A stretch of DNA of 64,000 nucleotides from Halorhabdus rudnickae. GTDB taxonomy: Archaea > Halobacteriota > Halobacteria > Halobacteriales > Haloarculaceae. Where the stretch lies: assembly GCF_900880625.1 (NCBI RefSeq), contig NZ_CAAHFB010000006.1:248001-312000 (forward strand). Direction: 5' to 3'. Below, one piece after another: positions 1 through 64,000 of the stretch. The notes beneath the pieces were generated by a model. The model was not told the DNA's origin, did not search any database, and worked only from the letters and a program-made list of their open reading frames with translations. Every line of letters starts with the position of its first letter. Within the stretch, counting starts at the first letter, position 1. The translations under genes and the position numbers were made by a program.

Positions 1-1652
1 TCGGCGAAGAGGGCCTGATGGGCGAGATCATCGAGATCGAGGGCGACCTGACGACGATCCAGGTCTACGAGGAGACCTCAGGCGTCGCGCCGGGCGGTCC
101 CGTCGAGAGTACAGGTGCACCACTCAGCGTCGACCTCGGCCCGGGGATCCTGGACAACATCTACGACGGCGTCCAGCGTCCCCTCGAAGGCCTCGAAGAC
201 AAGATGGACTCGGCGTTCCTGGATCGCGGGGTCGACGCCCCCGGGATCGACGTCGAGAAGACCTGGGAGTTCACGCCCACCGTCGAGGAAGGCGACGAAG
301 TTGTCCCGGGCGACATCGTCGGGACCGTTCCCGAGACCGAGAGTATCGAACACAAAGTGATGGTGCCGCCCGACTTCGAGGGCGGCGAGGTCGTCGGGAC
401 GGAGACGGGTAACTTCACGGTCGACGAGACGGTGGTCGAACTCGACACGGGCGAAGAGATCACCATGCACCAGGAGTGGCCGGTCCGTCAGGCCCGGCCC
501 GCCGGTGACAAGGAGACGCCGACGGATCCGCTGGTGACCGGCCAACGGATCCTCGACGGCCTGTTCCCGGTCGCGAAAGGCGGGACGGCCGCAATTCCGG
601 GACCCTTTGGCTCCGGAAAGACGGTGACCCAGCACCAGCTCGCGAAGTGGGCCGACGCGGACATCGTCGTCTACGTCGGCTGTGGCGAACGGGGCAACGA
701 GATGACGGAAGTCATCGAGGACTTCCCCGAGCTGGAGGATCCAAAGACCGGCAAACCCCTCATGTCCCGGACGAGCCTCATCGCCAACACGTCGAACATG
801 CCCGTCGCGGCGCGTGAGTCGTCGGTCTACACCGGCATCACGATCGCCGAGTACTACCGTGACATGGGCTACGACGTTGCGCTGATGGCCGATTCGACCT
901 CTCGGTGGGCCGAGGCCCTGCGCGAGATCTCCTCGCGACTGGAGGAGATGCCCGGCGAGGAGGGGTATCCCGCGTATCTCGGCGCGCGTCTGAGCGAGTT
1001 CTACGAGCGGGCTGGCTACTACCAGAACCACAACGGCACCGAGGGGTCAGTCACAGTAGTCGGCGCAGTGTCACCGCCTGGCGGTGACTTCTCGGAGCCC
1101 GTCACGCAGAACACCCTGCGGATCGTCAAAACGTTCTGGGCGCTGGACGCCGACCTCGCCGAGCGTCGGCACTTCCCGGCGATCAACTGGGACGAGTCCT
1201 ACTCGCTGTACCGCGACCAGCTTGACCCGTGGTTCCAGGCCGAGGTCGCCGACGACTGGCCGACGATCCGCCAGTGGGTCATCGACACGTTAGACGAGGA
1301 GAGCGAACTCCAAGAGATCGTCCAACTGGTCGGCCAGGACGCGTTGCCGGCCGACCAGCAGCTAACCCTTGAGGTCGCCCGGTACATCCGGGAGGCTTAC
1401 CTCCAGCAAAACGCCCTCCACGACGTCGACACCTACTGTGGGCCCGAGAAGACCTACCGGATGATGGAAGCGATCAAGACGTTCAACGACGAGGCCTTCG
1501 ACGCGCTGGATGCCGGCGTGCCGGTTGATGAGATTACCGACGTCGAGGCTGCACCGAGACTCAACCGGATCGGGACGACCGAGGACTACGAGGAGTTCAT
1601 CGGGGAGATCGAGGACGATCTCGCCGAGCAACTACGGGGGATGTACCAATGA
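1..1652 (+). CDS. atpA: A-type ATP synthase catalytic subunit A (5' end outside window)
   Basis: Catalytic, nucleotide-binding subunit of the archaeal A1Ao ATP synthase, which makes ATP from the ion gradient on the cytoplasmic face of the membrane. The reading frame is open from base 3 to the stop at 1652, and the codons before the first internal ATG (position 18) still match the family, so the start lies upstream of the window. Roughly 550 residues are visible; haloarchaeal AtpA is about 585, so some 35-40 residues are missing. The Walker A loop GPFGSGKT is at bases 600-623, after the long non-homologous insertion typical of A subunits. The stop overlaps the atpB start by 4 bases (ATGA), which suggests translational coupling. 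Confidence 0.97.
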
Positions 1653-3067
1653 AAGAGTATCAGACGATCACCGAGATCAGCGGTCCGCTGGTGTTCGTCG
1701 AGACGGACGAGCCGGTCGGGTACGACGAGATCGTCGAGATCGAGACCGGCGACGGCGAGACCCGCCGCGGCCAGGTGCTGGAGTCGACCAGCGACCACGT
1801 CGCGGTCCAGGTCTTCGAGAGTACCCAGGGGATCGATCGGGAGTGCTCGGTCCGGTTCCTCGGTGAGACGATGAAGATGCCCGTCACAGAGGAACTGCTC
1901 GGACGGGTGCTCGATGGCACTGGTCGGCCGATCGACGGCGGGCCGGACATCGTCCCCGACGAACGCCAGGACATCGTCGGGAAGGCGATCAATCCAGTCT
2001 CCCGGGAGTATCCACGAGAGTTCATCCAGACCGGCATTTCTGCCATCGACGGCATGAACACGCTGGTCCGGGGCCAGAAGCTCCCGCTGTTCTCGGCGTC
2101 GGGGCTGCCCCACAACGAACTCGCGCTCCAGATCGCCCGCCAGGCGGAAGTGCCTGAAGAGCAAGAGGAGGGCGAGGAGAGCGAGTTCGCCGTCGTCTTC
2201 GCGGCGATGGGGATCACCGCCGAGGAGGCCAACGAGTTCATGGACGACTTCGAGCGGACTGGTGCCCTGGAACGCTCGGTCGTCTTCCTGAACCTTGCGG
2301 ACGACCCGGCCGTCGAGCGGACGATCACGCCGCGGCTGGCGCTGACCACCGCCGAATACCTGGCCTTCGAGAAGGGGTATCACGTCCTGACGATCATGAC
2401 GGACATGACCAACTACTGTGAGGCCCTGCGAGAGATCGGGGCCGCCCGCGAGGAGGTCCCGGGTCGTCGGGGCTACCCCGGGTACATGTACACCGACCTG
2501 GCAGGGCTGTACGAGCGGGCCGGTCGGATCGAGGGCGTTGAGGGGTCGATCACCCAGATCCCAATCCTGACGATGCCCAGCGACGATGACACGCACCCGA
2601 TCCCAGACCTGACGGGGTACATCACGGAAGGCCAGATCTACGTCGACCGGGACCTCAACAGCCAGGGGACCCAGCCACCGATCTACGTGCTGCCCTCGCT
2701 GTCGCGGCTCATGGACGAGGGAATCGGCGAAGGGTTGACCCGCGAGGATCACGGCGACGTCTCCGACCAGCTCTATGCCGCTTACGCGGAGGGGGAAGAC
2801 CTCAGGGACCTCGTGAACATCGTCGGTCGCGAGGCCCTCAGCGAACGGGACAACAAGTACCTGGACTTCGCCGACCGCTTCGAGAGCGAGTTCGTCGACC
2901 AGGGCTACGACACCGATCGAACGATCGAGGAGACGCTCTCGATCGGCTGGGACCTCCTCTCGATGCTGCCCGAGGAAGAACTCAACCGCATCGACGAGGA
3001 ATTCATCGAAACCTACTACGGCGCGGGTTCGGACGCGACGGTCGAGGCCGCCGAGGCCGACGACTGA
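1649..3067 (+). CDS. atpB: A-type ATP synthase subunit B
   Basis: Non-catalytic nucleotide-binding subunit that alternates with AtpA in the A3B3 head. The 472-residue product has the normal length for archaeal AtpB and starts with the typical [18 protein letters not shown]. The catalytic P-loop is replaced ([11 protein letters not shown]), as expected for a B subunit. The C-terminus is acidic, as in other halophiles. The start codon overlaps the atpA stop by 4 bases. In most archaeal operons atpD follows; here about 1.5 kb holding two other genes separates them. Confidence 0.97.
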
Positions 3068-3113
3068 ACCGGCGATCCAAGGGAGTAAGTGACTGCGCTC
3101 CGATCTCACCTCA

Positions 3114-3338
3114 ATGGTCGAAGCCGATCCGGTCATGCGCGGCGCGCGCAACGGGTTTCTCGCCACCGTCGTGCTGTTAGTCTCGATCGGTGGCTACCAG
3201 TTCGCCACGATTGGCACGGTACGGACATCGATCGCAGCGACCTGGATTGTCGCCGTACTCATCTATTACGGCTCGCAGTACTACTATCGCCGAACGGACG
3301 GCGAGGGGAGCAACACGAAAGACGAGTCCGACAACTGA
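3114..3338 (+). CDS. small two-helix membrane protein, unknown
   Basis: Predicted 74-residue protein with two hydrophobic stretches, about residues 14-31 and 39-53, followed by a charged, acidic tail. It lies 46 bases after atpB, in the same direction, and 13 bases before the blh start, so it is probably co-transcribed with the ATP synthase genes. I do not recognise a family. The coding-like wobble bias and the clean membrane topology support a real gene. A longer form of the next reading frame would overlap it, which argues for a later start of blh. Confidence 0.6.
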   Translation: MVEADPVMRGARNGFLATVVLLVSIGGYQFATIGTVRTSIAATWIVAVLIYYGSQYYYRRTDGEGSNTKDESDN

Positions 3339-3351
3339 ACGCGGCCGCGTC

Positions 3352-4452
3352 GTGTTCACAATCGACAGTCGCGACGTCGAAACCTTCCTGCCGACCGACC
3401 CCCAACCGAGAGTTGTGGATCCCGTGGTCACCGATTCGACCGCCAACCGTACTGACGATCCGCGTCGGCTGGCCAGCCTCGTCCAGTGGACGGGCTGGCT
3501 GGCGCTGTTGGGGTTGGCGATTGTCTATCCGCTCGTCGCCCCCCTGTCCGATCGCGTCCGGTATCTGCCCTTGCTCGCGAGCGTCGGCGCGTTCGGACTG
3601 CCACACGGGGCGCTGGATTACGTGGCGCTGCCGCGGGCGCTGGACGACCGAGTCACGGTGCGGGGACTGGGCATCGTCGGCGCCCTCTATGCGGTCCTGG
3701 GTGTTGGGTACCTGGCGCTGTGGTGGCTCGCGCCGCTGCCGGCCGCAATCCTGTTTATCGCGTTGACCTGGTTCCACTGGGGACAGGGAGAACTGTACGT
3801 CCTCCGAGACATATTCGGCGCAACCTATCTCGATCGAATCCAGCAGGTTCTGACGATCGTCGTCCGCGGCGGCCTGCCGATGCTCGTCCCGCTGATTGGC
3901 TTCCCGGACCGGTATCGGGCGGTCCTCGAGACGTTCGTCGCGCCCTTCGGCGGGACAGTCGGGGGGTGGCCGTTGTTCGATCCCGGCGCTGGCCTCGTGT
4001 TGGCGATGGTCTTCGGCACGATAACGGTCACAACGCTGTTGCGCGGTCGTCGGCTCGCAAGGGACGGAGCAAAACAGGCCTGGCGACTCGATGCGAGCGA
4101 GACCGCGCTGCTGTGGGTTGCCTTCCTCGTCGTCGAGCCGGTCCTGGCGATCGGCGTCTACTTCTGTCTGTGGCACTCGGTCCGTCACCTCGGACGGGTC
4201 GGCTGGCTCGACGGGCGCGTCCGGTCGGCACTCGCGGACGGACGGTGGCCACGGGCTGTCGGCCGGGTCACCCTGGAAGCCGCGCCGCCGACGGTCGCTG
4301 CCCTGGCGTTGATCGGCGGCCTGTTCGTGGCGTTGCCGGCAACGACTGTCGCGGGGGCGACCGGCCTCTACCTCGTCGGGATCGCCGTGTTGACCCTCCC
4401 ACACACGGCGATCGTCACGTGGATCGACCGCCGGCAGGGGCTGTGGCTGTGA
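3352..4452 (+). CDS. blh: Brp/Blh-type beta-carotene 15,15'-dioxygenase
   Basis: Integral membrane enzyme of the bacteriorhodopsin-related Brp/Blh family, which cleaves beta-carotene to two retinals for rhodopsins. The 366-residue product from GTG 3352 has many hydrophobic helices and the conserved histidines: HGALD at about 85-89, WFHW with His142, WHSVRH with His275 and His279, and PHTAIV near the C-terminus. An in-frame ATG at 3190 would overlap the small gene before it, so the GTG just after that gene's stop is preferred. The position between atpB and atpD suggests expression with the ATP synthase. No opsin gene is in the window. Confidence 0.85.
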   Translation: MFTIDSRDVETFLPTDPQPRVVDPVVTDSTANRTDDPRRLASLVQWTGWLALLGLAIVYPLVAPLSDRVRYLPLLASVGAFGLPHGALDYVALPRALDDRVTVRGLGIVGALYAVLGVGYLALWWLAPLPAAILFIALTWFHWGQGELYVLRDIFGATYLDRIQQVLTIVVRGGLPMLVPLIGFPDRYRAVLETFVAPFGGTVGGWPLFDPGAGLVLAMVFGTITVTTLLRGRRLARDGAKQAWRLDASETALLWVAFLVVEPVLAIGVYFCLWHSVRHLGRVGWLDGRVRSALADGRWPRAVGRVTLEAAPPTVAALALIGGLFVALPATTVAGATGLYLVGIAVLTLPHTAIVTWIDRRQGLWL

Positions 4453-4609
4453 CCGGCGATCGATAGTCGCTGACTGTCCGATCGCGCTCGCGGGCGATCC
4501 TGCCGGCCGGGACTGACTGTGACCGGCAATCGATGCCGGGAACGGGTTTCTCCGGCGCTGGCTCGCCGACTGAAAAAGATTAACTGGATGGATCGGATAG
4601 ACCCGGGTA

Positions 4610-5281
4610 ATGGCACAGGACGTCAAACCGACCCGGAAGAACCTCATGCAGATCGAGGACCGGATCGAACTCTCCGAGCGGGGCCACGACACCTTAGAGA
4701 AGAAACGAGACGGCCTCATCATGGAGTTCATGGACATCCTCGATCAGGCCCAGGATGTCCGGGCGGACCTAGAGGATACCTACGACCGCGCCCAAGACCG
4801 GATCGACATGGCGCGGGCGATGGAGGGGGACGTAGCTGTCCGTGGCGCGGCGGCAGCACTGAAAGAACATCCTGAGATCACCACCCAGTCGAAGAACATC
4901 ATGGGCGTGGTCGTCCCACAGATCGAGTCGACGAAGGTCCGCAAGAGTCTCGACGAGCGAGGGTACGGCGTTCTCGGGACGAGCGCCCGGATCGACGAAG
5001 TCGCCGAAGCTTACGAGGAACTCTTAGAGCAGATCATTCTCGCCGCAGAAGTCGAGACCGCGATGAAAGAAATGCTTGAGGAGATCGAAACGACCAAGCG
5101 ACGAGTCAATGCGCTTGAATTTACGTTGCTCCCCCAACTCAACGAGAACAAGGAGTACATCGAACAGAAACTCGAAGAGCAGGAACGCGAAGAGATCTTC
5201 CGGATGAAGAAGATCAAGGCCAACAAGGAGGCCGCCGAGAAGGCCGAGCGGGAAGCCGACGAGGCGACCGGTTCCGCCTGA
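4610..5281 (+). CDS. atpD: A-type ATP synthase subunit D
   Basis: Central-stalk subunit D, which couples rotation of the membrane ring to the catalytic head. The 223-residue protein starts [19 protein letters not shown], is almost entirely alpha-helical with long charged heptad-like ends, and contains the conserved TLLPQL segment before its C-terminal coiled coil. The tail is acidic and slightly longer than in methanogens, as usual in halophiles. It follows blh after about 157 bases that could hold its own promoter. Confidence 0.96.
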
Positions 5282-5345
5282 GACGTCCGGCAGATCGTTT
5301 TTGTGCTCATTGGGCAGTTCCCTTTCCCTCGCTGTAACACTGTCG

Positions 5346-6623
5346 TCAGTCCGGCGGTTCGGACGGTGACGCCGATCCGACACCGTCTGCAGGAACGTCG
5401 TCGTCACGGATCGGCGGCGCGAGCGCGAACAGCGGGAGGGCACAGACGACGAAGACGATTCCCAGCACAGCGACGGCGGCGACGGGCGAAAATAGATCCG
5501 CAAACACTCCGCTCCCGACGCGGAACGGGACGCCCGCGACGGCACGGACCATCGCGATGGCGGAGATGACGGTCGCCCGGCCGACCGAGGCGATCTGATC
5601 GTTGATATATCGACTCGAAATCGGGAAGATGAGGCTGTTCGAAGCTTTCATTGCGAAAAACATGGGGAAGACGGCGACGGGGACAACCAGCGGGGCGAGA
5701 TAGAAGAGGGCGATCCCCAGCGGGAGGAGGTACATCGCACGCTTGATCCCCAGGACGGACTCGACCTCGGCGGCGTAGTCGCTCCCGATAGCCGAGACGA
5801 TCATGAACGATGCATAGAGGAATCCGAGCGTCGCAGCTTCCGGGATCCCCTGGCTCGAAAGGACCGCGCCGTAGGTCTGCTCCAGCGTATCACGGACGAC
5901 TGGTTGAATGTACATATCAGCGGTCAATACCGCACCGGAAAACAGCGCCATGTAGACGACGAACCACCGGAGTTCCCGCGACGTGATCCGGTCTCGGATG
6001 GTCGGCAGGGCCTCGAGTAGAGGGAGCGATCCGTCCTCATCGTCACTCTCGCGATCGGCCGCGTAGGCGGCGTTTTTCGGAAGCACGAAGACGAACGCGA
6101 CGTTCACCAGACTGAACGCGACAGCCGCGTAGAACGGATAAAGCGGGTCGACGACGTACAGGAGGCCGCCGACGATCATGGTGACCGCCCGAACGGTTTT
6201 GCTGACCGCTCCGGCACGGCCGCTGATACGCGTAAACTCGTCGGTGATGTCGTGTTCCTCAAGGGTGTCGTACAGCCAGGCGCTTGCGCTCCCCGAGACG
6301 AACGTGTGACCAAAGGATAGCGTGCCGAAGACGAACAGAAATCCCCAGAGGTCCGTCGCCACGAGGTAGCCCGCGTTGGAGATCAGGAACAACACGGCCG
6401 CGATCGCGAGGCTGTTGCGCCGGCCGATCCGGTCGCCGATCCAGCCTGTCGGAATCTCTCCGCCGACCACGACCAGAGACTGGACCGTCGCGATGATTCC
6501 GATCTCGGTGAAAGTGAGCCCGTTCAACAGCAGGAATAGCGTGTAGATCGGATAGGTGAATCCCGGGCCGCTCGTCGCTCGATAGAAATAGTACTTCAGG
6601 ACAGTTCTGGACGCTTCGACCAT
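5346..6623 (-). CDS. MFS transporter
   Basis: Major facilitator superfamily transporter of 425 residues with about twelve hydrophobic helices. The signature loop between helices 2 and 3 is visible as GWIGDRIGRRNSL (about residues 59-71). An acidic central loop near residues 185-200 separates the two halves. It is convergent with atpD and transcribed from about 6623. The substrate cannot be told from sequence; similar haloarchaeal proteins are annotated only as MFS permeases, and neighbouring genes give no hint. Confidence 0.85.
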   Translation of the reverse strand: MVEASRTVLKYYFYRATSGPGFTYPIYTLFLLLNGLTFTEIGIIATVQSLVVVGGEIPTGWIGDRIGRRNSLAIAAVLFLISNAGYLVATDLWGFLFVFGTLSFGHTFVSGSASAWLYDTLEEHDITDEFTRISGRAGAVSKTVRAVTMIVGGLLYVVDPLYPFYAAVAFSLVNVAFVFVLPKNAAYAADRESDDEDGSLPLLEALPTIRDRITSRELRWFVVYMALFSGAVLTADMYIQPVVRDTLEQTYGAVLSSQGIPEAATLGFLYASFMIVSAIGSDYAAEVESVLGIKRAMYLLPLGIALFYLAPLVVPVAVFPMFFAMKASNSLIFPISSRYINDQIASVGRATVISAIAMVRAVAGVPFRVGSGVFADLFSPVAAVAVLGIVFVVCALPLFALAPPIRDDDVPADGVGSASPSEPPD

Positions 6624-6755
6624 GAGAGGACCGAATTGCCGGTTTCAGTGCCCGATATTTCAATATGTCGGGAGCGGCGAACTCGCCACCGCGTAGGACT
6701 GCCCGCGGGCCTCGATCATCGCTTACAACCGTCGAGGGAGGCATTGACCGTCTCG

Positions 6756-7340
6756 TCAGCGCCCGTCCAGCCACTCCTCGGCGAGGACGGCGTACCGACG
6801 GGCGTCGACGTACTCGCCTTCGTAGAACGTTTCCTCGCGGTAGTGGCCCTCTTGCTGGAAGCCGAGTTTCTCGAGAACGGCCTGGGAGGCCCTGTTGGGT
6901 TCGACGACCATCGCCCACACCTTGTGGAGGCGACGCTCGCCGAAGGCGTGATCGAGCAACAGCCGCGTCGCCTCGGAAATGTACCCGTTGCCCTGCTGGG
7001 ACGGGGCGGCCCAGTACATGAGCATCCCGACATCGTGGGGGCGGTTGACCCACGAGATGGCGACCTGACCGACGCGGGTCACCGCGTCGGTATCACCGGT
7101 CCGCAACGCCTCGGGTGATCCCGTACAGACGAGAAAGTCCATGTCATCGTCGTCGCCGTCGCCGTCGTAGACTTCCTCTTCGAAGTGTTCGGTCACCTGG
7201 TGGCGAGTCCGCGGGTTGACGTCGGTGAGCGGACGGCGGACCGCCGCGCTGTTGCGGTTTTCGTGATAAAAGTCGACATCCTCGTCCTCCCACGGGTGCA
7301 GGGCGACGGTGTCCCCCAGACGGAACGCTGGACCCGGCAT
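6756..7340 (-). CDS. GNAT N-acetyltransferase (RimJ/RimL type), second of a tandem pair
   Basis: Acetyl-CoA-dependent N-acetyltransferase of about 194 residues. The acetyl-CoA loop is seen as SQQGNGYISEA, followed by the RRLHKVWAMVVEPNRASQ strand and LEKLGFQQEG, the usual RimJ/RimL order. The start MPGPAFRLGD (ATG 7340) shares one base with the stop of the upstream acetyltransferase (TGATG), so the two are probably coupled. The N-terminus closely matches that of the neighbour (MPGP-x-F-x2-GD), which points to duplication. A longer form from 7355 is possible but lies inside the neighbour. The substrate is unknown. Confidence 0.85.
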   Translation of the reverse strand: MPGPAFRLGDTVALHPWEDEDVDFYHENRNSAAVRRPLTDVNPRTRHQVTEHFEEEVYDGDGDDDDMDFLVCTGSPEALRTGDTDAVTRVGQVAISWVNRPHDVGMLMYWAAPSQQGNGYISEATRLLLDHAFGERRLHKVWAMVVEPNRASQAVLEKLGFQQEGHYREETFYEGEYVDARRYAVLAEEWLDGR

Positions 7341-7873
7341 CAGGCGTCCCTCCACTCGGTCGCAAGCAATCCGTACCGTACGATGTCGACGTGTCTCCCA
7401 TCCCGGAAGGCGGCGTCGCGCATCCGTCCTTCTTCGGTGAAGCCGAGCGATTCCAGCAGTCCTCGTGAGGCGCTGTTGGTCGCGTAGCTGTCCGCCTGGA
7501 CGCGATGGAGTCTGAGTTCCTCGAACCCGTACTCGAGGAGGAGCGAGACCGCCTCACGGCCGTACCCCTCGCGCCGGTGTTCCGGCAAGATCCAATAAGA
7601 GAGGTCAGCCACGCCGGGCGTTCGCTCCACCTCGGGAACAGAGACGGCACCGACGAGGTCGCCGTCCACGCCAGCGGTAAACCAGTAGCTGTCGTCGTCA
7701 GATACCGACTCCTCGTAGAACTCCTCGACCGTGTCGCTGTTTCCGGGAGAATCGATACCGAGTGGTAGTCGAACGTCGGGATCCGTTCGGGCGCGTGTGA
7801 ACGCTTCGAGATCGGTTTCGGCGACAACGTGGAGGTCGACGCGGTCGCCGGACTGGAAAACGGGGCCGGGCAT
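7340..7873 (-). CDS. GNAT N-acetyltransferase (RimJ/RimL type), first of a tandem pair
   Basis: Acetyltransferase of 177 residues with PEHRREGYGREAVSLLL as the acetyl-CoA binding loop and LRLHRVQADSYATNSASRG further on. The open frame extends upstream to 7966, but the ATG at 7873 gives MPGPVFQSGDRVDLH, matching the start of its paralogue, and is preferred. This family acetylates protein N-termini, antibiotics or small amines; nothing here selects between these. The pair forms a two-gene operon. Confidence 0.85.
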   Translation of the reverse strand: MPGPVFQSGDRVDLHVVAETDLEAFTRARTDPDVRLPLGIDSPGNSDTVEEFYEESVSDDDSYWFTAGVDGDLVGAVSVPEVERTPGVADLSYWILPEHRREGYGREAVSLLLEYGFEELRLHRVQADSYATNSASRGLLESLGFTEEGRMRDAAFRDGRHVDIVRYGLLATEWRDA

Positions 7874-8073
7874 GCCACTGTGTTCTACGGGTCCCGTCAA
7901 ATCGTTTGTGTGACGCGTGTGCGAAACTCGCCAACGGACGGTGACTGATGAGGCTGCCAGGCCCACTGACCGTCCTGAAAATGTCCCGTTGTCACCCGAC
8001 GTTCCGCCGTAGCGTCGGTCGTTCCCGTTTCGACTGCACGGGAGTTTTTGTACACGGACGATCCAGATCGGAC

Positions 8074-8466
8074 ATGGACTGTCCGGACTGCGGTGCGGAA
8101 CTACTCGCCTTCCGAGTTCCGGCCGATCAGCGGGAGTACCTGCCCGGCGACGAGCCGGGCGTAGCGATCTGTCCCCAATGTCTCCACCTCATCCCGGTCG
8201 GGAAGCCACCCGCGGACCTCCCCGATTTCCGGGCCATCGACGACGCCTTCCCGGCCCAGGCGGAGGCAGCGATCCCGATGGCACTCGCGCTGGGCTTGCT
8301 TTCGTCGCTAGCGATCCATCGCCAGGAGATCTCGATGCTGCTCTCCGAGGTCGAACGGGCGGGCGTCGACCCGCTGTTGGTCGTCGACCGGCTGGCAGTC
8401 GCCGACGGCGTCCAGACGCCGATCGACCTCGAAGGGCGACGCCGACAGCTCGAACAACTACGCTGA
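8074..8466 (+). CDS. zinc-ribbon haloarchaeal protein (DUF6276-like)
   Basis: Predicted 130-residue protein starting MDCPDCGAELLAF, with two Cys pairs (CPDC near the N-terminus, CPQC about 37 residues later) that probably bind one zinc ion, followed by a helical region and a leucine-rich C-terminus. The pattern resembles a haloarchaeal family I recall as DUF6276; its function is unknown. The open frame extends upstream to 7948, but the ATG at 8074 places the first zinc knuckle at the N-terminus, as in such proteins. Confidence 0.7.
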   Translation: MDCPDCGAELLAFRVPADQREYLPGDEPGVAICPQCLHLIPVGKPPADLPDFRAIDDAFPAQAEAAIPMALALGLLSSLAIHRQEISMLLSEVERAGVDPLLVVDRLAVADGVQTPIDLEGRRRQLEQLR

Positions 8467-8657
8467 GAACAGCAAGCAATACCCGAAGAAATGGGCCGCC
8501 CGCCGCGGGAGTGTGGGATACCGAACTAGTTGGGTACCAAACTCAAGTGTGTGGCAGTATACCATACGTATGCAGTGGCCTTGCCACTGCTGATCATCGA
8601 ACGCCCGGACACGTCCGGTGTATCCCCCAACCATTTCCCACTGGCGTTTCGACAGCC

Positions 8658-8679
8658 GATCGCCGGAATTCCGGCGATC
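8658..8679. repeat. perfect 22-base palindrome downstream of prf1
   Basis: Two 11-base arms (GATCGCCGGAA and its reverse complement) meet without a spacer. It lies 54 bases past the prf1 stop and about 190 bases past the zinc-ribbon gene that converges on it. The 8467-8732 gap also has a short hairpin, CAGTGGC-CTT-GCCACTG, near 8575. Either could be a transcription end or processing signal. Confidence 0.6.
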
Positions 8680-8732
8680 TGGCCCCCTTTCGGGCGATCA
8701 CTCATCCGGTTACCGACACGCACCGAGAGGGG

Positions 8733-9986
8733 TCACACGCCAGTCGAGTACCGCAGGATACCCGCAATACCGCCAAAGGCCGTCAACAGCTGTTCGCCCT
8801 TCTCGAAGTCCGTCGAGACGAACACGGTCTCGGTCCCACGCTGGCCGGCCAGTTCCATGAGGTGTTCGATGGCGTCCTCGCGTTCATCGAGAGCCATGTC
8901 CTCTCCGCAGGTCTCGCAGGCGATGTCGGGAACCTCAGCGTTTCGACCGAGCAGTTCGTACTCCGTGTGTCCGTTCGAACAGTCGTAGGTGGCGACGTCC
9001 TTCCGGAGGTCCTCACTGATGAGGAGCTGTTCAACCGATCCCATGTTGAGGTTCTGGCGGGTCTGGTCGAACCCGTAGGTCGCCTTCTCGCCGTCGTGGA
9101 GTTCCGAGAAGAACTCCTCCATGACCTGCTTGTCCTGGAGGATCTCGTGTTCGGCCAGGACGTCCTCGGCGGCGTCGACGAGATCGTACAGCCCTGACTC
9201 GTCGGTATAGGACACATCGAACTTCCCAAGTACCATGTCCTGGAGTTCGTGGTGGAGGTAGTCACCGTCTAAGAACTCGTCTTTGGTCGGAGAGGGACCG
9301 CCGACGAGGATCCCGTCGAGGTCGTGGCGCTCCGGGACGAACAGGTCATTGGCCATGCCAGCGACCTCCTGGTAGAAGTTGTCGATCGCCTCCAGACGCA
9401 GGCGGGCGAATCGCTGGGCGGACTGGCCACCTTTCCGTTGCTTGCCCGGGACGAGCGAGGAAGCGGATTTGACGGGTTCGACGCGCTTGCCCTTGAGCCA
9501 GCCGACGTTGGCCTCCCGGCGATCGAGGACGACCAGCCCGAACAGGCCCTTGTCAGCCAGCATCCCCTCTAGAGGTTCGGTGAGAAATTCCGAGTCGCAG
9601 TGGTAGCGAAACGACTGGATGGGGTCGGGCGGACTCTCCAGGACGCGAGTGATCATGTCGCTGCGGCCGCCGCCAGTGTCGATCGCGCCCGAAAAGAGAA
9701 CCAGACCGTTCTCCGGCGGCCTGGTGTCGTAGTATCTGAGTCGGTCCTTGATGGACTTGAGGGCGTCCTGGACGTTCGTCCGGGTCTCCTTCGATTTGAT
9801 GTTGCTGGCCTCGCTGTGTTCCTGGGTGACGTGGGCGACCACCTCGCTGATCAGGGTGTCATCCGGGATGTAGATGGTCACGAGCTGGGTCCCCGACCCT
9901 CGGTAGTCCTCCAGCTCCTCGATGACCTTCCGGAACTCGTACTTTTGCCGGTCGGTCTGCTCTCCGTCCTGTTCCTGACTACTCAT
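8733..9986 (-). CDS. prf1: peptide chain release factor aRF1
   Basis: Release factor that reads all three stop codons and triggers peptide release on the ribosome. The 417-residue protein has the stop-codon motif NIKS at 62-65, the catalytic GGQ at 186-188, and a C-terminal mini-domain with two Cys pairs (CSNGH and CETCGED) likely to bind zinc. Length and order match archaeal eRF1 homologues. It is divergent from minD with 124 bases between them; a TATA-like TACTTATCC on its strand lies about 20-30 bases upstream. Confidence 0.97.
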   Translation of the reverse strand: MSSQEQDGEQTDRQKYEFRKVIEELEDYRGSGTQLVTIYIPDDTLISEVVAHVTQEHSEASNIKSKETRTNVQDALKSIKDRLRYYDTRPPENGLVLFSGAIDTGGGRSDMITRVLESPPDPIQSFRYHCDSEFLTEPLEGMLADKGLFGLVVLDRREANVGWLKGKRVEPVKSASSLVPGKQRKGGQSAQRFARLRLEAIDNFYQEVAGMANDLFVPERHDLDGILVGGPSPTKDEFLDGDYLHHELQDMVLGKFDVSYTDESGLYDLVDAAEDVLAEHEILQDKQVMEEFFSELHDGEKATYGFDQTRQNLNMGSVEQLLISEDLRKDVATYDCSNGHTEYELLGRNAEVPDIACETCGEDMALDEREDAIEHLMELAGQRGTETVFVSTDFEKGEQLLTAFGGIAGILRYSTGV

Positions 9987-10071
9987 TACGTCTGTCTAGC
10001 CGGATGACGGATAAGTATGCTTTGACCGCGGGGTTCCTGACTCGTCACCCAGGAGTAAGACGGACAAACGC

Positions 10072-10080
10072 CTTTATATG
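10072..10080 (+). promoter_or_regulatory. TATA box candidate for minD
   Basis: The sequence CTTTATATG lies 30-39 bases before the minD start, the usual TATA distance for a transcript with a very short leader. Confidence 0.5.
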
Positions 10081-10110
10081 GGAGCCATGTGAGTATTCGC
10101 ACGGCAAGGG

Positions 10111-10935
10111 ATGTCGGGACACGTCTTCACTATCGCGGGCGGTAAGGGCGGGGTTGGGAAGACCACGACGGCCGTCAACGTCGGTGCGGCCTTACAGGAG
10201 GCCGACTACGACGTCGTGACCGTCGACGCCGATCTCGGCATGGCGAACATGGCAGCCATGCTCGGCGTCGAGTTCGACAACAGCCTCCATGAGGTACTCG
10301 CCGAGGAGTCGGCGATCAGCGACACGCTCACCGAGGGGCCAGGCGGACTCACGGTCGTGCCGGGCGAGCAGAGCCTCGAGGCCTTCGCCGACGCCGACCC
10401 GGCCAAACTCCGGAAGGTCGTCAAGACGCTGGTCAACGCCTACGACGTGGTGTTAATCGATACGGGTGCCGGCCTGAGTCACGAGGCGACCGTCCCGCTG
10501 GGGCTGGCCGACAGCGTCCTGTTGGTGACCACGCCCGACGAGGTCGCCGTCGGCGACGCGAACAAGACCGCCGGGCTCGCAAAGCGCGTCGACGGCACGG
10601 TTATCGGCTCGGTCCTGACGCGGGCGAACGGCCCCGAGGACATCGAGGCCGTCGCTTCCGACCTCGAACACGACCTCCTGGCCGTGATCCCGGAAGATGC
10701 CGAGGCGACGTCGGACGAACCGCTCGTGTTGCATTCGTCGGACAGTCCGGCCGCCGAAGCGTACCGTCGGCTGGCGGCGTCGCTCGTTCGCATCCTCGAG
10801 GGCGAGTCGGCCAAGACCGTCGTTGACGAGGAGACCGAGTGGTTCCCCAGCGAGGAAGAAAGCGAGAACGCGGCCGAGGAAGACACGGACGATGATGACG
10901 AATCGGGTGGCGTCTTCGGCGTCTTCGGTCGGTGA
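10111..10935 (+). CDS. minD: MinD/ParA-family ATPase
   Basis: P-loop ATPase of the MinD/ParA superfamily, 274 residues. It has the deviant Walker A GKGGVGKTT at 11-19, the DADLGMAN switch I and the VVLIDTGAGL Walker B region. In archaea such proteins polarise surface structures, chemosensory arrays or unknown cargo rather than placing the division ring. After the ATPase domain comes an acidic linker and a hydrophobic end, GGVFGVFGR, that may act as a short membrane tether. Haloarchaea carry several MinD paralogues and I cannot assign which this is. Confidence 0.88.
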   Translation: MSGHVFTIAGGKGGVGKTTTAVNVGAALQEADYDVVTVDADLGMANMAAMLGVEFDNSLHEVLAEESAISDTLTEGPGGLTVVPGEQSLEAFADADPAKLRKVVKTLVNAYDVVLIDTGAGLSHEATVPLGLADSVLLVTTPDEVAVGDANKTAGLAKRVDGTVIGSVLTRANGPEDIEAVASDLEHDLLAVIPEDAEATSDEPLVLHSSDSPAAEAYRRLAASLVRILEGESAKTVVDEETEWFPSEEESENAAEEDTDDDDESGGVFGVFGR

Positions 10936-11013
10936 CGCTCAACCCCTGACGGTGCCGGTCCCGCTTTTCCAATACGCGACGCCGTTTCGGGTGTGTTCAG
11001 TGCGCGCGACGAC

Positions 11014-12765
11014 TCACATCGATTCAGGAGCAGCGACGCCGAGCACATCGAGCGCGTTCGCGACGGTCGTCTGGGCGGCAGCGACCAGCGCCAATCTCGC
11101 TGCCCGTGTCTCGTCGTCGGCATCGAGGACGGGACACTCCCGGTAGAAGACGTTGAACGCCTCGGCAATATCGCGGGTGTACGTCGCGACTACGTGCGGA
11201 CGAAGTTCGTCGGCTGCCTGCTCGATCACACCCGGAAATCGTGCGATTTCCCGGAGCAAGTCGCGTTCCTCGTCGGTGGTGAGCGTCTCCGCGCTCACGC
11301 TCTCGGGCACCTCGTAGCCAGCTGCATTCCCCTCCTCGATGATCCCACAGCAACGAGCGTGGACGTACTGGACGTACGGCGCGGACTGTGCCTCGAAGTC
11401 CAGCGCGCGGTCCCACTCGAAGGTGATGCCTTTCGTCGGCTGTTTGGCCACCACGTCGTACCGGACGGCCCCGATCCCGACCTGATGGGCGATGCGCTCG
11501 ACGTCCGCAGAATCGAGATCGTCGCTCCGCTGGCGGCCCTCCAGGCGGTCCTCGACCTCTTGGCGTGCGCGATCGATGGCTTCGTCGAGCAGGTCGTCGA
11601 GGTCGACGCCCGTCCCCTCCCGAGTGCTCATGCCGCCCTCGGGCAGATTGACCCACGAGTAAAAGACCTGCTGGAGCCGGTCGGTGTCATGGCCAAGCAG
11701 CTCCAGCGTCGCCGAGAGCTGATCGGCCTGGAGTTTGTGGTCCTCACCCAGCACCGTCACTGCGCGGTCGTAGTGCTCGAACTTCCATTCGTGGTGAGCG
11801 AGATCCCGCGTGGTGTATAGGGACGTGCCGTCCGACCGGAGGAAGACGAGGTTCTTCTCGAAGTCCGGCAGGTCGAGTTGCCAGGCATCCTCCTCGAAGA
11901 CGGCCGCCTCAAGTTCCTGCAGGCGATCGACCACATCGTCGGTCGACCCGTCGCGCATGAACCGCGTCTCCTTGACGAACTCGTCGAACTCGGCTGGCAA
12001 TCGTCCGAGAGTGTCGCACATCCCGCCCAGAACGGTATCGACGACCTCGCTCACGCGCTCGTAGGTCTCTTCCTCACCCGCCTCCAGGCCCTGGAGGATC
12101 GCCTGGATCTCGTCTTCGGCGGCCTCGCGTTCAGGCTCGTCCGCCGCCTCGAGGTACTCGTTGGCCTTCCGGTAGTACCGGACCATTTTGTATTCCGGAG
12201 CGTCGCGTTCCGGTTCGGGGAGGGCCGCCTCTGTGAAGGTTTCGTAGGCCCAGGTGAAAACCGCGATCTGGCGGCCAGCGTCGTTGACGTAGTAGTGAAC
12301 GTCGACGTCGTTACCGGCGTAGGCAAGAACTCGGGCCAGCGCGTCGCCGACGATGGGGTTGCGCGCTCGGCCGACGTGGACCGGTCCGGTCGGGTTGGCG
12401 CTGGTGTGTTCGACGACGACCGACTCCCCTGTGGCTTCGAGCGTGCCGTAGTCGTCAGCCTGGGCGGCCGTCAGTGTCGCTTCGAAGTAACGGTCGCTCG
12501 GGAGGAAGTTGACGTACGGCCCCTGGGTCTCGACACTCCCCACGTACTCGTACTCGTCGGGATCGATCTCACTGGCGAGATTGGCAGCGATCTCCGGTGG
12601 CGGCGCGCCAGCCACATCGGCGAGTCGATAGGGAGCACTCGAGGCCAAGACTGCCGGGACGTCCTCCGGGGGGCGTTCGATCCCCAGATCGTCGGTCGGC
12701 AGATCGAGCGCCGCAAGCGCCCTCGAGAGCGCGGTCTCGACCTCGTCGCGGAGTGTCAGGAACAT
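11014..12765 (-). CDS. argS: arginyl-tRNA synthetase
   Basis: Class I synthetase charging tRNA-Arg. The 583-residue protein has an N-terminal Add1 domain, the HIGH-equivalent HVGR at 130-133, a KMSKS-region sequence GGMSTREG, and an all-helical DALR anticodon-binding domain ending in [10 protein letters not shown]. The start at 12765 ([10 protein letters not shown]) matches haloarchaeal ArgS; an alternative two codons upstream is less likely. The only downstream neighbour, minD, is convergent. Confidence 0.97.
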
Positions 12766-12799
12766 ACCCACGATATTCCACCGGCGACCATAGGGATTA

Positions 12800-12965
12800 C
12801 GAGATGGCGAGACGAACGCCCTCGATCTGTGGTGAGGCCTCCACCCGCCGCGGCGGGACGGTCGTAATGATCGGTCTCGCCGACGAGGCCGACTTCACCG
12901 AACCGCTGGAAAACGTCCAGGCCGCCTTCGAGCGTGCCCGCGATGACGACGACACCATATTCTCG
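12800..12965 (+). pseudogene. relic of a zinc-type alcohol dehydrogenase C-terminus
   Basis: The 306-base gap 12766-13071 holds, in one frame, a stretch with GGTVVMIGL (bases about 12850-12878) and then PLENVQAAFERARDDDDT (about 12900-12955). The first resembles the strand after the NAD-binding fold of zinc alcohol dehydrogenases; the second resembles their extreme C-terminus. The intervening part is missing and no start or full domain remains, so this looks like an internally deleted remnant. The rest of the gap, 12966-13071, is AT-rich and probably carries the promoter of the following HTH gene. Confidence 0.4.
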
Positions 12966-13071
12966 AAATGCTCTGCAATACAGCGCCATCCCTCCGTGAT
13001 GGCTCCTATTCACATTATTTTCATTAATTTCATTCCTAACACTCTTTACAGTGGCTGACATCGTCTCATCC

Positions 13072-13443
13072 ATGTCTATCGACCGGGAGACCTTCGAGAA
13101 CACACGCGAGGACGAACTCAAGGAACTATCCGTTCCGGACCAGGTCCTCGGATTCCTCGTGGCCCACGAGGACCGTGCGTTCGAGGCGAGCGAGATCGCC
13201 TCCCGGACTGGAATAGACGACGGTGCTGTCAGTACCGCACTGTCGCGCCTGAAGCATCGCGACCTCGTCGAACACAAGGCGACGTACTGGGCGGTGACAG
13301 ACGACGCTGATCGACTTGACGGGTACGGTGGCTACGAGCGAGCGACGGCCCTGTTCAACGAGCAGTTTGGTGCAGAAGAGAAAGAAGCCTGGCGCGAACA
13401 CGCGCCGAGGGAACCGCATCCGAACACGGAGAACGAACAGTGA
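13072..13443 (+). CDS. winged-helix (MarR-like) protein, possible antitoxin
   Basis: Protein of 123 residues from ATG 13072 (MSIDRETFEN). Residues about 15-75 form a winged-helix domain: EASEIASRTGIDDGAVSTAL reads as the helix-turn-helix, and LKHRDLVEHKATYWAVTDD as the wing. The C-terminus is charged. It overlaps the region of the following MazF-like toxin gene, a pairing common in haloarchaeal genomes, where the HTH protein is thought to act as antitoxin and autorepressor. An ATG 21 bases upstream is an alternative start. Confidence 0.72.
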   Translation: MSIDRETFENTREDELKELSVPDQVLGFLVAHEDRAFEASEIASRTGIDDGAVSTALSRLKHRDLVEHKATYWAVTDDADRLDGYGGYERATALFNEQFGAEEKEAWREHAPREPHPNTENEQ

Positions 13444-13792
13444 CCGACGAGGAAGCCACCTCGATCTTCGAACGGGCGACGTGGTGTTCGGCGACGACCC
13501 ATTCAAAGGTGAGAAAGCCGCACGACCGTGGCTGGTCCTCTCCAATCACGAAGGTCGTCCGTTCCACGGCGAGCAGTACATTGCAGTGACGTTAACGACG
13601 AAATCGTGGTTGGACGGACTCATCGAGGTCCCCGAGGAAAGCTGGATTCGCGGGGGAACTCCAGAAACGAGCCGGACCGTTCCGTGGGGAGTGCAATCGA
13701 TCGATCACGCGGACATCGACTTCTGGCAGGGCCGCCTGGAGCGCGATATTGTCGATGAAGCAGTCGATACGCTCGTCGAGGAACTCCGGTAG
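13440..13792 (+). pseudogene. MazF/PemK-like toxin gene with apparent N-terminal frameshift
   Basis: From base 13481 the frame encodes VVFGDDPFKGEKAARPWLVLSN-type sequence, then EQYIAVTLTTKSW and SPWxV-like PWGVQSIDHADID, all typical of haloarchaeal MazF/PemK endoribonuclease toxins. The family start (about ten residues ending in RGDVVFG) is split over two frames: GTG 13440, overlapping the HTH stop, opens MTDEEATSIFER, and the match then continues one frame over at about 13473. A single missing G in the GAACGGGCGAC run would explain this. If GTG 13481 were used, the conserved Arg-Gly start would be lost. Hence scored as a probable frameshift, or a sequencing error. Confidence 0.65.
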
Positions 13793-13873
13793 CGCCCCTC
13801 CAACGGGACGCCATGTCGATCCGCAGTGTCGCTTTCCGCACGCTTTTGACCCTCGACAGGGTACGAACCGTCG

Positions 13874-14866
13874 ATGACTGAAGACGCCCGCCAGGTCACC
13901 GATCCTGACTACCACAGCGAGGGCCACACCGCCGCCCAGACCTGCGGGTGGACCGACAACGCCCTCCAGGGAGAGGGGCGTTGCTATAAGTACGCATTCT
14001 ACGGCATTCGTTCCCATCGCTGCATCCAGATGACGCCCGTCGTCCGGTGTAACGAGCGCTGTGTCTTCTGCTGGCGCGATCACGCCGGCCACACCTACGA
14101 ACTCGACGATGTCGAGTGGGACGACCCCGAGGCGGTCGTCGACGCCTCAATCGCCCTCCAGCGCAAGCTCCTCTCGGGATACGGCGGCAACGACGCGGTC
14201 CCACGCGAGCGCTTCGAGGAGGCGATGGAACCCCGTCACGTCGCCATCTCGCTGGACGGCGAGCCGACGCTGTACCCTCACCTGCCCGAACTCATCGAGG
14301 CCTTCCACGATCGGTCGATTACGACCTTTCTGGTCTCGAACGGTACCGATCCCGAGATGCTGGCGGAATGTGAACCGACACAGCTGTACGTCTCCGTCGA
14401 CGCTGCTGACCGACAAACGTTCGACGACGTCGTCAAAGCAGTCGACGAGGATGCCTGGGATCGCCTCATCGAGACACTCGATGTCCTCGCCGAGAAAGAG
14501 GATACTCGGACAGTTTTGCGGACAACGCTGATCGACGGTTACAACATGCATCGGCCGGCGTGGTACGCCGGGATGGCCGCCCGCGCGGATGTCGATTTCT
14601 ACGAATTGAAGGCCTACATGCACGTCGGCCACTCGCGGGGTCGTCTTGACCGGTCAGCGATGCCCGACCACGAGGACGTGATCGAGTTCACCGAGGCGGT
14701 CGGCGAGTACCTGCCCGACCACGACGTGCTGAAGGACTCGGCCGACTCCCGGGTCACAATGCTCGCCCGTGAGAAAGACACCTGGGTCGAGGAACTCGCC
14801 CCGGAAAGTGACTTCTGGGAGCAAGAGACGACAGCCGATTGGACGCCGAAGGGTGGCCAATCCTGA
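13874..14866 (+). CDS. taw1: tRNA 4-demethylwyosine synthase (radical SAM, TYW1/Taw1)
   Basis: Radical S-adenosylmethionine enzyme that joins pyruvate carbons to N1-methylguanosine-37 of tRNA-Phe, forming the tricyclic base of wyosine. The 330-residue protein has the radical SAM motif CNERCVFC (Cys59, 63, 66) and extra N-terminal cysteines at 24, 37 and 50 that bind the second Fe-S cluster seen in archaeal TYW1. DGEPTLYP and LKAYMHVG fit the SAM-binding barrel. It lacks the flavodoxin domain of the eukaryotic form, as expected for archaea. Confidence 0.95.
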   Translation: MTEDARQVTDPDYHSEGHTAAQTCGWTDNALQGEGRCYKYAFYGIRSHRCIQMTPVVRCNERCVFCWRDHAGHTYELDDVEWDDPEAVVDASIALQRKLLSGYGGNDAVPRERFEEAMEPRHVAISLDGEPTLYPHLPELIEAFHDRSITTFLVSNGTDPEMLAECEPTQLYVSVDAADRQTFDDVVKAVDEDAWDRLIETLDVLAEKEDTRTVLRTTLIDGYNMHRPAWYAGMAARADVDFYELKAYMHVGHSRGRLDRSAMPDHEDVIEFTEAVGEYLPDHDVLKDSADSRVTMLAREKDTWVEELAPESDFWEQETTADWTPKGGQS

Positions 14867-14897
14867 GTCAATAACCTATCAGAGTCAAGCCTTGTTT

Positions 14898-14916
14898 GCC
14901 GCCGGTTAACGGCGGC
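14898..14916 (+). terminator. hairpin after taw1
   Basis: Arms GCCGCC and GGCGGC enclose a 7-base loop 32 bases past the taw1 stop. It could end or stabilise the transcript. No long T run follows. Confidence 0.4.
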
Positions 14917-15134
14917 TTCAGACCTCTCAAAGGACATTCTGACAAACCACCGATAGATTAAGCTGCGAGCGGGTGGGGTAACGGGTTCATGGCTTCGAGT
15001 TCGCGGCGCTGTGGGCCGCGAGCAGATTACGAGAGAGGGAGTCTCTCGAATCACTGACCCCGAGGCGATTCACAGCGGCAGCGTTCCTTGATCGACAACC
15101 CACTCCGGAAGATGGGGCGCCATTCACTATGAAA
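14917..15134. other. gene-free stretch before the hydrogenase genes
   Basis: No convincing coding frame. It contains complementary CCACC and GGGTGG blocks (about 14945-14976) and a GAGAG-GGAGT-CTCTC hairpin (about 15033-15047). This could be a leftover of a mobile element or a structured RNA, but I cannot support either. Confidence 0.3.
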
Positions 15135-15141
15135 AACCATA

Positions 15142-15162
15142 TTGGTTGTAAAGACAAACCAA
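15142..15162. promoter_or_regulatory. inverted-repeat operator candidate upstream of the hydrogenase operon
   Basis: TTGGTTGT, then AAAG, then ACAAACCAA forms a near-perfect dyad (one extra A in the right arm). It ends 16 bases before the start codon. A second, overlapping dyad, AACCA-TAT-TGGTT, sits at 15135-15147. Position and symmetry fit a regulator binding site; the regulator is unknown. Confidence 0.4.
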
Positions 15163-15178
15163 AAGGAATGGGGAATAT

Positions 15179-16174
15179 ATGTCGAATACGAACCCTGAAA
15201 CGCAAGATGACGTGACTAGTGAGTCGACGACACGCCGGGGCTTCCTGGAACTCGCCGGAGGGGCTTCGGCCGGAACACTCATTTCCAAACATGTCGGGGA
15301 AGTCGAAGCCGCCATCCGGCAAGTGACAGGGGGTGACGTTGAGGTGGTCTGGCTGCAGGGGCAGTCCTGCACCGGGTGTACCATCTCGATGCTTCAGGGT
15401 CAGCACCCGGCCCTGGAGGACGTACTCAGCGAGTTCCGGCTGGCGGTGACGTTTCATCCCACGCTCATGACCGAGACGGGCGAGAGCGCTCTCGACGCAA
15501 TGAGCAAAGAACCGGACGTGCTAATCATGGAGGGGGCAGTTCCCGCCGGCATGCCCCAGGCTGCTACCGTCGGTCACACTGATGATGGCCACAGTAAACC
15601 CATTCTCGACTGGGTCGAAAGATTGGCCCCACGGGCCGAGTACGTGGTTGCCGTCGGCAACTGCGCCGCCTTTGGCGGATGGCTAGCGGCTGGTCACGGG
15701 CGGAAAAGGTACGACAGGGGTGACAACGTCACGGGTGCCCACGGCCTTCAGTTTCAGGGCCGCAATCGGGATGGGGTCCTCGATCCGGCGTTTACTTCCG
15801 GGGCCGGATTGCCGGTCGTGAACCTCCAGGGGTGTCCGCCGAAACCCGACACCATTCTGTTGACGTTGACGATGCTTCTCAATGGGAACCCGCCGGAACT
15901 CGATGAGTACAACCGGCCGGTGACGTTCTACGAGTCGCCCAGCCAGGACGGCTGCTCGCGACGAAGACATTCCGATCGCGGTGGTTCGTCCGGTCGCCAC
16001 GGCCGCTCGGGACGTGGGCACTTCCACCGCCCCAGGTCGGCCGAGAAAGCCCACGATGAAGGTCCTGTACAGGAGGACGGCCGTGCCAATTCCGCCACCT
16101 ACCGCGACGGCAGAGAGCAGCCACCGAACGGCGGGACTAACGCCTGTCTGAACGGCGACGGCGAAACGAGGTGA
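15179..16174 (+). CDS. [NiFe] hydrogenase small subunit, Tat-exported, abnormal C-terminus
   Basis: Electron-transfer subunit of a [NiFe] hydrogenase. Residues 18-35 contain a twin-arginine signal (TTRRGFLELAGGASAGTL), so the enzyme should be exported folded. The four ligands of the proximal [4Fe-4S] cluster are present: Cys64 and Cys67 (SCTGC), Cys162 (NCAAFGG), Cys219 (GCPPKPD). Family-like sequence continues to about residue 262 (FYESPSQDGCSRR). There the distal Fe-S domain should start, but a His usually found in TIHDNC is Gln, and the remaining ~70 residues are low-complexity Arg/Gly/Ser-rich text without the expected Cys pattern. The frame stays open to 16174, 6 bases before the large subunit. 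Truncated by rearrangement or misassembly is my reading. Confidence 0.8.
   Translation: MSNTNPETQDDVTSESTTRRGFLELAGGASAGTLISKHVGEVEAAIRQVTGGDVEVVWLQGQSCTGCTISMLQGQHPALEDVLSEFRLAVTFHPTLMTETGESALDAMSKEPDVLIMEGAVPAGMPQAATVGHTDDGHSKPILDWVERLAPRAEYVVAVGNCAAFGGWLAAGHGRKRYDRGDNVTGAHGLQFQGRNRDGVLDPAFTSGAGLPVVNLQGCPPKPDTILLTLTMLLNGNPPELDEYNRPVTFYESPSQDGCSRRRHSDRGGSSGRHGRSGRGHFHRPRSAEKAHDEGPVQEDGRANSATYRDGREQPPNGGTNACLNGDGETR
15960..16172 (-). other. antisense, protein-like membrane segment in the hydrogenase spacer
   Basis: Read on the minus strand from about 16172, this stretch begins MRSPRFAVAVQTGVSP, followed by a strongly hydrophobic segment (WLLSAVAVGGGIGTAVLLY plus about ten more residues). The G/C wobble shifts from the small-subunit frame to the frame shared with this antisense reading at about 15960. 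A C-terminal membrane anchor is what small subunits of this class often carry, so an inverted fragment of the original gene end is possible. No start signal or stop marks it as a separate gene. Confidence 0.35.
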
Positions 16175-16180
16175 TCTCAT

Positions 16181-17800
16181 ATGCCAGAGATAACGATCGA
16201 TCCGACGACGCGTATCGAGGGACATCACGCCACGACGCTCGACGTGGAGGACGGTGTGGTACAGGACGCAAAGAGCCACATGGAGATGTTCCGGGGCGTC
16301 GAATTGGTCACGCTCGAACGCCCGCCGTCAGCTGTCCCGGATCTCACGGGGAAGGTCTGTGGTGTCTGTTTCACCTGTCACAGACTAACCTCTTCGCGGG
16401 CGGTCGAGGACGCCGCGATGGCGGCCGGCGTCTTCGACGGCGTCCCGCGGAACGCAGTACTGCTTCGGGACGCGATGGAGGGGATATTCTACCTGTGGAA
16501 TCACACGATCCACCTCTATGCGCTGGCCGGGCCGGACTACAGCGATGCCGTCGCAGAGACCGGCCTGACGCGCCTTGACCCCATAGAAGGTGACGGCTAT
16601 ATGGAGGCGATGGACCACCAGCGCACGCTGATGAAGGCCTTTACCGAGTTCGGCGGTCGCGTTCCGAATTCGCTGACGTACGTGCCTGGCGGGATGTCCG
16701 CCGATCCCGACGCCTCGACCATTCAGTCGATCAAAGATTACGTTGGAACGGTAAGCGAGTGGATCGGCCCGACCGATGCTGTCCCTGCGGTGATCGAGAA
16801 CGTCCGAAACGGGGAGTTCGATCCGTCGCTCGGTTCCGGACTCCACGATCTCGTCGGGATGTTGTACACTGCCGCCGAGGCAGGTGCCGCAGAGTACGGC
16901 GTGGGTCCCGGTCGGTACTACTCTAACGGCGTGTTCCGCCTCCCCGAAAGCGAGGAATTCCTCTTCGAACGCGGGATCTACCGCGATGGGTCGGTCGAAC
17001 CAAAGACCAAAGCGGAGATCCTCGACGGGATCACCGAGAGTACAGCCTACTCTTGGTACACCGCTGACTCGGCTGGCCATCCTGCAGAGGCCAAGCCTCC
17101 CGAGCCCGCTCCCGAGAAAGACGGCGCGTATTCGTGGGGAAAGGCACCGCGCTACGAGGGCCAGACCATGGAAGTCGGTCCCCTGGCACGGCTCGTGGTC
17201 TCGGATCTCGATCCCTTCGACTTGCGGGCGGAGTTGGGTGGGGGGAGCGCGGCGAGTAGCACGCTCAATCGCCTCATTGCCCGCACTCAGGAGATCCTGA
17301 TCGTTCGAGACAATGTCCTGAAACTGCTTGATGCGATCGAGCCTGGAAAGCCGTTCACGGCAGAGTGGGACGACGACTTTGACGGGAAGGGCGTCAGTCT
17401 GTTCGAAGCTTCTCGGGGCGCACTCTCACACTGGGCCGATATCCGAAACGGACAGATCAATCAGTACCAGATCATCACGCCAACGCTGTGGAACATGGGT
17501 CCCCGCGACGGCGACGATACGCCGGGTCCGCTCGAAACGGCGCTGGTCGGCATGGAGATTACAGATGTGGAGACGCCCCTCGACGTAATGCGGACGATCC
17601 GGTCGATGGATCCGTGCTTGGCCTGTTCGGTTCACCTCCAGACGCCGGCCGGCGAGTACGAGACGACTCTCGAACCAGCCACGCCAGGGGCCGTCGGCGA
17701 GGGGACGACCAACACGTGTGACAACGCCGATTCGGTGGTTGGGTCCGCGGGATCGAACACGACGAACGACCGTAACGACGAAATTACGGACGAACGATGA
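16181..17800 (+). CDS. [NiFe] hydrogenase large (catalytic) subunit
   Basis: Subunit holding the Ni-Fe active site that splits or forms H2. All four Ni ligands are present: Cys60 and Cys63 in KVCGVCFTCH (L1, preceded by RIEGH at 11-15) and Cys479 and Cys482 in DPCLACSVH (L2). At 539 residues the length fits group-1-like enzymes. Maturation cleavage normally falls after His485, leaving a C-terminal peptide of about 15 residues; here 54 residues follow, the last ~40 rich in Thr, Asn, Asp and Gly. The stop overlaps the protease start by 4 bases. Signal peptide is absent, so it would be exported with the small subunit. Confidence 0.93.
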   Translation: MPEITIDPTTRIEGHHATTLDVEDGVVQDAKSHMEMFRGVELVTLERPPSAVPDLTGKVCGVCFTCHRLTSSRAVEDAAMAAGVFDGVPRNAVLLRDAMEGIFYLWNHTIHLYALAGPDYSDAVAETGLTRLDPIEGDGYMEAMDHQRTLMKAFTEFGGRVPNSLTYVPGGMSADPDASTIQSIKDYVGTVSEWIGPTDAVPAVIENVRNGEFDPSLGSGLHDLVGMLYTAAEAGAAEYGVGPGRYYSNGVFRLPESEEFLFERGIYRDGSVEPKTKAEILDGITESTAYSWYTADSAGHPAEAKPPEPAPEKDGAYSWGKAPRYEGQTMEVGPLARLVVSDLDPFDLRAELGGGSAASSTLNRLIARTQEILIVRDNVLKLLDAIEPGKPFTAEWDDDFDGKGVSLFEASRGALSHWADIRNGQINQYQIITPTLWNMGPRDGDDTPGPLETALVGMEITDVETPLDVMRTIRSMDPCLACSVHLQTPAGEYETTLEPATPGAVGEGTTNTCDNADSVVGSAGSNTTNDRNDEITDER

Positions 17801-18309
17801 CGACGCTCGACGAGGAGACGGACGTGGCGGTCATCGGCGTCGGTAACGCGATCATGGGTGATGACGGCGTCGGCGAGCAGGTGATCCACGCACTACAGGA
17901 CCGCTCCGACGAACGGACAGAGGGAGTCCGGCTGTATGACGCTGGCACGACTGGCCTGCTCGCTCTGGAAGCGATGAGCGGCTGCGAGCGGGGGATCGTC
18001 GTTGACGCCATCAGCGCCGACGGCGAGCCCGGATCGATCTACCGCTACGAGTTCAAAGACGGGAGCTTCGACGGGGAATCCCCGCCGGTTTCGATGCACG
18101 ACATCTCTTTCGCTGAAGGGCTCTCAGCCGGCCGCAAAGCCTATGATTTGCCTGGGGAGATCCTGGTGATCGGTGTCGAACCCGCACGCATCGAGATGTC
18201 CGTCGAGTTGAGCAAGGCCGTTGCCAAAAAGGTGCCCGACATCGTCGACTTGATCCTCCGGGAACTGGATCGCGAGACGGGCACCGAAGGGACGGTAGCC
18301 CGGCTGTGA
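17797..18309 (+). CDS. hydrogenase maturation endopeptidase (HyaD/HybD/HupD family)
   Basis: Cytoplasmic protease that removes the C-terminal peptide of the large subunit after nickel insertion. The 170-residue protein starts the family pattern at GVGNAIMGDDGVG (14-26) and carries the three nickel-sensing residues known from E. coli HybD: Glu27, Asp70 (VVDAIS) and His101 (SMHDIS). The ATGA overlap with the large subunit indicates coupling. No hypA-F genes are in the window, so Ni and CN/CO ligand insertion must rely on genes elsewhere. Confidence 0.93.
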   Translation: MTTLDEETDVAVIGVGNAIMGDDGVGEQVIHALQDRSDERTEGVRLYDAGTTGLLALEAMSGCERGIVVDAISADGEPGSIYRYEFKDGSFDGESPPVSMHDISFAEGLSAGRKAYDLPGEILVIGVEPARIEMSVELSKAVAKKVPDIVDLILRELDRETGTEGTVARL

Positions 18310-18319
18310 GAGAAAATCA

Positions 18320-18490
18320 GTATTGACAGATATCGACGACGGTAGGGGACGTTCCCGTACTCGACTCGACGACACTGTGGAGGTCGGCCTTCAACAACCG
18401 CAAGTAGCCGATCGTCAATGAGATGATGAGTCAGAACGCGAGCATGCCGATCCCAACCCACGGCATCGTGTGGAACCTGCGACAGTACCA
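18320..18490 (-). pseudogene. relic of a membrane protein C-terminus
   Basis: On the minus strand one frame reads MPWVGIGMLAF, a stop, then LIISLTIGYLRLLKADLHSVVE and ends at a stop near 18320. The hydrophobic run broken by an in-frame TGA and the charged tail look like the end of a membrane protein cut off by the adjacent insertion element. The family cannot be named. Confidence 0.35.
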
Positions 18491-18539
18491 TCCGCCTTAG
18501 CTAAGGGAACAACCACATAACAGCGATTGCTTATACGTT

Positions 18540-18555
18540 GGGCGGTGGTGCAGAA
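18540..18555 (+). repeat. left terminal inverted repeat of the insertion sequence
   Basis: GGGCGGTGGTGCAGAA, an exact inverted match to 19586-19601; similarity continues weakly inward (ACCTCACAAGG against GTTCTCACAGGG). Confidence 0.85.
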
Positions 18556-18588
18556 GACCTCACAAGGAAGCGGTAGGACGAATCTGAT

Positions 18589-19579
18589 GTGTCTACGACC
18601 AGCTCCGTCCTACCAGATAACGCTACGGTCGAACAGGTCTTCAAAACACTGGACACCGAGACAACGGCACTGTTCGTACAGCTTGATCTGTCGGTTCTTA
18701 CCGACTATCCCGTGTTCACCCCCGATCCGGGGGGCGAACACGGGTTCACGAGCCACCAGAACTCCTGAAAGGCGTCCTTCACTGCTTCTATCCCGACATC
18801 TATGGCCCTCGTCCGATGGCGCGGGAACTCCACAATGAGGATGTCTGGCGACAGTGTAGCTTCGAGAGTCCGCCGTCCCGGCGGACACTCTCACGGTTCA
18901 TCACTGACTTCGAACTCGTCGCAGAAGACGTATTCATCGAGTTAGTCCACGAGCTTGCCGAGTAGGTACCGCTCAGCAATCTCTTCCGGATCGATGGGAC
19001 AGATATCCCGGTTGATCAGCGTGACGAGGACGCTGACTGGAACTACGATCACGCAGAAGACGACTACTACTACGGCTACGGTTGCTGGGTCGTCACCGCA
19101 GCACACAACATTCCGGTCGCAGCAGCGTTCACTCCGGCGAAGAAGGTCGATGAGGAGACGGCGATGCGCGTCACGCGCTCACCGTTGACACTCCACGCTG
19201 GTTCCTCGGAGATTCCGAGTTCGATATGCTGGGGTGGCACGACTGGCTGCTGGAGCAGTCAGTCGTGCCGATATCGCCGTACAACCCACGGAATACAGAC
19301 AATCCTACTAACATAGAATACCGCGTCGAAGAACGAATCAAAGAACACAGCGATACCGTTCGTCTCTGGCAACGCCAGCTTGACGAAACGTGTACAGAAC
19401 GCTCACGGGTTGAAACAACGATTGGCGTCTGCAAGGATCTCGGCCTCGGGAGCCCGCGGGTCCGAGGCCGAATACGCGTCAAAGCACACGTCTTCATCGC
19501 TCTTTGTCTGCGATTGGAGGCTGCACTCGCTACTCACCATCGAGGAACCGATGTCGCCAGCCCAACCATCTCCCTGTGA
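18589..19579 (+). pseudogene. DDE transposase (haloarchaeal IS4/IS5-like), multiply disrupted
   Basis: The transposase can be read only by changing frame. Frame 1 from GTG 18589 runs to a stop at 18766. The match continues from about 18750 in another frame (PELLKGVLHCFYPDIYGP), meets an in-frame TAG at 18963, continues with LFRIDGTDIP and YYYGYGCWVV, then shifts again near 19175 to the frame ending at 19579 (SPYNPRNTDNP, RSRVETTIGVCKDLGLG). The Asp-rich core and the late Glu region of a DDE enzyme are recognisable. Two frameshifts and one nonsense codon make it inactive. I recognise close homologues in haloarchaea but cannot fix the IS name. Confidence 0.85.
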
Positions 19580-19585
19580 GAACAG

Positions 19586-19601
19586 TTCTGCACCACCGCC
19601 C
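19586..19601 (-). repeat. right terminal inverted repeat of the insertion sequence
   Basis: TTCTGCACCACCGCCC, the exact reverse complement of 18540-18555, six bases after the transposase stop. Confidence 0.85.
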
Positions 19602-19724
19602 CATATCAAGAGAGCCCCGCATGGGGTAGTTGGGGCTTGGCTGTGGGCACCGGGAGGGGGCCGTGACGGCGTCTCGACTCGCGGTCCGTACATTCATACT
19701 GCTCTCCCGTGTAGGGACCGACAG

Positions 19725-21005
19725 ATGCGCCTCGACGACTACATCGAGGGCTTCGAACGGGACGAGGCCGCCGAGAAGCGCCGCCTCGCAAAGGAGAAGT
19801 CCTACGCGATCACCGACCACCTCGAAGACGTCGAGCGCCAACTGGAGGAGACGCTGTCGGGTGACGCCCTCTTTGGCTCGACCGCCCCGGAGATTTTCGT
19901 GGGGCGCTCGGGCTACCCGCAGGTCAACTCCGGCGTGCTTTCGCCGGTCACCGACGATCACGATCCGACGGACTTCGCGACGAGCGGCGACTGGTACGCG
20001 AACGGACTCGGGATCGAGGACGTCCTCCAGCGCCGGACGGGGCTGCTCAACTCCCAGCGCTCGGCGAAGGTCGACGTCGAGGACGTCTGGGACGGGTTCG
20101 TCGGCACCCAGCGCGAGGTGGCGATCGCCGATCGCCCAGTCGACGTCGAGGTCGGCCTCGATTCGACGCCGGATGTCGATCTCAGCGTCGACGACATCAG
20201 CACGCCCACCGGCCCCCGTGCCCGGGCCGAGTCGGCCGATCTCGCGGAGAATCCCCACGTCCCCCGCGCCGTCGAGAAGACCCTCGAAGACGACGACTGG
20301 CGGGCCGAGGGGGCGATGACCTACCTCTACCGGAAGGGCTTCGACGTCTACGACGTGAACAATATCCTCTCGGCGGGTGCGCTCGGACAGGGCGCCAATC
20401 GGCGGCTCGTCCCGACGCGGTGGTCGATCACTGCCGTCGACGACACCGTTGGCCAGTACCTCCGAGGCCAGATCCGCAACGCACCCACCATCGACGAGAC
20501 CCAGGTCTGGTACAACGAGTACATGGGCAACAGATACTGGATCGTCCTCACACCCGGCGACTGGGAGTTCGAACTCGTCGAGATGAAAGCCCCCGAGAGC
20601 GTCTGGAATCCGGTCGGCGAGAGCCACTATCTCGCCAGTGCTCACGAGGGCTACGAGGGGCGATCGAGCTACGTCAAGGAGACTGCCGGGGCCTACTATG
20701 CCTCACGAGTGGGCGTGCTCGAACACCTCACTGACCTGGGTCGGCAGGCAAAGTGTCTCGTGTTGCGGGAGGTCACGGACGACTACTGGGCGCCGGTCGG
20801 CGTCTGGCAGGTCCGGGAGGGCGTCCGGAACGCCTTCGACGACCCCGGCGGACTGGCCGACGACATTGCGGGCCGGTACGGTGTCGCCGAAACCTTCCGG
20901 GACGCGGTGACGAACGTTACCGAGCAACTCCCGGTCTCACTGGGGGCGCTCCGCCGGAAGTCCGAGATGGTCGCCGGTCTGCAAGCGACGCTCTCGGACT
21001 TTTGA
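19725..21005 (+). CDS. nreA: DNA repair protein NreA
   Basis: Archaeal Nre family protein of 426 residues, implicated in repair of DNA damage in Haloferax through contact with the PCNA clamp. The last seven residues, QATLSDF, match a PCNA-interacting peptide. Other conserved parts seen are FVGRSGYPQVNSG near residue 50, NPHVPRAVEK and PTRWSITAVDD. The open frame extends far upstream into the insertion sequence, but ATG 19725 (MRLDDYIEGFERDE) is the natural start. Confidence 0.93.
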   Translation: MRLDDYIEGFERDEAAEKRRLAKEKSYAITDHLEDVERQLEETLSGDALFGSTAPEIFVGRSGYPQVNSGVLSPVTDDHDPTDFATSGDWYANGLGIEDVLQRRTGLLNSQRSAKVDVEDVWDGFVGTQREVAIADRPVDVEVGLDSTPDVDLSVDDISTPTGPRARAESADLAENPHVPRAVEKTLEDDDWRAEGAMTYLYRKGFDVYDVNNILSAGALGQGANRRLVPTRWSITAVDDTVGQYLRGQIRNAPTIDETQVWYNEYMGNRYWIVLTPGDWEFELVEMKAPESVWNPVGESHYLASAHEGYEGRSSYVKETAGAYYASRVGVLEHLTDLGRQAKCLVLREVTDDYWAPVGVWQVREGVRNAFDDPGGLADDIAGRYGVAETFRDAVTNVTEQLPVSLGALRRKSEMVAGLQATLSDF

Positions 21006-21273
21006 GACTGGTCCCCCGCGTCGGCGTGTCCCTCTGACTTCGCTGACGGTGAACACGTCGTTTCCAGCGTCGACGGGGCGATCCGCGCCACCAGTTCGGG
21101 CGCGTCAGCGTCCGGGAGTCCCTCGATGACGTCTCGGGTGCGCTCGGCCGTTCGCTCGATTGGCTCGGCGGTCACCTCCGTGCGATAGAATCCCGTCGTG
21201 AATCGCGACTGCCACCCGGGAGACGACTCGCTGCTCGTCTTTCGATTCCGCAGGATCGAACCGCCAGCGCCCC
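21006..21273. other. region between nreA and the C2H2 gene, no clear gene
   Basis: A minus-strand frame reads protein-like text (TGFYRTEVTAEPIERTAER, then DVIEGLPDADAPELV) but has no convincing start or end and runs into nreA antisense. It may be the remains of a gene. No family recognised. Confidence 0.3.
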
Positions 21274-21393
21274 TCAGAATACACTGAGGCCGTGGGCGTC
21301 CTGTGCGTGCTCGATGAGGTCCTCCGTCGTCTCGAAGGACTCACCACAACTGCACGTGTGATACCCCGGCTCGGGTTGCTGGCTTGTCGCCAT
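21274..21393 (-). CDS. C2H2 zinc-finger microprotein, 39 residues
   Basis: Tiny protein MATSQQPEPGYHTCSCGESF continuing to a GLSVF end. It has Cys14 and Cys16, a 12-residue spacer, then His29 and His34: a single C2H2 finger with a shortened C-x-C knuckle. Haloarchaea encode many such zinc-finger microproteins, some shown to affect motility or biofilm in Haloferax. The gene is too short for usual length cut-offs; the finger geometry and codon bias support it. Confidence 0.7.
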   Translation of the reverse strand: MATSQQPEPGYHTCSCGESFETTEDLIEHAQDAHGLSVF

Positions 21394-21641
21394 ATTCGGA
21401 CGATAGGGCTAGTCCCTAATAATCGTTTATTATGATTTGGTAACAATCCACAAACATCGTGATACCATCTCTCAAACAATCTAAGTACGAGTTTCTCGCT
21501 TTGAATGTTTGATAACAGGCGACAGTATCGAAGAAATCTGGACGGATGTAAAATGATATTCGTCGGGGATGGACCTCACGACTGGGGGGACCCGCGTTTG
21601 CCACAGTTCGGGGACGAGCGTCCGGGAATCGGGAGTCACAG

Positions 21642-21650
21642 TTCTTATGG
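21642..21650 (+). promoter_or_regulatory. TATA box candidate for the kinase operon
   Basis: TTCTTATGG lies 24-32 bases before ATG 21674, so the transcript would be nearly leaderless. The upstream part, 21394-21640, is AT-rich and has no convincing gene. Confidence 0.4.
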
Positions 21651-21673
21651 CTGCCGTCGGCCAATCCTCGCCA

Positions 21674-22270
21674 ATGACTGTCTACGGAATCGTGGGTCTG
21701 CCCGGCAGCGGCAAGAGCGAGGCCGCCGCAGTGGCCCGCGAACTGGACGTGCCGGTGGTCACGATGGGTGACGTGATCCGGCAGGCGTGTCGGGACCGCG
21801 GACTCGACCCGTCGACCCACCACGGGGAGGTAGCCAGAGCGTTGCGGGACGAGAACGGCCCGGCCGCGATCGCCGAAGCCTCGCTCTCCCACATCGAGGA
21901 TGGACTCGAAACGAGCGAACACGTCGTCGTCGACGGGATCCGTTCGGACGTGGAGGTCGAGTGTTTTCAGGAAGCCTTCGGCGCGGACTTCCTGCTGGTG
22001 AGCGTCGAGGCTCCCTTCGAGACGCGGGCTGAGCGACTCGACCTCCGGGGGCGCGACGCCGCGGTCTCGGAGGGCGGCGAGAGTCTCGAAGCGCGCGACG
22101 AGCGCGAACTCGGCTTCGGCATGGGCGAGGCGATGGACATGGCCGACGTGACCATCGAGAACGTCGATACCCTCACGGACTTCCAGGAGCGCGTCGAGAC
22201 GCTGCTGACTGACGGCCCGTCGACACTGCTTGCGGACGAGCGGGTCGAACTCGCGAGGGAGAACTCATGA
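21674..22270 (+). CDS. P-loop nucleotide kinase-like protein (UPF0200 / dephospho-CoA kinase-like)
   Basis: Protein of 198 residues starting MTVYGIVGLPGSGKSEAAAV, with Walker A GLPGSGKS at residues 7-14, then VVTMGDVIRQ and HVVVDGIRSDVEVE. This matches the archaeal UPF0200 family, distant from dephospho-CoA and nucleotide kinases; the substrate is not known. The open frame extends 105 bases upstream, but ATG 21674 directly precedes the P-loop strand. The stop overlaps the next start (ATGA), forming an operon. Confidence 0.85.
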   Translation: MTVYGIVGLPGSGKSEAAAVARELDVPVVTMGDVIRQACRDRGLDPSTHHGEVARALRDENGPAAIAEASLSHIEDGLETSEHVVVDGIRSDVEVECFQEAFGADFLLVSVEAPFETRAERLDLRGRDAAVSEGGESLEARDERELGFGMGEAMDMADVTIENVDTLTDFQERVETLLTDGPSTLLADERVELARENS

Positions 22271-22692
22271 GCGGCGTCTACAGTGTCGACGTCGAGATCA
22301 CGGCCCCGGTTTACGATACCGAAGTGACCGACCGGGTCGCCGACGCGATCACGAATATCTTCCCGAACGCCGAGGTCGAACACCGGCCGGGCGAACTCCA
22401 CGCCGAGACCCACGACCTCGAACACTTCTCGGAACTGCTGCATCGCCGGGAGATCCTCGATACGGCCAGGGGTGTTTTCTTCGACACTCGTCAGGGAGAC
22501 CGCTTCACCTTCACGCTGAAAAAACAGGCCGCCTTCGAGAGCGTGGTGACGTTCTCGGTGGGCGAACCCGACGAACTCGGCGAGATCCACGTCAGCGTCC
22601 GCGTTGCGGAACCCGACGTGGAATCGTACATCGATCACGTCGCGCCGCCGACCGAGGACGGCCGCCCGATCGATCCCAACGGGAACGCTTGA
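22267..22692 (+). CDS. archaeal RNA-binding domain protein (UPF0201/DUF54-like)
   Basis: Protein of 141 residues beginning MSGVYSVDVEITAPVYDTE. It fits a small archaeal family with a predicted RNA-binding fold (formerly DUF54): alternating strands and helices, ending in a loose acidic tail. The precise role is unknown. It is coupled to the kinase-like gene upstream and abuts the HAD gene start directly after its stop, an order frequently kept in haloarchaea. Confidence 0.8.
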   Translation: MSGVYSVDVEITAPVYDTEVTDRVADAITNIFPNAEVEHRPGELHAETHDLEHFSELLHRREILDTARGVFFDTRQGDRFTFTLKKQAAFESVVTFSVGEPDELGEIHVSVRVAEPDVESYIDHVAPPTEDGRPIDPNGNA

Positions 22693-23307
22693 ATGTCGAC
22701 GGCAATCTTCTTCGATCTCGATGGAACCCTGCTCACGTTCGAGGAACCCTACGAGGAGATCGTCGCGGACGTTCTGCGCGGGACTGTCGCCGATCCGGCC
22801 GCCGCGAGCGAGCGGTTCCTCTCGACCTTCGGCGAGCACTTCGACGCACTCGAACCGGACCCTTACCTGGCCGGAATGGAGGCGGTCTGTGAGAGTGAGG
22901 GCCTCGACGCCAAGCCGGACGAACTGGTTGGTGCGCTACGCAGAGCCGAATGTGAGCGAACGACTGTGAGCGAGGACGCCCGTGAGAGTCTTGTGGCACT
23001 CGGCGCAGAGAACGCCCTGGGCGTGCTGACCGACGGCGTCGGCGATTTCCAGCGCGCGAAACTGAAACACCACGGACTACTGGACCACTTCGAGACTGTG
23101 ATCGTCTCCGACGACATCGGCGCACACAAACCAGACGCGGCGATGTTCGATCGTGCGCGCGAGTCGATCGACGCCGAGGAGTACGTCATGGTGGGAGACA
23201 CCGACGCCGACGTCGAAGGTGCTCGCGAGGCCGGGTTCGTTCCGGTCCGCGTCGAGCACGGCGAGGACATGCCGGACTTCTGGTCGACGCTGCGAGCGCT
23301 GGTCTGA
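22693..23307 (+). CDS. HAD-superfamily phosphatase (subfamily I)
   Basis: Haloacid dehalogenase-type hydrolase of 204 residues with the nucleophile motif DLDGTLL (Asp8, Asp10), the threonine/serine motif GVLTDGVG, the lysine in HKPDAAMF and the metal-binding GDTDADVEGA. A helical cap of about 70 residues follows motif I. These enzymes hydrolyse sugar phosphates, nucleotides or phosphoglycolate; the cap does not fix the substrate. Third gene of the 21674-23307 operon. Confidence 0.9.
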   Translation: MSTAIFFDLDGTLLTFEEPYEEIVADVLRGTVADPAAASERFLSTFGEHFDALEPDPYLAGMEAVCESEGLDAKPDELVGALRRAECERTTVSEDARESLVALGAENALGVLTDGVGDFQRAKLKHHGLLDHFETVIVSDDIGAHKPDAAMFDRARESIDAEEYVMVGDTDADVEGAREAGFVPVRVEHGEDMPDFWSTLRALV

Positions 23308-23320
23308 TTTTCCGACTGTC

Positions 23321-23881
23321 CTACACCAGTATCTGGACGACGACGAACAGCACCACCACGCCAAGCACGTCACAGACGTTCGTGACGACGGGGATCACCA
23401 CGTCGTCGGGATCGAGTTCCAGCCGATAGGCCACGTACGTCGCTACGACGGTTACTACGATCGCCAGGATCGACAGCACCGCGCCGCTGGTGACGGCAAC
23501 GGCGAGCACCGTCGTCACTGACAGGGCTGGCCCGCCAGTGAGCACACCTAAGCCCCATGCGCCAACGCCGATCACGGGAAAGACCGACACCGCCAGTGCG
23601 ACCGTAGCGACGGCATTGCCCAGCAGTCGATCGTCGTCGACGGCAAAGGAGAGCGTCCCGAGGTGAAACGCCGTCGAGAGTCGCGCGGCCAGCATGGACC
23701 CGAGATTGCCTGCCGTCCCGATTGTGACGGGTACGAGGATCAACAGCGAGGGGTAGGTTAGCAGATCGGCTTGGAAACTCCCGAGGACGAGCCCGCTGCC
23801 GATCTCGATCGTAGTCAACACGAGCAAGACTGGCAACATCGCTCGCGTGATCGCCCGGACCGTCCAGTCGGTTCGGGCCAC
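23321..23881 (-). CDS. MgtE-type divalent cation transporter, membrane domain (second half of pair)
   Basis: Membrane protein of about 186 residues with five hydrophobic helices and the MgtE/SLC41 signature PVTIGTAGNLGSMLAARLST. It has only the membrane domain, no CBS or N domain. The GTG at 23881 follows the stop of the upstream gene within two bases and is the chosen start; the frame is open further upstream only in the shadow of that gene. The two proteins likely pair to form one Mg2+ (or Co2+) channel. Confidence 0.8.
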   Translation of the reverse strand: MARTDWTVRAITRAMLPVLLVLTTIEIGSGLVLGSFQADLLTYPSLLILVPVTIGTAGNLGSMLAARLSTAFHLGTLSFAVDDDRLLGNAVATVALAVSVFPVIGVGAWGLGVLTGGPALSVTTVLAVAVTSGAVLSILAIVVTVVATYVAYRLELDPDDVVIPVVTNVCDVLGVVVLFVVVQILV

Positions 23882-23882
23882 G

Positions 23883-24458
23883 TCAGCCGACCCCCCAGAT
23901 GACGAGCCTGGCGGCGAGCAGCAGGGCGCCCATCCCGAAGACATCCCCCGCAGTCGTGACCAGCGGCCCCACCAGCGTGTCAGGGTTGTACCCGCGACGG
24001 AAGCCCGCGAAGACGAACAGGACGACCGTCGTCGCCAGCGCGAGTCCGGAGAGCAACCCGGAAATGACGGCGACAACCACGAGAATCGCCAGACTGGCAG
24101 CGGGTCGAGCCAGCCAGGCGAGCGCCGCTGTCGCCACGACGGCCGCGAAGGCGCTGGCGAGCAGGCCGTTGGCGATCGCCGCCGCGACCGCCCGTAGCAG
24201 GCGATCGTCGGCCTCACTCACGCGCGGTTCGAGCAACCCCTGGTGGAGCGCGGTCGCGATCCGCGCACCTAGCGACCCGTAGACGTTCCCTCGTGTGGCG
24301 AGCAACGCCGGGACCAGGACGAGCAACCCGTCGATCGCAGTCAGTTCTGCCCGCATCCCGCCGAGGACGACACCAGCGAGCAAGCCGCCCACGAGGCTGG
24401 CCGAAAGTGCCGGCAGCCCCTCCCTGTAGGCCCGGGCGGCCACCTCGCGGACGGTCAT
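23883..24458 (-). CDS. MgtE-type divalent cation transporter, membrane domain (first half of pair)
   Basis: Membrane protein of 191 residues from ATG 24458 (MTVREVAARAYREG) with the SLC41/MgtE pattern LVPALLATRGNVYGSLGARI and five helices. It matches the next gene in length and topology, as expected of two half-transporters arisen by duplication. The upstream extension to 24602 is not protein-like. It is divergent from the sulfur-transfer operon. Confidence 0.8.
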   Translation of the reverse strand: MTVREVAARAYREGLPALSASLVGGLLAGVVLGGMRAELTAIDGLLVLVPALLATRGNVYGSLGARIATALHQGLLEPRVSEADDRLLRAVAAAIANGLLASAFAAVVATAALAWLARPAASLAILVVVAVISGLLSGLALATTVVLFVFAGFRRGYNPDTLVGPLVTTAGDVFGMGALLLAARLVIWGVG

Positions 24459-24577
24459 TGCCGGACAGATGACCGGCCGCCTCAAAAAACGACCGAGTGG
24501 GTACTCCTTCCGTGTCGACGTATCCCAATAGCCACGCGACGACTGATCTGTTTTCTCACTATCTTGGAATGATTGCG

Positions 24578-24588
24578 AAATACTATAA
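24578..24588 (+). promoter_or_regulatory. TATA box candidate for the sulfur-transfer operon
   Basis: AAATACTATAA ends 19 bases before ATG 24608, giving a leaderless or nearly leaderless transcript. Confidence 0.45.
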
Positions 24589-24607
24589 CGTCCGGGAACC
24601 AATCCGA

Positions 24608-25024
24608 ATGTGTGAGACAGCTATGACAGGATACGCAGTGGTCCTCGCATCCGGAGAGTTGGAGCGTGTACAGGCAGTCAGCATGATCAGCTCGATCGCG
24701 GCGTCCTCGGACACGCCAGTACAGGTATTCGTAACGATGAACGGCCTTTCGGCCTTCGAGAAAGACCGCATCGAGAGCGGTGATTTCCAGGTGGCCGGGC
24801 CGGCCGGCGAAGCGATGCTCCAGGGCGGTGGCGACGAGGTCCCGCTGTTCTTCGAGCAACTCGAACGCGCAAAGGGAATCGGTCCGCTCGAGGTCTACGC
24901 CTGCGAGATGGTGATGGACATCATGGATACGGATCTCGACGATTACGTCGACGTCTTCGACGACACGCTTGGTGTCGCCGGCTTCCTGAAACGTGCATCG
25001 GACAAGCAGGTGCTGTTCGTCTGA
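24608..25024 (+). CDS. DsrE-like sulfur carrier family protein
   Basis: Protein of 138 residues (MCETAMTGYAVVLASGELER). The DsrE/DsrF-like fold is indicated by VQVFVTMNGL after the first helix and by LEVYACEMVMDIM, which holds the single conserved cysteine expected to carry persulfide. The ATG at 24623 is an alternative start; the promoter spacing favours 24608. It heads an operon with TusA-like and sulfide:quinone oxidoreductase-like genes, pointing to sulfide or sulfane-sulfur handling. Confidence 0.82.
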   Translation: MCETAMTGYAVVLASGELERVQAVSMISSIAASSDTPVQVFVTMNGLSAFEKDRIESGDFQVAGPAGEAMLQGGGDEVPLFFEQLERAKGIGPLEVYACEMVMDIMDTDLDDYVDVFDDTLGVAGFLKRASDKQVLFV

Positions 25025-25034
25025 GGTGACCACC

Positions 25035-25274
25035 ATGAGTGACACACCAACCCCAGATATCGAACTCGACTCGCGCGGCGCAACCTGTCCCGGCCCGCTG
25101 ATGGACCTCATCGGGAAGGTCAAAGAGGTCGAAGCCGGGACCGTCATCGAACTGCTGACGAGCGACGAGGGTTCGAAGAACGACGTGCCCGAGTGGCTCG
25201 AAGAGGCAGGGCACGAACTGGTAACGATCGAAGAACACGACGACCACTGGGCCATCTACGTCGAGACCACATGA
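25035..25274 (+). CDS. tusA: TusA-family sulfurtransferase
   Basis: Small sulfur carrier of 79 residues. The defining CPGP motif is at 18-21 (Cys18 carries the persulfide), followed by the typical two-layer alpha/beta order and an aromatic C-terminal strand (HHWAIYVETT-like). It starts 10 bases after dsrE and its stop overlaps the next start (ATGA). It could pass sulfur to tRNA thiolation or cofactor synthesis, or take it from sulfide oxidation. Confidence 0.9.
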   Translation: MSDTPTPDIELDSRGATCPGPLMDLIGKVKEVEAGTVIELLTSDEGSKNDVPEWLEEAGHELVTIEEHDDHWAIYVETT

Positions 25275-26410
25275 CCGAAGAGATCGTCGTCGTCGGTGGC
25301 GGCACCGGCGGCACTGTCCTGGCGAACCGACTCGCCGAGCGACTCGGGTCGGCGATCGACGCCGGCGACGCCCGCGTGACCGTGATCAACGACGGCGAGG
25401 ACCAGCAGTACAAACCCGCCTACCTCTACGTCCCCTTCGGCAAGAAGACCGTCGAGGAGGCACGGCGGCCCCTGTCGGATCTGCTGGACCGCCGGGTCGA
25501 TCTTCGCGTCGATCGCGTGACGGGGATCGACACCGACGGGAAGTCCGTCGCGCTCGAAGACGGCGGCGAACTCGGCTACGATCACCTCGTGATGGCGACG
25601 GGCGCGAACCTCGCCCCAGAGGAAGTCCCAGGTCTCGCTGAAGGGGGCCACCACTTCTACGGACCTGCGGGCGCCGAGGCTCTCCGTGACGAACTGGCCG
25701 ACTTCGAGGAGGGCCATCTCGTGCTATCGGTCATCGGCGTGCCCCACATGTGTCCGGCGGCCCCCCTCGAGTTCGTCTTCATGGCCGACGACTGGCTGCG
25801 CCGTCGCGGACTCCGCGAGGACGTCGAAATCACCTACACGTACCCGATCCAGCGCGCCCACGGCCTGCAGTCGGTCGCCGACTGGGCGACGCCGAAACTC
25901 GCGGAACGGGACATCAACGTCGAGACGTTCTTCAACGCCGAGACGGTCGATCCCGACGAGAGAGTCCTGGAGACGATGGAGGGCAACGAACTCGAGTACG
26001 ATCTGCTCGTGGCGATCCCGCCCCACACTGCCAGCGAGCTGGTCAGTGAATCCGGACTGGGCGACACCTGGATCGACGTCGACCGGGCGACACTGGAAGC
26101 TGAACACGCCGACGATGTCTACGCGATCGGCGACGTGGCCGACGTCCCGACGAGCAAGGCCGGCAGCGTCGCCCACTACGAGGCGGGCGTCGTCGCCGAC
26201 CGGATCGCCAGCCGCGTTCGTGGGGAAACCCCGACATCCGCATACGAAGGCAAGACGGTCTGTTTCATCGAGACCGGCATGGACGAGGCGACGTTCGTCG
26301 AGTTCGCGTACGGTGACGAACCGACCATGCGCGAACCCTCCAAACCCGTCCACTGGGCGAAACTGGGCTACAACGAGTCCTACTGGTTGACCGCCAGAGG
26401 GCTCCTGTGA
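25271..26410 (+). CDS. sulfide:quinone oxidoreductase-like flavoprotein
   Basis: FAD-dependent pyridine-nucleotide-disulfide family protein of 379 residues. FAD motifs: VVVGGGTGGTVLANRL (5-20), ATGANLAPE (about 112) and YAIGDVAD (about 287). The sequence VPHMCPAAPLE around Cys160 and CFIETG near residue 335 match two of the redox cysteines of sulfide:quinone oxidoreductases; the third usual cysteine near position 128 is not seen. A role in oxidising sulfide or handling persulfide at the membrane quinone pool is likely given dsrE and tusA upstream. Substrate is inferred. Confidence 0.85.
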   Translation: MTEEIVVVGGGTGGTVLANRLAERLGSAIDAGDARVTVINDGEDQQYKPAYLYVPFGKKTVEEARRPLSDLLDRRVDLRVDRVTGIDTDGKSVALEDGGELGYDHLVMATGANLAPEEVPGLAEGGHHFYGPAGAEALRDELADFEEGHLVLSVIGVPHMCPAAPLEFVFMADDWLRRRGLREDVEITYTYPIQRAHGLQSVADWATPKLAERDINVETFFNAETVDPDERVLETMEGNELEYDLLVAIPPHTASELVSESGLGDTWIDVDRATLEAEHADDVYAIGDVADVPTSKAGSVAHYEAGVVADRIASRVRGETPTSAYEGKTVCFIETGMDEATFVEFAYGDEPTMREPSKPVHWAKLGYNESYWLTARGLL

Positions 26411-26420
26411 GGTGGTTCGC

Positions 26421-27068
26421 GTGAGCGACTCCGAAACCGCGGCGATGGACGACGAGACCGACGCGCCGGCCGACCTCGAATCGCTGGTCGCGGACAACCC
26501 CGAGGAGGTCGCCCGTCTGCTCGAACGCCTCGGGCTGGTCAACGATCTGCTGGACGCCGCCGACGTCGCCACCTCGGCGATGGACGACGAGATGATCCAG
26601 TCGCTGGCCGGAACGGGAACGAATCTCGGGCTGGCCGCCAACGAAATTGCCACCGACGAGACCGTTCAGTTGGGCGAAGCCGTCGGGCAAAACGCCGACG
26701 ACCTCGCCGACGGTGTCGAGAAAGTCGCCGAGCTGCAGCGGACGGGCACGCTCGACGATCTACTCGACCTGGCCGAACTCGCCTCGCTGGCGAGCGCTGC
26801 GATGGACGACGAGATGGTCATGTCGCTTGCTTCGACCGGAACGCGACTTGGCGAGGTCGCCGACACCGCAGCGGACGACGACATCGCGCGCGGACTGGAA
26901 GACGCACTGGCGGCGCTGGGCGAGGCGACCAGCGAGGAACCCGAAGAAGTCGGCGCGATCGGGTTGCTGAAGGCCACTCGAGACCCCGACGTCAAGGCCG
27001 GGTTGGGCGTCGTGATCGCACTGGCCCGGGCGCTCGGCCAGCAGACCCACAACCCGTCCGAGGCCTAA
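26421..27068 (+). CDS. DUF1641-type helical protein
   Basis: Acidic, all-helical protein of about 215 residues made of repeated segments: SAMDDEMIQSLAGTGTNLG and SAAMDDEMVMSLASTGTRLG are clear internal duplicates about 80 residues apart. The pattern fits DUF1641, often found next to sulfide:quinone oxidoreductases or formate dehydrogenase genes. GTG 26421 is chosen because GAGGTG lies at a ribosome-binding distance before it; GTG 26412 is possible. Last gene of the operon; function unknown, possibly membrane recruitment of the oxidoreductase. Confidence 0.75.
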   Translation: MSDSETAAMDDETDAPADLESLVADNPEEVARLLERLGLVNDLLDAADVATSAMDDEMIQSLAGTGTNLGLAANEIATDETVQLGEAVGQNADDLADGVEKVAELQRTGTLDDLLDLAELASLASAAMDDEMVMSLASTGTRLGEVADTAADDDIARGLEDALAALGEATSEEPEEVGAIGLLKATRDPDVKAGLGVVIALARALGQQTHNPSEA

Positions 27069-27213
27069 CTCCGCCCGTGTCGGCCGACCGGCATGGTGTA
27101 CTCATCACAACGCCACCCTCGATTCAGTGAGCGAGGGTGATTCTGCCTTGCTCGTTCCTTCGTGAACCGACGGTTTCCCATCCGGAAGACGTCGTGCACT
27201 CTCCTTCGCGCCT

Positions 27214-28293
27214 TCACCTGTCGACGGGTACTGTCTCGCCCGTCTCGGCGGATTCGTAGATCGCATCGATGGCTCGCATGTCCAGGCAGCCGTGCTCGCC
27301 ATCCGGTCCGGGATCCCGACCCGACAGCAGGCACTCGGCGAAGTACGCGAACTCCTCTTCGAGCTGGTGGACCTGGCTGACGTCGATGTCGATCCGCTCG
27401 CCGTCGCGTCGGATCTCCAGGCCACGGTCCTCACGCTCGAAGAACGCCGGGTCGATGATGACCTGTCCATCCGTGCCGGTCACCCGGAGGAAGCTGTCGT
27501 GGTAGGCATTGTGGTTGGCCGTGAACAGCACGGGGACGTCACCTTCGAAGGTCGCCCGGACGGCGACCTGCTCTTCGACATCGGCAAACGCCTCGTGGGT
27601 CGACCCGATCGAAGCGGAGACTCGCTCGGGATCGGCGTCAAGCAGGAACCGCGTCGTGTTCAGCGGGTAGATCCCGATGTCCATCATCGCGCCGCCACCG
27701 GCGAGGTCGGGGTCCAGTCGCCACTGCTCGCCAGCGTCGCCCTCGAGTTCGGCGATCATCCGCTGGGACATGTTGCCCTGTACTTGCACGACTTCGCCGA
27801 TCGCACCCGCCTCGATCACTTCCTTGCTTCGCCTGACGACGGGATCGAGGTGCATCCGATAGCCGATCATCAGCGAGACGTCGGCCCGCTCACAGACCTC
27901 GACGAGTTGGGCCGCCCGTCGGGCGTCGGCTTCCATCGGCTTCTCACAGAGGACGTCTGTGCCGGTCGCGGCCGCCGTCTCGACGTACTCCAGGTGGGTC
28001 GCGTTCGGCGTACAGACGTAGACGGCGTCGTACTCGGTCTGGGCGACACCGTCGTGGAACTCCCCGGGCGTGAGGTGGGTCATGCCATGCTCGTCGGCGA
28101 GTGCCTCGGCACGTTCGGGATCGACGTCGACGATCACCGTCGGCTCGGTGTGGGCGGCGCGTTCGACCCCCGGTAGCGCCCACTCGCGGGTGAACCACCC
28201 GGCACCGATCAGCGCCAACCGGACCGTCCCCTCGAGGTCGTCAGTCTCCCAGTCCCGGCGGCCGAAGTCCTCGAAATGCTCGGTGAGATTCAC
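27214..28293 (-). CDS. D-xylose 1-dehydrogenase-like oxidoreductase (Gfo/Idh/MocA family)
   Basis: NAD(P)-dependent dehydrogenase of 359 residues. It has a Rossmann start ALIGAGWFTREWALPG, the catalytic CEKPMEAD (Lys of the EKP motif) and DIGIYPLNTTRFLLDADP, matching the haloarchaeal xylose dehydrogenase (Haloarcula/Haloferax Xdh) through much of its length including FGRRDWE near the N-terminus. That enzyme opens the oxidative pentose route xylose to 2-oxoglutarate. GTG at 28293 is the start. No other pentose gene is nearby, so the exact sugar is inferred. Confidence 0.85.
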   Translation of the reverse strand: MNLTEHFEDFGRRDWETDDLEGTVRLALIGAGWFTREWALPGVERAAHTEPTVIVDVDPERAEALADEHGMTHLTPGEFHDGVAQTEYDAVYVCTPNATHLEYVETAAATGTDVLCEKPMEADARRAAQLVEVCERADVSLMIGYRMHLDPVVRRSKEVIEAGAIGEVVQVQGNMSQRMIAELEGDAGEQWRLDPDLAGGGAMMDIGIYPLNTTRFLLDADPERVSASIGSTHEAFADVEEQVAVRATFEGDVPVLFTANHNAYHDSFLRVTGTDGQVIIDPAFFEREDRGLEIRRDGERIDIDVSQVHQLEEEFAYFAECLLSGRDPGPDGEHGCLDMRAIDAIYESAETGETVPVDR

Positions 28294-28297
28294 GCCG

Positions 28298-28543
28298 CTA
28301 TTTACGGCGTATCCGAGGAAATACGCTGTGGGTCCCGCAGGTGCGTGGTCGACGCGCCAGTCTCGGCTGGCGAAACGGACGGCGGATCGTCTTCAGCCCG
28401 GCGTCCGGACCGGTCTGGTCGCTTCCCGTCGGACGGCGCTCGGTGACGTGGTCGTGCAGTTCGAGTCCGTCGAGGCCAGCCATCCAATCGTCGCTGATCA
28501 CGCAGTCGATCGGCAGATCGCCGTCGTCCCACACAGACATCAA
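28298..28543 (-). pseudogene. relic of a response-regulator receiver domain
   Basis: A minus-strand frame in the 430-base gap reads IDCVISDDWMAGLDGLELHD, close to the phosphoacceptor region of receiver domains (CVVSDYxMPGMDGLEF). The N-terminal Asp pair and the later Thr and Lys are missing, and the text after it is not domain-like, so only a fragment remains. It sits between the divergent xylose dehydrogenase and MoxR genes. The rest of 28544-28723 shows no gene and probably holds the MoxR promoter. Confidence 0.4.
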
Positions 28544-28723
28544 CTACCGTGACCCACAAGTACGCCAGTCACATATATTGTGCCGTGTATCCATGGGACG
28601 CGCCCACAATCAACAGTCAGTCCCGCGAGTGCCGCGGCGAACGATCGGAGTCACGTCGGCCGACGAGAGGGCTAGGCGGGCGGACAGGGGCAGACACCAA
28701 CACGCCGTGGGTCGAGACGAACC

Positions 28724-29686
28724 ATGACGGGGACTGAACCGACCGCGGCAAGTCGGTCCCACGACGAGGCAGTCGAGGAGGTAGGGGAGACGGTCGGGCG
28801 CGTCATCGAGTCCGTCGGGGAGGTCATCGTCGGTCACCGCGAGGTCGTCGAACACATTCTCACGGCGATGCTCGGCCGGGGACACGTTCTCTTGGAGGAC
28901 GTCCCCGGTGTCGGCAAGACGATGCTCTCGCGGGCGATTGCGGCCTCCTTCGACAGTTCGTTCAAGCGCATCCAGTTCACGCCGGATCTGCTTCCCTCGG
29001 ACGTGACGGGGGCGAGCGTCTACAACCAGGAGACCGGGGCCTTCGAGTTTCGGCCCGGCCCTATCTTCGCCAACGTGGTGCTTGGCGACGAGATAAATCG
29101 GGCACCGCCGAAGACCCAGAGTGCGCTGCTTGAAGCAATGGAGGAAGAGCAGGTCACAGTCGACGGCAAGACACACGCGGTCCCACAGCCGTTCACCGTC
29201 ATTGCGACCCAGAACACCGTCGAGCGCGACCGAACCTACGATTTGCCGATGGCCGAACTCGACCGCTTCATGAAGAAACTCGAACTCGGCTACCCCGGGG
29301 AGGAGGAGGAAAGTGAGATGCTCGAACGGGTCGTCGGGAGACATCCGATCGAGGCGGTCGATCCGGTCGCGACGCTGTCGGACCTCGAGACGGCTCGGGA
29401 GGTGACCGCGAACGTGACCGTCGAGAAACCGATCCGGGAGTACGTGACCCGACTGGCGCGGTACACGCGCGAACACGCCGAACTCGGTGCGAGTCCGCGG
29501 GCGTCGTTGCTGTTGCTCCGGGCGGCCCAGGGCCGGGCTGTTCTCGAGGGACGTGGCTACGTCGTCCCCGACGACGTACAGATGGAGGCCGAAGTCGTCT
29601 TCCCCCATCGACTCCGTACGCGCCTCGACGAGACGACGGCTGCCGGACTGTTCGAGGAAATGATCGAGGCAGTCCCCGTCGAGTGA
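28724..29686 (+). CDS. MoxR-type AAA+ ATPase
   Basis: AAA+ chaperone-like ATPase of 320 residues with Walker A GVGKTM (about residue 64), FTPDLLPSDVTGASV, Walker B LGDEINRAPPKTQSALLEAM and sensor-I region VIATQNTVE. MoxR ATPases act with DUF58 and von Willebrand proteins to assemble or activate complexes. It is followed after three bases by DUF58 and then by a transglutaminase-type membrane protein, a classic MoxR operon order. Confidence 0.93.
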   Translation: MTGTEPTAASRSHDEAVEEVGETVGRVIESVGEVIVGHREVVEHILTAMLGRGHVLLEDVPGVGKTMLSRAIAASFDSSFKRIQFTPDLLPSDVTGASVYNQETGAFEFRPGPIFANVVLGDEINRAPPKTQSALLEAMEEEQVTVDGKTHAVPQPFTVIATQNTVERDRTYDLPMAELDRFMKKLELGYPGEEEESEMLERVVGRHPIEAVDPVATLSDLETAREVTANVTVEKPIREYVTRLARYTREHAELGASPRASLLLLRAAQGRAVLEGRGYVVPDDVQMEAEVVFPHRLRTRLDETTAAGLFEEMIEAVPVE

Positions 29687-29689
29687 TCC

Positions 29690-30715
29690 ATGCGACTGAC
29701 TCGACGCGGGTGGGCGGTGGTCGGGGCGGCCCTCGCCACCGTTCTCGTGGCGTGGGTGTTCGGGAGTCGGGCGCTGAACGCCGTCGCCGTCACGGCGGTG
29801 ATCGCCCTCGCGGTCGGCGCCGTCCAGCTTCGGCTGGCCGATCGCCCCTCGATCGAGCGCTCGACGCCCGCGCCCGGGTTCCCGGCTGAGACCCGGACCG
29901 TCACGCTCGCCGCGAGCGGCACCCGTGGAACGATCGTCCACGTGACGGACGATCTCTCGGACGGGCTGGGGGCGGCCGGAAACGACTTCGAGGGGACGCT
30001 GCCGGTCGAGATAGCCTACGAACTGACGCTGGCAGAGCGGGGCCGACACACGGTTGGCCCGGCGACGATTCGACTGCGCGATGCACTCGGTCTCTTCGAG
30101 CGAGCGGAGCGCCTCGAGGAGCGGACGTCGGTGCTCGTCTATCCGTCCGTCTCCGACGTCTCCGGGTCGGAAACGCTGTCGGCGATCGTCCAGAAAGCCC
30201 GGACGTCGGAGCGACAGGAGATCGACCGGCTCCGGGAGTACGTGCCGGGCGATCCGCTGCGCGACATCGCCTGGAAGGCCAGTGCCAAGCGGCTACCGGA
30301 GTTCGTCGTCGTCGAGTTCGCCGGCCAGGAGTCGACCGGTACCGTCGAACTCACGGTTTCTGCGACCCGCGAGCGGATCGACGATGCCGCGGGCGCCGCC
30401 GCCAGCATCGCCCTGTTTCTCTTGGAGATGGGGCTGGACGTCGGAGTGACGGCTCCTGACGGACACCTCGATGCGGGCAGCGGCCGGCCCCACCGCGGTG
30501 ACGTGCTCAGGTTGCTGGCCGAGACCGGGCCGGGAACGCTCGACGAGCGCACCTGGGACGACGCTGATGTCCGGATCGTCGGTGAGGACGACGCCGTTAC
30601 CGTCGATACCGCGGACCGAACGCTCGCTTTCGAGACCATCCGGACGGGCGAGCGGGCGATCGACCTCCCGGCACGGTCGGGCGGACCGGACCGGACGGAG
30701 GTGTCCGCCGCGTGA
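29690..30715 (+). CDS. DUF58 domain protein
   Basis: Protein of 341 residues: two N-terminal membrane helices (about 9-26 and 30-46), a beta-rich extracytoplasmic or lumenal segment, and the DUF58 core with IDRLREYVPGDPLRDIAWKA (about 181-200), the family hallmark. It probably acts with MoxR and the transglutaminase-like protein in surface or secreted-protein processing. Its stop overlaps the following GTG start. Confidence 0.9.
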   Translation: MRLTRRGWAVVGAALATVLVAWVFGSRALNAVAVTAVIALAVGAVQLRLADRPSIERSTPAPGFPAETRTVTLAASGTRGTIVHVTDDLSDGLGAAGNDFEGTLPVEIAYELTLAERGRHTVGPATIRLRDALGLFERAERLEERTSVLVYPSVSDVSGSETLSAIVQKARTSERQEIDRLREYVPGDPLRDIAWKASAKRLPEFVVVEFAGQESTGTVELTVSATRERIDDAAGAAASIALFLLEMGLDVGVTAPDGHLDAGSGRPHRGDVLRLLAETGPGTLDERTWDDADVRIVGEDDAVTVDTADRTLAFETIRTGERAIDLPARSGGPDRTEVSAA

Positions 30716-32931
30716 GGATGGACGAGGGGCGTGTCGGTACGGTATTCGAGCGCGTGTCCGTGCCCGCGCCGCTTCGAGTGCTGGCATTGGGGGCCACGCT
30801 GTTAGTGATCGGCTCGTTCGTCGGCGTTCTCTATCACGTAGTCGACGTGATCAGCGATCCCCGGACGTTCCTGACGATCGTCGCGCTGACGTTCGTGGGG
30901 ACGACGGTGCTCGCCCGGTATCTGACTGACCGGGTGGCAGTCGTGCTGGCGGCGCTCCTGCTGGTCGGCGGACTGGGCTGGTATATCACCGGGCTGCCCC
31001 GCGTCGGCTTTGAGCTGTGGCCCCACGTCCGCTACACCATTGCCCTGCTGACGGGTCAGTCCGTGCTGGCGATCGTCAACCTCCAGACGTGGGTGCTCGC
31101 AGTGACGCCGGCTCCCGTGTTCCTGACGTGGTATCTCGCTGTCAGGCGTCGCTACGTCGCCGGCGCTGGCGTCGGCGGCACGACGACCCTGTTTTTCGTC
31201 CTGACAGGCGATGCCGGGCCAGAATTGGCACTGCTCGGGGTCGTCGGCGTGGTCGCGCTCGTCGGCGTCGGCGAACTCGATCGACTCGAGGCGTCGGTCG
31301 GCGACGCCGACATCGTCGCGACGGTCGTGGCCCTGGTCATCCTCACGTCGGCGACAATCACGCTCGTTCCGACCGGGATGGGGTACACGTTCTCGCCCGA
31401 TACCGGTCTCAACAAGCCGGGGTTTGGCGAATCCGGAACGGCCGACACGATCGAGGGCAACCTGCTCGAAGCCGACTCCGAATTCCAGATTCTCGGGAGT
31501 CTCGAACTCTCCTCGTCGGTCCGCTATCGTGTCCGGAGCAACGAATCCGAATACTGGCGGGTCGGCGCCTACGACCTCTACACTGGCGATGGATGGATCC
31601 GGCAGGGATCGACCGGGTCGCTTGACCGTCGGCTCGGAACGCCGGCCGGCCGGGATCGCGTCGTCGAGCAGACCTACCGGCCGTTGACGGAGATCCGGAC
31701 GATGCCGGCTGTCTGGCGGCCGCGGGCCGTGACTGGCTTGCCTGCGGAGTCCGCACGCGCTACCAGCCTGGGCGGGTTGCGACCGTCACGGACGCTTGCG
31801 CCCAACGAGACCTACCGCGTCGAGAGCGCCGTCCCGGTCGCGACGCTGCCGGAACTTCGGGCCGCCCAGCAGGACTACCCGGCGACGATCGCGGACCGGT
31901 ACCTCCAGTTGCCGGATAGTACACCCGACAGAGTCGGTGCCCGGACCGGGCGGCTGACCGCCAACGCCGACAACCCCTACGACACGGCACGGGTGATCGA
32001 AGACTGGCTGGAATCCAACCGGGAGTATTCACTGAACGTTTCCCAGCCGTCGGGTGACGTGGCCGATGCGTTCCTCTTCGAGATGGAGCGGGGCTACTGT
32101 ACGTACTACGCGACGACGATGACGGTTATGTTGCGGAGCCAGGGCATCCCGGCACGCATGGTCGTCGGATACGGGCCGGGCCAGCGCGTCAGCGAGAACG
32201 AGTGGGTCGTCCGCGGGCACGACGCCCACGCCTGGGTCGAGGTGTACTTTACGGACATCGGGTGGGTCCGATTCGATCCGACGCCGTCGGGGCCGCGGGA
32301 CTCGGTCAGACAGACCGATCTGGAGACCGCCCGCGAGAGCGGGGGCGCGAACGTCGACACCAACGACAGTCAGCGCGGCGAGTGGACGCCGACGCCGACG
32401 ACTGAGGGTGACGAACCGGACGCAGCCAACGGGACCAGTCAGTTCGTCACGCCGATGGTTCAGGGCGAACAGGTGCCGGTGGACGTCACCCTGACGCCGA
32501 ACGGCGAATCATCGGGCCAGTCCGGTTCGGGAACGGACACCCGGACGGAGACGGGCATCACGACCGTCGGGTTGCCGACGGCCCAACAGGCAACGCTGGG
32601 GCTGCTTGCCTTGTTGGGGATCGTCGGCATGGCACACCGAACCGGGGTGAGTCGGCGGGCCTATCGGGCCGTCTGGCTGCGCTGGCAACCCCGGGGAGAC
32701 CCCGAAACAGACGTCGAACGCGCCTCCGAGCGACTGTCTGCGTTGCTGGCACGCCGACATCGACCACGCCGACAGGGTGAGACTGTCCGGACGTACCTCG
32801 ACGCGGTTGACGCCGACGACCGTGCCCGGCGCGTCGCAGCCATCCGGGAACGAGCCATATACGGTGGGACGGTCAGCGAGGCGGCGGCCGAGGAAGCCGT
32901 CGAACTGGTCGACGAACTCGCCAGGGAGTGA
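30712..32931 (+). CDS. TgpA-type transglutaminase-like membrane protein
   Basis: Protein of 739 residues: N-terminal helices (about 20-215), an external transglutaminase/protease-like domain, one later helix (about 625-645) and a cytoplasmic DUF4129-like tail. The catalytic triad is visible: Cys in GYCTYYATTM, His in GHDAHAWVEVYF and Asp in RFDPTPSG. These proteins are predicted to hydrolyse or cross-link peptides outside the membrane. Start is GTG 30712 (overlapping the DUF58 stop) or ATG 30718. Confidence 0.9.
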   Translation: MRMDEGRVGTVFERVSVPAPLRVLALGATLLVIGSFVGVLYHVVDVISDPRTFLTIVALTFVGTTVLARYLTDRVAVVLAALLLVGGLGWYITGLPRVGFELWPHVRYTIALLTGQSVLAIVNLQTWVLAVTPAPVFLTWYLAVRRRYVAGAGVGGTTTLFFVLTGDAGPELALLGVVGVVALVGVGELDRLEASVGDADIVATVVALVILTSATITLVPTGMGYTFSPDTGLNKPGFGESGTADTIEGNLLEADSEFQILGSLELSSSVRYRVRSNESEYWRVGAYDLYTGDGWIRQGSTGSLDRRLGTPAGRDRVVEQTYRPLTEIRTMPAVWRPRAVTGLPAESARATSLGGLRPSRTLAPNETYRVESAVPVATLPELRAAQQDYPATIADRYLQLPDSTPDRVGARTGRLTANADNPYDTARVIEDWLESNREYSLNVSQPSGDVADAFLFEMERGYCTYYATTMTVMLRSQGIPARMVVGYGPGQRVSENEWVVRGHDAHAWVEVYFTDIGWVRFDPTPSGPRDSVRQTDLETARESGGANVDTNDSQRGEWTPTPTTEGDEPDAANGTSQFVTPMVQGEQVPVDVTLTPNGESSGQSGSGTDTRTETGITTVGLPTAQQATLGLLALLGIVGMAHRTGVSRRAYRAVWLRWQPRGDPETDVERASERLSALLARRHRPRRQGETVRTYLDAVDADDRARRVAAIRERAIYGGTVSEAAAEEAVELVDELARE

Positions 32932-33051
32932 CGGGGACGCCGTCGCGTAGCTATCAGAGAAGAACTATTTCGACGTACGTCCCGTGAGAACGTCAGTCAA
33001 GCGGGCGCTGGCGGTCGCTTTTCGGTAGTAGCGTGGCAAATCCCGACAGTG

Positions 33052-33059
33052 TTTAATAG
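33052..33059 (+). promoter_or_regulatory. TATA box candidate for aIF1
   Basis: TTTAATAG lies 25-32 bases before ATG 33084, fitting a leaderless transcript. Confidence 0.5.
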
Positions 33060-33377
<318 letters not shown>

Positions 33378-33793
33378 CTCCCTGCTGTCGGGGCGCGCCG
33401 CGAGTCCCGCCGGTAGCTTCGTGCTTTTCTCGTCACGAAAGATCGACGGTCGAAACCCCGCTGAACAGGGGCGACTGACTACCGTTACGATCGAGAATCG
33501 ACCGCTGAGGACACGAATCGGGACCGATAGTCGGAGCTATCGGGCCGGCTGTGTCCTGGGGGCTCGCCCAGGAGAATCGACGGTGGCTCGGATGAGCTTC
33601 TCATCAGAAGGGGCTCAGTGGGGGTAACTGCTCGTCATCGCCACCGTCAGGGTGTAGCGGACCGATCCTGAAAAATACACGTATTCTCCGTGCGACCGAG
33701 AGATCGACTAGATCCGACGCAGCACTCTCAGATATTCAAGAGGCCATGACTTTAAATGAGGGGAAGACGAACGTCAGACTAGAGGAGCCTGGA
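33378..33793. other. 416-base gene-free stretch
   Basis: No coding frame of quality. It includes the three-hairpin block described separately and an AT-rich end (33665-33770) that may hold the promoter of the following gene. Confidence 0.5.
33524..33605. repeat. three consecutive perfect hairpins
   Basis: CCGATAG-TCGGAG-CTATCGG (33524-33543), TCCTGGG-GGCTCG-CCCAGGA-like (33554-33573) and GATGAG-CTT-CTCATC (33591-33605). Three short perfect stems within 82 bases of non-coding sequence suggest a structured RNA element. Confidence 0.4.
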
Positions 33794-34345
33794 ATGACGG
33801 ACGATCCACGCAAGGACACGCAGTCTTGGACAGCGGCGACGAGCGCACGCGAACGGGTCCAGTCGGTCGCGGAGACGCTTCGTGAACCGCGCTCGACTAA
33901 CTGGATCAGCGAGCAGGCGGACGTTGCCTGGAGCACAGCAAACGAGGCGCTCGAAGATCTGCTCGAACAGGGTCGACTCCAGCGGATCGACAGCGACGAC
34001 GCAACCCGGTATCAGCCGGATCGGACACAGTTGTTCTTCGACGAGATCCGGACGCTGATCGAGGAGAACACGCGCGAGGAACTCCGGAGTGAACTGGCGA
34101 CCATCACCGCCGAGATCGAAGACTGGCAGAAAGCCTACGACGTGGACTCCTGGGAAGGGTTAGAGCAGACCCTCGCCGACGACGCGCTGTCGAGTGCCGA
34201 GATCAGCGAACGGCGCGATGTCATCTCGTTCTGGCAGGAGAACGAGGCAGATCGAAAGATCCTCAAACACGCCCTGGCGCTGTATGCCGACGTCGAAGCG
34301 TCCCGCGAGGGGATGCGATCCATGGCCGAGCGAGCGAGGAGTTAA
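33794..34345 (+). CDS. winged-helix protein (DUF7342-like), possible antitoxin
   Basis: Protein of 183 residues from ATG 33794. Residues about 15-75 form a winged helix (RSTNWISEQADVAWSTANEA as the HTH, then RLQRIDSDDATRYQPD as the wing). The rest is helical and charged. It resembles a haloarchaeal family I recall as DUF7342. The following gene starts 6 bases after its stop and has toxin-like features, so an antitoxin/autorepressor role is proposed. An ATG 48 bases upstream is an alternative start. Confidence 0.65.
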   Translation: MTDDPRKDTQSWTAATSARERVQSVAETLREPRSTNWISEQADVAWSTANEALEDLLEQGRLQRIDSDDATRYQPDRTQLFFDEIRTLIEENTREELRSELATITAEIEDWQKAYDVDSWEGLEQTLADDALSSAEISERRDVISFWQENEADRKILKHALALYADVEASREGMRSMAERARS

Positions 34346-34351
34346 CGTTCG

Positions 34352-34840
34352 ATGCTGTTTCTCGCCGGCCGGGATCGTTACACGCAACGAACGCTACTCC
34401 GGAGGGTCCACGACAGGCTTTCGAAACATGCCGGCTGTGAGAGCGTTCGATATAGCCCATCTCGGCGACGACCGCGTTACGTACTTGCCGACGTCAAGAC
34501 GGCGGTGTTCTTCGGCGATTCCTACGATCCCGGGACCGCACGGCTGGAAATACGATTCTGGTATCCCCGCGACGTCGACTATGCCTTCTATCGTCTGAAC
34601 TGGATCGAACCCGAGCGAGATCTTATGCTCGGATTCCACCGGGACGCCGACCATTCCGATCTCGGACCGTGTCACGTCCAGGTTGACTACGAGGGGACGA
34701 CGGTCGATCGCCACGCGGCCGATTTTCTCGACGTACATCCACTGTCTGTCCTCGAAGACCGCCTCACGCAACTTCCGGTCGTGCTTTCGGCTGTTCGATG
34801 GGAAGACAATCAGCCTTCACTTCCAGAATCGCCCGTCTGA
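34352..34840 (+). CDS. unknown protein, possible TumE/DUF6516-like toxin
   Basis: Protein of 162 residues with a basic N-terminus (KHAGCESVRYSPSRRRPRY) followed by alternating strands: ARLEIRFWYPRDVDYAFYRL and DLGPCHVQVDYEGTTVDRH. The beta-strand pattern with aromatic and His residues recalls DUF6516 (TumE) proteins, which pair with HTH antitoxins in archaea. Similarity is by eye only. It is co-oriented and tightly spaced with the HTH gene upstream. Confidence 0.5.
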   Translation: MLFLAGRDRYTQRTLLRRVHDRLSKHAGCESVRYSPSRRRPRYVLADVKTAVFFGDSYDPGTARLEIRFWYPRDVDYAFYRLNWIEPERDLMLGFHRDADHSDLGPCHVQVDYEGTTVDRHAADFLDVHPLSVLEDRLTQLPVVLSAVRWEDNQPSLPESPV

Positions 34841-34877
34841 GACGGGGCCTGTATATTCCAACGTCTCGACTTTCGAC

Positions 34878-36119
34878 TCAGGCCGCCCAGTCGGCGTTCT
34901 CCCGGTGGTCCGCTGCCACGGTCTCGATACCCGCCGGATCCAGCACGCCACGGTCGGTGGCGATCGCGTCAATCACGTCCGGCGGCGTCACGTCGAACAG
35001 CGGCGAGCAGACCGACAGATCGCTCGGGCCATCGTAGACCGTCTCGGGGCCGGCTGACTCGATCACAAGGTCGCCATTGGGGCTGACCTTATCGGCGGCC
35101 GCGACGACGAGAAATTCGATACCGTCGTGGGCAGCAGCGAGCGCGGCTGCCCGCGTGCCGACCTTGTTGAGGACGGCCCCGTCGGGACGGATCGCGTCGG
35201 CACCGACGAGGACGGCCTCGGCGCCCCACTCGTGGATCGCCCACGCGAGACCCGCGTCGCTCGACAGCGTCACGTCGGTTTCCCCAGCCAGTGACTCGGC
35301 GACGGCGACCCCCTCTCGACCGGGACGGGACTCGGCGATCAGGACCGCGTCGGGTTCGACCCGTTCGAGTGTCGCGCGGACGGTACCCGATCGAGAGAGC
35401 GTCGCGATCCGTTCCGGGAGGCGGTCGGCAACGGCGCTCACGGCCGCCTCGTCGGCCGAGAGCCCCTCGGCGATGACTTCGCGGGCGTACTGCTCGATGC
35501 GTTCCGGCGTGTGTTGTGCCCTCGTCATCACCCGGTTGATGCGGTTCGTGACGACCGGCATCGAGGGGCGCACGTCGCGGAGTTCCCGGGCGATATCGGC
35601 GACGCCGGACCAGTCGCCGTCCGGTCCCCACGCGGCCAGTCCTGCCTCGTCGCGCAACACTTCCAGCGCCCGGACGGATAGCCATGCCGAGCCGTGTTCG
35701 CGATCCTCCCCGACGGTCTCGACAGTCGGTCGCACGCGATCGTACGAACCCCAGAGGTCCGGAACGGTCTCCCGACGGAGGATCTCGGTGGGATGGGTCC
35801 ACTCGAACTCGCTGGTCTCCCAATCGACCTCAACCTCGCGGTGCTCGCTTTCGAAGAGGTACGGATGGACGACCCAGTGTGTCCCGCGTTCGTCGTCGAC
35901 GACGTCGAAGGCCTCGCCACGCCGTCGGAGTGTGACGGCCTCTGCCAGTCCGGTTTCCTCGGCGATTTCTTCTCGGGCGGCGGCGTCGGGATCGCCCTCG
36001 GCGTGGCCGGCGACGGCTCCCCACTGCCCGCGGTAGGAGCCCACCGCCTCGCTACGGCGTAACAGCAGCACTTCGGCGTCGTGCCGGAGGAAGCAGGTGA
36101 CGACGTCGGTCTTCTCCAT
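34878..36119 (-). CDS. Nudix hydrolase fused to an eIF2B-alpha/ribose-1,5-bisphosphate isomerase-like domain
   Basis: Two-domain protein of 413 residues from ATG 36119. The N-terminal ~150 residues contain a Nudix box (AGHAEGDPDAAAREEIAEET then GL) and should hydrolyse a nucleoside diphosphate derivative. The C-terminal ~260 residues match eIF2B alpha/beta/delta and related sugar-phosphate isomerases (LIAESRPGREGVAVAE, VLVGADAIRPDGAVLNKVGT, VVAAADKVSP). In archaea the latter family includes ribose-1,5-bisphosphate isomerase of AMP salvage, so the fusion may act on nucleotide-derived sugars. A translation role is less likely. Confidence 0.85.
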   Translation of the reverse strand: MEKTDVVTCFLRHDAEVLLLRRSEAVGSYRGQWGAVAGHAEGDPDAAAREEIAEETGLAEAVTLRRRGEAFDVVDDERGTHWVVHPYLFESEHREVEVDWETSEFEWTHPTEILRRETVPDLWGSYDRVRPTVETVGEDREHGSAWLSVRALEVLRDEAGLAAWGPDGDWSGVADIARELRDVRPSMPVVTNRINRVMTRAQHTPERIEQYAREVIAEGLSADEAAVSAVADRLPERIATLSRSGTVRATLERVEPDAVLIAESRPGREGVAVAESLAGETDVTLSSDAGLAWAIHEWGAEAVLVGADAIRPDGAVLNKVGTRAAALAAAHDGIEFLVVAAADKVSPNGDLVIESAGPETVYDGPSDLSVCSPLFDVTPPDVIDAIATDRGVLDPAGIETVAADHRENADWAA

Positions 36120-36219
36120 GACAGCGGGTTGGGGGCGGGTCCCAAAGAAGGTACGGCGCGGAGACCCGACAGTCGGGAGTGACACGGGAATTAAGGCCGT
36201 CCGTCCACGACGGCGCGAC

Positions 36220-36714
36220 ATGGACGTCGCCATCGTCAGTGATTCACACGTCCCGACCAGGGAACCCGGGATACCGGACTGGGCGCTCGAACGCATGCGA
36301 GGTGCGGACCACGTCATCCACGCCGGTGACTTCGACTCCTCGAAGGCGCTCGCGGACGTCCGCGGCGCCGCCAAGCGTCTGACGGCCGTCGCTGGCAACA
36401 TGGACCCGCGAGCGCTGGGCTTGCCGACGGTCGAGACCGTGACGCTGGGCGGCGTCAAGTTCGTCGTCACGCACGGAACGGGTTCGCGTCAGGATTACGA
36501 ACCCCGAGTCGCTGGGATCGTCGCCGAACACGCGGGTGAAGGGCCGACAGTCGGCGTCGCCGGTCACACCCACGAACTGCTGGACGAGGTCGTCGACGGC
36601 GTGCGCCTGCTCAACCCCGGGAGCGTCACGGGCGCGTCCCCGGCAACGGAGGCGACCATGTTACTCGCCGAAGTCGCCGACAGCGAGATCGATGTGACCG
36701 TCCATCGAGGATAG
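36220..36714 (+). CDS. YfcE/MJ0936-type metallophosphoesterase
   Basis: Calcineurin-like phosphoesterase of 164 residues. Metal ligands are seen in order: DSH (8-10), GDFDSS, GNMD, THGTG and GHTHE. Length and motifs fit the YfcE/MJ0936 family, which hydrolyses phosphodiesters such as cyclic nucleotides. The open frame extends upstream to 36097, but ATG 36220 puts MDVAIVSDSH at the N-terminus. It is divergent from the Nudix fusion gene. Confidence 0.9.
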   Translation: MDVAIVSDSHVPTREPGIPDWALERMRGADHVIHAGDFDSSKALADVRGAAKRLTAVAGNMDPRALGLPTVETVTLGGVKFVVTHGTGSRQDYEPRVAGIVAEHAGEGPTVGVAGHTHELLDEVVDGVRLLNPGSVTGASPATEATMLLAEVADSEIDVTVHRG

Positions 36715-36754
36715 TGAGACCGAGCGGAGCGAGGTCTCATTGAAAGTGAACGGT

Positions 36755-36815
36755 GAGCGTAGCGAGCCGTGAACAGCGAGGCCGACCGCAGGGAGGCCTC
36801 GACACAGGCGAGCGG
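36755..36815 (+). repeat. 61-base direct repeat, copy 1
   Basis: Starts GAGCGTAGCGAGCCGTGAAC and ends ACACAGGCGAGCGG. Identical to 36888-36948, 133 bases later. Contains nested GAGGCC/GGCCTC inverted pairs. Confidence 0.9.
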
Positions 36816-36887
36816 TGAGTGAAACGAACCGCGAGAAGTGAGACCGAGCAAAGCGAGCCCTCGGTATCTCGAACGGCGAAGCCGTGA

Positions 36888-36948
36888 GAGCGTAGCGAGC
36901 CGTGAACAGCGAGGCCGACCGCAGGGAGGCCTCGACACAGGCGAGCGG
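36888..36948 (+). repeat. 61-base direct repeat, copy 2
   Basis: Exact second copy of the 36755-36815 unit; the sequence between them (CAAAGCGAGCCCTCG-type) is a diverged variant of the same motif. Confidence 0.9.
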
Positions 36949-37047
36949 CATCTGAGAGATGCCGCGAACAGCGATAGGGCGGTTTCGACGGCGGCCGAAC
37001 CGGCCACGACCGGGCGACTTTTGGCGGGTCCCACCGGAGTCGACGGC

Positions 37048-37800
37048 ATGGAGGTCTTCGCGGTCGAGGGACTGCCGGAGGTCCGTCCCGGCGACGATCT
37101 GTCGGCGCTGATCGACGAGCACGTCGACCTGCAGGATGGCGATGTCCTCACCGTCGCCAGCACGATCGTCTCGAAGGCCGAGGGCCGGCACGCGGATCTG
37201 GCAGACTTCGATCCCGGCGACCGGGCGCGGGAGATCGCTGCCCGGATCGGCGACGTCGCTGGCGAACGAAAGGACCCCCGATTCGCGCAGGCGGTCATCG
37301 AACAGAGCGAAGAGATCATCCTCGCGTCCCCGTTCATCCTGGCGGTCACACGCTTCGGGCACATCACCGTCAACGCGGGCATCGACCGCTCGAACGTGCC
37401 CGGCAGTGATCTGCTGTTGCTGCCCGAGGATCCCACGGCGAGTGCGACGGGATTATGCAAGGCACTCGACGTTCCCGTAATCGTCACGGACACGTCGGGG
37501 CGGGCGTTCCGCCAGGGCCAGCGTGGCGTCGCAGTCGGCTGGGCCGGCCTGCCGGCGTGTCGGGACTGGCGCGGCGAGTACGATCGGGAGGGACGAGAGA
37601 TGACGGCGACCGTCGAGGCGGTCGCCGACGAACTCGCGGCCACAGCCAACCTCGTCACTGGTGAAGGAAGCGACGGACTCCCAGTTGCGGTAATTCGCGA
37701 CTGGGAGTTCGGCGATCACGCCGGACACGACGCGCTGTTTCGCGACCGCGAGAGCGATTTCGTCCGCCAGGCACTCGCCGACTACGAATACGACCCATGA
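37048..37800 (+). CDS. cofE: coenzyme F420-0:L-glutamate ligase
   Basis: Adds glutamate residues to F420-0 with GTP, completing coenzyme F420. The 250-residue protein begins MEVFAVEGLPEVRPGDDL and has DVLTVASTIVSKAEGR, GHITVNAGIDRSNVPG, VTDTSGRAFRQGQ and VAVGWAGLP, all diagnostic of CofE (metal and GTP sites). The frame is open into the repeat region, but ATG 37048 is the family start. Overlaps mer by 4 bases. Confidence 0.95.
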   Translation: MEVFAVEGLPEVRPGDDLSALIDEHVDLQDGDVLTVASTIVSKAEGRHADLADFDPGDRAREIAARIGDVAGERKDPRFAQAVIEQSEEIILASPFILAVTRFGHITVNAGIDRSNVPGSDLLLLPEDPTASATGLCKALDVPVIVTDTSGRAFRQGQRGVAVGWAGLPACRDWRGEYDREGREMTATVEAVADELAATANLVTGEGSDGLPVAVIRDWEFGDHAGHDALFRDRESDFVRQALADYEYDP

Positions 37801-38777
37801 ACGCGATCGAACTCACCCCTGAACACCCGGTCGAAGAGGTAACGCAGCTGGCGGAACGCGCCGAAGCGGCGGGCTTCGACGCCGTCTTCGCCAGCAACCA
37901 CTACAACAACCGCGACCCGTTCCTGACGCTTTCGTCGATCGCCCGGGCGACCGAGACGATCGATCTGGGCCCGGGCGTGGTCAACCCCTACGAGACCCAT
38001 CCCGTCCGGCTGGCTTCGCGGATGGCCACCCTCCAGGAGGTCAGCGATGGTCGCGGCCTGTTCGGTATCGGTGCCGGGGACGCGTCGACGCTGTCGAACC
38101 TGGGCGTCGAACGCGAGTCGCCGCTGCGCCGAGTGCTGGAGGCGTTCAAGGTTGCACAGGACCTCTGGGCCGGTGAGACTGTCAACCACGACGGGACGTT
38201 CCAGGCGACGGACGCGAGTCTGAACTACGCGGTCGAGGAGATCCCCGTCTACGTGGGCGCACAGGGCCCGCACATGCTCCGGATGAGCGCGAAACACGCC
38301 GACGGCGTGCTGGTCAACGCGGCCCATCCCCGGGACCTGGAATGGTCGGCCGAGCGGATCGAGGAGGGCCGCGCCGAGCGTCCGGCGGACCGTGGGGCGG
38401 TAGACGTGGCCGCATACGCGAGTGTCAGCGTCGCCGATGACGGCAAGGCAGCACGGGAGGCCGCCCGCCCACCTGTCGCGTTCATCGCCGGCAGCGCCGC
38501 GCCGCCGGTGCTGGACAGACACGATCTCGATCACGACCGCGCGGCGACGATCGGCGAGGCGATCGGACGTGGAGACTTCGAGGAAGCTTTTGGAGCGGTG
38601 ACTCCGGCGATGATCGACGCATTCGCGATCGCCGGAACCGTCGAGACCGTCGCCGAGCGGATCGCCACGGCTCGCGAGCACGTGGACAGTTTCGTTGTTG
38701 CGTCGCCGCTGGGCCCCGATCTGGAGGGGGCTATCGACCTCGCGGCCGATGCTCTCGCGCGGGCCGGAACGGACTGA
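37797..38777 (+). CDS. mer: F420-dependent methylenetetrahydromethanopterin reductase-like (Mer)
   Basis: Luciferase-like F420-dependent oxidoreductase of 326 residues. N-terminal FDAVFASNHYNNRDPFLTLS, LGPGVVNPYETHP and GRGLFGIGAGD follow the Mer pattern. In methanogens Mer reduces methylene-tetrahydromethanopterin; haloarchaea use tetrahydrofolate-type carriers, and this enzyme has been proposed to serve as their methylene-folate reductase. Coupling with cofE (ATGA) links cofactor synthesis with a user. Confidence 0.88.
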   Translation: MNAIELTPEHPVEEVTQLAERAEAAGFDAVFASNHYNNRDPFLTLSSIARATETIDLGPGVVNPYETHPVRLASRMATLQEVSDGRGLFGIGAGDASTLSNLGVERESPLRRVLEAFKVAQDLWAGETVNHDGTFQATDASLNYAVEEIPVYVGAQGPHMLRMSAKHADGVLVNAAHPRDLEWSAERIEEGRAERPADRGAVDVAAYASVSVADDGKAAREAARPPVAFIAGSAAPPVLDRHDLDHDRAATIGEAIGRGDFEEAFGAVTPAMIDAFAIAGTVETVAERIATAREHVDSFVVASPLGPDLEGAIDLAADALARAGTD

Positions 38778-38952
38778 ACAGGTCGAGGACCGCTCCCAGC
38801 GAGAGGACGCCACCCGCGAGCACTGCCAGGCCGACGAACAGCGCGCCGAACGCGATCAGAACCGCGCCGATGGGATCGTGCATCGCGACGTCGGCGAACT
38901 TCGCCGGCATCTCGACGATGCTATCGAGAAGCTTAGTGAGGAACGTGGCCAT
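38731..38952 (-). CDS. small membrane protein, unknown
   Basis: Protein of 73 residues with one long hydrophobic stretch (about 28-60, IGAVLIAFGALFVGLAVLAG) that could be two short helices, and a basic Arg-rich end. It converges on mer and overlaps its last 47 bases. Family unknown. Confidence 0.55.
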   Translation of the reverse strand: MATFLTKLLDSIVEMPAKFADVAMHDPIGAVLIAFGALFVGLAVLAGGVLSLGAVLDLFSPFRPAREHRPRGR

Positions 38953-38991
38953 GGGTTTAGTTCACAGGCACGGTACTTGGGTGCTTGGACA

Positions 38992-39051
38992 GCGGAAGTG
39001 AAGCTTGGCCCGCGGAAGTGAAACTTGGCTCGTGGAAGTGAAAGCCGGCCC
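38992..39051 (+). repeat. three 20-base tandem repeats
   Basis: Units GCGGAAGTGAAGCTTGGCCC, GCGGAAGTGAAACTTGGCTC and GTGGAAGTGAAAGCCGGCCC follow each other without spacers, between the small membrane gene and the convergent end of the GT75 gene. Confidence 0.85.
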
Positions 39052-39095
39052 GGAGACGGTTGGCAATCACACCGGCTGCCGGAGCACCAGACCGA

Positions 39096-40262
39096 TCAGT
39101 CCGTCGTCGCGGCGGCCCGCGATTCGATCGCTTGCCCGCCCTCGAGAGCTGCCAGGCAGTCCAGCCACTCCTGCAGGTGTTCGCCACAGTAGGCGAGGAA
39201 CTCGCTGTTCTCCCACTCTGTGGCGTCGGCACCGATCAGTTCCGCAGCCACTGCGTCGGCGACCTCGCGATAGGAATCGGCATCCTCTCCGGCGCGGTCG
39301 AGGAGTTCCCAGACGTGTTCGTTGAGTTCCAGTCCGGCGACCTCGTTCGCCAGGTCGCCGAACGTGGAACGTGGGGCTTTGTTGTGTTCACAGAGGGGAT
39401 CGCCGTTGTATATCTGCTTGCCGAGGACGTCGGCAGCACGCTTGAGGACGAGGCCGGACCAGATGTCGTCGAACCGCCCGACATCCCAGGGGTTGTCGTC
39501 CATCGGGAACTGGTAGAACGCGGGAACGACCTCCCGGCGGAAGGCCAGATTCATCGAGCAGACGGTGAGATAATTGTCCGGCGCGACTACGAAGTCCCGG
39601 CCGAAGTCCTCGGCCGTGGTGCGGGTCTGGGCTTGCCCCTGCAGGTCGCCGTCCATGAGGATCCGCACGGCATCGAGATCGGGGACGTTCGTCCACAGCC
39701 CCTGGGAGGCCACGACGTCATCGACATCCGTGGTCGTCTCGCTCCAGTCCTCGTCCATGGCGCTGTAGGGATATCCCCGGGGGTAGAGGTCGGACTCGGA
39801 CTGATAGAGCACGTTGACCCAGTCCTCGTCGGATTCGACGGCGGTGACTTCCCCTTCGTGGTGGAGGTTCGCGAGGTGGGTCCCGAAGAAGTCCACATCG
39901 TCGTGTGGCAACGTATCGTCGTCGATGAAGACGCCGTACTCGAAGTGATCATATGCCCAGAGATACAGCAGCCCGAAAGATGTCTGGGCGTGACTGGCCG
40001 CCGGGATCAGGTGGTCGTACTCTTCGATCCCCTGCTCGCGGAACCACTGCTCGCGGGCGCTCCCGTCGAAGACAGCGCCGTCGAGTCCTTCCTCGTCGAG
40101 CATCCGCTCCATCGCCTCGGTGTCACAGAAGTCCTCCGTGACGAGGACGACGAACAACCGTTCGAGATCGAACCCGTGCTTGCGGGCGTTCTCGGCGTAC
40201 GCCCGGACGGACTCGTAGTCCCGTATCGTCGGCACGATTATGCAGACGTCCTGGGTCGGCAT
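39096..40262 (-). CDS. reversibly glycosylated polypeptide-type glycosyltransferase (GT75-like)
   Basis: Protein of 388 residues similar to reversibly glycosylated polypeptides and UDP-arabinopyranose mutases (GT75), annotated in haloarchaea as alpha-1,4-glucan-protein synthase. The start VCIIVPTIRDYESVRAYAEN is the nucleotide-binding strand, YGVFIDDDTLPHDDVDF carries the DxD-type motif, and FDDIWSGLVLKRAADVLG is highly typical. Likely uses a UDP-sugar for glycan or protein glycosylation. Transcribed alone from a promoter next to an inverted repeat. Confidence 0.88.
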   Translation of the reverse strand: MPTQDVCIIVPTIRDYESVRAYAENARKHGFDLERLFVVLVTEDFCDTEAMERMLDEEGLDGAVFDGSAREQWFREQGIEEYDHLIPAASHAQTSFGLLYLWAYDHFEYGVFIDDDTLPHDDVDFFGTHLANLHHEGEVTAVESDEDWVNVLYQSESDLYPRGYPYSAMDEDWSETTTDVDDVVASQGLWTNVPDLDAVRILMDGDLQGQAQTRTTAEDFGRDFVVAPDNYLTVCSMNLAFRREVVPAFYQFPMDDNPWDVGRFDDIWSGLVLKRAADVLGKQIYNGDPLCEHNKAPRSTFGDLANEVAGLELNEHVWELLDRAGEDADSYREVADAVAAELIGADATEWENSEFLAYCGEHLQEWLDCLAALEGGQAIESRAAATTD

Positions 40263-40275
40263 TATCGCACGATTA

Positions 40276-40291
40276 TTTAGGGTAGCCTAAA
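40276..40291. promoter_or_regulatory. iron-box-like inverted repeat upstream of the GT75 gene
   Basis: TTTAGGGTAGCCTAAA: arms TTTAGG and CCTAAA around GTAG. It starts 14 bases upstream of the gene start and overlaps the expected TATA/initiation region. The pattern resembles DtxR/IdeR metal-regulator boxes (TTAGGTTAGCCTAA). Confidence 0.4.
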
Positions 40292-40343
40292 AAGTTGCTG
40301 GTCCCGGCCCTTCGCGACGCTCCCGGACAATCCCATCTTCGTG

Positions 40344-41030
40344 TCAGTCGGGCCTGTCGGCCTCGAGATCGTCGACATCGGGAAGGTCAACGTCAGTCGC
40401 TTCGGCCAGGCGCTCGATCCCGGTCTGGTCTTCGGCCATACCGGTCGTCATCAGCAGGCGAATCGCCCGCCGGACGCTGATGTCGACGTCGTAGGTGTCG
40501 GTTTTCGGGACCAGCAGGAGTCGCCCGCCGGTCACGTTCGGGCTGGTGGGGACGAAGACGTTGAACGCCTCGCCGGCGACTGTCTGGACGGATTCGGGAC
40601 TCTCGGCGGTGACGAACCCGATCGAGTAGACGCCGTCGCGGGGATACTCGACGAGAACCACGTTCTCGTAGCGGTTCTCCCGGTTGCGCAGTGCGTGGGT
40701 CATCTGACGGACGCTCGTGTAGATGACACTCACCACCGGCACGAGGCCGAAGGCACGGTCGAACCACGCGAACAGCCACTGGCCGATCGACCGCTGGGCG
40801 AGATACCCGAGGATGGTCACGACGAGGACCAGCGTGATCGCAGTGATGGCCTGGGCGACGAGTGTGATGTTGGCAGTGTACTGTGAGAGCGCAGTCGCTT
40901 CGACGATAGGGTTGACGAAGCCCGACGCCCAGCCGATCAGCAACCGCAGCGCGACGATGGTGACTATCAGCGGGGCCACGAAGAACACCCCCGCGATGAA
41001 GCTTCGACGTATCGTCTTGGTCCGAACCAT
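40344..41030 (-). CDS. DUF502 membrane protein
   Basis: Protein of 228 residues with two hydrophobic segments (about 9-30 and 52-75) and the DUF502 core: GLVPVVSVIYTSVRQ followed by VVLVEYPRDGVYSIGFVT and VFVPTSPNVTGGRLLLVP. Function unknown; the family is widespread in bacteria and haloarchaea. ATG 41030 is chosen over upstream in-frame codons because the helix follows directly. Confidence 0.88.
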   Translation of the reverse strand: MVRTKTIRRSFIAGVFFVAPLIVTIVALRLLIGWASGFVNPIVEATALSQYTANITLVAQAITAITLVLVVTILGYLAQRSIGQWLFAWFDRAFGLVPVVSVIYTSVRQMTHALRNRENRYENVVLVEYPRDGVYSIGFVTAESPESVQTVAGEAFNVFVPTSPNVTGGRLLLVPKTDTYDVDISVRRAIRLLMTTGMAEDQTGIERLAEATDVDLPDVDDLEADRPD

Positions 41031-41172
41031 CGTCCATATCGAGCCACGGGAACGTCTTAACTCCCGGCGCCTGACGGTGTCGACCCGATGATTGCCGTCC
41101 GGTCGCGCCTCAGCGGTCGAAGACACGATCGGATCGACGCCCCCAAACCAGTCCGGCCGCTACGGGATAGCG

Positions 41173-42447
41173 ATGAACGTCCGGTTTCTCGGTGGCGTCC
41201 GCGAGATCGGCCGCAGCGGGGTGTTGATCGACGGCGACCTGCTGATCGACTTCGGTATGAAGACGGCCACGCCCCCGCAGTTTCCGCTGGATGCCGACCC
41301 CGAGGCTGTCGTCGTGAGCCACGGGCACCTCGACCACGTCGGGATGATCCCCGCCCTGTTGTCGGGGGATCGCCGGCCATCGATTCACTGGACGCCGCCG
41401 ACACGGGAGCTCGCACTGACGCTGGCGCGGGACACACTGAAGCTCCACGGGGGCACCTACGACTGCCCCTTTACCGAACAGGAGGTCAAACGCGTCACAC
41501 AGGTCTCGGAAACCCACGGCTACCGCGAGACGTTCGAGGCGGCGGGCTACGCGGTCACCTTCTTCGACGCCGGCCACATTCCCGGCAGTGCCCACATTCT
41601 GGTCGAAGATAGCGAGTCCCGAAGCGCCTCCGGAAATCGGACGCAGTCCGATGATGGGGGGACGCGACTACTGTATACGGGGGACTTTCATACGGACGAT
41701 CAGCGATTGGTCGCCGGAACGACTGCCCGCCCCGAAGCCGACGTGGTGATCACCGAAAGCACCTACTCGGACGTGACCCACGAAGCCCGGGCGGCGATCG
41801 AGGAACGCTTCGCCGAGAGCGTCAGGACGACGCTGTGGGAGGGCGGGACGGTCGTCATCCCGGCGTTCGCGATCGGGCGCACCCAGGAAGCGATGCTAAT
41901 CTGTGACGCGTACGACATACCCTGTTACGTCGACGGAATGGGCACGCACGTGACTGAACTGATCCGTCGTCACCCGGAGTTCGTCCGCGATCCCGAAGCG
42001 CTGCGCCGGGCGAAATCTCACGCCCGGTTCGTGGATGGTCGCGACGGCCAGCGCGAGCGCATTGCGGCCCAAAACACGGCGATCATCACCACTTCGGGAA
42101 TGCTCTCGGGTGGCCCGGCGATGACCTACGTTCCCGAGATTCGCGATCGGCCGGTGAACAAGATCGCGATGACCGGCTATCAGGTCGAAGGGACCCCGGG
42201 CCGGGAGTTACTGGAGACCGGCCGCGCCGAGATCGACGGCCAGGTCATGCCTGTTGCGGCCCAGGTCGAACAGTACGACTTCTCGGCCCACGCCGACCGC
42301 GACGGCCTGCTCGCCTTCCTCGATCAGTACCGTAACTCGCAGGTTCTCGTCGTCCACGGCGACCGCTGTGAGGCTTTCGCCGGAGAACTGTCCGAAGACG
42401 GGTTCGACGCCGCGGCCCCGGAACGCGGGGACACGATCGAGCTGTGA
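41173..42447 (+). CDS. beta-CASP metallo-beta-lactamase ribonuclease (RNase J/CPSF-like)
   Basis: RNA-processing nuclease of 424 residues. It has the zinc motif SHGHLDH, later FDAGHIPGSAHI, YTGDFHTDD, TESTYSD and the beta-CASP signature SGMLSGGPAM with QYDFSAHADRDGL. It lacks the N-terminal KH domains of aCPSF1, so it belongs to the shorter archaeal group that may act as exo- or endonuclease on mRNA. A low-complexity insertion (SESRSASGNRTQSDDGG) interrupts the first domain. ATG 41173 (MNVRFLGGVREIG) is the start. Confidence 0.9.
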   Translation: MNVRFLGGVREIGRSGVLIDGDLLIDFGMKTATPPQFPLDADPEAVVVSHGHLDHVGMIPALLSGDRRPSIHWTPPTRELALTLARDTLKLHGGTYDCPFTEQEVKRVTQVSETHGYRETFEAAGYAVTFFDAGHIPGSAHILVEDSESRSASGNRTQSDDGGTRLLYTGDFHTDDQRLVAGTTARPEADVVITESTYSDVTHEARAAIEERFAESVRTTLWEGGTVVIPAFAIGRTQEAMLICDAYDIPCYVDGMGTHVTELIRRHPEFVRDPEALRRAKSHARFVDGRDGQRERIAAQNTAIITTSGMLSGGPAMTYVPEIRDRPVNKIAMTGYQVEGTPGRELLETGRAEIDGQVMPVAAQVEQYDFSAHADRDGLLAFLDQYRNSQVLVVHGDRCEAFAGELSEDGFDAAAPERGDTIEL

Positions 42448-42463
42448 CGATGGACGAGGTCTG

Positions 42464-43624
42464 TCACACTCCCTCGCGTTCGTAGACGATCTCTCCGCCG
42501 ACCAGCGTCGCCTGGACCTGCAGGTCCGAATCGAGGATCGTCACGTCTCCACGCAGCCCAGGGGCCAGTCGGCCCCGATCGCGTAGTCCCATCGCCCGGG
42601 CGGGGACCGCACTCGCCATCTGAACTGCCGTGGGGAGGCCCACACCGACGGACTCGACGAGGTTCCGGACGGCGTCGTCCATCGTGAGCGTACTACCGGC
42701 GAGCGTCCCGTCCGGGAGGCGGCTGACGCCGTCCTCGACGACCACGTCCAGTTCACTGAGGCTGTACTCGCCGTCCGGGAGCCCCGTCGCGGCGATCGCA
42801 TCGGTGACGAGCATGCATCCCTCCGGACCCTTTGTGGCCAGCGCGAGTTCGATCGCGGCGGGGTGGAGGTGGATCAGATCCGCGATGAGTTCGGCCGTGA
42901 CATCCTCGCGGGTGAGCGCTGTCCCCAGAACTCCCGGTTCGCGATGGTGGAACCCCGCCATCCCGTTGTAGAGGTGCGTCGCGATCGAGACGCCCGCGTC
43001 GAAGCTCCGGGACGCCGTCTCGTAGTCAGCCGCAGTGTGGCCGGCCGAGACGACGAGCCCACGTTCGCGAGCCCACTGAACGGCCTCCGTGGCGCCGGAC
43101 AATTCGGGAGCGAGCGTGATCCGTGCGAGCCGTCCGTCGGCGGCGGCCGCGATCTCTTGCAGTTCTCCCAGATCCGGGTCACGGAGGGCGTTGGGGTCTT
43201 GAGCACCCCGCTGGTCCGGATTGAGATACGGTCCTTCGAGGTGGAGCCCGGCGATCGCGGCGCCGTCGTGGTCGCGTTCGCCAGCGGTCACAGTCGCTTC
43301 GGCCGCCGCGACGAGGGGTGAGCGCCCTTCCGAGGTCGTCGTCGGGAACAGCGTAGTAACGCCCGTCTCGACGACGCCTTCGGCCATCCCAACCAGTGCG
43401 TCGGCGTCGCCCTCGACCGAGTGTCCGGCGTAGCCATGGACGTGTGTGTCGACGAACCCCGGAACTGCGATCCCGTCAGGGACGGAAAGCGACCCCCCGG
43501 CATCGTCGTCCGCGCGCTCGTCGATCGACGCAATGTGTCCGTCCTCGATGGCGATGACGGCGTCCTCGAAGGTAGTGCGTGGCGTCAGCACGCGACCCAC
43601 GGTGACCGTCTCGCTGTCAGTCAT
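42464..43624 (-). CDS. nagA: N-acetylglucosamine-6-phosphate deacetylase
   Basis: Metal-dependent amidohydrolase of 386 residues that removes acetate from GlcNAc-6-phosphate. Motifs: PGFVDTHVHG, HLEGPYLNPDQRGAQ, SAGHTAADY, ATHLYNGM, VTDAIAATGLPDG and the C-terminal GLRGDVTILD. These fit NagA rather than dihydroorotase. No NagB is nearby, but the same window encodes an exported protein with chitin-binding domains, consistent with amino-sugar use. Confidence 0.93.
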   Translation of the reverse strand: MTDSETVTVGRVLTPRTTFEDAVIAIEDGHIASIDERADDDAGGSLSVPDGIAVPGFVDTHVHGYAGHSVEGDADALVGMAEGVVETGVTTLFPTTTSEGRSPLVAAAEATVTAGERDHDGAAIAGLHLEGPYLNPDQRGAQDPNALRDPDLGELQEIAAAADGRLARITLAPELSGATEAVQWARERGLVVSAGHTAADYETASRSFDAGVSIATHLYNGMAGFHHREPGVLGTALTREDVTAELIADLIHLHPAAIELALATKGPEGCMLVTDAIAATGLPDGEYSLSELDVVVEDGVSRLPDGTLAGSTLTMDDAVRNLVESVGVGLPTAVQMASAVPARAMGLRDRGRLAPGLRGDVTILDSDLQVQATLVGGEIVYEREGV

Positions 43625-43705
43625 AGTGCGGTACTACCCGGTCTGACCTGTAAAACTATTCGGCGCGATCGCCGACCGCCGATCTTCTGGGCACGCGCTC
43701 GGCCT

Positions 43706-44713
43706 TCAGACGGCACCGCGTTCGGTCCGCGCGTCGATGCTACCCCGCTCCAGTTGTTCGAGGAGTTCCGAGTAGCGATCGCGGATGGTGACCTCGCTGA
43801 CGTCGGCTACCTTGGCGACTTCACCCTGAGTGATCCGGTCTTCGGTGAGCAACCCCGCGGCGTAGATCGCGCCCGCTGCCAGCCCGGTCGGGTTCTTGCC
43901 GCTGTGGATGCCGGCGTCTTTCGCGGTCTCGAGGAGTTCGCGGGCCCGTCGTTGCAGCCGCTCGGTCGCCTCCAGTTCGGAGACGAACCGCGGGAGGTAC
44001 TCCGCGGGATCGGCCGGCGCGATCCCGAGTTCGAGCTGGCGGGCGAGATAGCGATAAGCGCGGGCGAACTTCTGGCGGCGGACACGACTGACGGGTTCGA
44101 ACTCATCGAGGCTACGGGGGTTGCCGGCCTGGCGGGCGGCGGCGTATAGCGATGCCGTCGCCATCCCCTCGATCGAGCGTCCCGGCAACAGGTCCTCCTT
44201 CAGAGCCCGTCGATAGATCACGCCGGCGGTCTCGCGAACGTCCTCGGGAAGCCCCAGCGCGCTCGCCATACGGTCGACCTCGCCGAGAGCCTGTTTGAGG
44301 TTACGGTCCCGGGAGTCGCGGGCACGAAACCGCTCGTCCCAGACTCGCAGACGCCCCATCTTCTCGCGCTGACTGGCCGAGAGCGTCCGCCCACTGGCGT
44401 CCGTGTTCGACCAGCCGATCGAGGTCGACAATCCTTCGTCATGGAGGAGCTTCGTCGTCGGCGCACCCACGCGGCTTCGCGATTCTGTCTCGCTCGGCGT
44501 GAACGCACGCCACTCCGGCCCGTGATCGATCGCGTCTTCCTCCAGAACGACGCCACAGGACTGACAGACCCGTTCGCCGCGCTCCTCGTCGGTAACGACG
44601 GCTCCATCGCACTCCGGACAGGTGTCGACCGTCTGTCCGTCCGTGCGCTCGTCACTGCGTCGGTCGCCCGTTCGTTGCTCGGTCACGGTCCGTACCGAAT
44701 TCGTCTTTGACAT
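43706..44713 (-). CDS. transcription initiation factor TFB
   Basis: Archaeal TFIIB homologue of 335 residues, recruiting RNA polymerase to TBP-bound promoters. Zinc ribbon: Cys32, Cys35, Cys50, Cys53. The B-reader follows (HGPEWRAFTPSE), then two cyclin folds with SGKNPTGLAAGAIYAAG in the second. Haloarchaea carry several TFBs with different promoter preference; which one this is cannot be said. Confidence 0.95.
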   Translation of the reverse strand: MSKTNSVRTVTEQRTGDRRSDERTDGQTVDTCPECDGAVVTDEERGERVCQSCGVVLEEDAIDHGPEWRAFTPSETESRSRVGAPTTKLLHDEGLSTSIGWSNTDASGRTLSASQREKMGRLRVWDERFRARDSRDRNLKQALGEVDRMASALGLPEDVRETAGVIYRRALKEDLLPGRSIEGMATASLYAAARQAGNPRSLDEFEPVSRVRRQKFARAYRYLARQLELGIAPADPAEYLPRFVSELEATERLQRRARELLETAKDAGIHSGKNPTGLAAGAIYAAGLLTEDRITQGEVAKVADVSEVTIRDRYSELLEQLERGSIDARTERGAV

Positions 44714-44980
44714 GGTCGAAGTGCCGCCTTTGCGGTAGGTATCTCTACGTAGCTGATCGGTCTATTTAGGGCTTTCGACAGTTTTTCACTACGATAGAAA
44801 CAGTATGGTTACGATAGGGAGAATGATTTTGAGAGAGTCACTAAGCCAGAGCCGAGCGATTCCAGCGAATTCGTGGGATAGAAAGGGAACGCATCCGTTG
44901 TAACCTCCATAGAAACAACCAAAGGATTATTCGGGTGTGGGACAAACGGAATCTAACGGTATTTCAACGATGGTTCAGCC

Positions 44981-45811
44981 ATGACCGACCAGGGGTCAGC
45001 CACGGGGGACGACGGCCGGTCGATCGTCGAAGAGAGCGTCGAGTTGCTCCGGACCTTCGACTTCACGGAGTACGAGGCGAAGTGTTTTGTCGGGTTGACC
45101 CGGATCCAGCAGGGGACAGCCAAGGAAGTCAGCGAGGTCGCGGACGTCCCGCGGGCACGGGTCTATGACTGTATGGACGGCCTTCAGGAACACGGACTGG
45201 TCGACGTCCAGCAGGGTTCGCCCCGGGAGTTTCGCGCGGCCGATCCCGGCGAAGCGATCTCGTTGCTGGATCGGCGGGTCTCCGAGATCCTCGAGCGACT
45301 GGACGAGTTGCTCGGACGACTCCAAGCCCCCGAGGCCGAGAAGGCGGCCGGCGATGTTTGGGTCATGGAAGGCGACGCCGAGGTCAGCGAGCGCATGGAG
45401 GGGTTGCTCGATACCGCCCAAGAAGAGGTGTTGCTCGCGGCAGCCGTCGAGGATCTCCTGACCGGCGAGTTACTCGAGGCCCTGCAGGCCGTGGCCGACC
45501 GCGGCGTCGAGATCGTGATCGGGTCACCCGCCGCGCCGATCCGCCAGCGATTCCGTGAGGAACTCCCGGCGGCCCAGGTCCTCGAAACCTGGACTTGGTG
45601 GGACTCACACCCGATCCAGCCCGGCGCCGTCAGCGCTATCCTCATGGTCGACGGCCAGCGGCTGTTGGTGAGTGCGGACATCGAGACGTCGCTACCGGGC
45701 GTCCGCAAGCACCGCGCGGTCTGGACTGACGGTGACTCTGCACCCCTGGTCGGCATGATGCGGCCGCTACTTGCCGACGCGATCCGGAGCAGGGCGGGAC
45801 AGACGGTCTAA
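44981..45811 (+). CDS. TrmB-family transcriptional regulator
   Basis: Regulator of 276 residues with an N-terminal winged helix (LLRTFDFTEYEAKCFVGL, then VSEVADVPRARVYDCMDGL as the HTH), a coiled linker and a C-terminal effector domain (AQEEVLLAAAVEDLLT, RLLVSADIET). Haloarchaeal TrmB proteins often control sugar metabolism; this one lacks the maltose-site length of TrmB itself. The 267-base upstream gap (44714-44980) carries its promoter and that of the divergent tfb, and has no other gene. Confidence 0.88.
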   Translation: MTDQGSATGDDGRSIVEESVELLRTFDFTEYEAKCFVGLTRIQQGTAKEVSEVADVPRARVYDCMDGLQEHGLVDVQQGSPREFRAADPGEAISLLDRRVSEILERLDELLGRLQAPEAEKAAGDVWVMEGDAEVSERMEGLLDTAQEEVLLAAAVEDLLTGELLEALQAVADRGVEIVIGSPAAPIRQRFREELPAAQVLETWTWWDSHPIQPGAVSAILMVDGQRLLVSADIETSLPGVRKHRAVWTDGDSAPLVGMMRPLLADAIRSRAGQTV

Positions 45812-45985
45812 ACCGACAAATTCCAGTCGGATTGTCTGTGGTCACTGTCGTCCGGAAGCCCCTCCTGGTCCGACCGACCGAACGTGATCGACCTCGCTGT
45901 GTCGGTCCAGTCATTAAGATAAGGTCTGGGACGCAAACGGCTGCACCAGTAGGGGGAGGGCCACGACACCCCTGGTTTCTAATCA

Positions 45986-46924
45986 CTACGAAACGTTCGG
46001 GTCCGTCGACGGATCGTCGTCCTGCTGGTCGCTGCTGGTGACGTACTCGTACAACCCCTCGGCCGTCACCTCGACTCCCTGCCGTGAGAAGAAGTTCGCG
46101 ACGTTCTCACAGTCCCGCCGGAGGAAGTCCTCGGCGTTCGGGGAGTGAATCGTCACGGCTTGGCCGAGGTCGATCACGACCAGTTCTCCCTCGTGAAAGA
46201 CGACGTTGTACTCAGAGAGATCGCCGTGTACGAGGCCGGCGGCGTAGAGCCGACGCATGTACTCACGCAATACCTCGAAGGCCGTCTGGGGGTTCTCGAT
46301 GTGTACTTCATTGAGGCGCTTGGCCCGCCCCTCCTCGTCGGTGGCGATGTACTCCATCACGAGGACGTTTCGCTCGACCGCAATCGGCTCGGGGACGCGG
46401 ACTCCCGCCTGCTGGGCTCGTTTGAGATTGGCGAACTCCTTGCGGACCCAGGCAGTGACGACCTTCTTTTTGTCCGAGCCGATCCCCTCGAAGCGCGGGT
46501 CACCGTCGAGGTATCCCCGCATGTCCTTGAAGTCGCTGGCGTTGATCCGGTAGACTTTGACGGCAACTTCGTGATCGCCTCGCGGCTCCGTCTCGTCTCC
46601 GCTCGGCCTTGCCGAGGCGCTTCGCGCCTCGCTCGCCAGCGCGGTATAGACGTTGGCCTCCTTGCCAGTCGAGATCGGCGCGCCGAAGGCGTCGATGTGG
46701 CCGTCCTGAACGAGTTTGTACAGCGCAGCGAAGGTGGCGTCGTCGAAAACAGAGGCCTCGACTTTGAACTGCTCGGTGTTTTTGATCCGCTTGCGGAACT
46801 CACTGAACTCGCGGTCCCGGCGGCGGGCGATCCGGTCGGCCTCGGTGTCCTCAACCTCGATCTCCGCGAACTCGTCGCCCGGAGCCTCGGCTCCCTCGTC
46901 GTCGATCAGGCCGAACTCAGTCAT
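45986..46924 (-). CDS. rio1: Rio1-type serine protein kinase
   Basis: Atypical protein kinase of 312 residues required for small-subunit ribosome maturation. Kinase motifs: ISTGKEANVYTA (P-loop), VAVKVYRI (catalytic Lys), HGDLSEYNVVF and VIDLGQAV (metal Asp). Between strands 2 and 3 there is an extra ~22-residue segment (ASEARSASARPSGDETEPRG), coded by a repetitive GAGGCGCTTCGCGCCTCG-like stretch. It is co-oriented with the aIF1A gene upstream, with 86 bases between. Confidence 0.94.
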   Translation of the reverse strand: MTEFGLIDDEGAEAPGDEFAEIEVEDTEADRIARRRDREFSEFRKRIKNTEQFKVEASVFDDATFAALYKLVQDGHIDAFGAPISTGKEANVYTALASEARSASARPSGDETEPRGDHEVAVKVYRINASDFKDMRGYLDGDPRFEGIGSDKKKVVTAWVRKEFANLKRAQQAGVRVPEPIAVERNVLVMEYIATDEEGRAKRLNEVHIENPQTAFEVLREYMRRLYAAGLVHGDLSEYNVVFHEGELVVIDLGQAVTIHSPNAEDFLRRDCENVANFFSRQGVEVTAEGLYEYVTSSDQQDDDPSTDPNVS

Positions 46925-47010
46925 CAGTGCCTCGCGAGACAGTGTGCGTACGGTTGGTCAGCGGTTCGACGCGGCCGGTCGGTGGATGTCCCACCGTCAT
47001 GTCTCACCCG

Positions 47011-47298
47011 TCACGGTTCCTGGATGTGTCCCTCCTCACGAAGTTGATCGGCCTCCTGTTTCTCGTAGCGCCAGGTAACGTCGGCTTTCTCGTCCTGCCA
47101 GTCCCAGGGTTCGACCAGGACGACATCGTCCTCACGGATCCAGATGCGCTTTTGCATCTTGCCCGGGATGCGCGCGGTCCGCTCGACGCCGTCCATACAC
47201 CGTACCTTGATGCGGTTGGCCCCCAGCATGTTGGTGACGACGGCGAACACCTCGTCGTCGTCAGGCATCCGGAGGTCCGTCCGTCCCTGATCGCTCAT
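47011..47298 (-). CDS. translation initiation factor aIF1A
   Basis: Small OB-fold factor of 95 residues that binds the ribosomal A site and aids scanning and subunit joining. [39 protein letters not shown] and [16 protein letters not shown] are near-invariant in the family. A 28-residue upstream extension to GTG 47382 is open but not family-like. Operon with rio1, a common archaeal order. Confidence 0.95.
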
Positions 47299-47354
47299 AC
47301 GCCATCGTTCGGCAGGGATCGGTTTAACTCTTGCAGAGTCGATTCGGCGTCCGA

Positions 47355-47690
47355 TCAGGCCTGTGTGTATGTCGCCGTCCACTCATCAACCCCGCTGTGT
47401 TCGATACGGACGCGCTCGGCCTGCCGGTCGGTCTGGATCTCGATTCGGTACTGAATGCCCAAAAGTGCCTGCGTGACGAACGGTGACGCGTTCTCGTCGG
47501 GAACAGTTTCGATAGTCACTGTGAGCGTTCCCGCGTCATCAATGACAACAGCCGAAAGCGCGGCTGTCTTGCCCCCGTCACTGCCGACGATCGTCCCTTC
47601 GACGGTGATCTGATCGCCGAAGGTGACTGTCGATTCGTTTGTCTCTAGTCCGTGGTCCGTACCCGTGACGGTAAATGTCGTCTCTGTCAT
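47355..47690 (-). CDS. hypothetical haloarchaeal protein, beta-rich
   Basis: Protein of 111 residues from ATG 47690 ([20 protein letters not shown]). It has alternating hydrophobic/polar strands ([26 protein letters not shown]), consistent with a small beta sandwich, no cysteine and no signal peptide. The upstream open extension is not protein-like. Not recognised. Confidence 0.55.
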
Positions 47691-47918
47691 GGGAACCCCA
47701 CCAGGGAGTCTGTCTGGCAGGCGGTTCGACTGTCTTTCGCGAACTCGCTTCGGTCGTCTTGTCGCCGTGGCCCACACCCCATGGAGACTACATACGAGCT
47801 CGAATACAAAAACGGGACGACTGCCGAAAAGTAGTTTGAAAACCATTATATACACATGAATATCTAATATTTTCTGTCCAAGATCAATTCTCCTCTACAG
47901 AAAACGTGCGTATTGTTG

Positions 47919-47926
47919 TTTATAAA
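47919..47926 (+). promoter_or_regulatory. TATA box candidate for the exported protease
   Basis: TTTATAAA 38-45 bases before ATG 47964, in an AT-rich segment (47835-47960). Confidence 0.4.
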
Positions 47927-47963
47927 GACATTTGTGTTTTCACTTTGTGTGCTTGAATGCGCT

Positions 47964-49835
47964 ATGTCATATAGTGACCTCCCTGGGGAGGGAAGTAGCC
48001 GACGGTCTTTCCTCCGTGCGATTGGGGTATTGGGAAGTACAGCACTATTCGGGGTGGCTGGAGCCGATGATGGCTCCGCTGGAGGTCCGTCTGACGACGG
48101 TGAACTCGTCGTCGGGATCGACTCGCGCGTCTCGGTCGCGGACGCGGAACCAGACATCGAGAAAGAACTCCCATCGGGATCGGAGATCACGCGGAAGAAC
48201 GACCCGATCGGGTTCATGAGTGTCAAGTTGCCCGACAATCAGGCGCGAACGCAAGCGTCAGTCTCTCGGGCACTGGAATCACGCAGCGACGTAGCGTACG
48301 TCGAACCGAACGCGACCTACAAGCCGCTCGTCCAACCGGACGACCTGCGTTTCGACCAGCAGTATGCGCCACAGCAGGTCAACGCACCGGAAGCCTGGGA
48401 AACGACCTTCGGATCGTCGGATGTGACGATCGCGGTCGTCGACCAGGGTGCCGACTACGAACATCCGGATCTCAACGATCAGTTCGGCTCGACAGTGGGG
48501 CGGGACTTCCTCAACAACGATTCCGATCCGATGCCGGACCGTCCCCGTCAAGAAACACACGGGACCCACGTCTCGGGGATCGCATCCGGGACCACCAACA
48601 ACGGGACGGGCATCGCCGGGATGTCCAACTCCACGCTGTTGAGTTGTCGCTGCCTTTCGACGGAAGGCGGGTCGCTAGCCGCGATCGCGGACGGTATCCA
48701 GTGGGCGACCGATCAGGGCGCTGACCTCATCAACATGTCTCTCGGTGGGGGCGGCCCGACCGAGACCCTTCGAACGGCCTGTCAGTACGCTCTGAATAAC
48801 GGGGCCCTGCCAGTCGCCGCAGCCGGCAACAACGGGTCACGTGGCGTCTCCTATCCGGCCGGCTACGACTCTGTCGTGGCGGTTTCGGCAGTGGATTCCA
48901 GCGAGAACCTCGCCAGGTTTTCCCAGTACGGTCCGAACATCGATGTCGCAGCACCGGGTGTACAAGTCTACTCGACCGTGCCCAACGGGAGCTACCAGAA
49001 CATGTCGGGCACGTCGATGGCCTGTCCCGCCGCGGTGGGTGTCGCCGCGCTCGGGCTGGCGGCTGATCCGTCCCTCTCTGCAGAGGAGCTCAAACAGCTC
49101 CTCAAACAGACGGCCAGAGATATCGGCCTGTCCGATGAACAGCAGGGTGCCGGACTCGTCGATGCGGCCGCACTCGTCGACGCTGCGGGCGATGGCGGCG
49201 ACGACAACACGGGACCAACGGCATCGGCCAGCGCGTCCCCGACGAGTGCTGTGGTCGACGAATCGATCGAATTCGACGCCTCGGGATCATCCGATCCCGA
49301 CGGCACGATTTCGTCTTACGAGTGGGTCTTCGATAATGGTGCCAGCGCCGACGGCGCGGCTGTCACTCACAGCTACGGTGCCGCTGGCGAATACACTGCC
49401 ACGGTGACTGTCACCGACGACGACGGCGCAAGCGACACCGCATCCGTCACAGTCTCTGTCGAGAGCGACGGCGGTGGTGGTAGCTGTGATGCGCCGGCCT
49501 GGGACTCGAGAACGACATATACGAGCGGCGATCGGGTGACGCACAACGGCAGTCTCTGGGAGGCCAAGTGGTGGAATCAGAATTACGAGCCCGGAGCTAA
49601 TCAGTGGGGTCCCTGGGAGAAAGTCAAGGACTGCGGCGATGACGGTGACGACAATGACGGCGGAGATGATGGCGATGGCAACTGTGATGCGCCGGCCTGG
49701 GATTACAGAATAGCCTACTCGGAGGGTGATCAGGTGAGCTACGACGGCAGTCTCTGGGAGGCCAAGTGGTGGAACCAGAATTACGAGCCCGGAGCCAGCC
49801 GGTGGGGTCCCTGGAAAGAGGTCAAGTCCTGCTGA
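47964..49835 (+). CDS. exported subtilisin-like protease (halolysin type) with PKD and two chitin-binding domains
   Basis: Secreted serine protease of 623 residues. It has a twin-arginine signal (SSRRSFLRAIGV, residues 11-22), an I9-like propeptide (about 50-120), and the S8 domain with the triad Asp160 (AVVDQGAD), His199 (THGTHVSG) and Ser351 (SGTSMACP). A PKD domain follows (about 435-512), then two copies of a CBM5/12-like carbohydrate-binding domain (each CDAPAWD to a final Cys, about 50 residues) joined by an Asp/Gly linker. Cysteine pairs bracket each module. ATG 47964 gives a proper Tat leader; the upstream ATG is less likely. Confidence 0.92.
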   Translation: MSYSDLPGEGSSRRSFLRAIGVLGSTALFGVAGADDGSAGGPSDDGELVVGIDSRVSVADAEPDIEKELPSGSEITRKNDPIGFMSVKLPDNQARTQASVSRALESRSDVAYVEPNATYKPLVQPDDLRFDQQYAPQQVNAPEAWETTFGSSDVTIAVVDQGADYEHPDLNDQFGSTVGRDFLNNDSDPMPDRPRQETHGTHVSGIASGTTNNGTGIAGMSNSTLLSCRCLSTEGGSLAAIADGIQWATDQGADLINMSLGGGGPTETLRTACQYALNNGALPVAAAGNNGSRGVSYPAGYDSVVAVSAVDSSENLARFSQYGPNIDVAAPGVQVYSTVPNGSYQNMSGTSMACPAAVGVAALGLAADPSLSAEELKQLLKQTARDIGLSDEQQGAGLVDAAALVDAAGDGGDDNTGPTASASASPTSAVVDESIEFDASGSSDPDGTISSYEWVFDNGASADGAAVTHSYGAAGEYTATVTVTDDDGASDTASVTVSVESDGGGGSCDAPAWDSRTTYTSGDRVTHNGSLWEAKWWNQNYEPGANQWGPWEKVKDCGDDGDDNDGGDDGDGNCDAPAWDYRIAYSEGDQVSYDGSLWEAKWWNQNYEPGASRWGPWKEVKSC

Positions 49836-50299
49836 GCAGGTCCTGACGACGTCTGTCGGCCAACGAGTCGGTGAACACGTGTTCGCCGCCGACGTTTCAG
49901 CGCGACTACGGTTTCTGACTCACGTCGTGTGATCTGTCGCCATCTCGACAATGGGGTATTCGACGACGGGATTGTCGCGATACAGTCTCCCAGTAGATGT
50001 AGCTCGACAGGCAACGGACACTTGCTATCTGCGGGACTTTGCATCATCCGCGCGGGAGAACATTCCCCGACTAGCCGTCTCGTTTTCTGTTTGACTTCAT
50101 CTGGGAGAGCAGTGCTGCCCATCAGGTCAAGGGGGACACGACCGCCACCCAGTGATTGGCCTGGGAGCAACCGACCGACTGGTTGAGAGCAACTGCGGGA
50201 ACCACCACCGACGGCCGCGGGAGAGCACCTATCTTGTCGGTGAACTCACGACGGCCAATGGCCTCATGCCAGCCATCGAACAGCGGTATGGCTGACCAA
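49836..50299. other. 464-base gene-free stretch
   Basis: Nothing convincing on either strand. One 47-residue frame (from 49950) shows no domain pattern. Confidence 0.5.
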
Positions 50300-50824
50300 T
50301 CAGTGGAGCGTCCCTTCACGGACGTGCTCGTCGTAAGCGAACAGCGCGTAGCCGACCTCAGCAGGTGAGTAGCCTGTTTCGGCGGCGATCTCGCGGATCG
50401 GTTCGATCATCGCGACGTAATCGCCGGCGTCGAAATTCTCCTTGCGCCCTTCGAGATAGTCCAGTCGTTCTAGAGCGGCCCAAACGCGTGTGTCCACGAC
50501 CGCGTGTCGATCAGGATCCAGTGCCGTCAACACGGCCGAGGCGACGGCCGCCTTGAATCCCGACAGCCCCGAGAGGAGCTGGACTTTCGAGAAGTCGCCC
50601 TCGACGCGACGGACGTTGTCCGTCACCTCGATACAGCGCGCTTCGGGATTGGACTCGACGTGATAAGCACTTCTGGTCGCGGTCTCGTAGGCCAGTTCGT
50701 ACAACTGTTCGCGCGTGAGGTGGCCCTGTTCACGGTACTGCTCGCCGACGTCGTCCAATCGTTCCGGCAGCACGCCTTGCGTGTCTTCGTACCGTTCGAT
50801 ATTCTCGGCGACGAACTCCTCCAT
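50300..50824 (-). CDS. hypothetical protein, helical, weakly DNA-glycosylase-like
   Basis: Protein of 174 residues from ATG 50824 (MEEFVAENIERYEDTQG). It is mostly helical; the central LSGFKAAVASAVLTALDPD then VVDTRVWAALERLDYL and the end YSPAEVGYALFAYDEHV recall the helical core of HhH-GPD-like proteins, but the catalytic hairpin-Lys/Asp pattern is not clear. Role unknown. It is followed upstream by a hydrolase in the same direction, 88 bases away. Confidence 0.6.
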   Translation of the reverse strand: MEEFVAENIERYEDTQGVLPERLDDVGEQYREQGHLTREQLYELAYETATRSAYHVESNPEARCIEVTDNVRRVEGDFSKVQLLSGLSGFKAAVASAVLTALDPDRHAVVDTRVWAALERLDYLEGRKENFDAGDYVAMIEPIREIAAETGYSPAEVGYALFAYDEHVREGTLH

Positions 50825-50912
50825 ACGGAATCGTCGGTTCCTGCATCCTAAGAACCCTCTCTTCGAGCCGGGAGCGACGTGAGAGTCCAGCCAGGTAACC
50901 GTTCGACGAGGG

Positions 50913-51548
50913 CTACTCCGGCAAGAACGCCATCGTTTCCTCGATAACTCGTTCGTAGTCCCGCAGGAACGAGTGATCCTCGTCGGGGAGAACCACGATC
51001 TCGCCCTGGGGTAACCCTTCGGCGATTCGCTTTGCGCTGTCGACAGGAATACCGTCGTCGTCACCCTGGAGTATTCGAGTGGGAACGTCGATGTCGAACT
51101 CGCCAGGAGTCACAGCCGGAAGGTGCTCCCACGCGTCTTCTGGGACGTTTTCGGCGTCCTCGGCCAGGATCGCGGGTGCCCACAACACCAGTCGATCCAC
51201 GCCGTCCGGGAGGTGCTCCAAGGCCACCCGGCCCCCGAGGCTCTTGGCAACCACGGTGATAGTCGAGCATCCTTGCGAGTGCAGGAAGTCGACTCCAGCT
51301 TCCAAGTCAGCGCGGAAGTCCGCGTCAGATTTCTCTTCGAGGTCACTCGGTGACATCCACATTTCAAAGCGAGCAACGTGGTGTCCCTCTGTGGCCGCTG
51401 TACGGGAAAAGCGGAGAAACACGTCGCCGAACGGTCCGTGTCCCGCACCGGGGACCAGCAACACCCCACGGTCTGACGGCTCTTCAGGCGTGTTCACCCG
51501 TCCGGGATACGTCCGATCACCGACTTCGAGTGTCACATCTCGTGACAT
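50913..51548 (-). CDS. alpha/beta hydrolase (dienelactone-hydrolase-like)
   Basis: Serine hydrolase of 211 residues. The nucleophile elbow is VVAKSLGGRVALE (Ser in A-K-S-L-G), the acid is in LQGDDDGIPVDSA and the histidine in PDEDHSFLRDY, in the expected order. LLVPGAGHGPFGD is the oxyanion region. Start: ATG 51548 is preferred over TTG 51557. The substrate is unknown; such small enzymes cleave esters or peptides. Confidence 0.82.
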   Translation of the reverse strand: MSRDVTLEVGDRTYPGRVNTPEEPSDRGVLLVPGAGHGPFGDVFLRFSRTAATEGHHVARFEMWMSPSDLEEKSDADFRADLEAGVDFLHSQGCSTITVVAKSLGGRVALEHLPDGVDRLVLWAPAILAEDAENVPEDAWEHLPAVTPGEFDIDVPTRILQGDDDGIPVDSAKRIAEGLPQGEIVVLPDEDHSFLRDYERVIEETMAFLPE

Positions 51549-51600
51549 CTCTCTCAAACAGTCAGGGCTGGGGGATATATGCAGTGGTTCAGGTGCCGGT

Positions 51601-53586
51601 TCAAACGCTGCCGCCGTGACCCGACGCCCGGTGTTCGCTGATCAACTTGTCGACCATCTCTTCGGTCCGAGCCTTCTCGCGCTCGCGGCGGTACTCGCGC
51701 CACTCCTCGATCGCGGCCTCGACCTCGCGCTCGCGGGCGACGGCGAGTTCGTCAACCTCTTGGACGGTGACGCTGTCGGCCGGCGCGACCGGTACGCCCT
51801 CTTCGAAGAGTACCTCGTCGGAGACGTCCGTGAGGCCGCCGGTCCGCAGGACGAGTCGGGGGTCTAACTCGGCGAGGCGCTCGGCCGTCGACCGGCCTGC
51901 ACCCGTCGCGTCCCGGAAGAGAACAATATCGCCCTCCGCGAGCCCGAAACGGTCGTCGGCGTCTTCGATCGCCGCGGTGGTGAACTTCTCGACGACCTTC
52001 ACGGGGACCAGTCCCTCTTTTTTCTCTTCGATGTCGGCGAAGTTCGAGTGATCGAGCTTCCAGAGGGCCTTCAGGCGCTCGAGTTTGCCCTCCAGGTCCT
52101 CGACTCGCTCGCGCTCGCTCTCGAGTTCGCGTTCGAGCCGGTCGTTCTCCCGTTCGAGGCGGTTCACTTCCCGTCGCTTGCGCGTCTCCGCGCGCTGCTC
52201 GCTACGGGCTTTTTCGAGTTTGTCCTCGTACTCTTCGATCGTCTCGTCTTTCTCGTCGATCGTCGCCCGGAGGTCCTCGACGTGCGATTCCAAGCGCTCG
52301 ACGCGATCCTGGAGGCGCTTGATTCGTTTCTCCTCGGCGGTCAGTTCCCGCGGCGTATGTTCTGTGGTCTCGGTGGGCTCGTCGCCGTCCTCCTCGAGAT
52401 CGGTCAGGACGCTCTCGACTGACTCCTCGCCGGCGACCACGCGCGCCAAGACGGCCCCGACTTCCTCGCGTGGTGGGACCTTCGCGGCGACGCGTTCGAA
52501 CTGATCGGCATGATCGTCGTGGGCTTCGAGGGCGGCCGCTAAGGCGTCGCGTTCGTGATCGTTGTCGTAGGCTTCCTCACGCGTCCGATGGAGTTTCTCG
52601 TCGACGGGGAGATCGCTGTCGGGCGTCCAGCCCGCCGCGTCGAAACTCCGGCGGAGCTTCTCGACGGTCTCTGGCATGGGCGTGACGTCCGCGGCGACGA
52701 CGATCGGCCGGCCACGCTCGACGATCCACTCGATGACTGCCGCGGTGTCTGCGGTCCGGGTGGAGTGGACATCGAGGACCTCGCCGTCCAGCCCGACGAC
52801 GGCGATAGCAGTGGTCGTCCCGGGATCGACCCCCACGACGACGTGATCGCGCCGCTGGGCCAGTGGCTCGAACTCGATGCCGTCCCGGCGCTCGCGTTCG
52901 ATCTCGATCCGCGTATCGCCCGAGCGTTCCCGGGAGACGGGGATGGCATCCGGGGCGGCCCGCACCTCGAAGATCGCGTTCGAAAAGCCCCCGTACTTCT
53001 CGGTCACGTCGCGGTCGTACTCCAGACTCGCGTCATCCAACTCGCGCTGGACTTCACGGGTGCGTTTTTTGACCGACCCGTGGATCCGGCGGGTGAAGCG
53101 GTCCTCGCTCCAGCCGCCGCCACCCCCCGTCGATCGGCCACGGGAGACCTTGACCTGGGTCGTGTCGGTGAACGCCGCGACCTCGTAGCCGACGTTCCCC
53201 GCCGCCAGCCGTGCGGCGGCTTCGGCCTCTTCCATCGGGTCCTTGCCATAGGGCACGCCGTGGCGGGAGGCGACACGCGAGAGCGGCTCGGGCTGTTCGT
53301 CGCCGGTCACCTGGACGAGCCGAGTCCCATCGGGCAGTTCCCGGAGAAAGTGGACGAGGGCGTCCTTGTCGGCGGCGAGTTCGTACATGTTGTCGGTGGC
53401 GACGATCGCCGGCTCCTCGTCTTCGATCAACCGCCGGAGTTTCCGGCGGCTCACCACGTCCCGATCGAGAGATTCGCCGTCGAAGATCACCAGCGCGTAG
53501 GAGGGCGCGTCCCCGCGTACGTCCCCACTCTGGACGTCTACGCCGAAGATCACGTCGTCCAGGGCTGCCGTCCGTTGCACGAGCAT
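51601..53586 (-). CDS. DUF460 protein (RNase H-like fold with coiled coil)
   Basis: Protein of 661 residues typical of an archaeal DUF460 family. Features: N-terminal VIFGVDVQSGDVRG, a central VVGVDPGTTTAIAVVGLDGE (about 252-271) that resembles the first strand of RNase H/RuvC-like folds with its Asp, then VVAADVTPM, a coiled coil rich in Arg/Glu (about 410-510) and a C-terminal domain. Nuclease activity is suggested by the fold but unproven. The gene is convergent with none and transcribed alone. Confidence 0.88.
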   Translation of the reverse strand: MLVQRTAALDDVIFGVDVQSGDVRGDAPSYALVIFDGESLDRDVVSRRKLRRLIEDEEPAIVATDNMYELAADKDALVHFLRELPDGTRLVQVTGDEQPEPLSRVASRHGVPYGKDPMEEAEAAARLAAGNVGYEVAAFTDTTQVKVSRGRSTGGGGGWSEDRFTRRIHGSVKKRTREVQRELDDASLEYDRDVTEKYGGFSNAIFEVRAAPDAIPVSRERSGDTRIEIERERRDGIEFEPLAQRRDHVVVGVDPGTTTAIAVVGLDGEVLDVHSTRTADTAAVIEWIVERGRPIVVAADVTPMPETVEKLRRSFDAAGWTPDSDLPVDEKLHRTREEAYDNDHERDALAAALEAHDDHADQFERVAAKVPPREEVGAVLARVVAGEESVESVLTDLEEDGDEPTETTEHTPRELTAEEKRIKRLQDRVERLESHVEDLRATIDEKDETIEEYEDKLEKARSEQRAETRKRREVNRLERENDRLERELESERERVEDLEGKLERLKALWKLDHSNFADIEEKKEGLVPVKVVEKFTTAAIEDADDRFGLAEGDIVLFRDATGAGRSTAERLAELDPRLVLRTGGLTDVSDEVLFEEGVPVAPADSVTVQEVDELAVAREREVEAAIEEWREYRREREKARTEEMVDKLISEHRASGHGGSV

Positions 53587-53728
53587 TGATAGGGGAGTCG
53601 GGATTATAAACAGCGTGGCGCTGGCGGTACAGGGATGTGGTTCTGGTCGCTTTTATCTAGGGGATCACAACACCTATTCCCAGGAAAAGGAGGCCCTTAT
53701 CGGAGCGTCCCTACATTTGGCGATGTCG

Positions 53729-54100
53729 CTAGATTCGGAACAGCCGTTCGAGTTTTGCTTGGATTTCTTCTATCTTCCGCGGTGGAACTTTTCCCAGATG
53801 CCATGAATTCGAATCGTCACCGTCCAGTCTCACCCGCCCTTCGAATGATACAGCAGTTATTAGATTTAGGATAGCTACTGAGTCGCTGTCTAACCCGTCG
53901 ATCGTTCCAGGCAGCCTAACTTCACGAGAGAGGCTTTGCTTCTCACGGGATGAAACGGGAGCAACGACCACTGCTCTATCATCGGGGTTGGTATATTGAA
54001 CTACAACTGCGGGATGCGGATCCTCGAATTCACCCGGTTTAGAATCTTCAGAGGGTGTGAAATCAACGTGGATGAGGTCCCCATAGTCCGGGAATCTCAA
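53729..54100 (-). CDS. PemK/MazF-like toxin
   Basis: Protein of 123 residues with PemK/MazF features: YGDLIHVDFTPSED near the N-terminus, PHPAVVVQYTN, VVVAPVSSR and the later SVAILNLITAVSF. Such toxins cleave RNA and stop growth unless bound by an antitoxin. The start overlaps the stop of the upstream gene (ATGA), so they form one module. Codon use is clearly AT-richer than in the neighbours, consistent with recent arrival. Confidence 0.8.
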   Translation of the reverse strand: MRFPDYGDLIHVDFTPSEDSKPGEFEDPHPAVVVQYTNPDDRAVVVAPVSSREKQSLSREVRLPGTIDGLDSDSVAILNLITAVSFEGRVRLDGDDSNSWHLGKVPPRKIEEIQAKLERLFRI

Positions 54101-55119
54101 TCGCTAATCACCTCTGCCCCCATCTCGGAAACGCGTTTAACCATCTCCTCGTCTAGGGACTGCTCGTCATCCTCTTCGTTTCCCCCTGACTCTAGTTTCT
54201 CCATATCCTCTATTTCAGGCTCTAATCCCACCGACTTTCTTCTCTCTGCGAGAGATCCTAATTCGGGTTTCCACGATCCCTCCCGATATTTTTTGGCATT
54301 AGCTTCGACTGTGGGACGAAGCTCACTCACGTTCTCACCTCGCATCGTCTCGAGAGAGATCTCTTGACCCACAAAGTCCCAAACCGTATTATAGAACTTC
54401 CGAACAGCATTATTAATGAATGCCTGCTGACCTGATGTCAGCTCATCCTCTGTGTCAGCTTCCGAAATAATACTAGTCAGTAACTTCCGGTACTCTTCAA
54501 GTGGTTCTAGAGTGTATTCCAGTGACACAAGGTTCGCTATTTCGTCACTCACGGGGATGAATCTCTTGTCCAGTTCGTAATAGAATTCTGTCGAGTTCTG
54601 ATGCCACTCTTGGCCGTCACCGATTTCGTCGAGCGTTTGTTGAAGGCGAGCGCTGGCCTTATACAAATCAGCAAATTGAGCGGCATGTTTATCCTTTGGC
54701 GCATATTCGTCGTAGAACTCTCCTAAGTAGACTTTCGTCTCCTCTGCGGTCACGATTCTATCAAATTCGTCACCAAGTTCTCTGAGAAAATAGTACGCAA
54801 ATGCTTCTGTCGAAAGGTGGTCTTTGCTTGGCAGTCTACTCTCGTCCAAGTGTGTAATTTCATCTCCCGGTTGGGGGCCCAGCAGTACTTCGGTGTCTGT
54901 GGTAACATCCTCAGGGGCGGGACCATATTTAAACCAGCCAAAGGTCAGTCCCAAGTTGCGTTCCTCGTTAACAATATACTGGAGCTTGTTCAGACGAATC
55001 TTGTCGAGGTGAATTTCGTCCTCGGTAAATCGCCCCTCCTGCTTACCGAGATAGAGCGCATGTTGGATTCCCTCTTTTATATCCATAAGGAGGGATTCCT
55101 CGTCCCCAGGAGTAAGCAT
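54097..55119 (-). CDS. Panacea (SocA/DUF4065)-like protein, proposed antitoxin
   Basis: Protein of 340 residues from ATG 55119. Residues about 31-65 contain DKIRLNKLQYIVNEERN then GLTFGWFKYGPAP, which resembles the Panacea domain start (KLQKLLYY ... KYGPV). The remainder is helical with a charged, Glu/Asp-rich end (GGNEEDDEQSLDEE). Panacea proteins neutralise unrelated toxins. A GTG 18 bases upstream is an alternative start; ATG 55119 fits the TATA position better. Base composition is AT-rich like the toxin gene. Similarity is by eye only. Confidence 0.6.
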   Translation of the reverse strand: MLTPGDEESLLMDIKEGIQHALYLGKQEGRFTEDEIHLDKIRLNKLQYIVNEERNLGLTFGWFKYGPAPEDVTTDTEVLLGPQPGDEITHLDESRLPSKDHLSTEAFAYYFLRELGDEFDRIVTAEETKVYLGEFYDEYAPKDKHAAQFADLYKASARLQQTLDEIGDGQEWHQNSTEFYYELDKRFIPVSDEIANLVSLEYTLEPLEEYRKLLTSIISEADTEDELTSGQQAFINNAVRKFYNTVWDFVGQEISLETMRGENVSELRPTVEANAKKYREGSWKPELGSLAERRKSVGLEPEIEDMEKLESGGNEEDDEQSLDEEMVKRVSEMGAEVISD

Positions 55120-55144
55120 ATGCGTGTATCTACGCACCGGACCA

Positions 55145-55152
55145 CTTTATTT
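55145..55152 (-). promoter_or_regulatory. TATA box candidate for the Panacea/PemK module
   Basis: AAATAAAG on the minus strand, 26-33 bases upstream of the ATG at 55119. Confidence 0.45.
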
Positions 55153-55264
55153 CTTTCATGGTATTTAGCTTAGGCGTCAATCGTGTCTGGCTACATAGAG
55201 TTCGTCGGTTCGGTGCCCGGCGGGTTCGGCACCGACCGGACGGCGGCGTTCGCGATCGCGTCGC

Positions 55265-55645
55265 TCACGACTCTCCGTCCAGCGGGCTGAGGAACTCGAG
55301 GGTGTGCCCGTCCGGATCTTCGAGGAACCCGGCGTAGGCATCGGCCGCCTCGACGACGTGGGGCTCAGCGACGACTGACCCCCCTGCCTCCCTGGCTCGT
55401 TCGAGGACTGCATCGACGTCCTCGACGACGAAGGCGACGTGGTCCGTATCGGCCCGCGAGGGGGCGATCGGCGTCGTCCGGTCGGGATCGTGCCGTAACT
55501 GGAGTTCGCCCGCGTCGGCAGCGACGTAAACGTTCTCGACGCCGTCGGCGGTGAACGACCACGTCCGTTCGAAACCGAGTGCGTTGTAGAACGCGAGTGA
55601 CCGATCGAGGTCCGACACCCAGAGGGCGACGTGTGCCAGGTCCAT
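55265..55645 (-). CDS. VOC-family protein (glyoxalase/bleomycin-resistance fold)
   Basis: Protein of 126 residues with two beta-alpha-beta-beta-beta units. Metal ligand positions are plausible at His5 (LAHVALWV), Glu47-region (ELQLRH), His (DHVAFVVED) and Glu in HTLEFLSP. Similar proteins are lactoylglutathione lyases, dioxygenases or binding proteins; the reaction is open. Confidence 0.82.
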   Translation of the reverse strand: MDLAHVALWVSDLDRSLAFYNALGFERTWSFTADGVENVYVAADAGELQLRHDPDRTTPIAPSRADTDHVAFVVEDVDAVLERAREAGGSVVAEPHVVEAADAYAGFLEDPDGHTLEFLSPLDGES

Positions 55646-55704
55646 AGTTCCCTTTTGGGAGCGTCACAGTTTACGGCATCGACAAACACACCCGGGTTGA
55701 CGTC

Positions 55705-56856
55705 TCATTCACCGTCTGCGATCGGCAACTCGACAGTGACGACCGTTCCCCGCGGCTCCCGATCGTCGACCGAGACTGTCCCGTCGTACCGGTCCACGAG
55801 CATCCCCACGATGTACAGCCCGAGGCCGGAACCGTTTCGCGCGTCCGGACCGTCCTCAATGTTCTGAATCCGTTCGCGCTCCGTCGGTGGAATGCCGGGG
55901 CCGTCGTCGGCCACCGAGATAGTGACCGTCTCGTCGTCGCGTTCGACCGCCACTTCGACGAGCGGATGGTCCCGATCATTGTGTTCGACAGCGTTCGACA
56001 GTAGATTGTGAAAGACTGGCGAGAGAAGCTCGTCGGCATGAACTGCCACGTCCGGGATTTCCCCTTCGAGGGAGACCGTTGCCTCACGATAGACCTCTCG
56101 CGTGTTCTCGATTTGGGTTTCGAGCATTCGCTGTAACGAGATCCGACGCAGTTCGGACGAGTCGTTCTCGCCCAGCGACGCGACGAACGCCCGGACCTGT
56201 TCGGTCAATTGGATCGCTTCTTCGGTCGTTCGCTGGACGCGGTCGAGATATTCTGTTCCCTCCGTGTCGACGTAATTTTCGAGGTGCCCGCTCATGCCGC
56301 TGATGATCTGGAGATCGTTGCCGATGTCGTGACGGACGATCCGGTTGAGCAACGCGAGTTTCTCGCGCTCGTCGGCGAGTCGCTCGCGTTCGCGTTCGAG
56401 TTCCTCCCGACGGCGCTGACTCCGGGCGTCGTAGCGGCCGACCAGAAGCCCGCCGACGCCGCCGATCGACGCCATCCCGCAGAGCACGATCGCGGCGTCG
56501 GCCACGTTGACGCCGGCAGCGATCTGATAGCCGACGAGTCCCAGCGCCGCGAAGCCGCCGAAGGCCGTCCCGAGGAACCACCACACGACGACGGCAACGG
56601 CGAACGCACCCTCGAGGGAACTACTGCCGAGCCAGAGACCACTCGCGAGGACGACAAGCCCGAACAGCGCCGGGACCAACGCCCCGATGACGGGTCCCGA
56701 GATCCCACCAGGGACACCGAACAGTCGAACCACTGGGACGAGGATGCCAGCCAGGCCGGTCGCTGCAACGAGGCCGCCACAGATGGCCCGGACGCTCGAC
56801 GACGAGATGCCGGCGACCGCTCGTGCTACGGCCGCGTCGGCCCGCTGTTTCGCCAT
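55705..56856 (-). CDS. sensor histidine kinase with multi-helix membrane domain
   Basis: Membrane kinase of 383 residues. Four to five helices (about 27-140) form the sensor without an obvious extracellular domain, then a coiled coil (145-168). The H-box is NRIVRHDIGNDL (His176), typical of haloarchaeal kinases; the ATPase domain has HNLLSNAVEH (N-box), DDGPGIP (G1) and GSGLGLYIV (G2). No response regulator is adjacent. ATG 56856 (MAKQRADAAVARAV) is the start. Confidence 0.9.
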   Translation of the reverse strand: MAKQRADAAVARAVAGISSSSVRAICGGLVAATGLAGILVPVVRLFGVPGGISGPVIGALVPALFGLVVLASGLWLGSSSLEGAFAVAVVVWWFLGTAFGGFAALGLVGYQIAAGVNVADAAIVLCGMASIGGVGGLLVGRYDARSQRRREELERERERLADEREKLALLNRIVRHDIGNDLQIISGMSGHLENYVDTEGTEYLDRVQRTTEEAIQLTEQVRAFVASLGENDSSELRRISLQRMLETQIENTREVYREATVSLEGEIPDVAVHADELLSPVFHNLLSNAVEHNDRDHPLVEVAVERDDETVTISVADDGPGIPPTERERIQNIEDGPDARNGSGLGLYIVGMLVDRYDGTVSVDDREPRGTVVTVELPIADGE

Positions 56857-56917
56857 TGAGTCTGTGTTTGCCCACAGCGGGGTAACTTTTCTGGGATCCG
56901 ACTCGCGTGGGGATAGA

Positions 56918-57844
56918 TCACGTGGTAGCGTCGGGGTACGGAACGTCGATTGTCTGACCGTCGGCGGCGACGAACGCGGCGTCGCCGAACGCCTCACGGG
57001 CCTGCCGCTGTAGTCTGTCGGCTTGCCCGGCGTAGCGTGTCGAGACGTGCGTCAGTGCGAGTCGCTTCGCTCCCGCCGCCGCCGCCAGCTCGGCGGCCTC
57101 CCGTGTCGTCGAGTGGCCCGTCTGTTCGGCCCGTTCGGCGCGGTCCTCGGCGAACGTCCCCTCGTGGATCAACAGGTCTGCGCCTTCGCTGGCCCGGCGC
57201 ACGGCATCGGTGGGTCGCGTGTCGCCGCTGTAGACGACGGTCCGCCCCGGGCGTGGCGGACCGACCACTTCCTCGGGCCTGACCGTCCGGCCGTCGTGCT
57301 CGACAGGTTCGCCCTCGTGGAGTTTCGAGTACTTGGGTCCCGGCGGGATGCCCAGTTCTTCTTCGGCCTTTTGCCGATCGAAACGGCCCTTCCGGTCGTC
57401 CTCTTCGAGAACGTACCCTACCGAGCGCGTCCGGTGTTCGGTCTCGATCGCCTGGACCTCGTAGTCCTCTCCCGCAAGCACCACGTCGCCCGGGGTGTTC
57501 TGTGTGATCCGTAACGGAAAGGACGGCCGGTCGCCGGTCGCACCGATGAGGTCTTCCAGTCGCGACCGCGTCCCGTGGGGAGCGTGGATCGCCAGCGGGG
57601 CCTCGCGGTCGTTGAAGTCCATCGTCTGCAGGAGGCCGGGGATCCCCAGGACGTGATCGCCGTGCAAGTGCGTCACGAAGATGTGTGCCACGTCGAAGCC
57701 AGTGCCAAAGCGCATCATCTGGCGCTGGGTCCCCTCGCCACAGTCAAAGAGCAGCCGCTCGCCGTCCCGCCGGACCATCACGGCCGATGGATTGCGTTCG
57801 GTCGTCGGCACCGCGCCGCTCGTCCCGAGAAACGTCACGCGCAT
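56918..57844 (-). CDS. rnz: ribonuclease Z (tRNA 3' processing)
   Basis: tRNA 3'-endonuclease of 308 residues. The zinc motif THLHGDH is at 58-64, later metal residues are in YSGDTRPTD and THVSTRY, and the flexible arm (RKGRFDRQKAEEELGIPPGP) that clamps tRNA is present. Matches RNase Z rather than arylsulfatase types. Confidence 0.95.
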   Translation of the reverse strand: MRVTFLGTSGAVPTTERNPSAVMVRRDGERLLFDCGEGTQRQMMRFGTGFDVAHIFVTHLHGDHVLGIPGLLQTMDFNDREAPLAIHAPHGTRSRLEDLIGATGDRPSFPLRITQNTPGDVVLAGEDYEVQAIETEHRTRSVGYVLEEDDRKGRFDRQKAEEELGIPPGPKYSKLHEGEPVEHDGRTVRPEEVVGPPRPGRTVVYSGDTRPTDAVRRASEGADLLIHEGTFAEDRAERAEQTGHSTTREAAELAAAAGAKRLALTHVSTRYAGQADRLQRQAREAFGDAAFVAADGQTIDVPYPDATT

Positions 57845-58069
57845 TACCTCCCGCTCGCTCGCCGACGGCTAAACGCCCTTCGGATCGTCCGTCCGACGAC
57901 GAAACAACGCTGACGCCAGGGACGGCAGACGCGGCTGGATCTGCCTCCACCACTGCTCGTTGACAGTCTGCCGAAGACATGCCAGGAAAACCGATCGAAC
58001 GTCCACCGGGATCAGCGAAAGTGCACTCAGGCATGATGGAGTCGGCTCGGGAGCACCCCGGACTACCAG

Positions 58070-58207
58070 TCACCCCGAGGGTGTCGCCAGCATCCGACCG
58101 CCACAGACCGAACAGGCTACTGGGCGGCGATTGGCTGTCGTCTCCCAGCCGCACTTGGCACACTCGAAGGTGTAGGGCCGATCGTCGGCTGACTCCTCGT
58201 CACCCAT
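58070..58207 (-). CDS. rubrerythrin-like zinc-ribbon microprotein, 45 residues
   Basis: Short protein MGDEESADDRPYTFECAKCG ending ...MLATPSG. Two Cys pairs, CAKC and CSVC, form a rubredoxin-like zinc or iron knuckle as in haloarchaeal rubrerythrin-like domain proteins. Function unknown. Not separable by length alone from noise, but the paired knuckles and acidic start support it. Confidence 0.65.
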   Translation of the reverse strand: MGDEESADDRPYTFECAKCGWETTANRRPVACSVCGGRMLATPSG

Positions 58208-58369
58208 CTTACTCTCACGGTCTAGCTCGACACAAATGAGTGTTGTTGACGGAGATAGTTTCCGTTTATCTCCACTCGGCCCCTCGATGCGCGGCGAGTC
58301 GCTCAACGCGTTCCTCGTTCCGGACGACCACACGAGGGAGGGGACGCTCCTCGACCGGTCAGCGACGTC

Positions 58370-58829
58370 ATGCGTGGTCTCGCCGATGGACAAACGGTGT
58401 CGACCTGGCCGGACACTCCGGGACGTGATCGGTCGACATCGGGGCACTGACAGGGTGCGGTTCGAGACCGACTTCCCGGTGGTCGGCGACCGCCGGCTGT
58501 TCGACGCGCTGGACGCGCTCGTCGAGAACGCCGTCGAGCACGGCTCTGCGGACGCGGACGACGACCGCGTGACGGTGAGCGTCGCGGCACAGGTCGACGC
58601 CGAGGAGGGAGTGGCCACGATCACTGACGGCGGACCGGGCATCCCGGAGTACGCGCGCGCCGCGGTCTTCGACGACCGACCCATCTCACAGCTCTCGTAC
58701 AACAGCGGACTGGGCCTATGGCTGGCGAAGTGGCTCGTCGAGGGGTTCGGGGGCCGACTCGGGTACGAACGCCGGGGCGGACAACGATCGTGTCTGTCAG
58801 GCCTCTGTGCGGTACGTGATCCATCCTGA
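58370..58829 (+). pseudogene. histidine kinase ATPase-domain relic
   Basis: One frame reads LRDVIGRHRGTDRVRFETDF, DALDALVENAVEHG (N-box), TDGGPGIPEYA (G1) and SYNSGLGLWLAKWLVEGFGG (G2), a complete HATPase_c domain. Upstream (58236-58369) the open frame is not kinase-like and has neither membrane nor H-box sequence. The end (QRSCLSGLCAVRDPS) departs from the family. It is best read as the remnant of a haloarchaeal sensor kinase, possibly still translated from ATG 58236. Confidence 0.6.
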
Positions 58830-59036
58830 GATCCGATGGCCTGTGGGGCTATGCTTCGCCAGGGGTCCCGCCCGTCTTTCGGCGGCGACAGTACGGGTAT
58901 GCGTTCACTGTAGATGAAAATAACAGCACATCTTTGACTTATTTTCCGGGCACACGTTATATTGTAGTGAGAATGTATATATTCTCTAGCGAATATTAGG
59001 GTAACCGATAAGCCGGATACCGAGTTATTATTTCGC

Positions 59037-59183
59037 ATGGTCCGTACTGATCCGTACCCACGTTCGACGTCCCGGCGATTCGAGTGCCGGTCCTGCTTGA
59101 CTGTCGTGACCGCCGAGGAACGCGTCAGCACCTGTCCGGAGTGTGGCGGCCGAATGAAGAACGTCTCCGTCCCACGCGAGTGA
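59037..59183 (+). CDS. rubrerythrin-like domain microprotein, 48 residues
   Basis: Short protein MVRTDPYPRSTSRRFECRSC ... CPECGGRMKNVSVPRE. The two pairs CRSC and CPEC, with the invariant-looking RMKN-x-VPRE end, match a haloarchaeal rubrerythrin-like family (recalled as DUF7129). It is preceded by AT-rich sequence (58910-59030) with TATTATTT before the ATG, consistent with a leaderless mRNA. Confidence 0.75.
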   Translation: MVRTDPYPRSTSRRFECRSCLTVVTAEERVSTCPECGGRMKNVSVPRE

Positions 59184-59679
59184 GACTGGCGGGAGGTACG
59201 TCTCACCTCTCCGGAACTGCAATCTTCAGATCAATAAATAGCTGTTTTAGTCAAATATCAAAACATATGTATTGGCACATGGATACTAATCAAATACATA
59301 TCCAGGTTTTGGAGTGCAAGTATGGCACCATACCAAAACTATTTTACCATCCCGCCGAAAGTGAGCATCGGCAGAGGTGATGTGAACACGCCACATGATT
59401 TCGTCCAGTCCCGACCAGAAGACGCACCGTCTCCCGCGGCGAGCGTCGTGGGTGGCTGTCCACCGAGGCCGAGAGCCTGTCAGATACCTGCCACAGCCTG
59501 GACCTGATCGTCTGTCCACCGACGATCACGCTTTTTGCGGCCGTTGATGTGTACAGCGTTTTGTTGTCGGTAGAGAGGAGTCACCGGTACCGTTCCGCCA
59601 GAGTGATCTCTCGGGTGACCGACGAACCCATGTTGCAGCGAGGGGAGTGTTTTTAGGTGTGGTGGCACATCTCACAGGT
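59184..59679. other. 496-base intergenic stretch, partly AT-rich
   Basis: 59215-59345 is markedly AT-rich. A minus-strand frame (RKKRDRRWTDDQVQAVAGI at about 59480-59545) looks like the end of an unidentified protein. No supported gene. The end (59640-59679) probably holds the promoter of the TrkA-type gene. Confidence 0.4.
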
Positions 59680-60345
59680 ATGAAGTTCGTCATCGTCGGG
59701 TTCGGCCGCGTCGGGATGCGGACCGCACGAGTTCTCAAGGAGGAGGGCCACGACGTCACGATCGTCGACAGCGACGCTGAGAAGATCGAGCGCTCCCGCG
59801 AGGAGGGGTTTCAGTCGGTGCTGGGGGACTGCAACGACGAGACGATACTCGAAGCGGCGGGCATCGCCGAGGCCGATGCCGTCGCCGGGCTGACCGGCGA
59901 CCTCAACACTAACTTCGCGGCCTGCATGATCGGCAACGAACACGGTTGCCGGACGGTGTTGCGCATCGACGAGGACTACCGCGAGGAACTGTACGAGAAC
60001 TACGCCAGCGAGGTCGACGAAGTGGTCTATCCCGAGCGACTGGGTGCTGCTGGGGCGAAAACGGCCATGCTCGGCGGCGACTTCGACGTCCTCGCGGACC
60101 TGACGGAGAACCTGACGGTCACCTCGATCCGGATCCCCGAGGGCTCGCCGGTAGTCGGAACGCGCGTCGTCACGTTGGACCTGCCGGGGGATGCGCAGGT
60201 GTACGCCCACGGCCGTGACGACGATCCGATGTCGATTCCACTGCCCCGCGATACGATCGCGGCGGGCGACCGGATCGCGGTCACCGCCCCGCCCGAAGCC
60301 ATCGAGGACATCCGGACGAGTCTCATGCCCGAAGAACCTGCCTGA
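59680..60345 (+). CDS. TrkA-type potassium-transport NAD-binding protein
   Basis: Cytoplasmic regulatory subunit of K+ uptake or channel systems, 221 residues. The RCK-N Rossmann domain starts MKFVIVGFGRVGMRTARVL with GxGxxG-like GFGRVG, followed by VDSDAEKIE and GDCNDETIL. The TrkA-C domain (SIRIPEGSPVVGTRV, GDRIAVTAPPE) occupies residues about 140-221. ATG 59680 is chosen over 59647. The channel subunit is not adjacent. Confidence 0.92.
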   Translation: MKFVIVGFGRVGMRTARVLKEEGHDVTIVDSDAEKIERSREEGFQSVLGDCNDETILEAAGIAEADAVAGLTGDLNTNFAACMIGNEHGCRTVLRIDEDYREELYENYASEVDEVVYPERLGAAGAKTAMLGGDFDVLADLTENLTVTSIRIPEGSPVVGTRVVTLDLPGDAQVYAHGRDDDPMSIPLPRDTIAAGDRIAVTAPPEAIEDIRTSLMPEEPA

Positions 60346-60385
60346 GGACGGTGGCGATGACAGTGACGCCGCTAGTTGTTGGAAA

Positions 60386-60410
60386 CCGGGCCGGTGGTCA
60401 CTCGGCCCGG
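60386..60410 (+). terminator. hairpin after the TrkA gene
   Basis: CCGGGCC and GGCCCGG enclose 11 bases, 41 bases past the stop. Likely transcript end, though no T run follows. The remaining bases to 60578 show no gene. Confidence 0.4.
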
Positions 60411-60578
60411 AAGGAAAGTGGGTGCCCGGGCGCGCTGTGGGAGGATGGGAAAGACGACGAGGCCGTCTGTGCGCGCCCGTATGGAAAATGCCCGTGCTGA
60501 CACATAAAATTGCGTCAGACAACTGCATGACTGCAGCGTGATCCGAGCGCTTTTCTCCCGCCGAGCCGATCGGAACTC

Positions 60579-60755
60579 ATGGACTCCTGGGGCACTCTCT
60601 TCGAACGCGCGGTGACTGTCGAGACCGACGTGCCGGCGATCCGCGACCGACTCGCCGCCCAAAGGGGCGACGAGGGTGAGCCTGACGGGGGACCCGATCG
60701 GAGCAAGAGCGGCAACCGGGATGACAGCGGATATCAGGACGATGACGACGAGTGA
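60579..60755 (+). CDS. small acidic hypothetical protein
   Basis: Predicted 58-residue protein MDSWGTLFERAVTVETDVPA... with a helical start and a disordered, Asp-rich end. Its last 14 bases overlap the following gene, so it is probably translated together with it. Not recognised. Confidence 0.5.
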   Translation: MDSWGTLFERAVTVETDVPAIRDRLAAQRGDEGEPDGGPDRSKSGNRDDSGYQDDDDE

Positions 60756-61209
60756 ACCCACGCGAGTCGTCGCCGACGCCGACGTGCTGGCGGCGGACCT
60801 GTTGGTTGGTGGCCCGGCCCGGGAAGCACTCGACCATGTGCGGGGCCACGACTGGCTGATGCTTGTGGCCAGTGATCCGCTCGTCGCTGACGCGGAGGCC
60901 GTCATCGGGACGCTTGCCGAGACTGACCTCGCGGCGGCCTGGCGGGCGCGCTTCGAGGACGAACGGTGCCGGGTCGAACACCCTCCGGGCGACCATCCGG
61001 CACTTGCGTCCGCCATCGCCGGCGACGCGGGCCACGTCCTGACGTTCGACGACCGATTGACGGGTCCGAAAGCCGGTGTCTCTCTCCAGCAGTACGCGAT
61101 CAGCGTGCGCACGCCGGCAGCGTTCGCGACCGTCTTCGATCCGGCCGCGGTCTACGAGGGGTTTGTCGGCGACAGGTATCCTGGCCCGGACGCCGATCCG
61201 CGAGAATAG
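60742..61209 (+). CDS. PIN-like domain protein (DUF7384-like)
   Basis: Protein of 155 residues from ATG 60742. VVADADVLAADLLVGGPARE resembles the first strand of PIN-fold nucleases with acidic residues, and GHVLTFDDRLTGPKAG their later Asp region. It fits a haloarchaeal family I recall as DUF7384. It could be an RNA-cleaving or degenerate PIN-like protein. Ribosomes may reinitiate from the overlapping small gene. Confidence 0.65.
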   Translation: MTTSEPTRVVADADVLAADLLVGGPAREALDHVRGHDWLMLVASDPLVADAEAVIGTLAETDLAAAWRARFEDERCRVEHPPGDHPALASAIAGDAGHVLTFDDRLTGPKAGVSLQQYAISVRTPAAFATVFDPAAVYEGFVGDRYPGPDADPRE

Positions 61210-61228
61210 GATTCGACGGCCCAGTGGC

Positions 61229-61687
61229 TCACTCCTCGAGTTCGAGTCCGAACTGCTCGTGCTCGACGGCGGCGTTGAGGACGACGCTCGTGTTGGACTC
61301 TTTGATCTCCGGATCTGTGAGCAGACTCTTGATCTGGGCGTTCATGTCGTCAGTGTCGTTGAACTTCCCGATCGCGATAATGTCGTGGTCGCCAGTGACC
61401 TCGTAGACGCTGATCATCTGTTCCTGTTCACGCAGGCGATCAGTCACTTCTGGCAGGGCGTTGCCCTCTACTTTGAGTTGGAGGATGGCAGTGACGTCGT
61501 AGCCGATCTGGTCGTAGTCGACCTTTGGTGTATACCCGCTGATGATCCCCTGTTCCTCCAGATCCGAAAGGTGATTCGAGACAGTTGTCACCGAGACGTC
61601 CAGGTCGTCGGCAAGGCTGCGGAGGCTGGCACGACCGTCGTCGAGCAGTTCGTTGATGAGTTTGCGATCGAGATTTTCGTACGTCAT
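61229..61687 (-). CDS. lrp: Lrp/AsnC-family regulator divergent from glnA
   Basis: Regulator of 152 residues: N-terminal HTH ([22 protein letters not shown]) and a C-terminal RAM effector domain ([33 protein letters not shown]). The divergent lrp-glnA pair is conserved in haloarchaea and suggests control of nitrogen assimilation. ATG 61687 is preferred over 61693. Confidence 0.92.
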
Positions 61688-61774
61688 TGCCACCGAAGAT
61701 GGGTTCCTCCCATTAGAATTTTACGAACATCCAATTCTCGATCACAACCGGAAGATTTGCGCAGAACGGCAGGG

Positions 61775-61785
61775 TTTTTATAATA
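61775..61785 (+). promoter_or_regulatory. TATA box candidate for glnA
   Basis: TTTTTATAATA, 29-39 bases before ATG 61814. The Lrp-side gap 61694-61813 also contains the imperfect dyad GAATT-TTACGAACATCC-AATTC, a possible Lrp site. Confidence 0.55.
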
Positions 61786-61813
61786 GGGGTTCACCTCCAG
61801 AGTGACGTGAAAA

Positions 61814-63184
61814 ATGACAAACGATCAGCTCACTGATGGCGGGCTTTCCGCCGAGGCGGAGGCGGTACTCGAAGAGATCGACGAACAGAACGTCGACTTC
61901 CTGCGACTGCAGTTCACGGACATCTTGGGGACCGTCAAGAACGTCTCCATCACGGCCGATCAGGCCGAGAAGGCGTTCACCGAGGGGATCTATTTCGACG
62001 GGTCCTCCATCGACGGATTCGTCCGTATCCAGGAATCGGACATGCGCCTGGATCCCGACCCGTCGACGTTTGCGTTGCTCCCGTGGCGCCAGAGTGAGGA
62101 GAGTGCGGCGGCCCGACTGATCTGTGACGTGATCAACACTTCCACTGGCGAGCCCTTCGAGGGCGATCCGCGGGGCATTCTGAAGAACGCCATCGATCGG
62201 GCCAACGAGATGGGCTACGAGGTCAACATGGCCCCCGAGCCCGAGTTCTTCCTCTTCGAGGAAGACGACGAGGGGCGCGCGACGACCGAGACTGGCGACC
62301 ACGGTGGGTACTTCGACCTCGCGCCGAAGGACCTCGCCAGCGACGTCCGGCGTGACATCATCTTCGGCTTAGAGGACATGGGCTTCGACATCGAGGCCTC
62401 ACACCACGAGGTCGCCGAGGGCCAACACGAGATCAACTTCACCTACGACGATGCCCTCTCGACGGCGGATAACGTCGCTACCTTCCGGTCGGTCGTCCGC
62501 GCCATCGCGGCCGAACACGACCTTCATGCGACGTTCATGCCAAAACCGATCCCGAAAATCAACGGATCGGGCATGCATACTCACATCTCGCTGTTTACCG
62601 ACGACGGCGAGAACGTCTTCCACGACGAGAACGACGAGTTCGACCTCTCGGAGACTGCAAAGCAGTTCCTCGCGGGCATTCTTGACCACGCCCCCGCAAT
62701 CACTGCCGTCACAAACCCGACAGTCAACAGCTACAAGCGCCTGGTCCCGGGCTACGAGGCACCCGTCTACATCGCGTGGTCGGACCGCAACCGTTCGGCA
62801 CTGATCCGCAAGCCCGCGGCCCGCGTTCCCGCCGCCAGCCGGATCGAGGCTCGCTTCCCGGATCCGTCGTGTAACCCGTATCTCGCCTTCGCGACGCTCA
62901 TCCACGCCGGTCTCGACGGGATCGAGAAGGGCCTGGACAGTCCCGACCCAGTCAGAGAGAACATCTACGAATTTGACGAGGCCAAACGCGAGGAGTACGG
63001 CATCGACACGCTGCCGGAGAACCTCGGCGAGGCCGTCGACGCCTTGGAGGAGGACGAAGTCATTCTCGACGCTCTCGGTCCCCACACCGGCGAGAAGTTC
63101 GTCCAGGCCAAACGCCAGGAACACATGGAGTACCTGGTCGACGTCTCGGAGTGGGAGCTCGATCGGTACCTCGAGAAGTACTAA
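61814..63184 (+). CDS. glnA: glutamine synthetase, type I
   Basis: Makes glutamine from glutamate, ammonia and ATP; dodecameric cytosolic enzyme. The 456-residue protein has [19 protein letters not shown] (metal ligands), [12 protein letters not shown], the ATP-binding [14 protein letters not shown] and NRSALIRKP with active-site Arg. There is no adenylylation Tyr context of proteobacterial type, as expected for GSI-alpha archaeal enzymes. Expression is probably under the divergent Lrp. Confidence 0.97.
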
Positions 63185-63208
63185 CGCCGCGTGGATCCGG
63201 ATCGCGAC

Positions 63209-64000
63209 TCACTCGTTTTCGACGCCGTGTATTGACCGACGAACAGTCACGACAAGCGCGCCGGCGACGAGCCCGACGAGGGCGACCAGTGTCTCGCTGC
63301 CGCCGGTTCGGACGAACGTGGCGGCGGTCACCACCACGACCGCCGCGGTTGCTAGGCCTGCCTGCATCCATCTTCCCCCATCACGCTGTCGGATTCCCGC
63401 CGCTCCGATAGCTGTACCGAGGGCGACGCCCACGGCCAGCAGACCGTCGCCGGACAATTCGATCACGACGGGGCTGAATGTGCCGATCAAGCCCGCAAGA
63501 CCGAACGCGCCTCGGGGGCGTTCCAGAACCTCGAACACGACCAGGAGGTATGCCAGCCCGACGGCGGTCCCGACAACGACTTCGATCGGTCGGTGGACGC
63601 CGAGTGCGACCCGCGAGGCGGCGATCGCGGCGACTATACCTCCGGCGAGCACAAGTGGCCGGTTACGCTTCTGCTTTCGAAACGCCAACGCGAGGCCGAG
63701 CCAGCCGACCGCCGCCGCCGTGGCGTGGCCACTCGGGAAGGCGTAACCCCCCGGCCCGACGATCCGGGTGTACAGTCCCTCGATGAACTCGGGCATTCCC
63801 GAAGCGCCGGGCAAGTCGGCCGCGCCCGGCGGTCGCTCGAGTGCGAACCCCGTTTTCAGCGTGATCGACAGCGCCATCGCGCCGACGATCGACGCGAACA
63901 GCAGGGCACCGCGGTCGGCGTCGAGTCGGTCGCCGATCACTGGCAACCAATCCCCGAAGAAGTAGACGACGATCCCGAGGCCGACGATCACCAGCGGATC
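63209..64000 (-). CDS. PAP2-type phosphatase, 5' end outside window
   Basis: Membrane phosphatase with multiple helices. The three catalytic motifs are present: KTGFALERPPG (motif 1), FPSGHATA (motif 2) and SRVALGVHRPIEV (motif 3). It continues past the window edge: the frame is open to base 64000, so only 260-odd C-terminal residues are seen. The enzyme likely dephosphorylates a polyprenyl diphosphate or phospholipid. Convergent with glnA. Confidence 0.88.
   Translation of the reverse strand, partial: DPLVIVGLGIVVYFFGDWLPVIGDRLDADRGALLFASIVGAMALSITLKTGFALERPPGAADLPGASGMPEFIEGLYTRIVGPGGYAFPSGHATAAAVGWLGLALAFRKQKRNRPLVLAGGIVAAIAASRVALGVHRPIEVVVGTAVGLAYLLVVFEVLERPRGAFGLAGLIGTFSPVVIELSGDGLLAVGVALGTAIGAAGIRQRDGGRWMQAGLATAAVVVVTAATFVRTGGSETLVALVGLVAGALVVTVRRSIHGVENE

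Follow-up and report, generated by a model that had tools for sequence, protein, structure and literature searches.

The [NiFe] hydrogenase operon in the window (the whole 64,000-nucleotide stretch of haloarchaeal DNA that was analysed) is, judged from its sequence, a reduced variant derived from the haloarchaeal group-1 hydrogenase HydABC, without two of the features that define that uptake enzyme. The path by which electrons would leave the enzyme appears to have been dismantled, with most of the putative medial- and distal-cluster ligands, the membrane helix and the cytochrome HydC lost. HydABC, a group-1 [NiFe] uptake hydrogenase, is known from Halodesulfurarchaeum formicicum and natronoarchaeal AArc strains, and H2-dependent sulfur respiration has been shown in cultures with this enzyme (PMC5437934, PMC6176080). 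The haloarchaeal group-1 hydrogenase as such was thus already published in 2017 and 2018, and the dismantled electron exit is the new part. All group-1 [NiFe] hydrogenases known to us use three Fe-S clusters to carry electrons to the protein surface.

The genome containing the window (G000) was compared with the single-contig genome of another species of the same genus (G089). The features of the operon are as follows (window coordinates and strand).

15179..16174 (+), hydA', small-subunit gene, 331 aa, with a degenerate C-terminal domain (open frame; Oxidored_q6, 3e-27 over residues 64-232)
15227..15290 (+), Tat (twin-arginine) signal region TTRRGFLELAGGASAGTLI (sequence; aligns with the RRNFL signals of intact homologues)
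15332..15931 (+), proximal-cluster domain of HydA' with C64, C67, C162 and C219 intact (alignment; dN/dS 0.164 against G089; pLDDT mostly 60-90)
15932..16171 (+), decayed remnant of the medial/distal Fe-S domain of HydA' (profile score; frame search; pLDDT; genome-wide absence of PF14720)
16181..17800 (+), hydB, [NiFe] large subunit, 539 aa (PF00374, 1e-82; 87% identity to G089; dN/dS 0.123)
16667..16672 (+), Asn163-Ser164 of HydB, replacing an invariant His-Pro beside the proximal cluster (alignment with 34 intact homologues)
17636..17797 (+), C-terminal extension of HydB past the cleavage motif DPCLACSVH (alignment; longer than in homologues)
17797..18309 (+), hydD, maturation protease, 170 aa (TIGR00072, 2.7e-36; PF01750, 5.8e-22; dN/dS 0.24)

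The initial annotation had described a small subunit with a twin-arginine signal and four proximal-cluster cysteines, a large subunit with both CxxC nickel motifs and a complete maturation protease, and all of these were found. The twin arginine of HydA' lies in TTRRGFLELAGG, aligned with the RRNFL of its homologues, and the four proximal cysteines are retained; NCBIfam hydrogenase small-subunit models matched the protein in addition to Oxidored_q6. The nickel ligands of HydB are intact (C60/C63 and C479/C482, with H485 in the DPCxxCxxH end), and HydD was also matched by the HycI/hydrog_prot models. None of the three frames in the window contains an internal stop. Past the cleavage motif, the C-terminal peptide of HydB has roughly double the usual length and is almost unconstrained (dN/dS about 0.87). 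An opposite-strand gene at 15686-16279, which encodes a helix-like stretch, was rejected as a mirror of coding DNA, since it had no Pfam or NCBIfam match and its frame contains stops in G089.

The decay of HydA' residues 253-331, and with it the loss of the electron exit, had been overlooked in the initial annotation. In haloarchaeal homologues, the small subunit past residue 251 consists of the distal- and medial-cluster domain followed by a membrane helix. Six of the eight putative medial/distal ligands are lost in HydA' (H256Q, C296P, C302R, C309R and the last two cysteines, which are missing) and only C259 and C323 remain in the alignment, the ligands being assigned by alignment to solved [NiFeSe] small subunits and not from a structure of HydA' itself. 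The membrane helix is missing from the C-terminus, and the tail is filled with basic, arginine-rich sequence of low complexity (pI 9.5), whereas the rest of the protein is acidic. A profile of the intact domain nevertheless scored 15.6 bits on the tail, against at most 9.1 bits in 2000 shuffles (first 12 tail residues removed), and apart from the annotated frame no frame matched this profile in either G000 or G089. In a structure model of HydA' residues 253-331 have a pLDDT below 50, whereas the proximal domain is folded and was matched by Foldseek to PDB structures of hydrogenase small subunits. A separate gene supplying the Fe-S domain was ruled out, because PF14720 was not found anywhere in the G000 or G089 genome even at E ≤ 1. 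By alignment, profile and model, residues 253-331 do not constitute a working Fe-S domain.

The remaining parts of the exit path are affected as well. HydC is a cytochrome b561-family protein, encoded between HydB and HydD in most of the intact relatives examined. The initial annotation had correctly noted that neither hyp genes nor a cytochrome b partner lie near the operon, and had proposed a genome-wide search for both; for the cytochrome this search was negative, with no HydC homologue (E ≤ 0.001) and no PF01292 (cytochrome b561) match over the cut-off in either G000 or G089. In the large subunit, four otherwise invariant positions are altered, including a histidine near the proximal cluster. 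This position corresponds to His229 of E. coli Hyd-1 (mapped via the offset of the Hyd-1 match, query 139 to chain 205), a residue that has been reported to be invariant throughout the [NiFe] hydrogenases and that lies about 3.3-4.2 Å from the proximal cluster in enterobacterial enzymes (PMC3940037). The histidine and the proline that follows it are invariant in 34/34 intact haloarchaeal sequences, whereas Asn163 and Ser164 are common to the window and G089, as are two further changes, D51A and G406S.

The same three-gene cassette is present in G089, where HydB is 87% identical and the HydA orthologue shares 81% identity over residues 1-254. Homology between the two genomes is limited to the three operon genes, the flanking genes being different. 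In G089 a related ABC-2 permease/ATPase gene pair occurs in one copy on each side of the cassette (L054:6262-8101 and 11479-13259), and these copies might have mediated its movement. The operon was found in two of the seven genomes of the genus and is absent from the other five. A group-1-type hydrogenase occurs in 28 of 392 genomes of the class, and the Fe-S domain is kept in all other haloarchaeal small subunits that were scored, including copies recovered by a search of 146 family genomes. A search of genome contigs with an alignment as query recovered matches; the window protein as a lone query gave none.

In a HydB tree of 39 rows, G000 and G089 formed one clade (support 100/100) nested within the haloarchaeal HydB clade and sister to an intact clade of 16 rows, the joint clade being supported at 100/99, and their branches were no longer than those of intact relatives. 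Since the two are nested among intact haloarchaeal enzymes, loss of the Fe-S domain is derived. That the loss preceded the split of the two species is the parsimonious, though not proven, interpretation. No remnant of the Fe-S domain was detected by profile search in the G089 tail, and homology between the two tails was not demonstrable, so that separate and more recent losses in G000 and G089 could have occurred. A shared “RHGRSGR” insertion was considered as proof of a single common loss and dropped, because 580 of 5000 shuffles reached its score. An older common cause is favoured by the lack of HydC in both genomes and by the HydB changes that they have in common. Where the domain has been lost from the small subunit of G089, there is an in-frame 51-bp tandem repeat (L054:9025-9218; 3.8 copies, 93% match). 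In a related group of haloarchaeal HydA/HydB proteins (L029-L034, L036, L037, L083, L085, L086, L089, L126) the Fe-S domain is retained, but the twin-arginine pair is missing, the motif reading RPDFL, QPDFL, YDFL or similar; these are possibly cytoplasmic group-1 derivatives, and the L066 copy of this group has no HydC or HydD adjoining it.

The genome search that was negative for the cytochrome did recover the maturation genes: HypD, HypE, HypB and two small hyp genes are encoded in one cluster away from the operon, and HypF is also encoded elsewhere. Inactivity of all hydrogenases through missing maturation genes was ruled out, because each of the seven genomes of the genus encodes HypD and HypF. 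The same seven genomes each encode three further [NiFe]-type large subunits, namely Hox-like, group-3b-like and group-4-like; in G000 these are located at C1:1864-1866k (L050), C1:1517-1519k (L051) and C4:188k (L052), with intact CxxC motifs. The earlier statement that hydrogenases are uncommon in Halobacteria is fair for the group-1 type, at 28/392 genomes, but this genus is unusually rich in hydrogenases among haloarchaea.

Selection on the remaining genes was estimated from the G000-G089 pair, at dS of about 0.4-0.6. The dN/dS values of 0.164 for the HydA N-domain and 0.123 for HydB compare with 0.07 for HypD, 0.12 for another hyp gene, 0.08-0.10 for Hox-like subunits and 0.22-0.27 for the 3b-like enzyme in the same two genomes, and with 0.03-0.12 for intact hydrogenase pairs at similar dS. 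Constraint on HydB and the HydA N-domain is therefore somewhat relaxed, about 1.5 to 3 times relative to intact pairs, but not lost. The marks of a pseudogene, broken frames and dN/dS near 1, were not seen: the three genes are without stops or frameshifts in both species, at dN/dS of 0.12-0.24. These data indicate that the operon is not a plain pseudogene and that its coding parts outside the decayed tail are under purifying selection in two species.

Considering all of these observations, we tentatively favour the reading that the operon is a secondarily reduced descendant of HydABC, encoding an exported, unanchored, single-cluster hydrogenase core with a changed role. Hyp proteins encoded elsewhere would provide HydB with its NiFe(CN)2CO centre, HydD would trim HydB, and HydB would pair with HydA' for export via Tat as an unanchored dimer. 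The NiFe site may still split (or form) H2; electrons would reach the proximal cluster at most, where a docking or diffusible partner would take them up or deliver them directly. Alternatively, the role may be one that needs H2 binding and no long electron relay, such as sensing. The stronger form of this proposal, that evolution has turned a group-1 [NiFe] hydrogenase into an H2 receptor or a functional exported enzyme with one cluster, which dispenses with the long Fe-S relay and the membrane partner and from whose proximal cluster electrons or a signal leave, is possible but doubtful; we know of no described group-1 precedent, and a literature search turned up none. Several findings also count against a changed-role core, namely the raised dN/dS, the four altered HydB positions, the operon's absence from five of the seven species and the lack of demonstrable homology between the two tails. 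With differing flanks, no new electron partner common to both genomes is encoded beside the operon. The strongest rival is that the locus is a decaying relic, which became useless after loss of HydC and in which the Fe-S domain eroded first, with HydB and the HydA N-domain slowly following. We regard this as a real possibility, although short of a probable one: the loss of six of eight ligands, a tail made of low-complexity basic sequence or, in G089, of a tandem repeat, His163Asn, Pro164Ser and Gly406Ser at otherwise invariant HydB positions, and the five species without the operon are all as a relic would have them, whereas frames free of stops and frameshifts in three genes of two species, dN/dS of 0.12-0.16 and not about 1 over the dS that separates them, complete retention of the proximal and nickel ligands, and tree branches that do not exceed those of intact relatives in length speak against it.

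The other explanations fared less well. That a hydrogenase has here given rise to a signalling protein without a role in respiration, for instance an H2 sensor, seems improbable; H2 binding and storage of one electron would suffice for such a protein, which would need neither wire nor anchor, and the other hydrogenases in the genome could be its regulated targets, but none of the neighbours scanned was identified as a kinase, receiver or PAS gene, and the known regulatory hydrogenases are cytoplasmic enzymes that retain three clusters (PMC5665086), whereas HydA' has a Tat signal. The initial annotation had inferred an exported uptake-type enzyme coupled to the quinone pool. Its first half stands in so far as HydA' and HydB are group-1-like, carry a Tat signal and have kept the active-site signature intact, and Halodesulfurarchaeum and natronoarchaea do have close homologues of the quinone-linked uptake kind (PMC5437934, PMC6176080). 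Quinone-linked H2 uptake is nevertheless unlikely, because the medial/distal domain is decayed, the helix is gone, HydC is absent genome-wide and the invariant His is replaced by Asn; as the sequence already contradicts it, an intact enzyme of this type has only a very slight probability. Even less credible is a sequencing or assembly error whose frameshift hides an intact small subunit. The basic, arginine-rich tail does resemble many wrong-frame translations of haloarchaeal DNA, but the Fe-S profile matched no frame other than the annotated one in either genome, and the independent single-contig genome of G089 shows the same loss, by which this explanation was ruled out.

Comparison with known systems places the proposed reduced core beside several better-described enzymes. 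It resembles haloarchaeal HydABC in its HydB sequence (mostly 55-68% identical), the order HydA-HydB-...-HydD, a Tat-type small subunit and the same NiFe and proximal ligands, but differs in that the window and G089 operons are without HydC, medial and distal clusters and membrane helix, have unlinked hyp genes and carry Asn in place of His229. Like FohAB, the MIC hydrogenase of Methanococcus maripaludis, it would be a NiFe heterodimer that is secreted through Tat, has a maturation protease of its own and a hydrophilic small-subunit tail, and is not paired with a membrane cytochrome. FohB, however, keeps all three Fe-S clusters, and its island carries tatA/tatC; this enzyme has been reported to fall outside the four known groups (PMC6181927, PMC12667266). 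HydA' does not keep all three, with two of eight medial/distal ligands left, and no Tat gene was present among the operon neighbours scanned. The best PDB match of HydA' was the actinobacterial Huc (7utd; 37% identity in the Foldseek alignment), which has the same proximal-domain fold but, unlike HydA', keeps the C-terminal Fe-S domain, as aligned with intact haloarchaeal HydA. Single-cluster small subunits are usual in group 3d (HoxY) and group 4 (Ech/Mbh, and Nqo6 of complex I), where they are cytoplasmic and belong to larger complexes that supply further clusters. HydA' is likewise reduced to a proximal-cluster domain, but its reduction appears secondary within group 1, a different phylogenetic group, and its best NCBIfam and PDB matches were group-1/2 small subunits and not members of the HoxY/Ech family.

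If the reduced core works, it would reveal the capabilities of a hydrogenase core that has no wire and would provide a natural test of the role of the invariant histidine beside the proximal cluster; if it is a relic, it would reveal which parts of such an enzyme decay first and which later. In practice it is a warning for annotation, as relying on a large subunit, a Tat signal and nickel motifs alone would here lead to a false prediction of H2 respiration. Elsewhere in the window, at 24497-27068, genes for a DsrE-like protein, TusA, a sulfide-quinone-reductase-like flavoprotein and a DUF1641 protein are clustered, which suggests sulfur metabolism.
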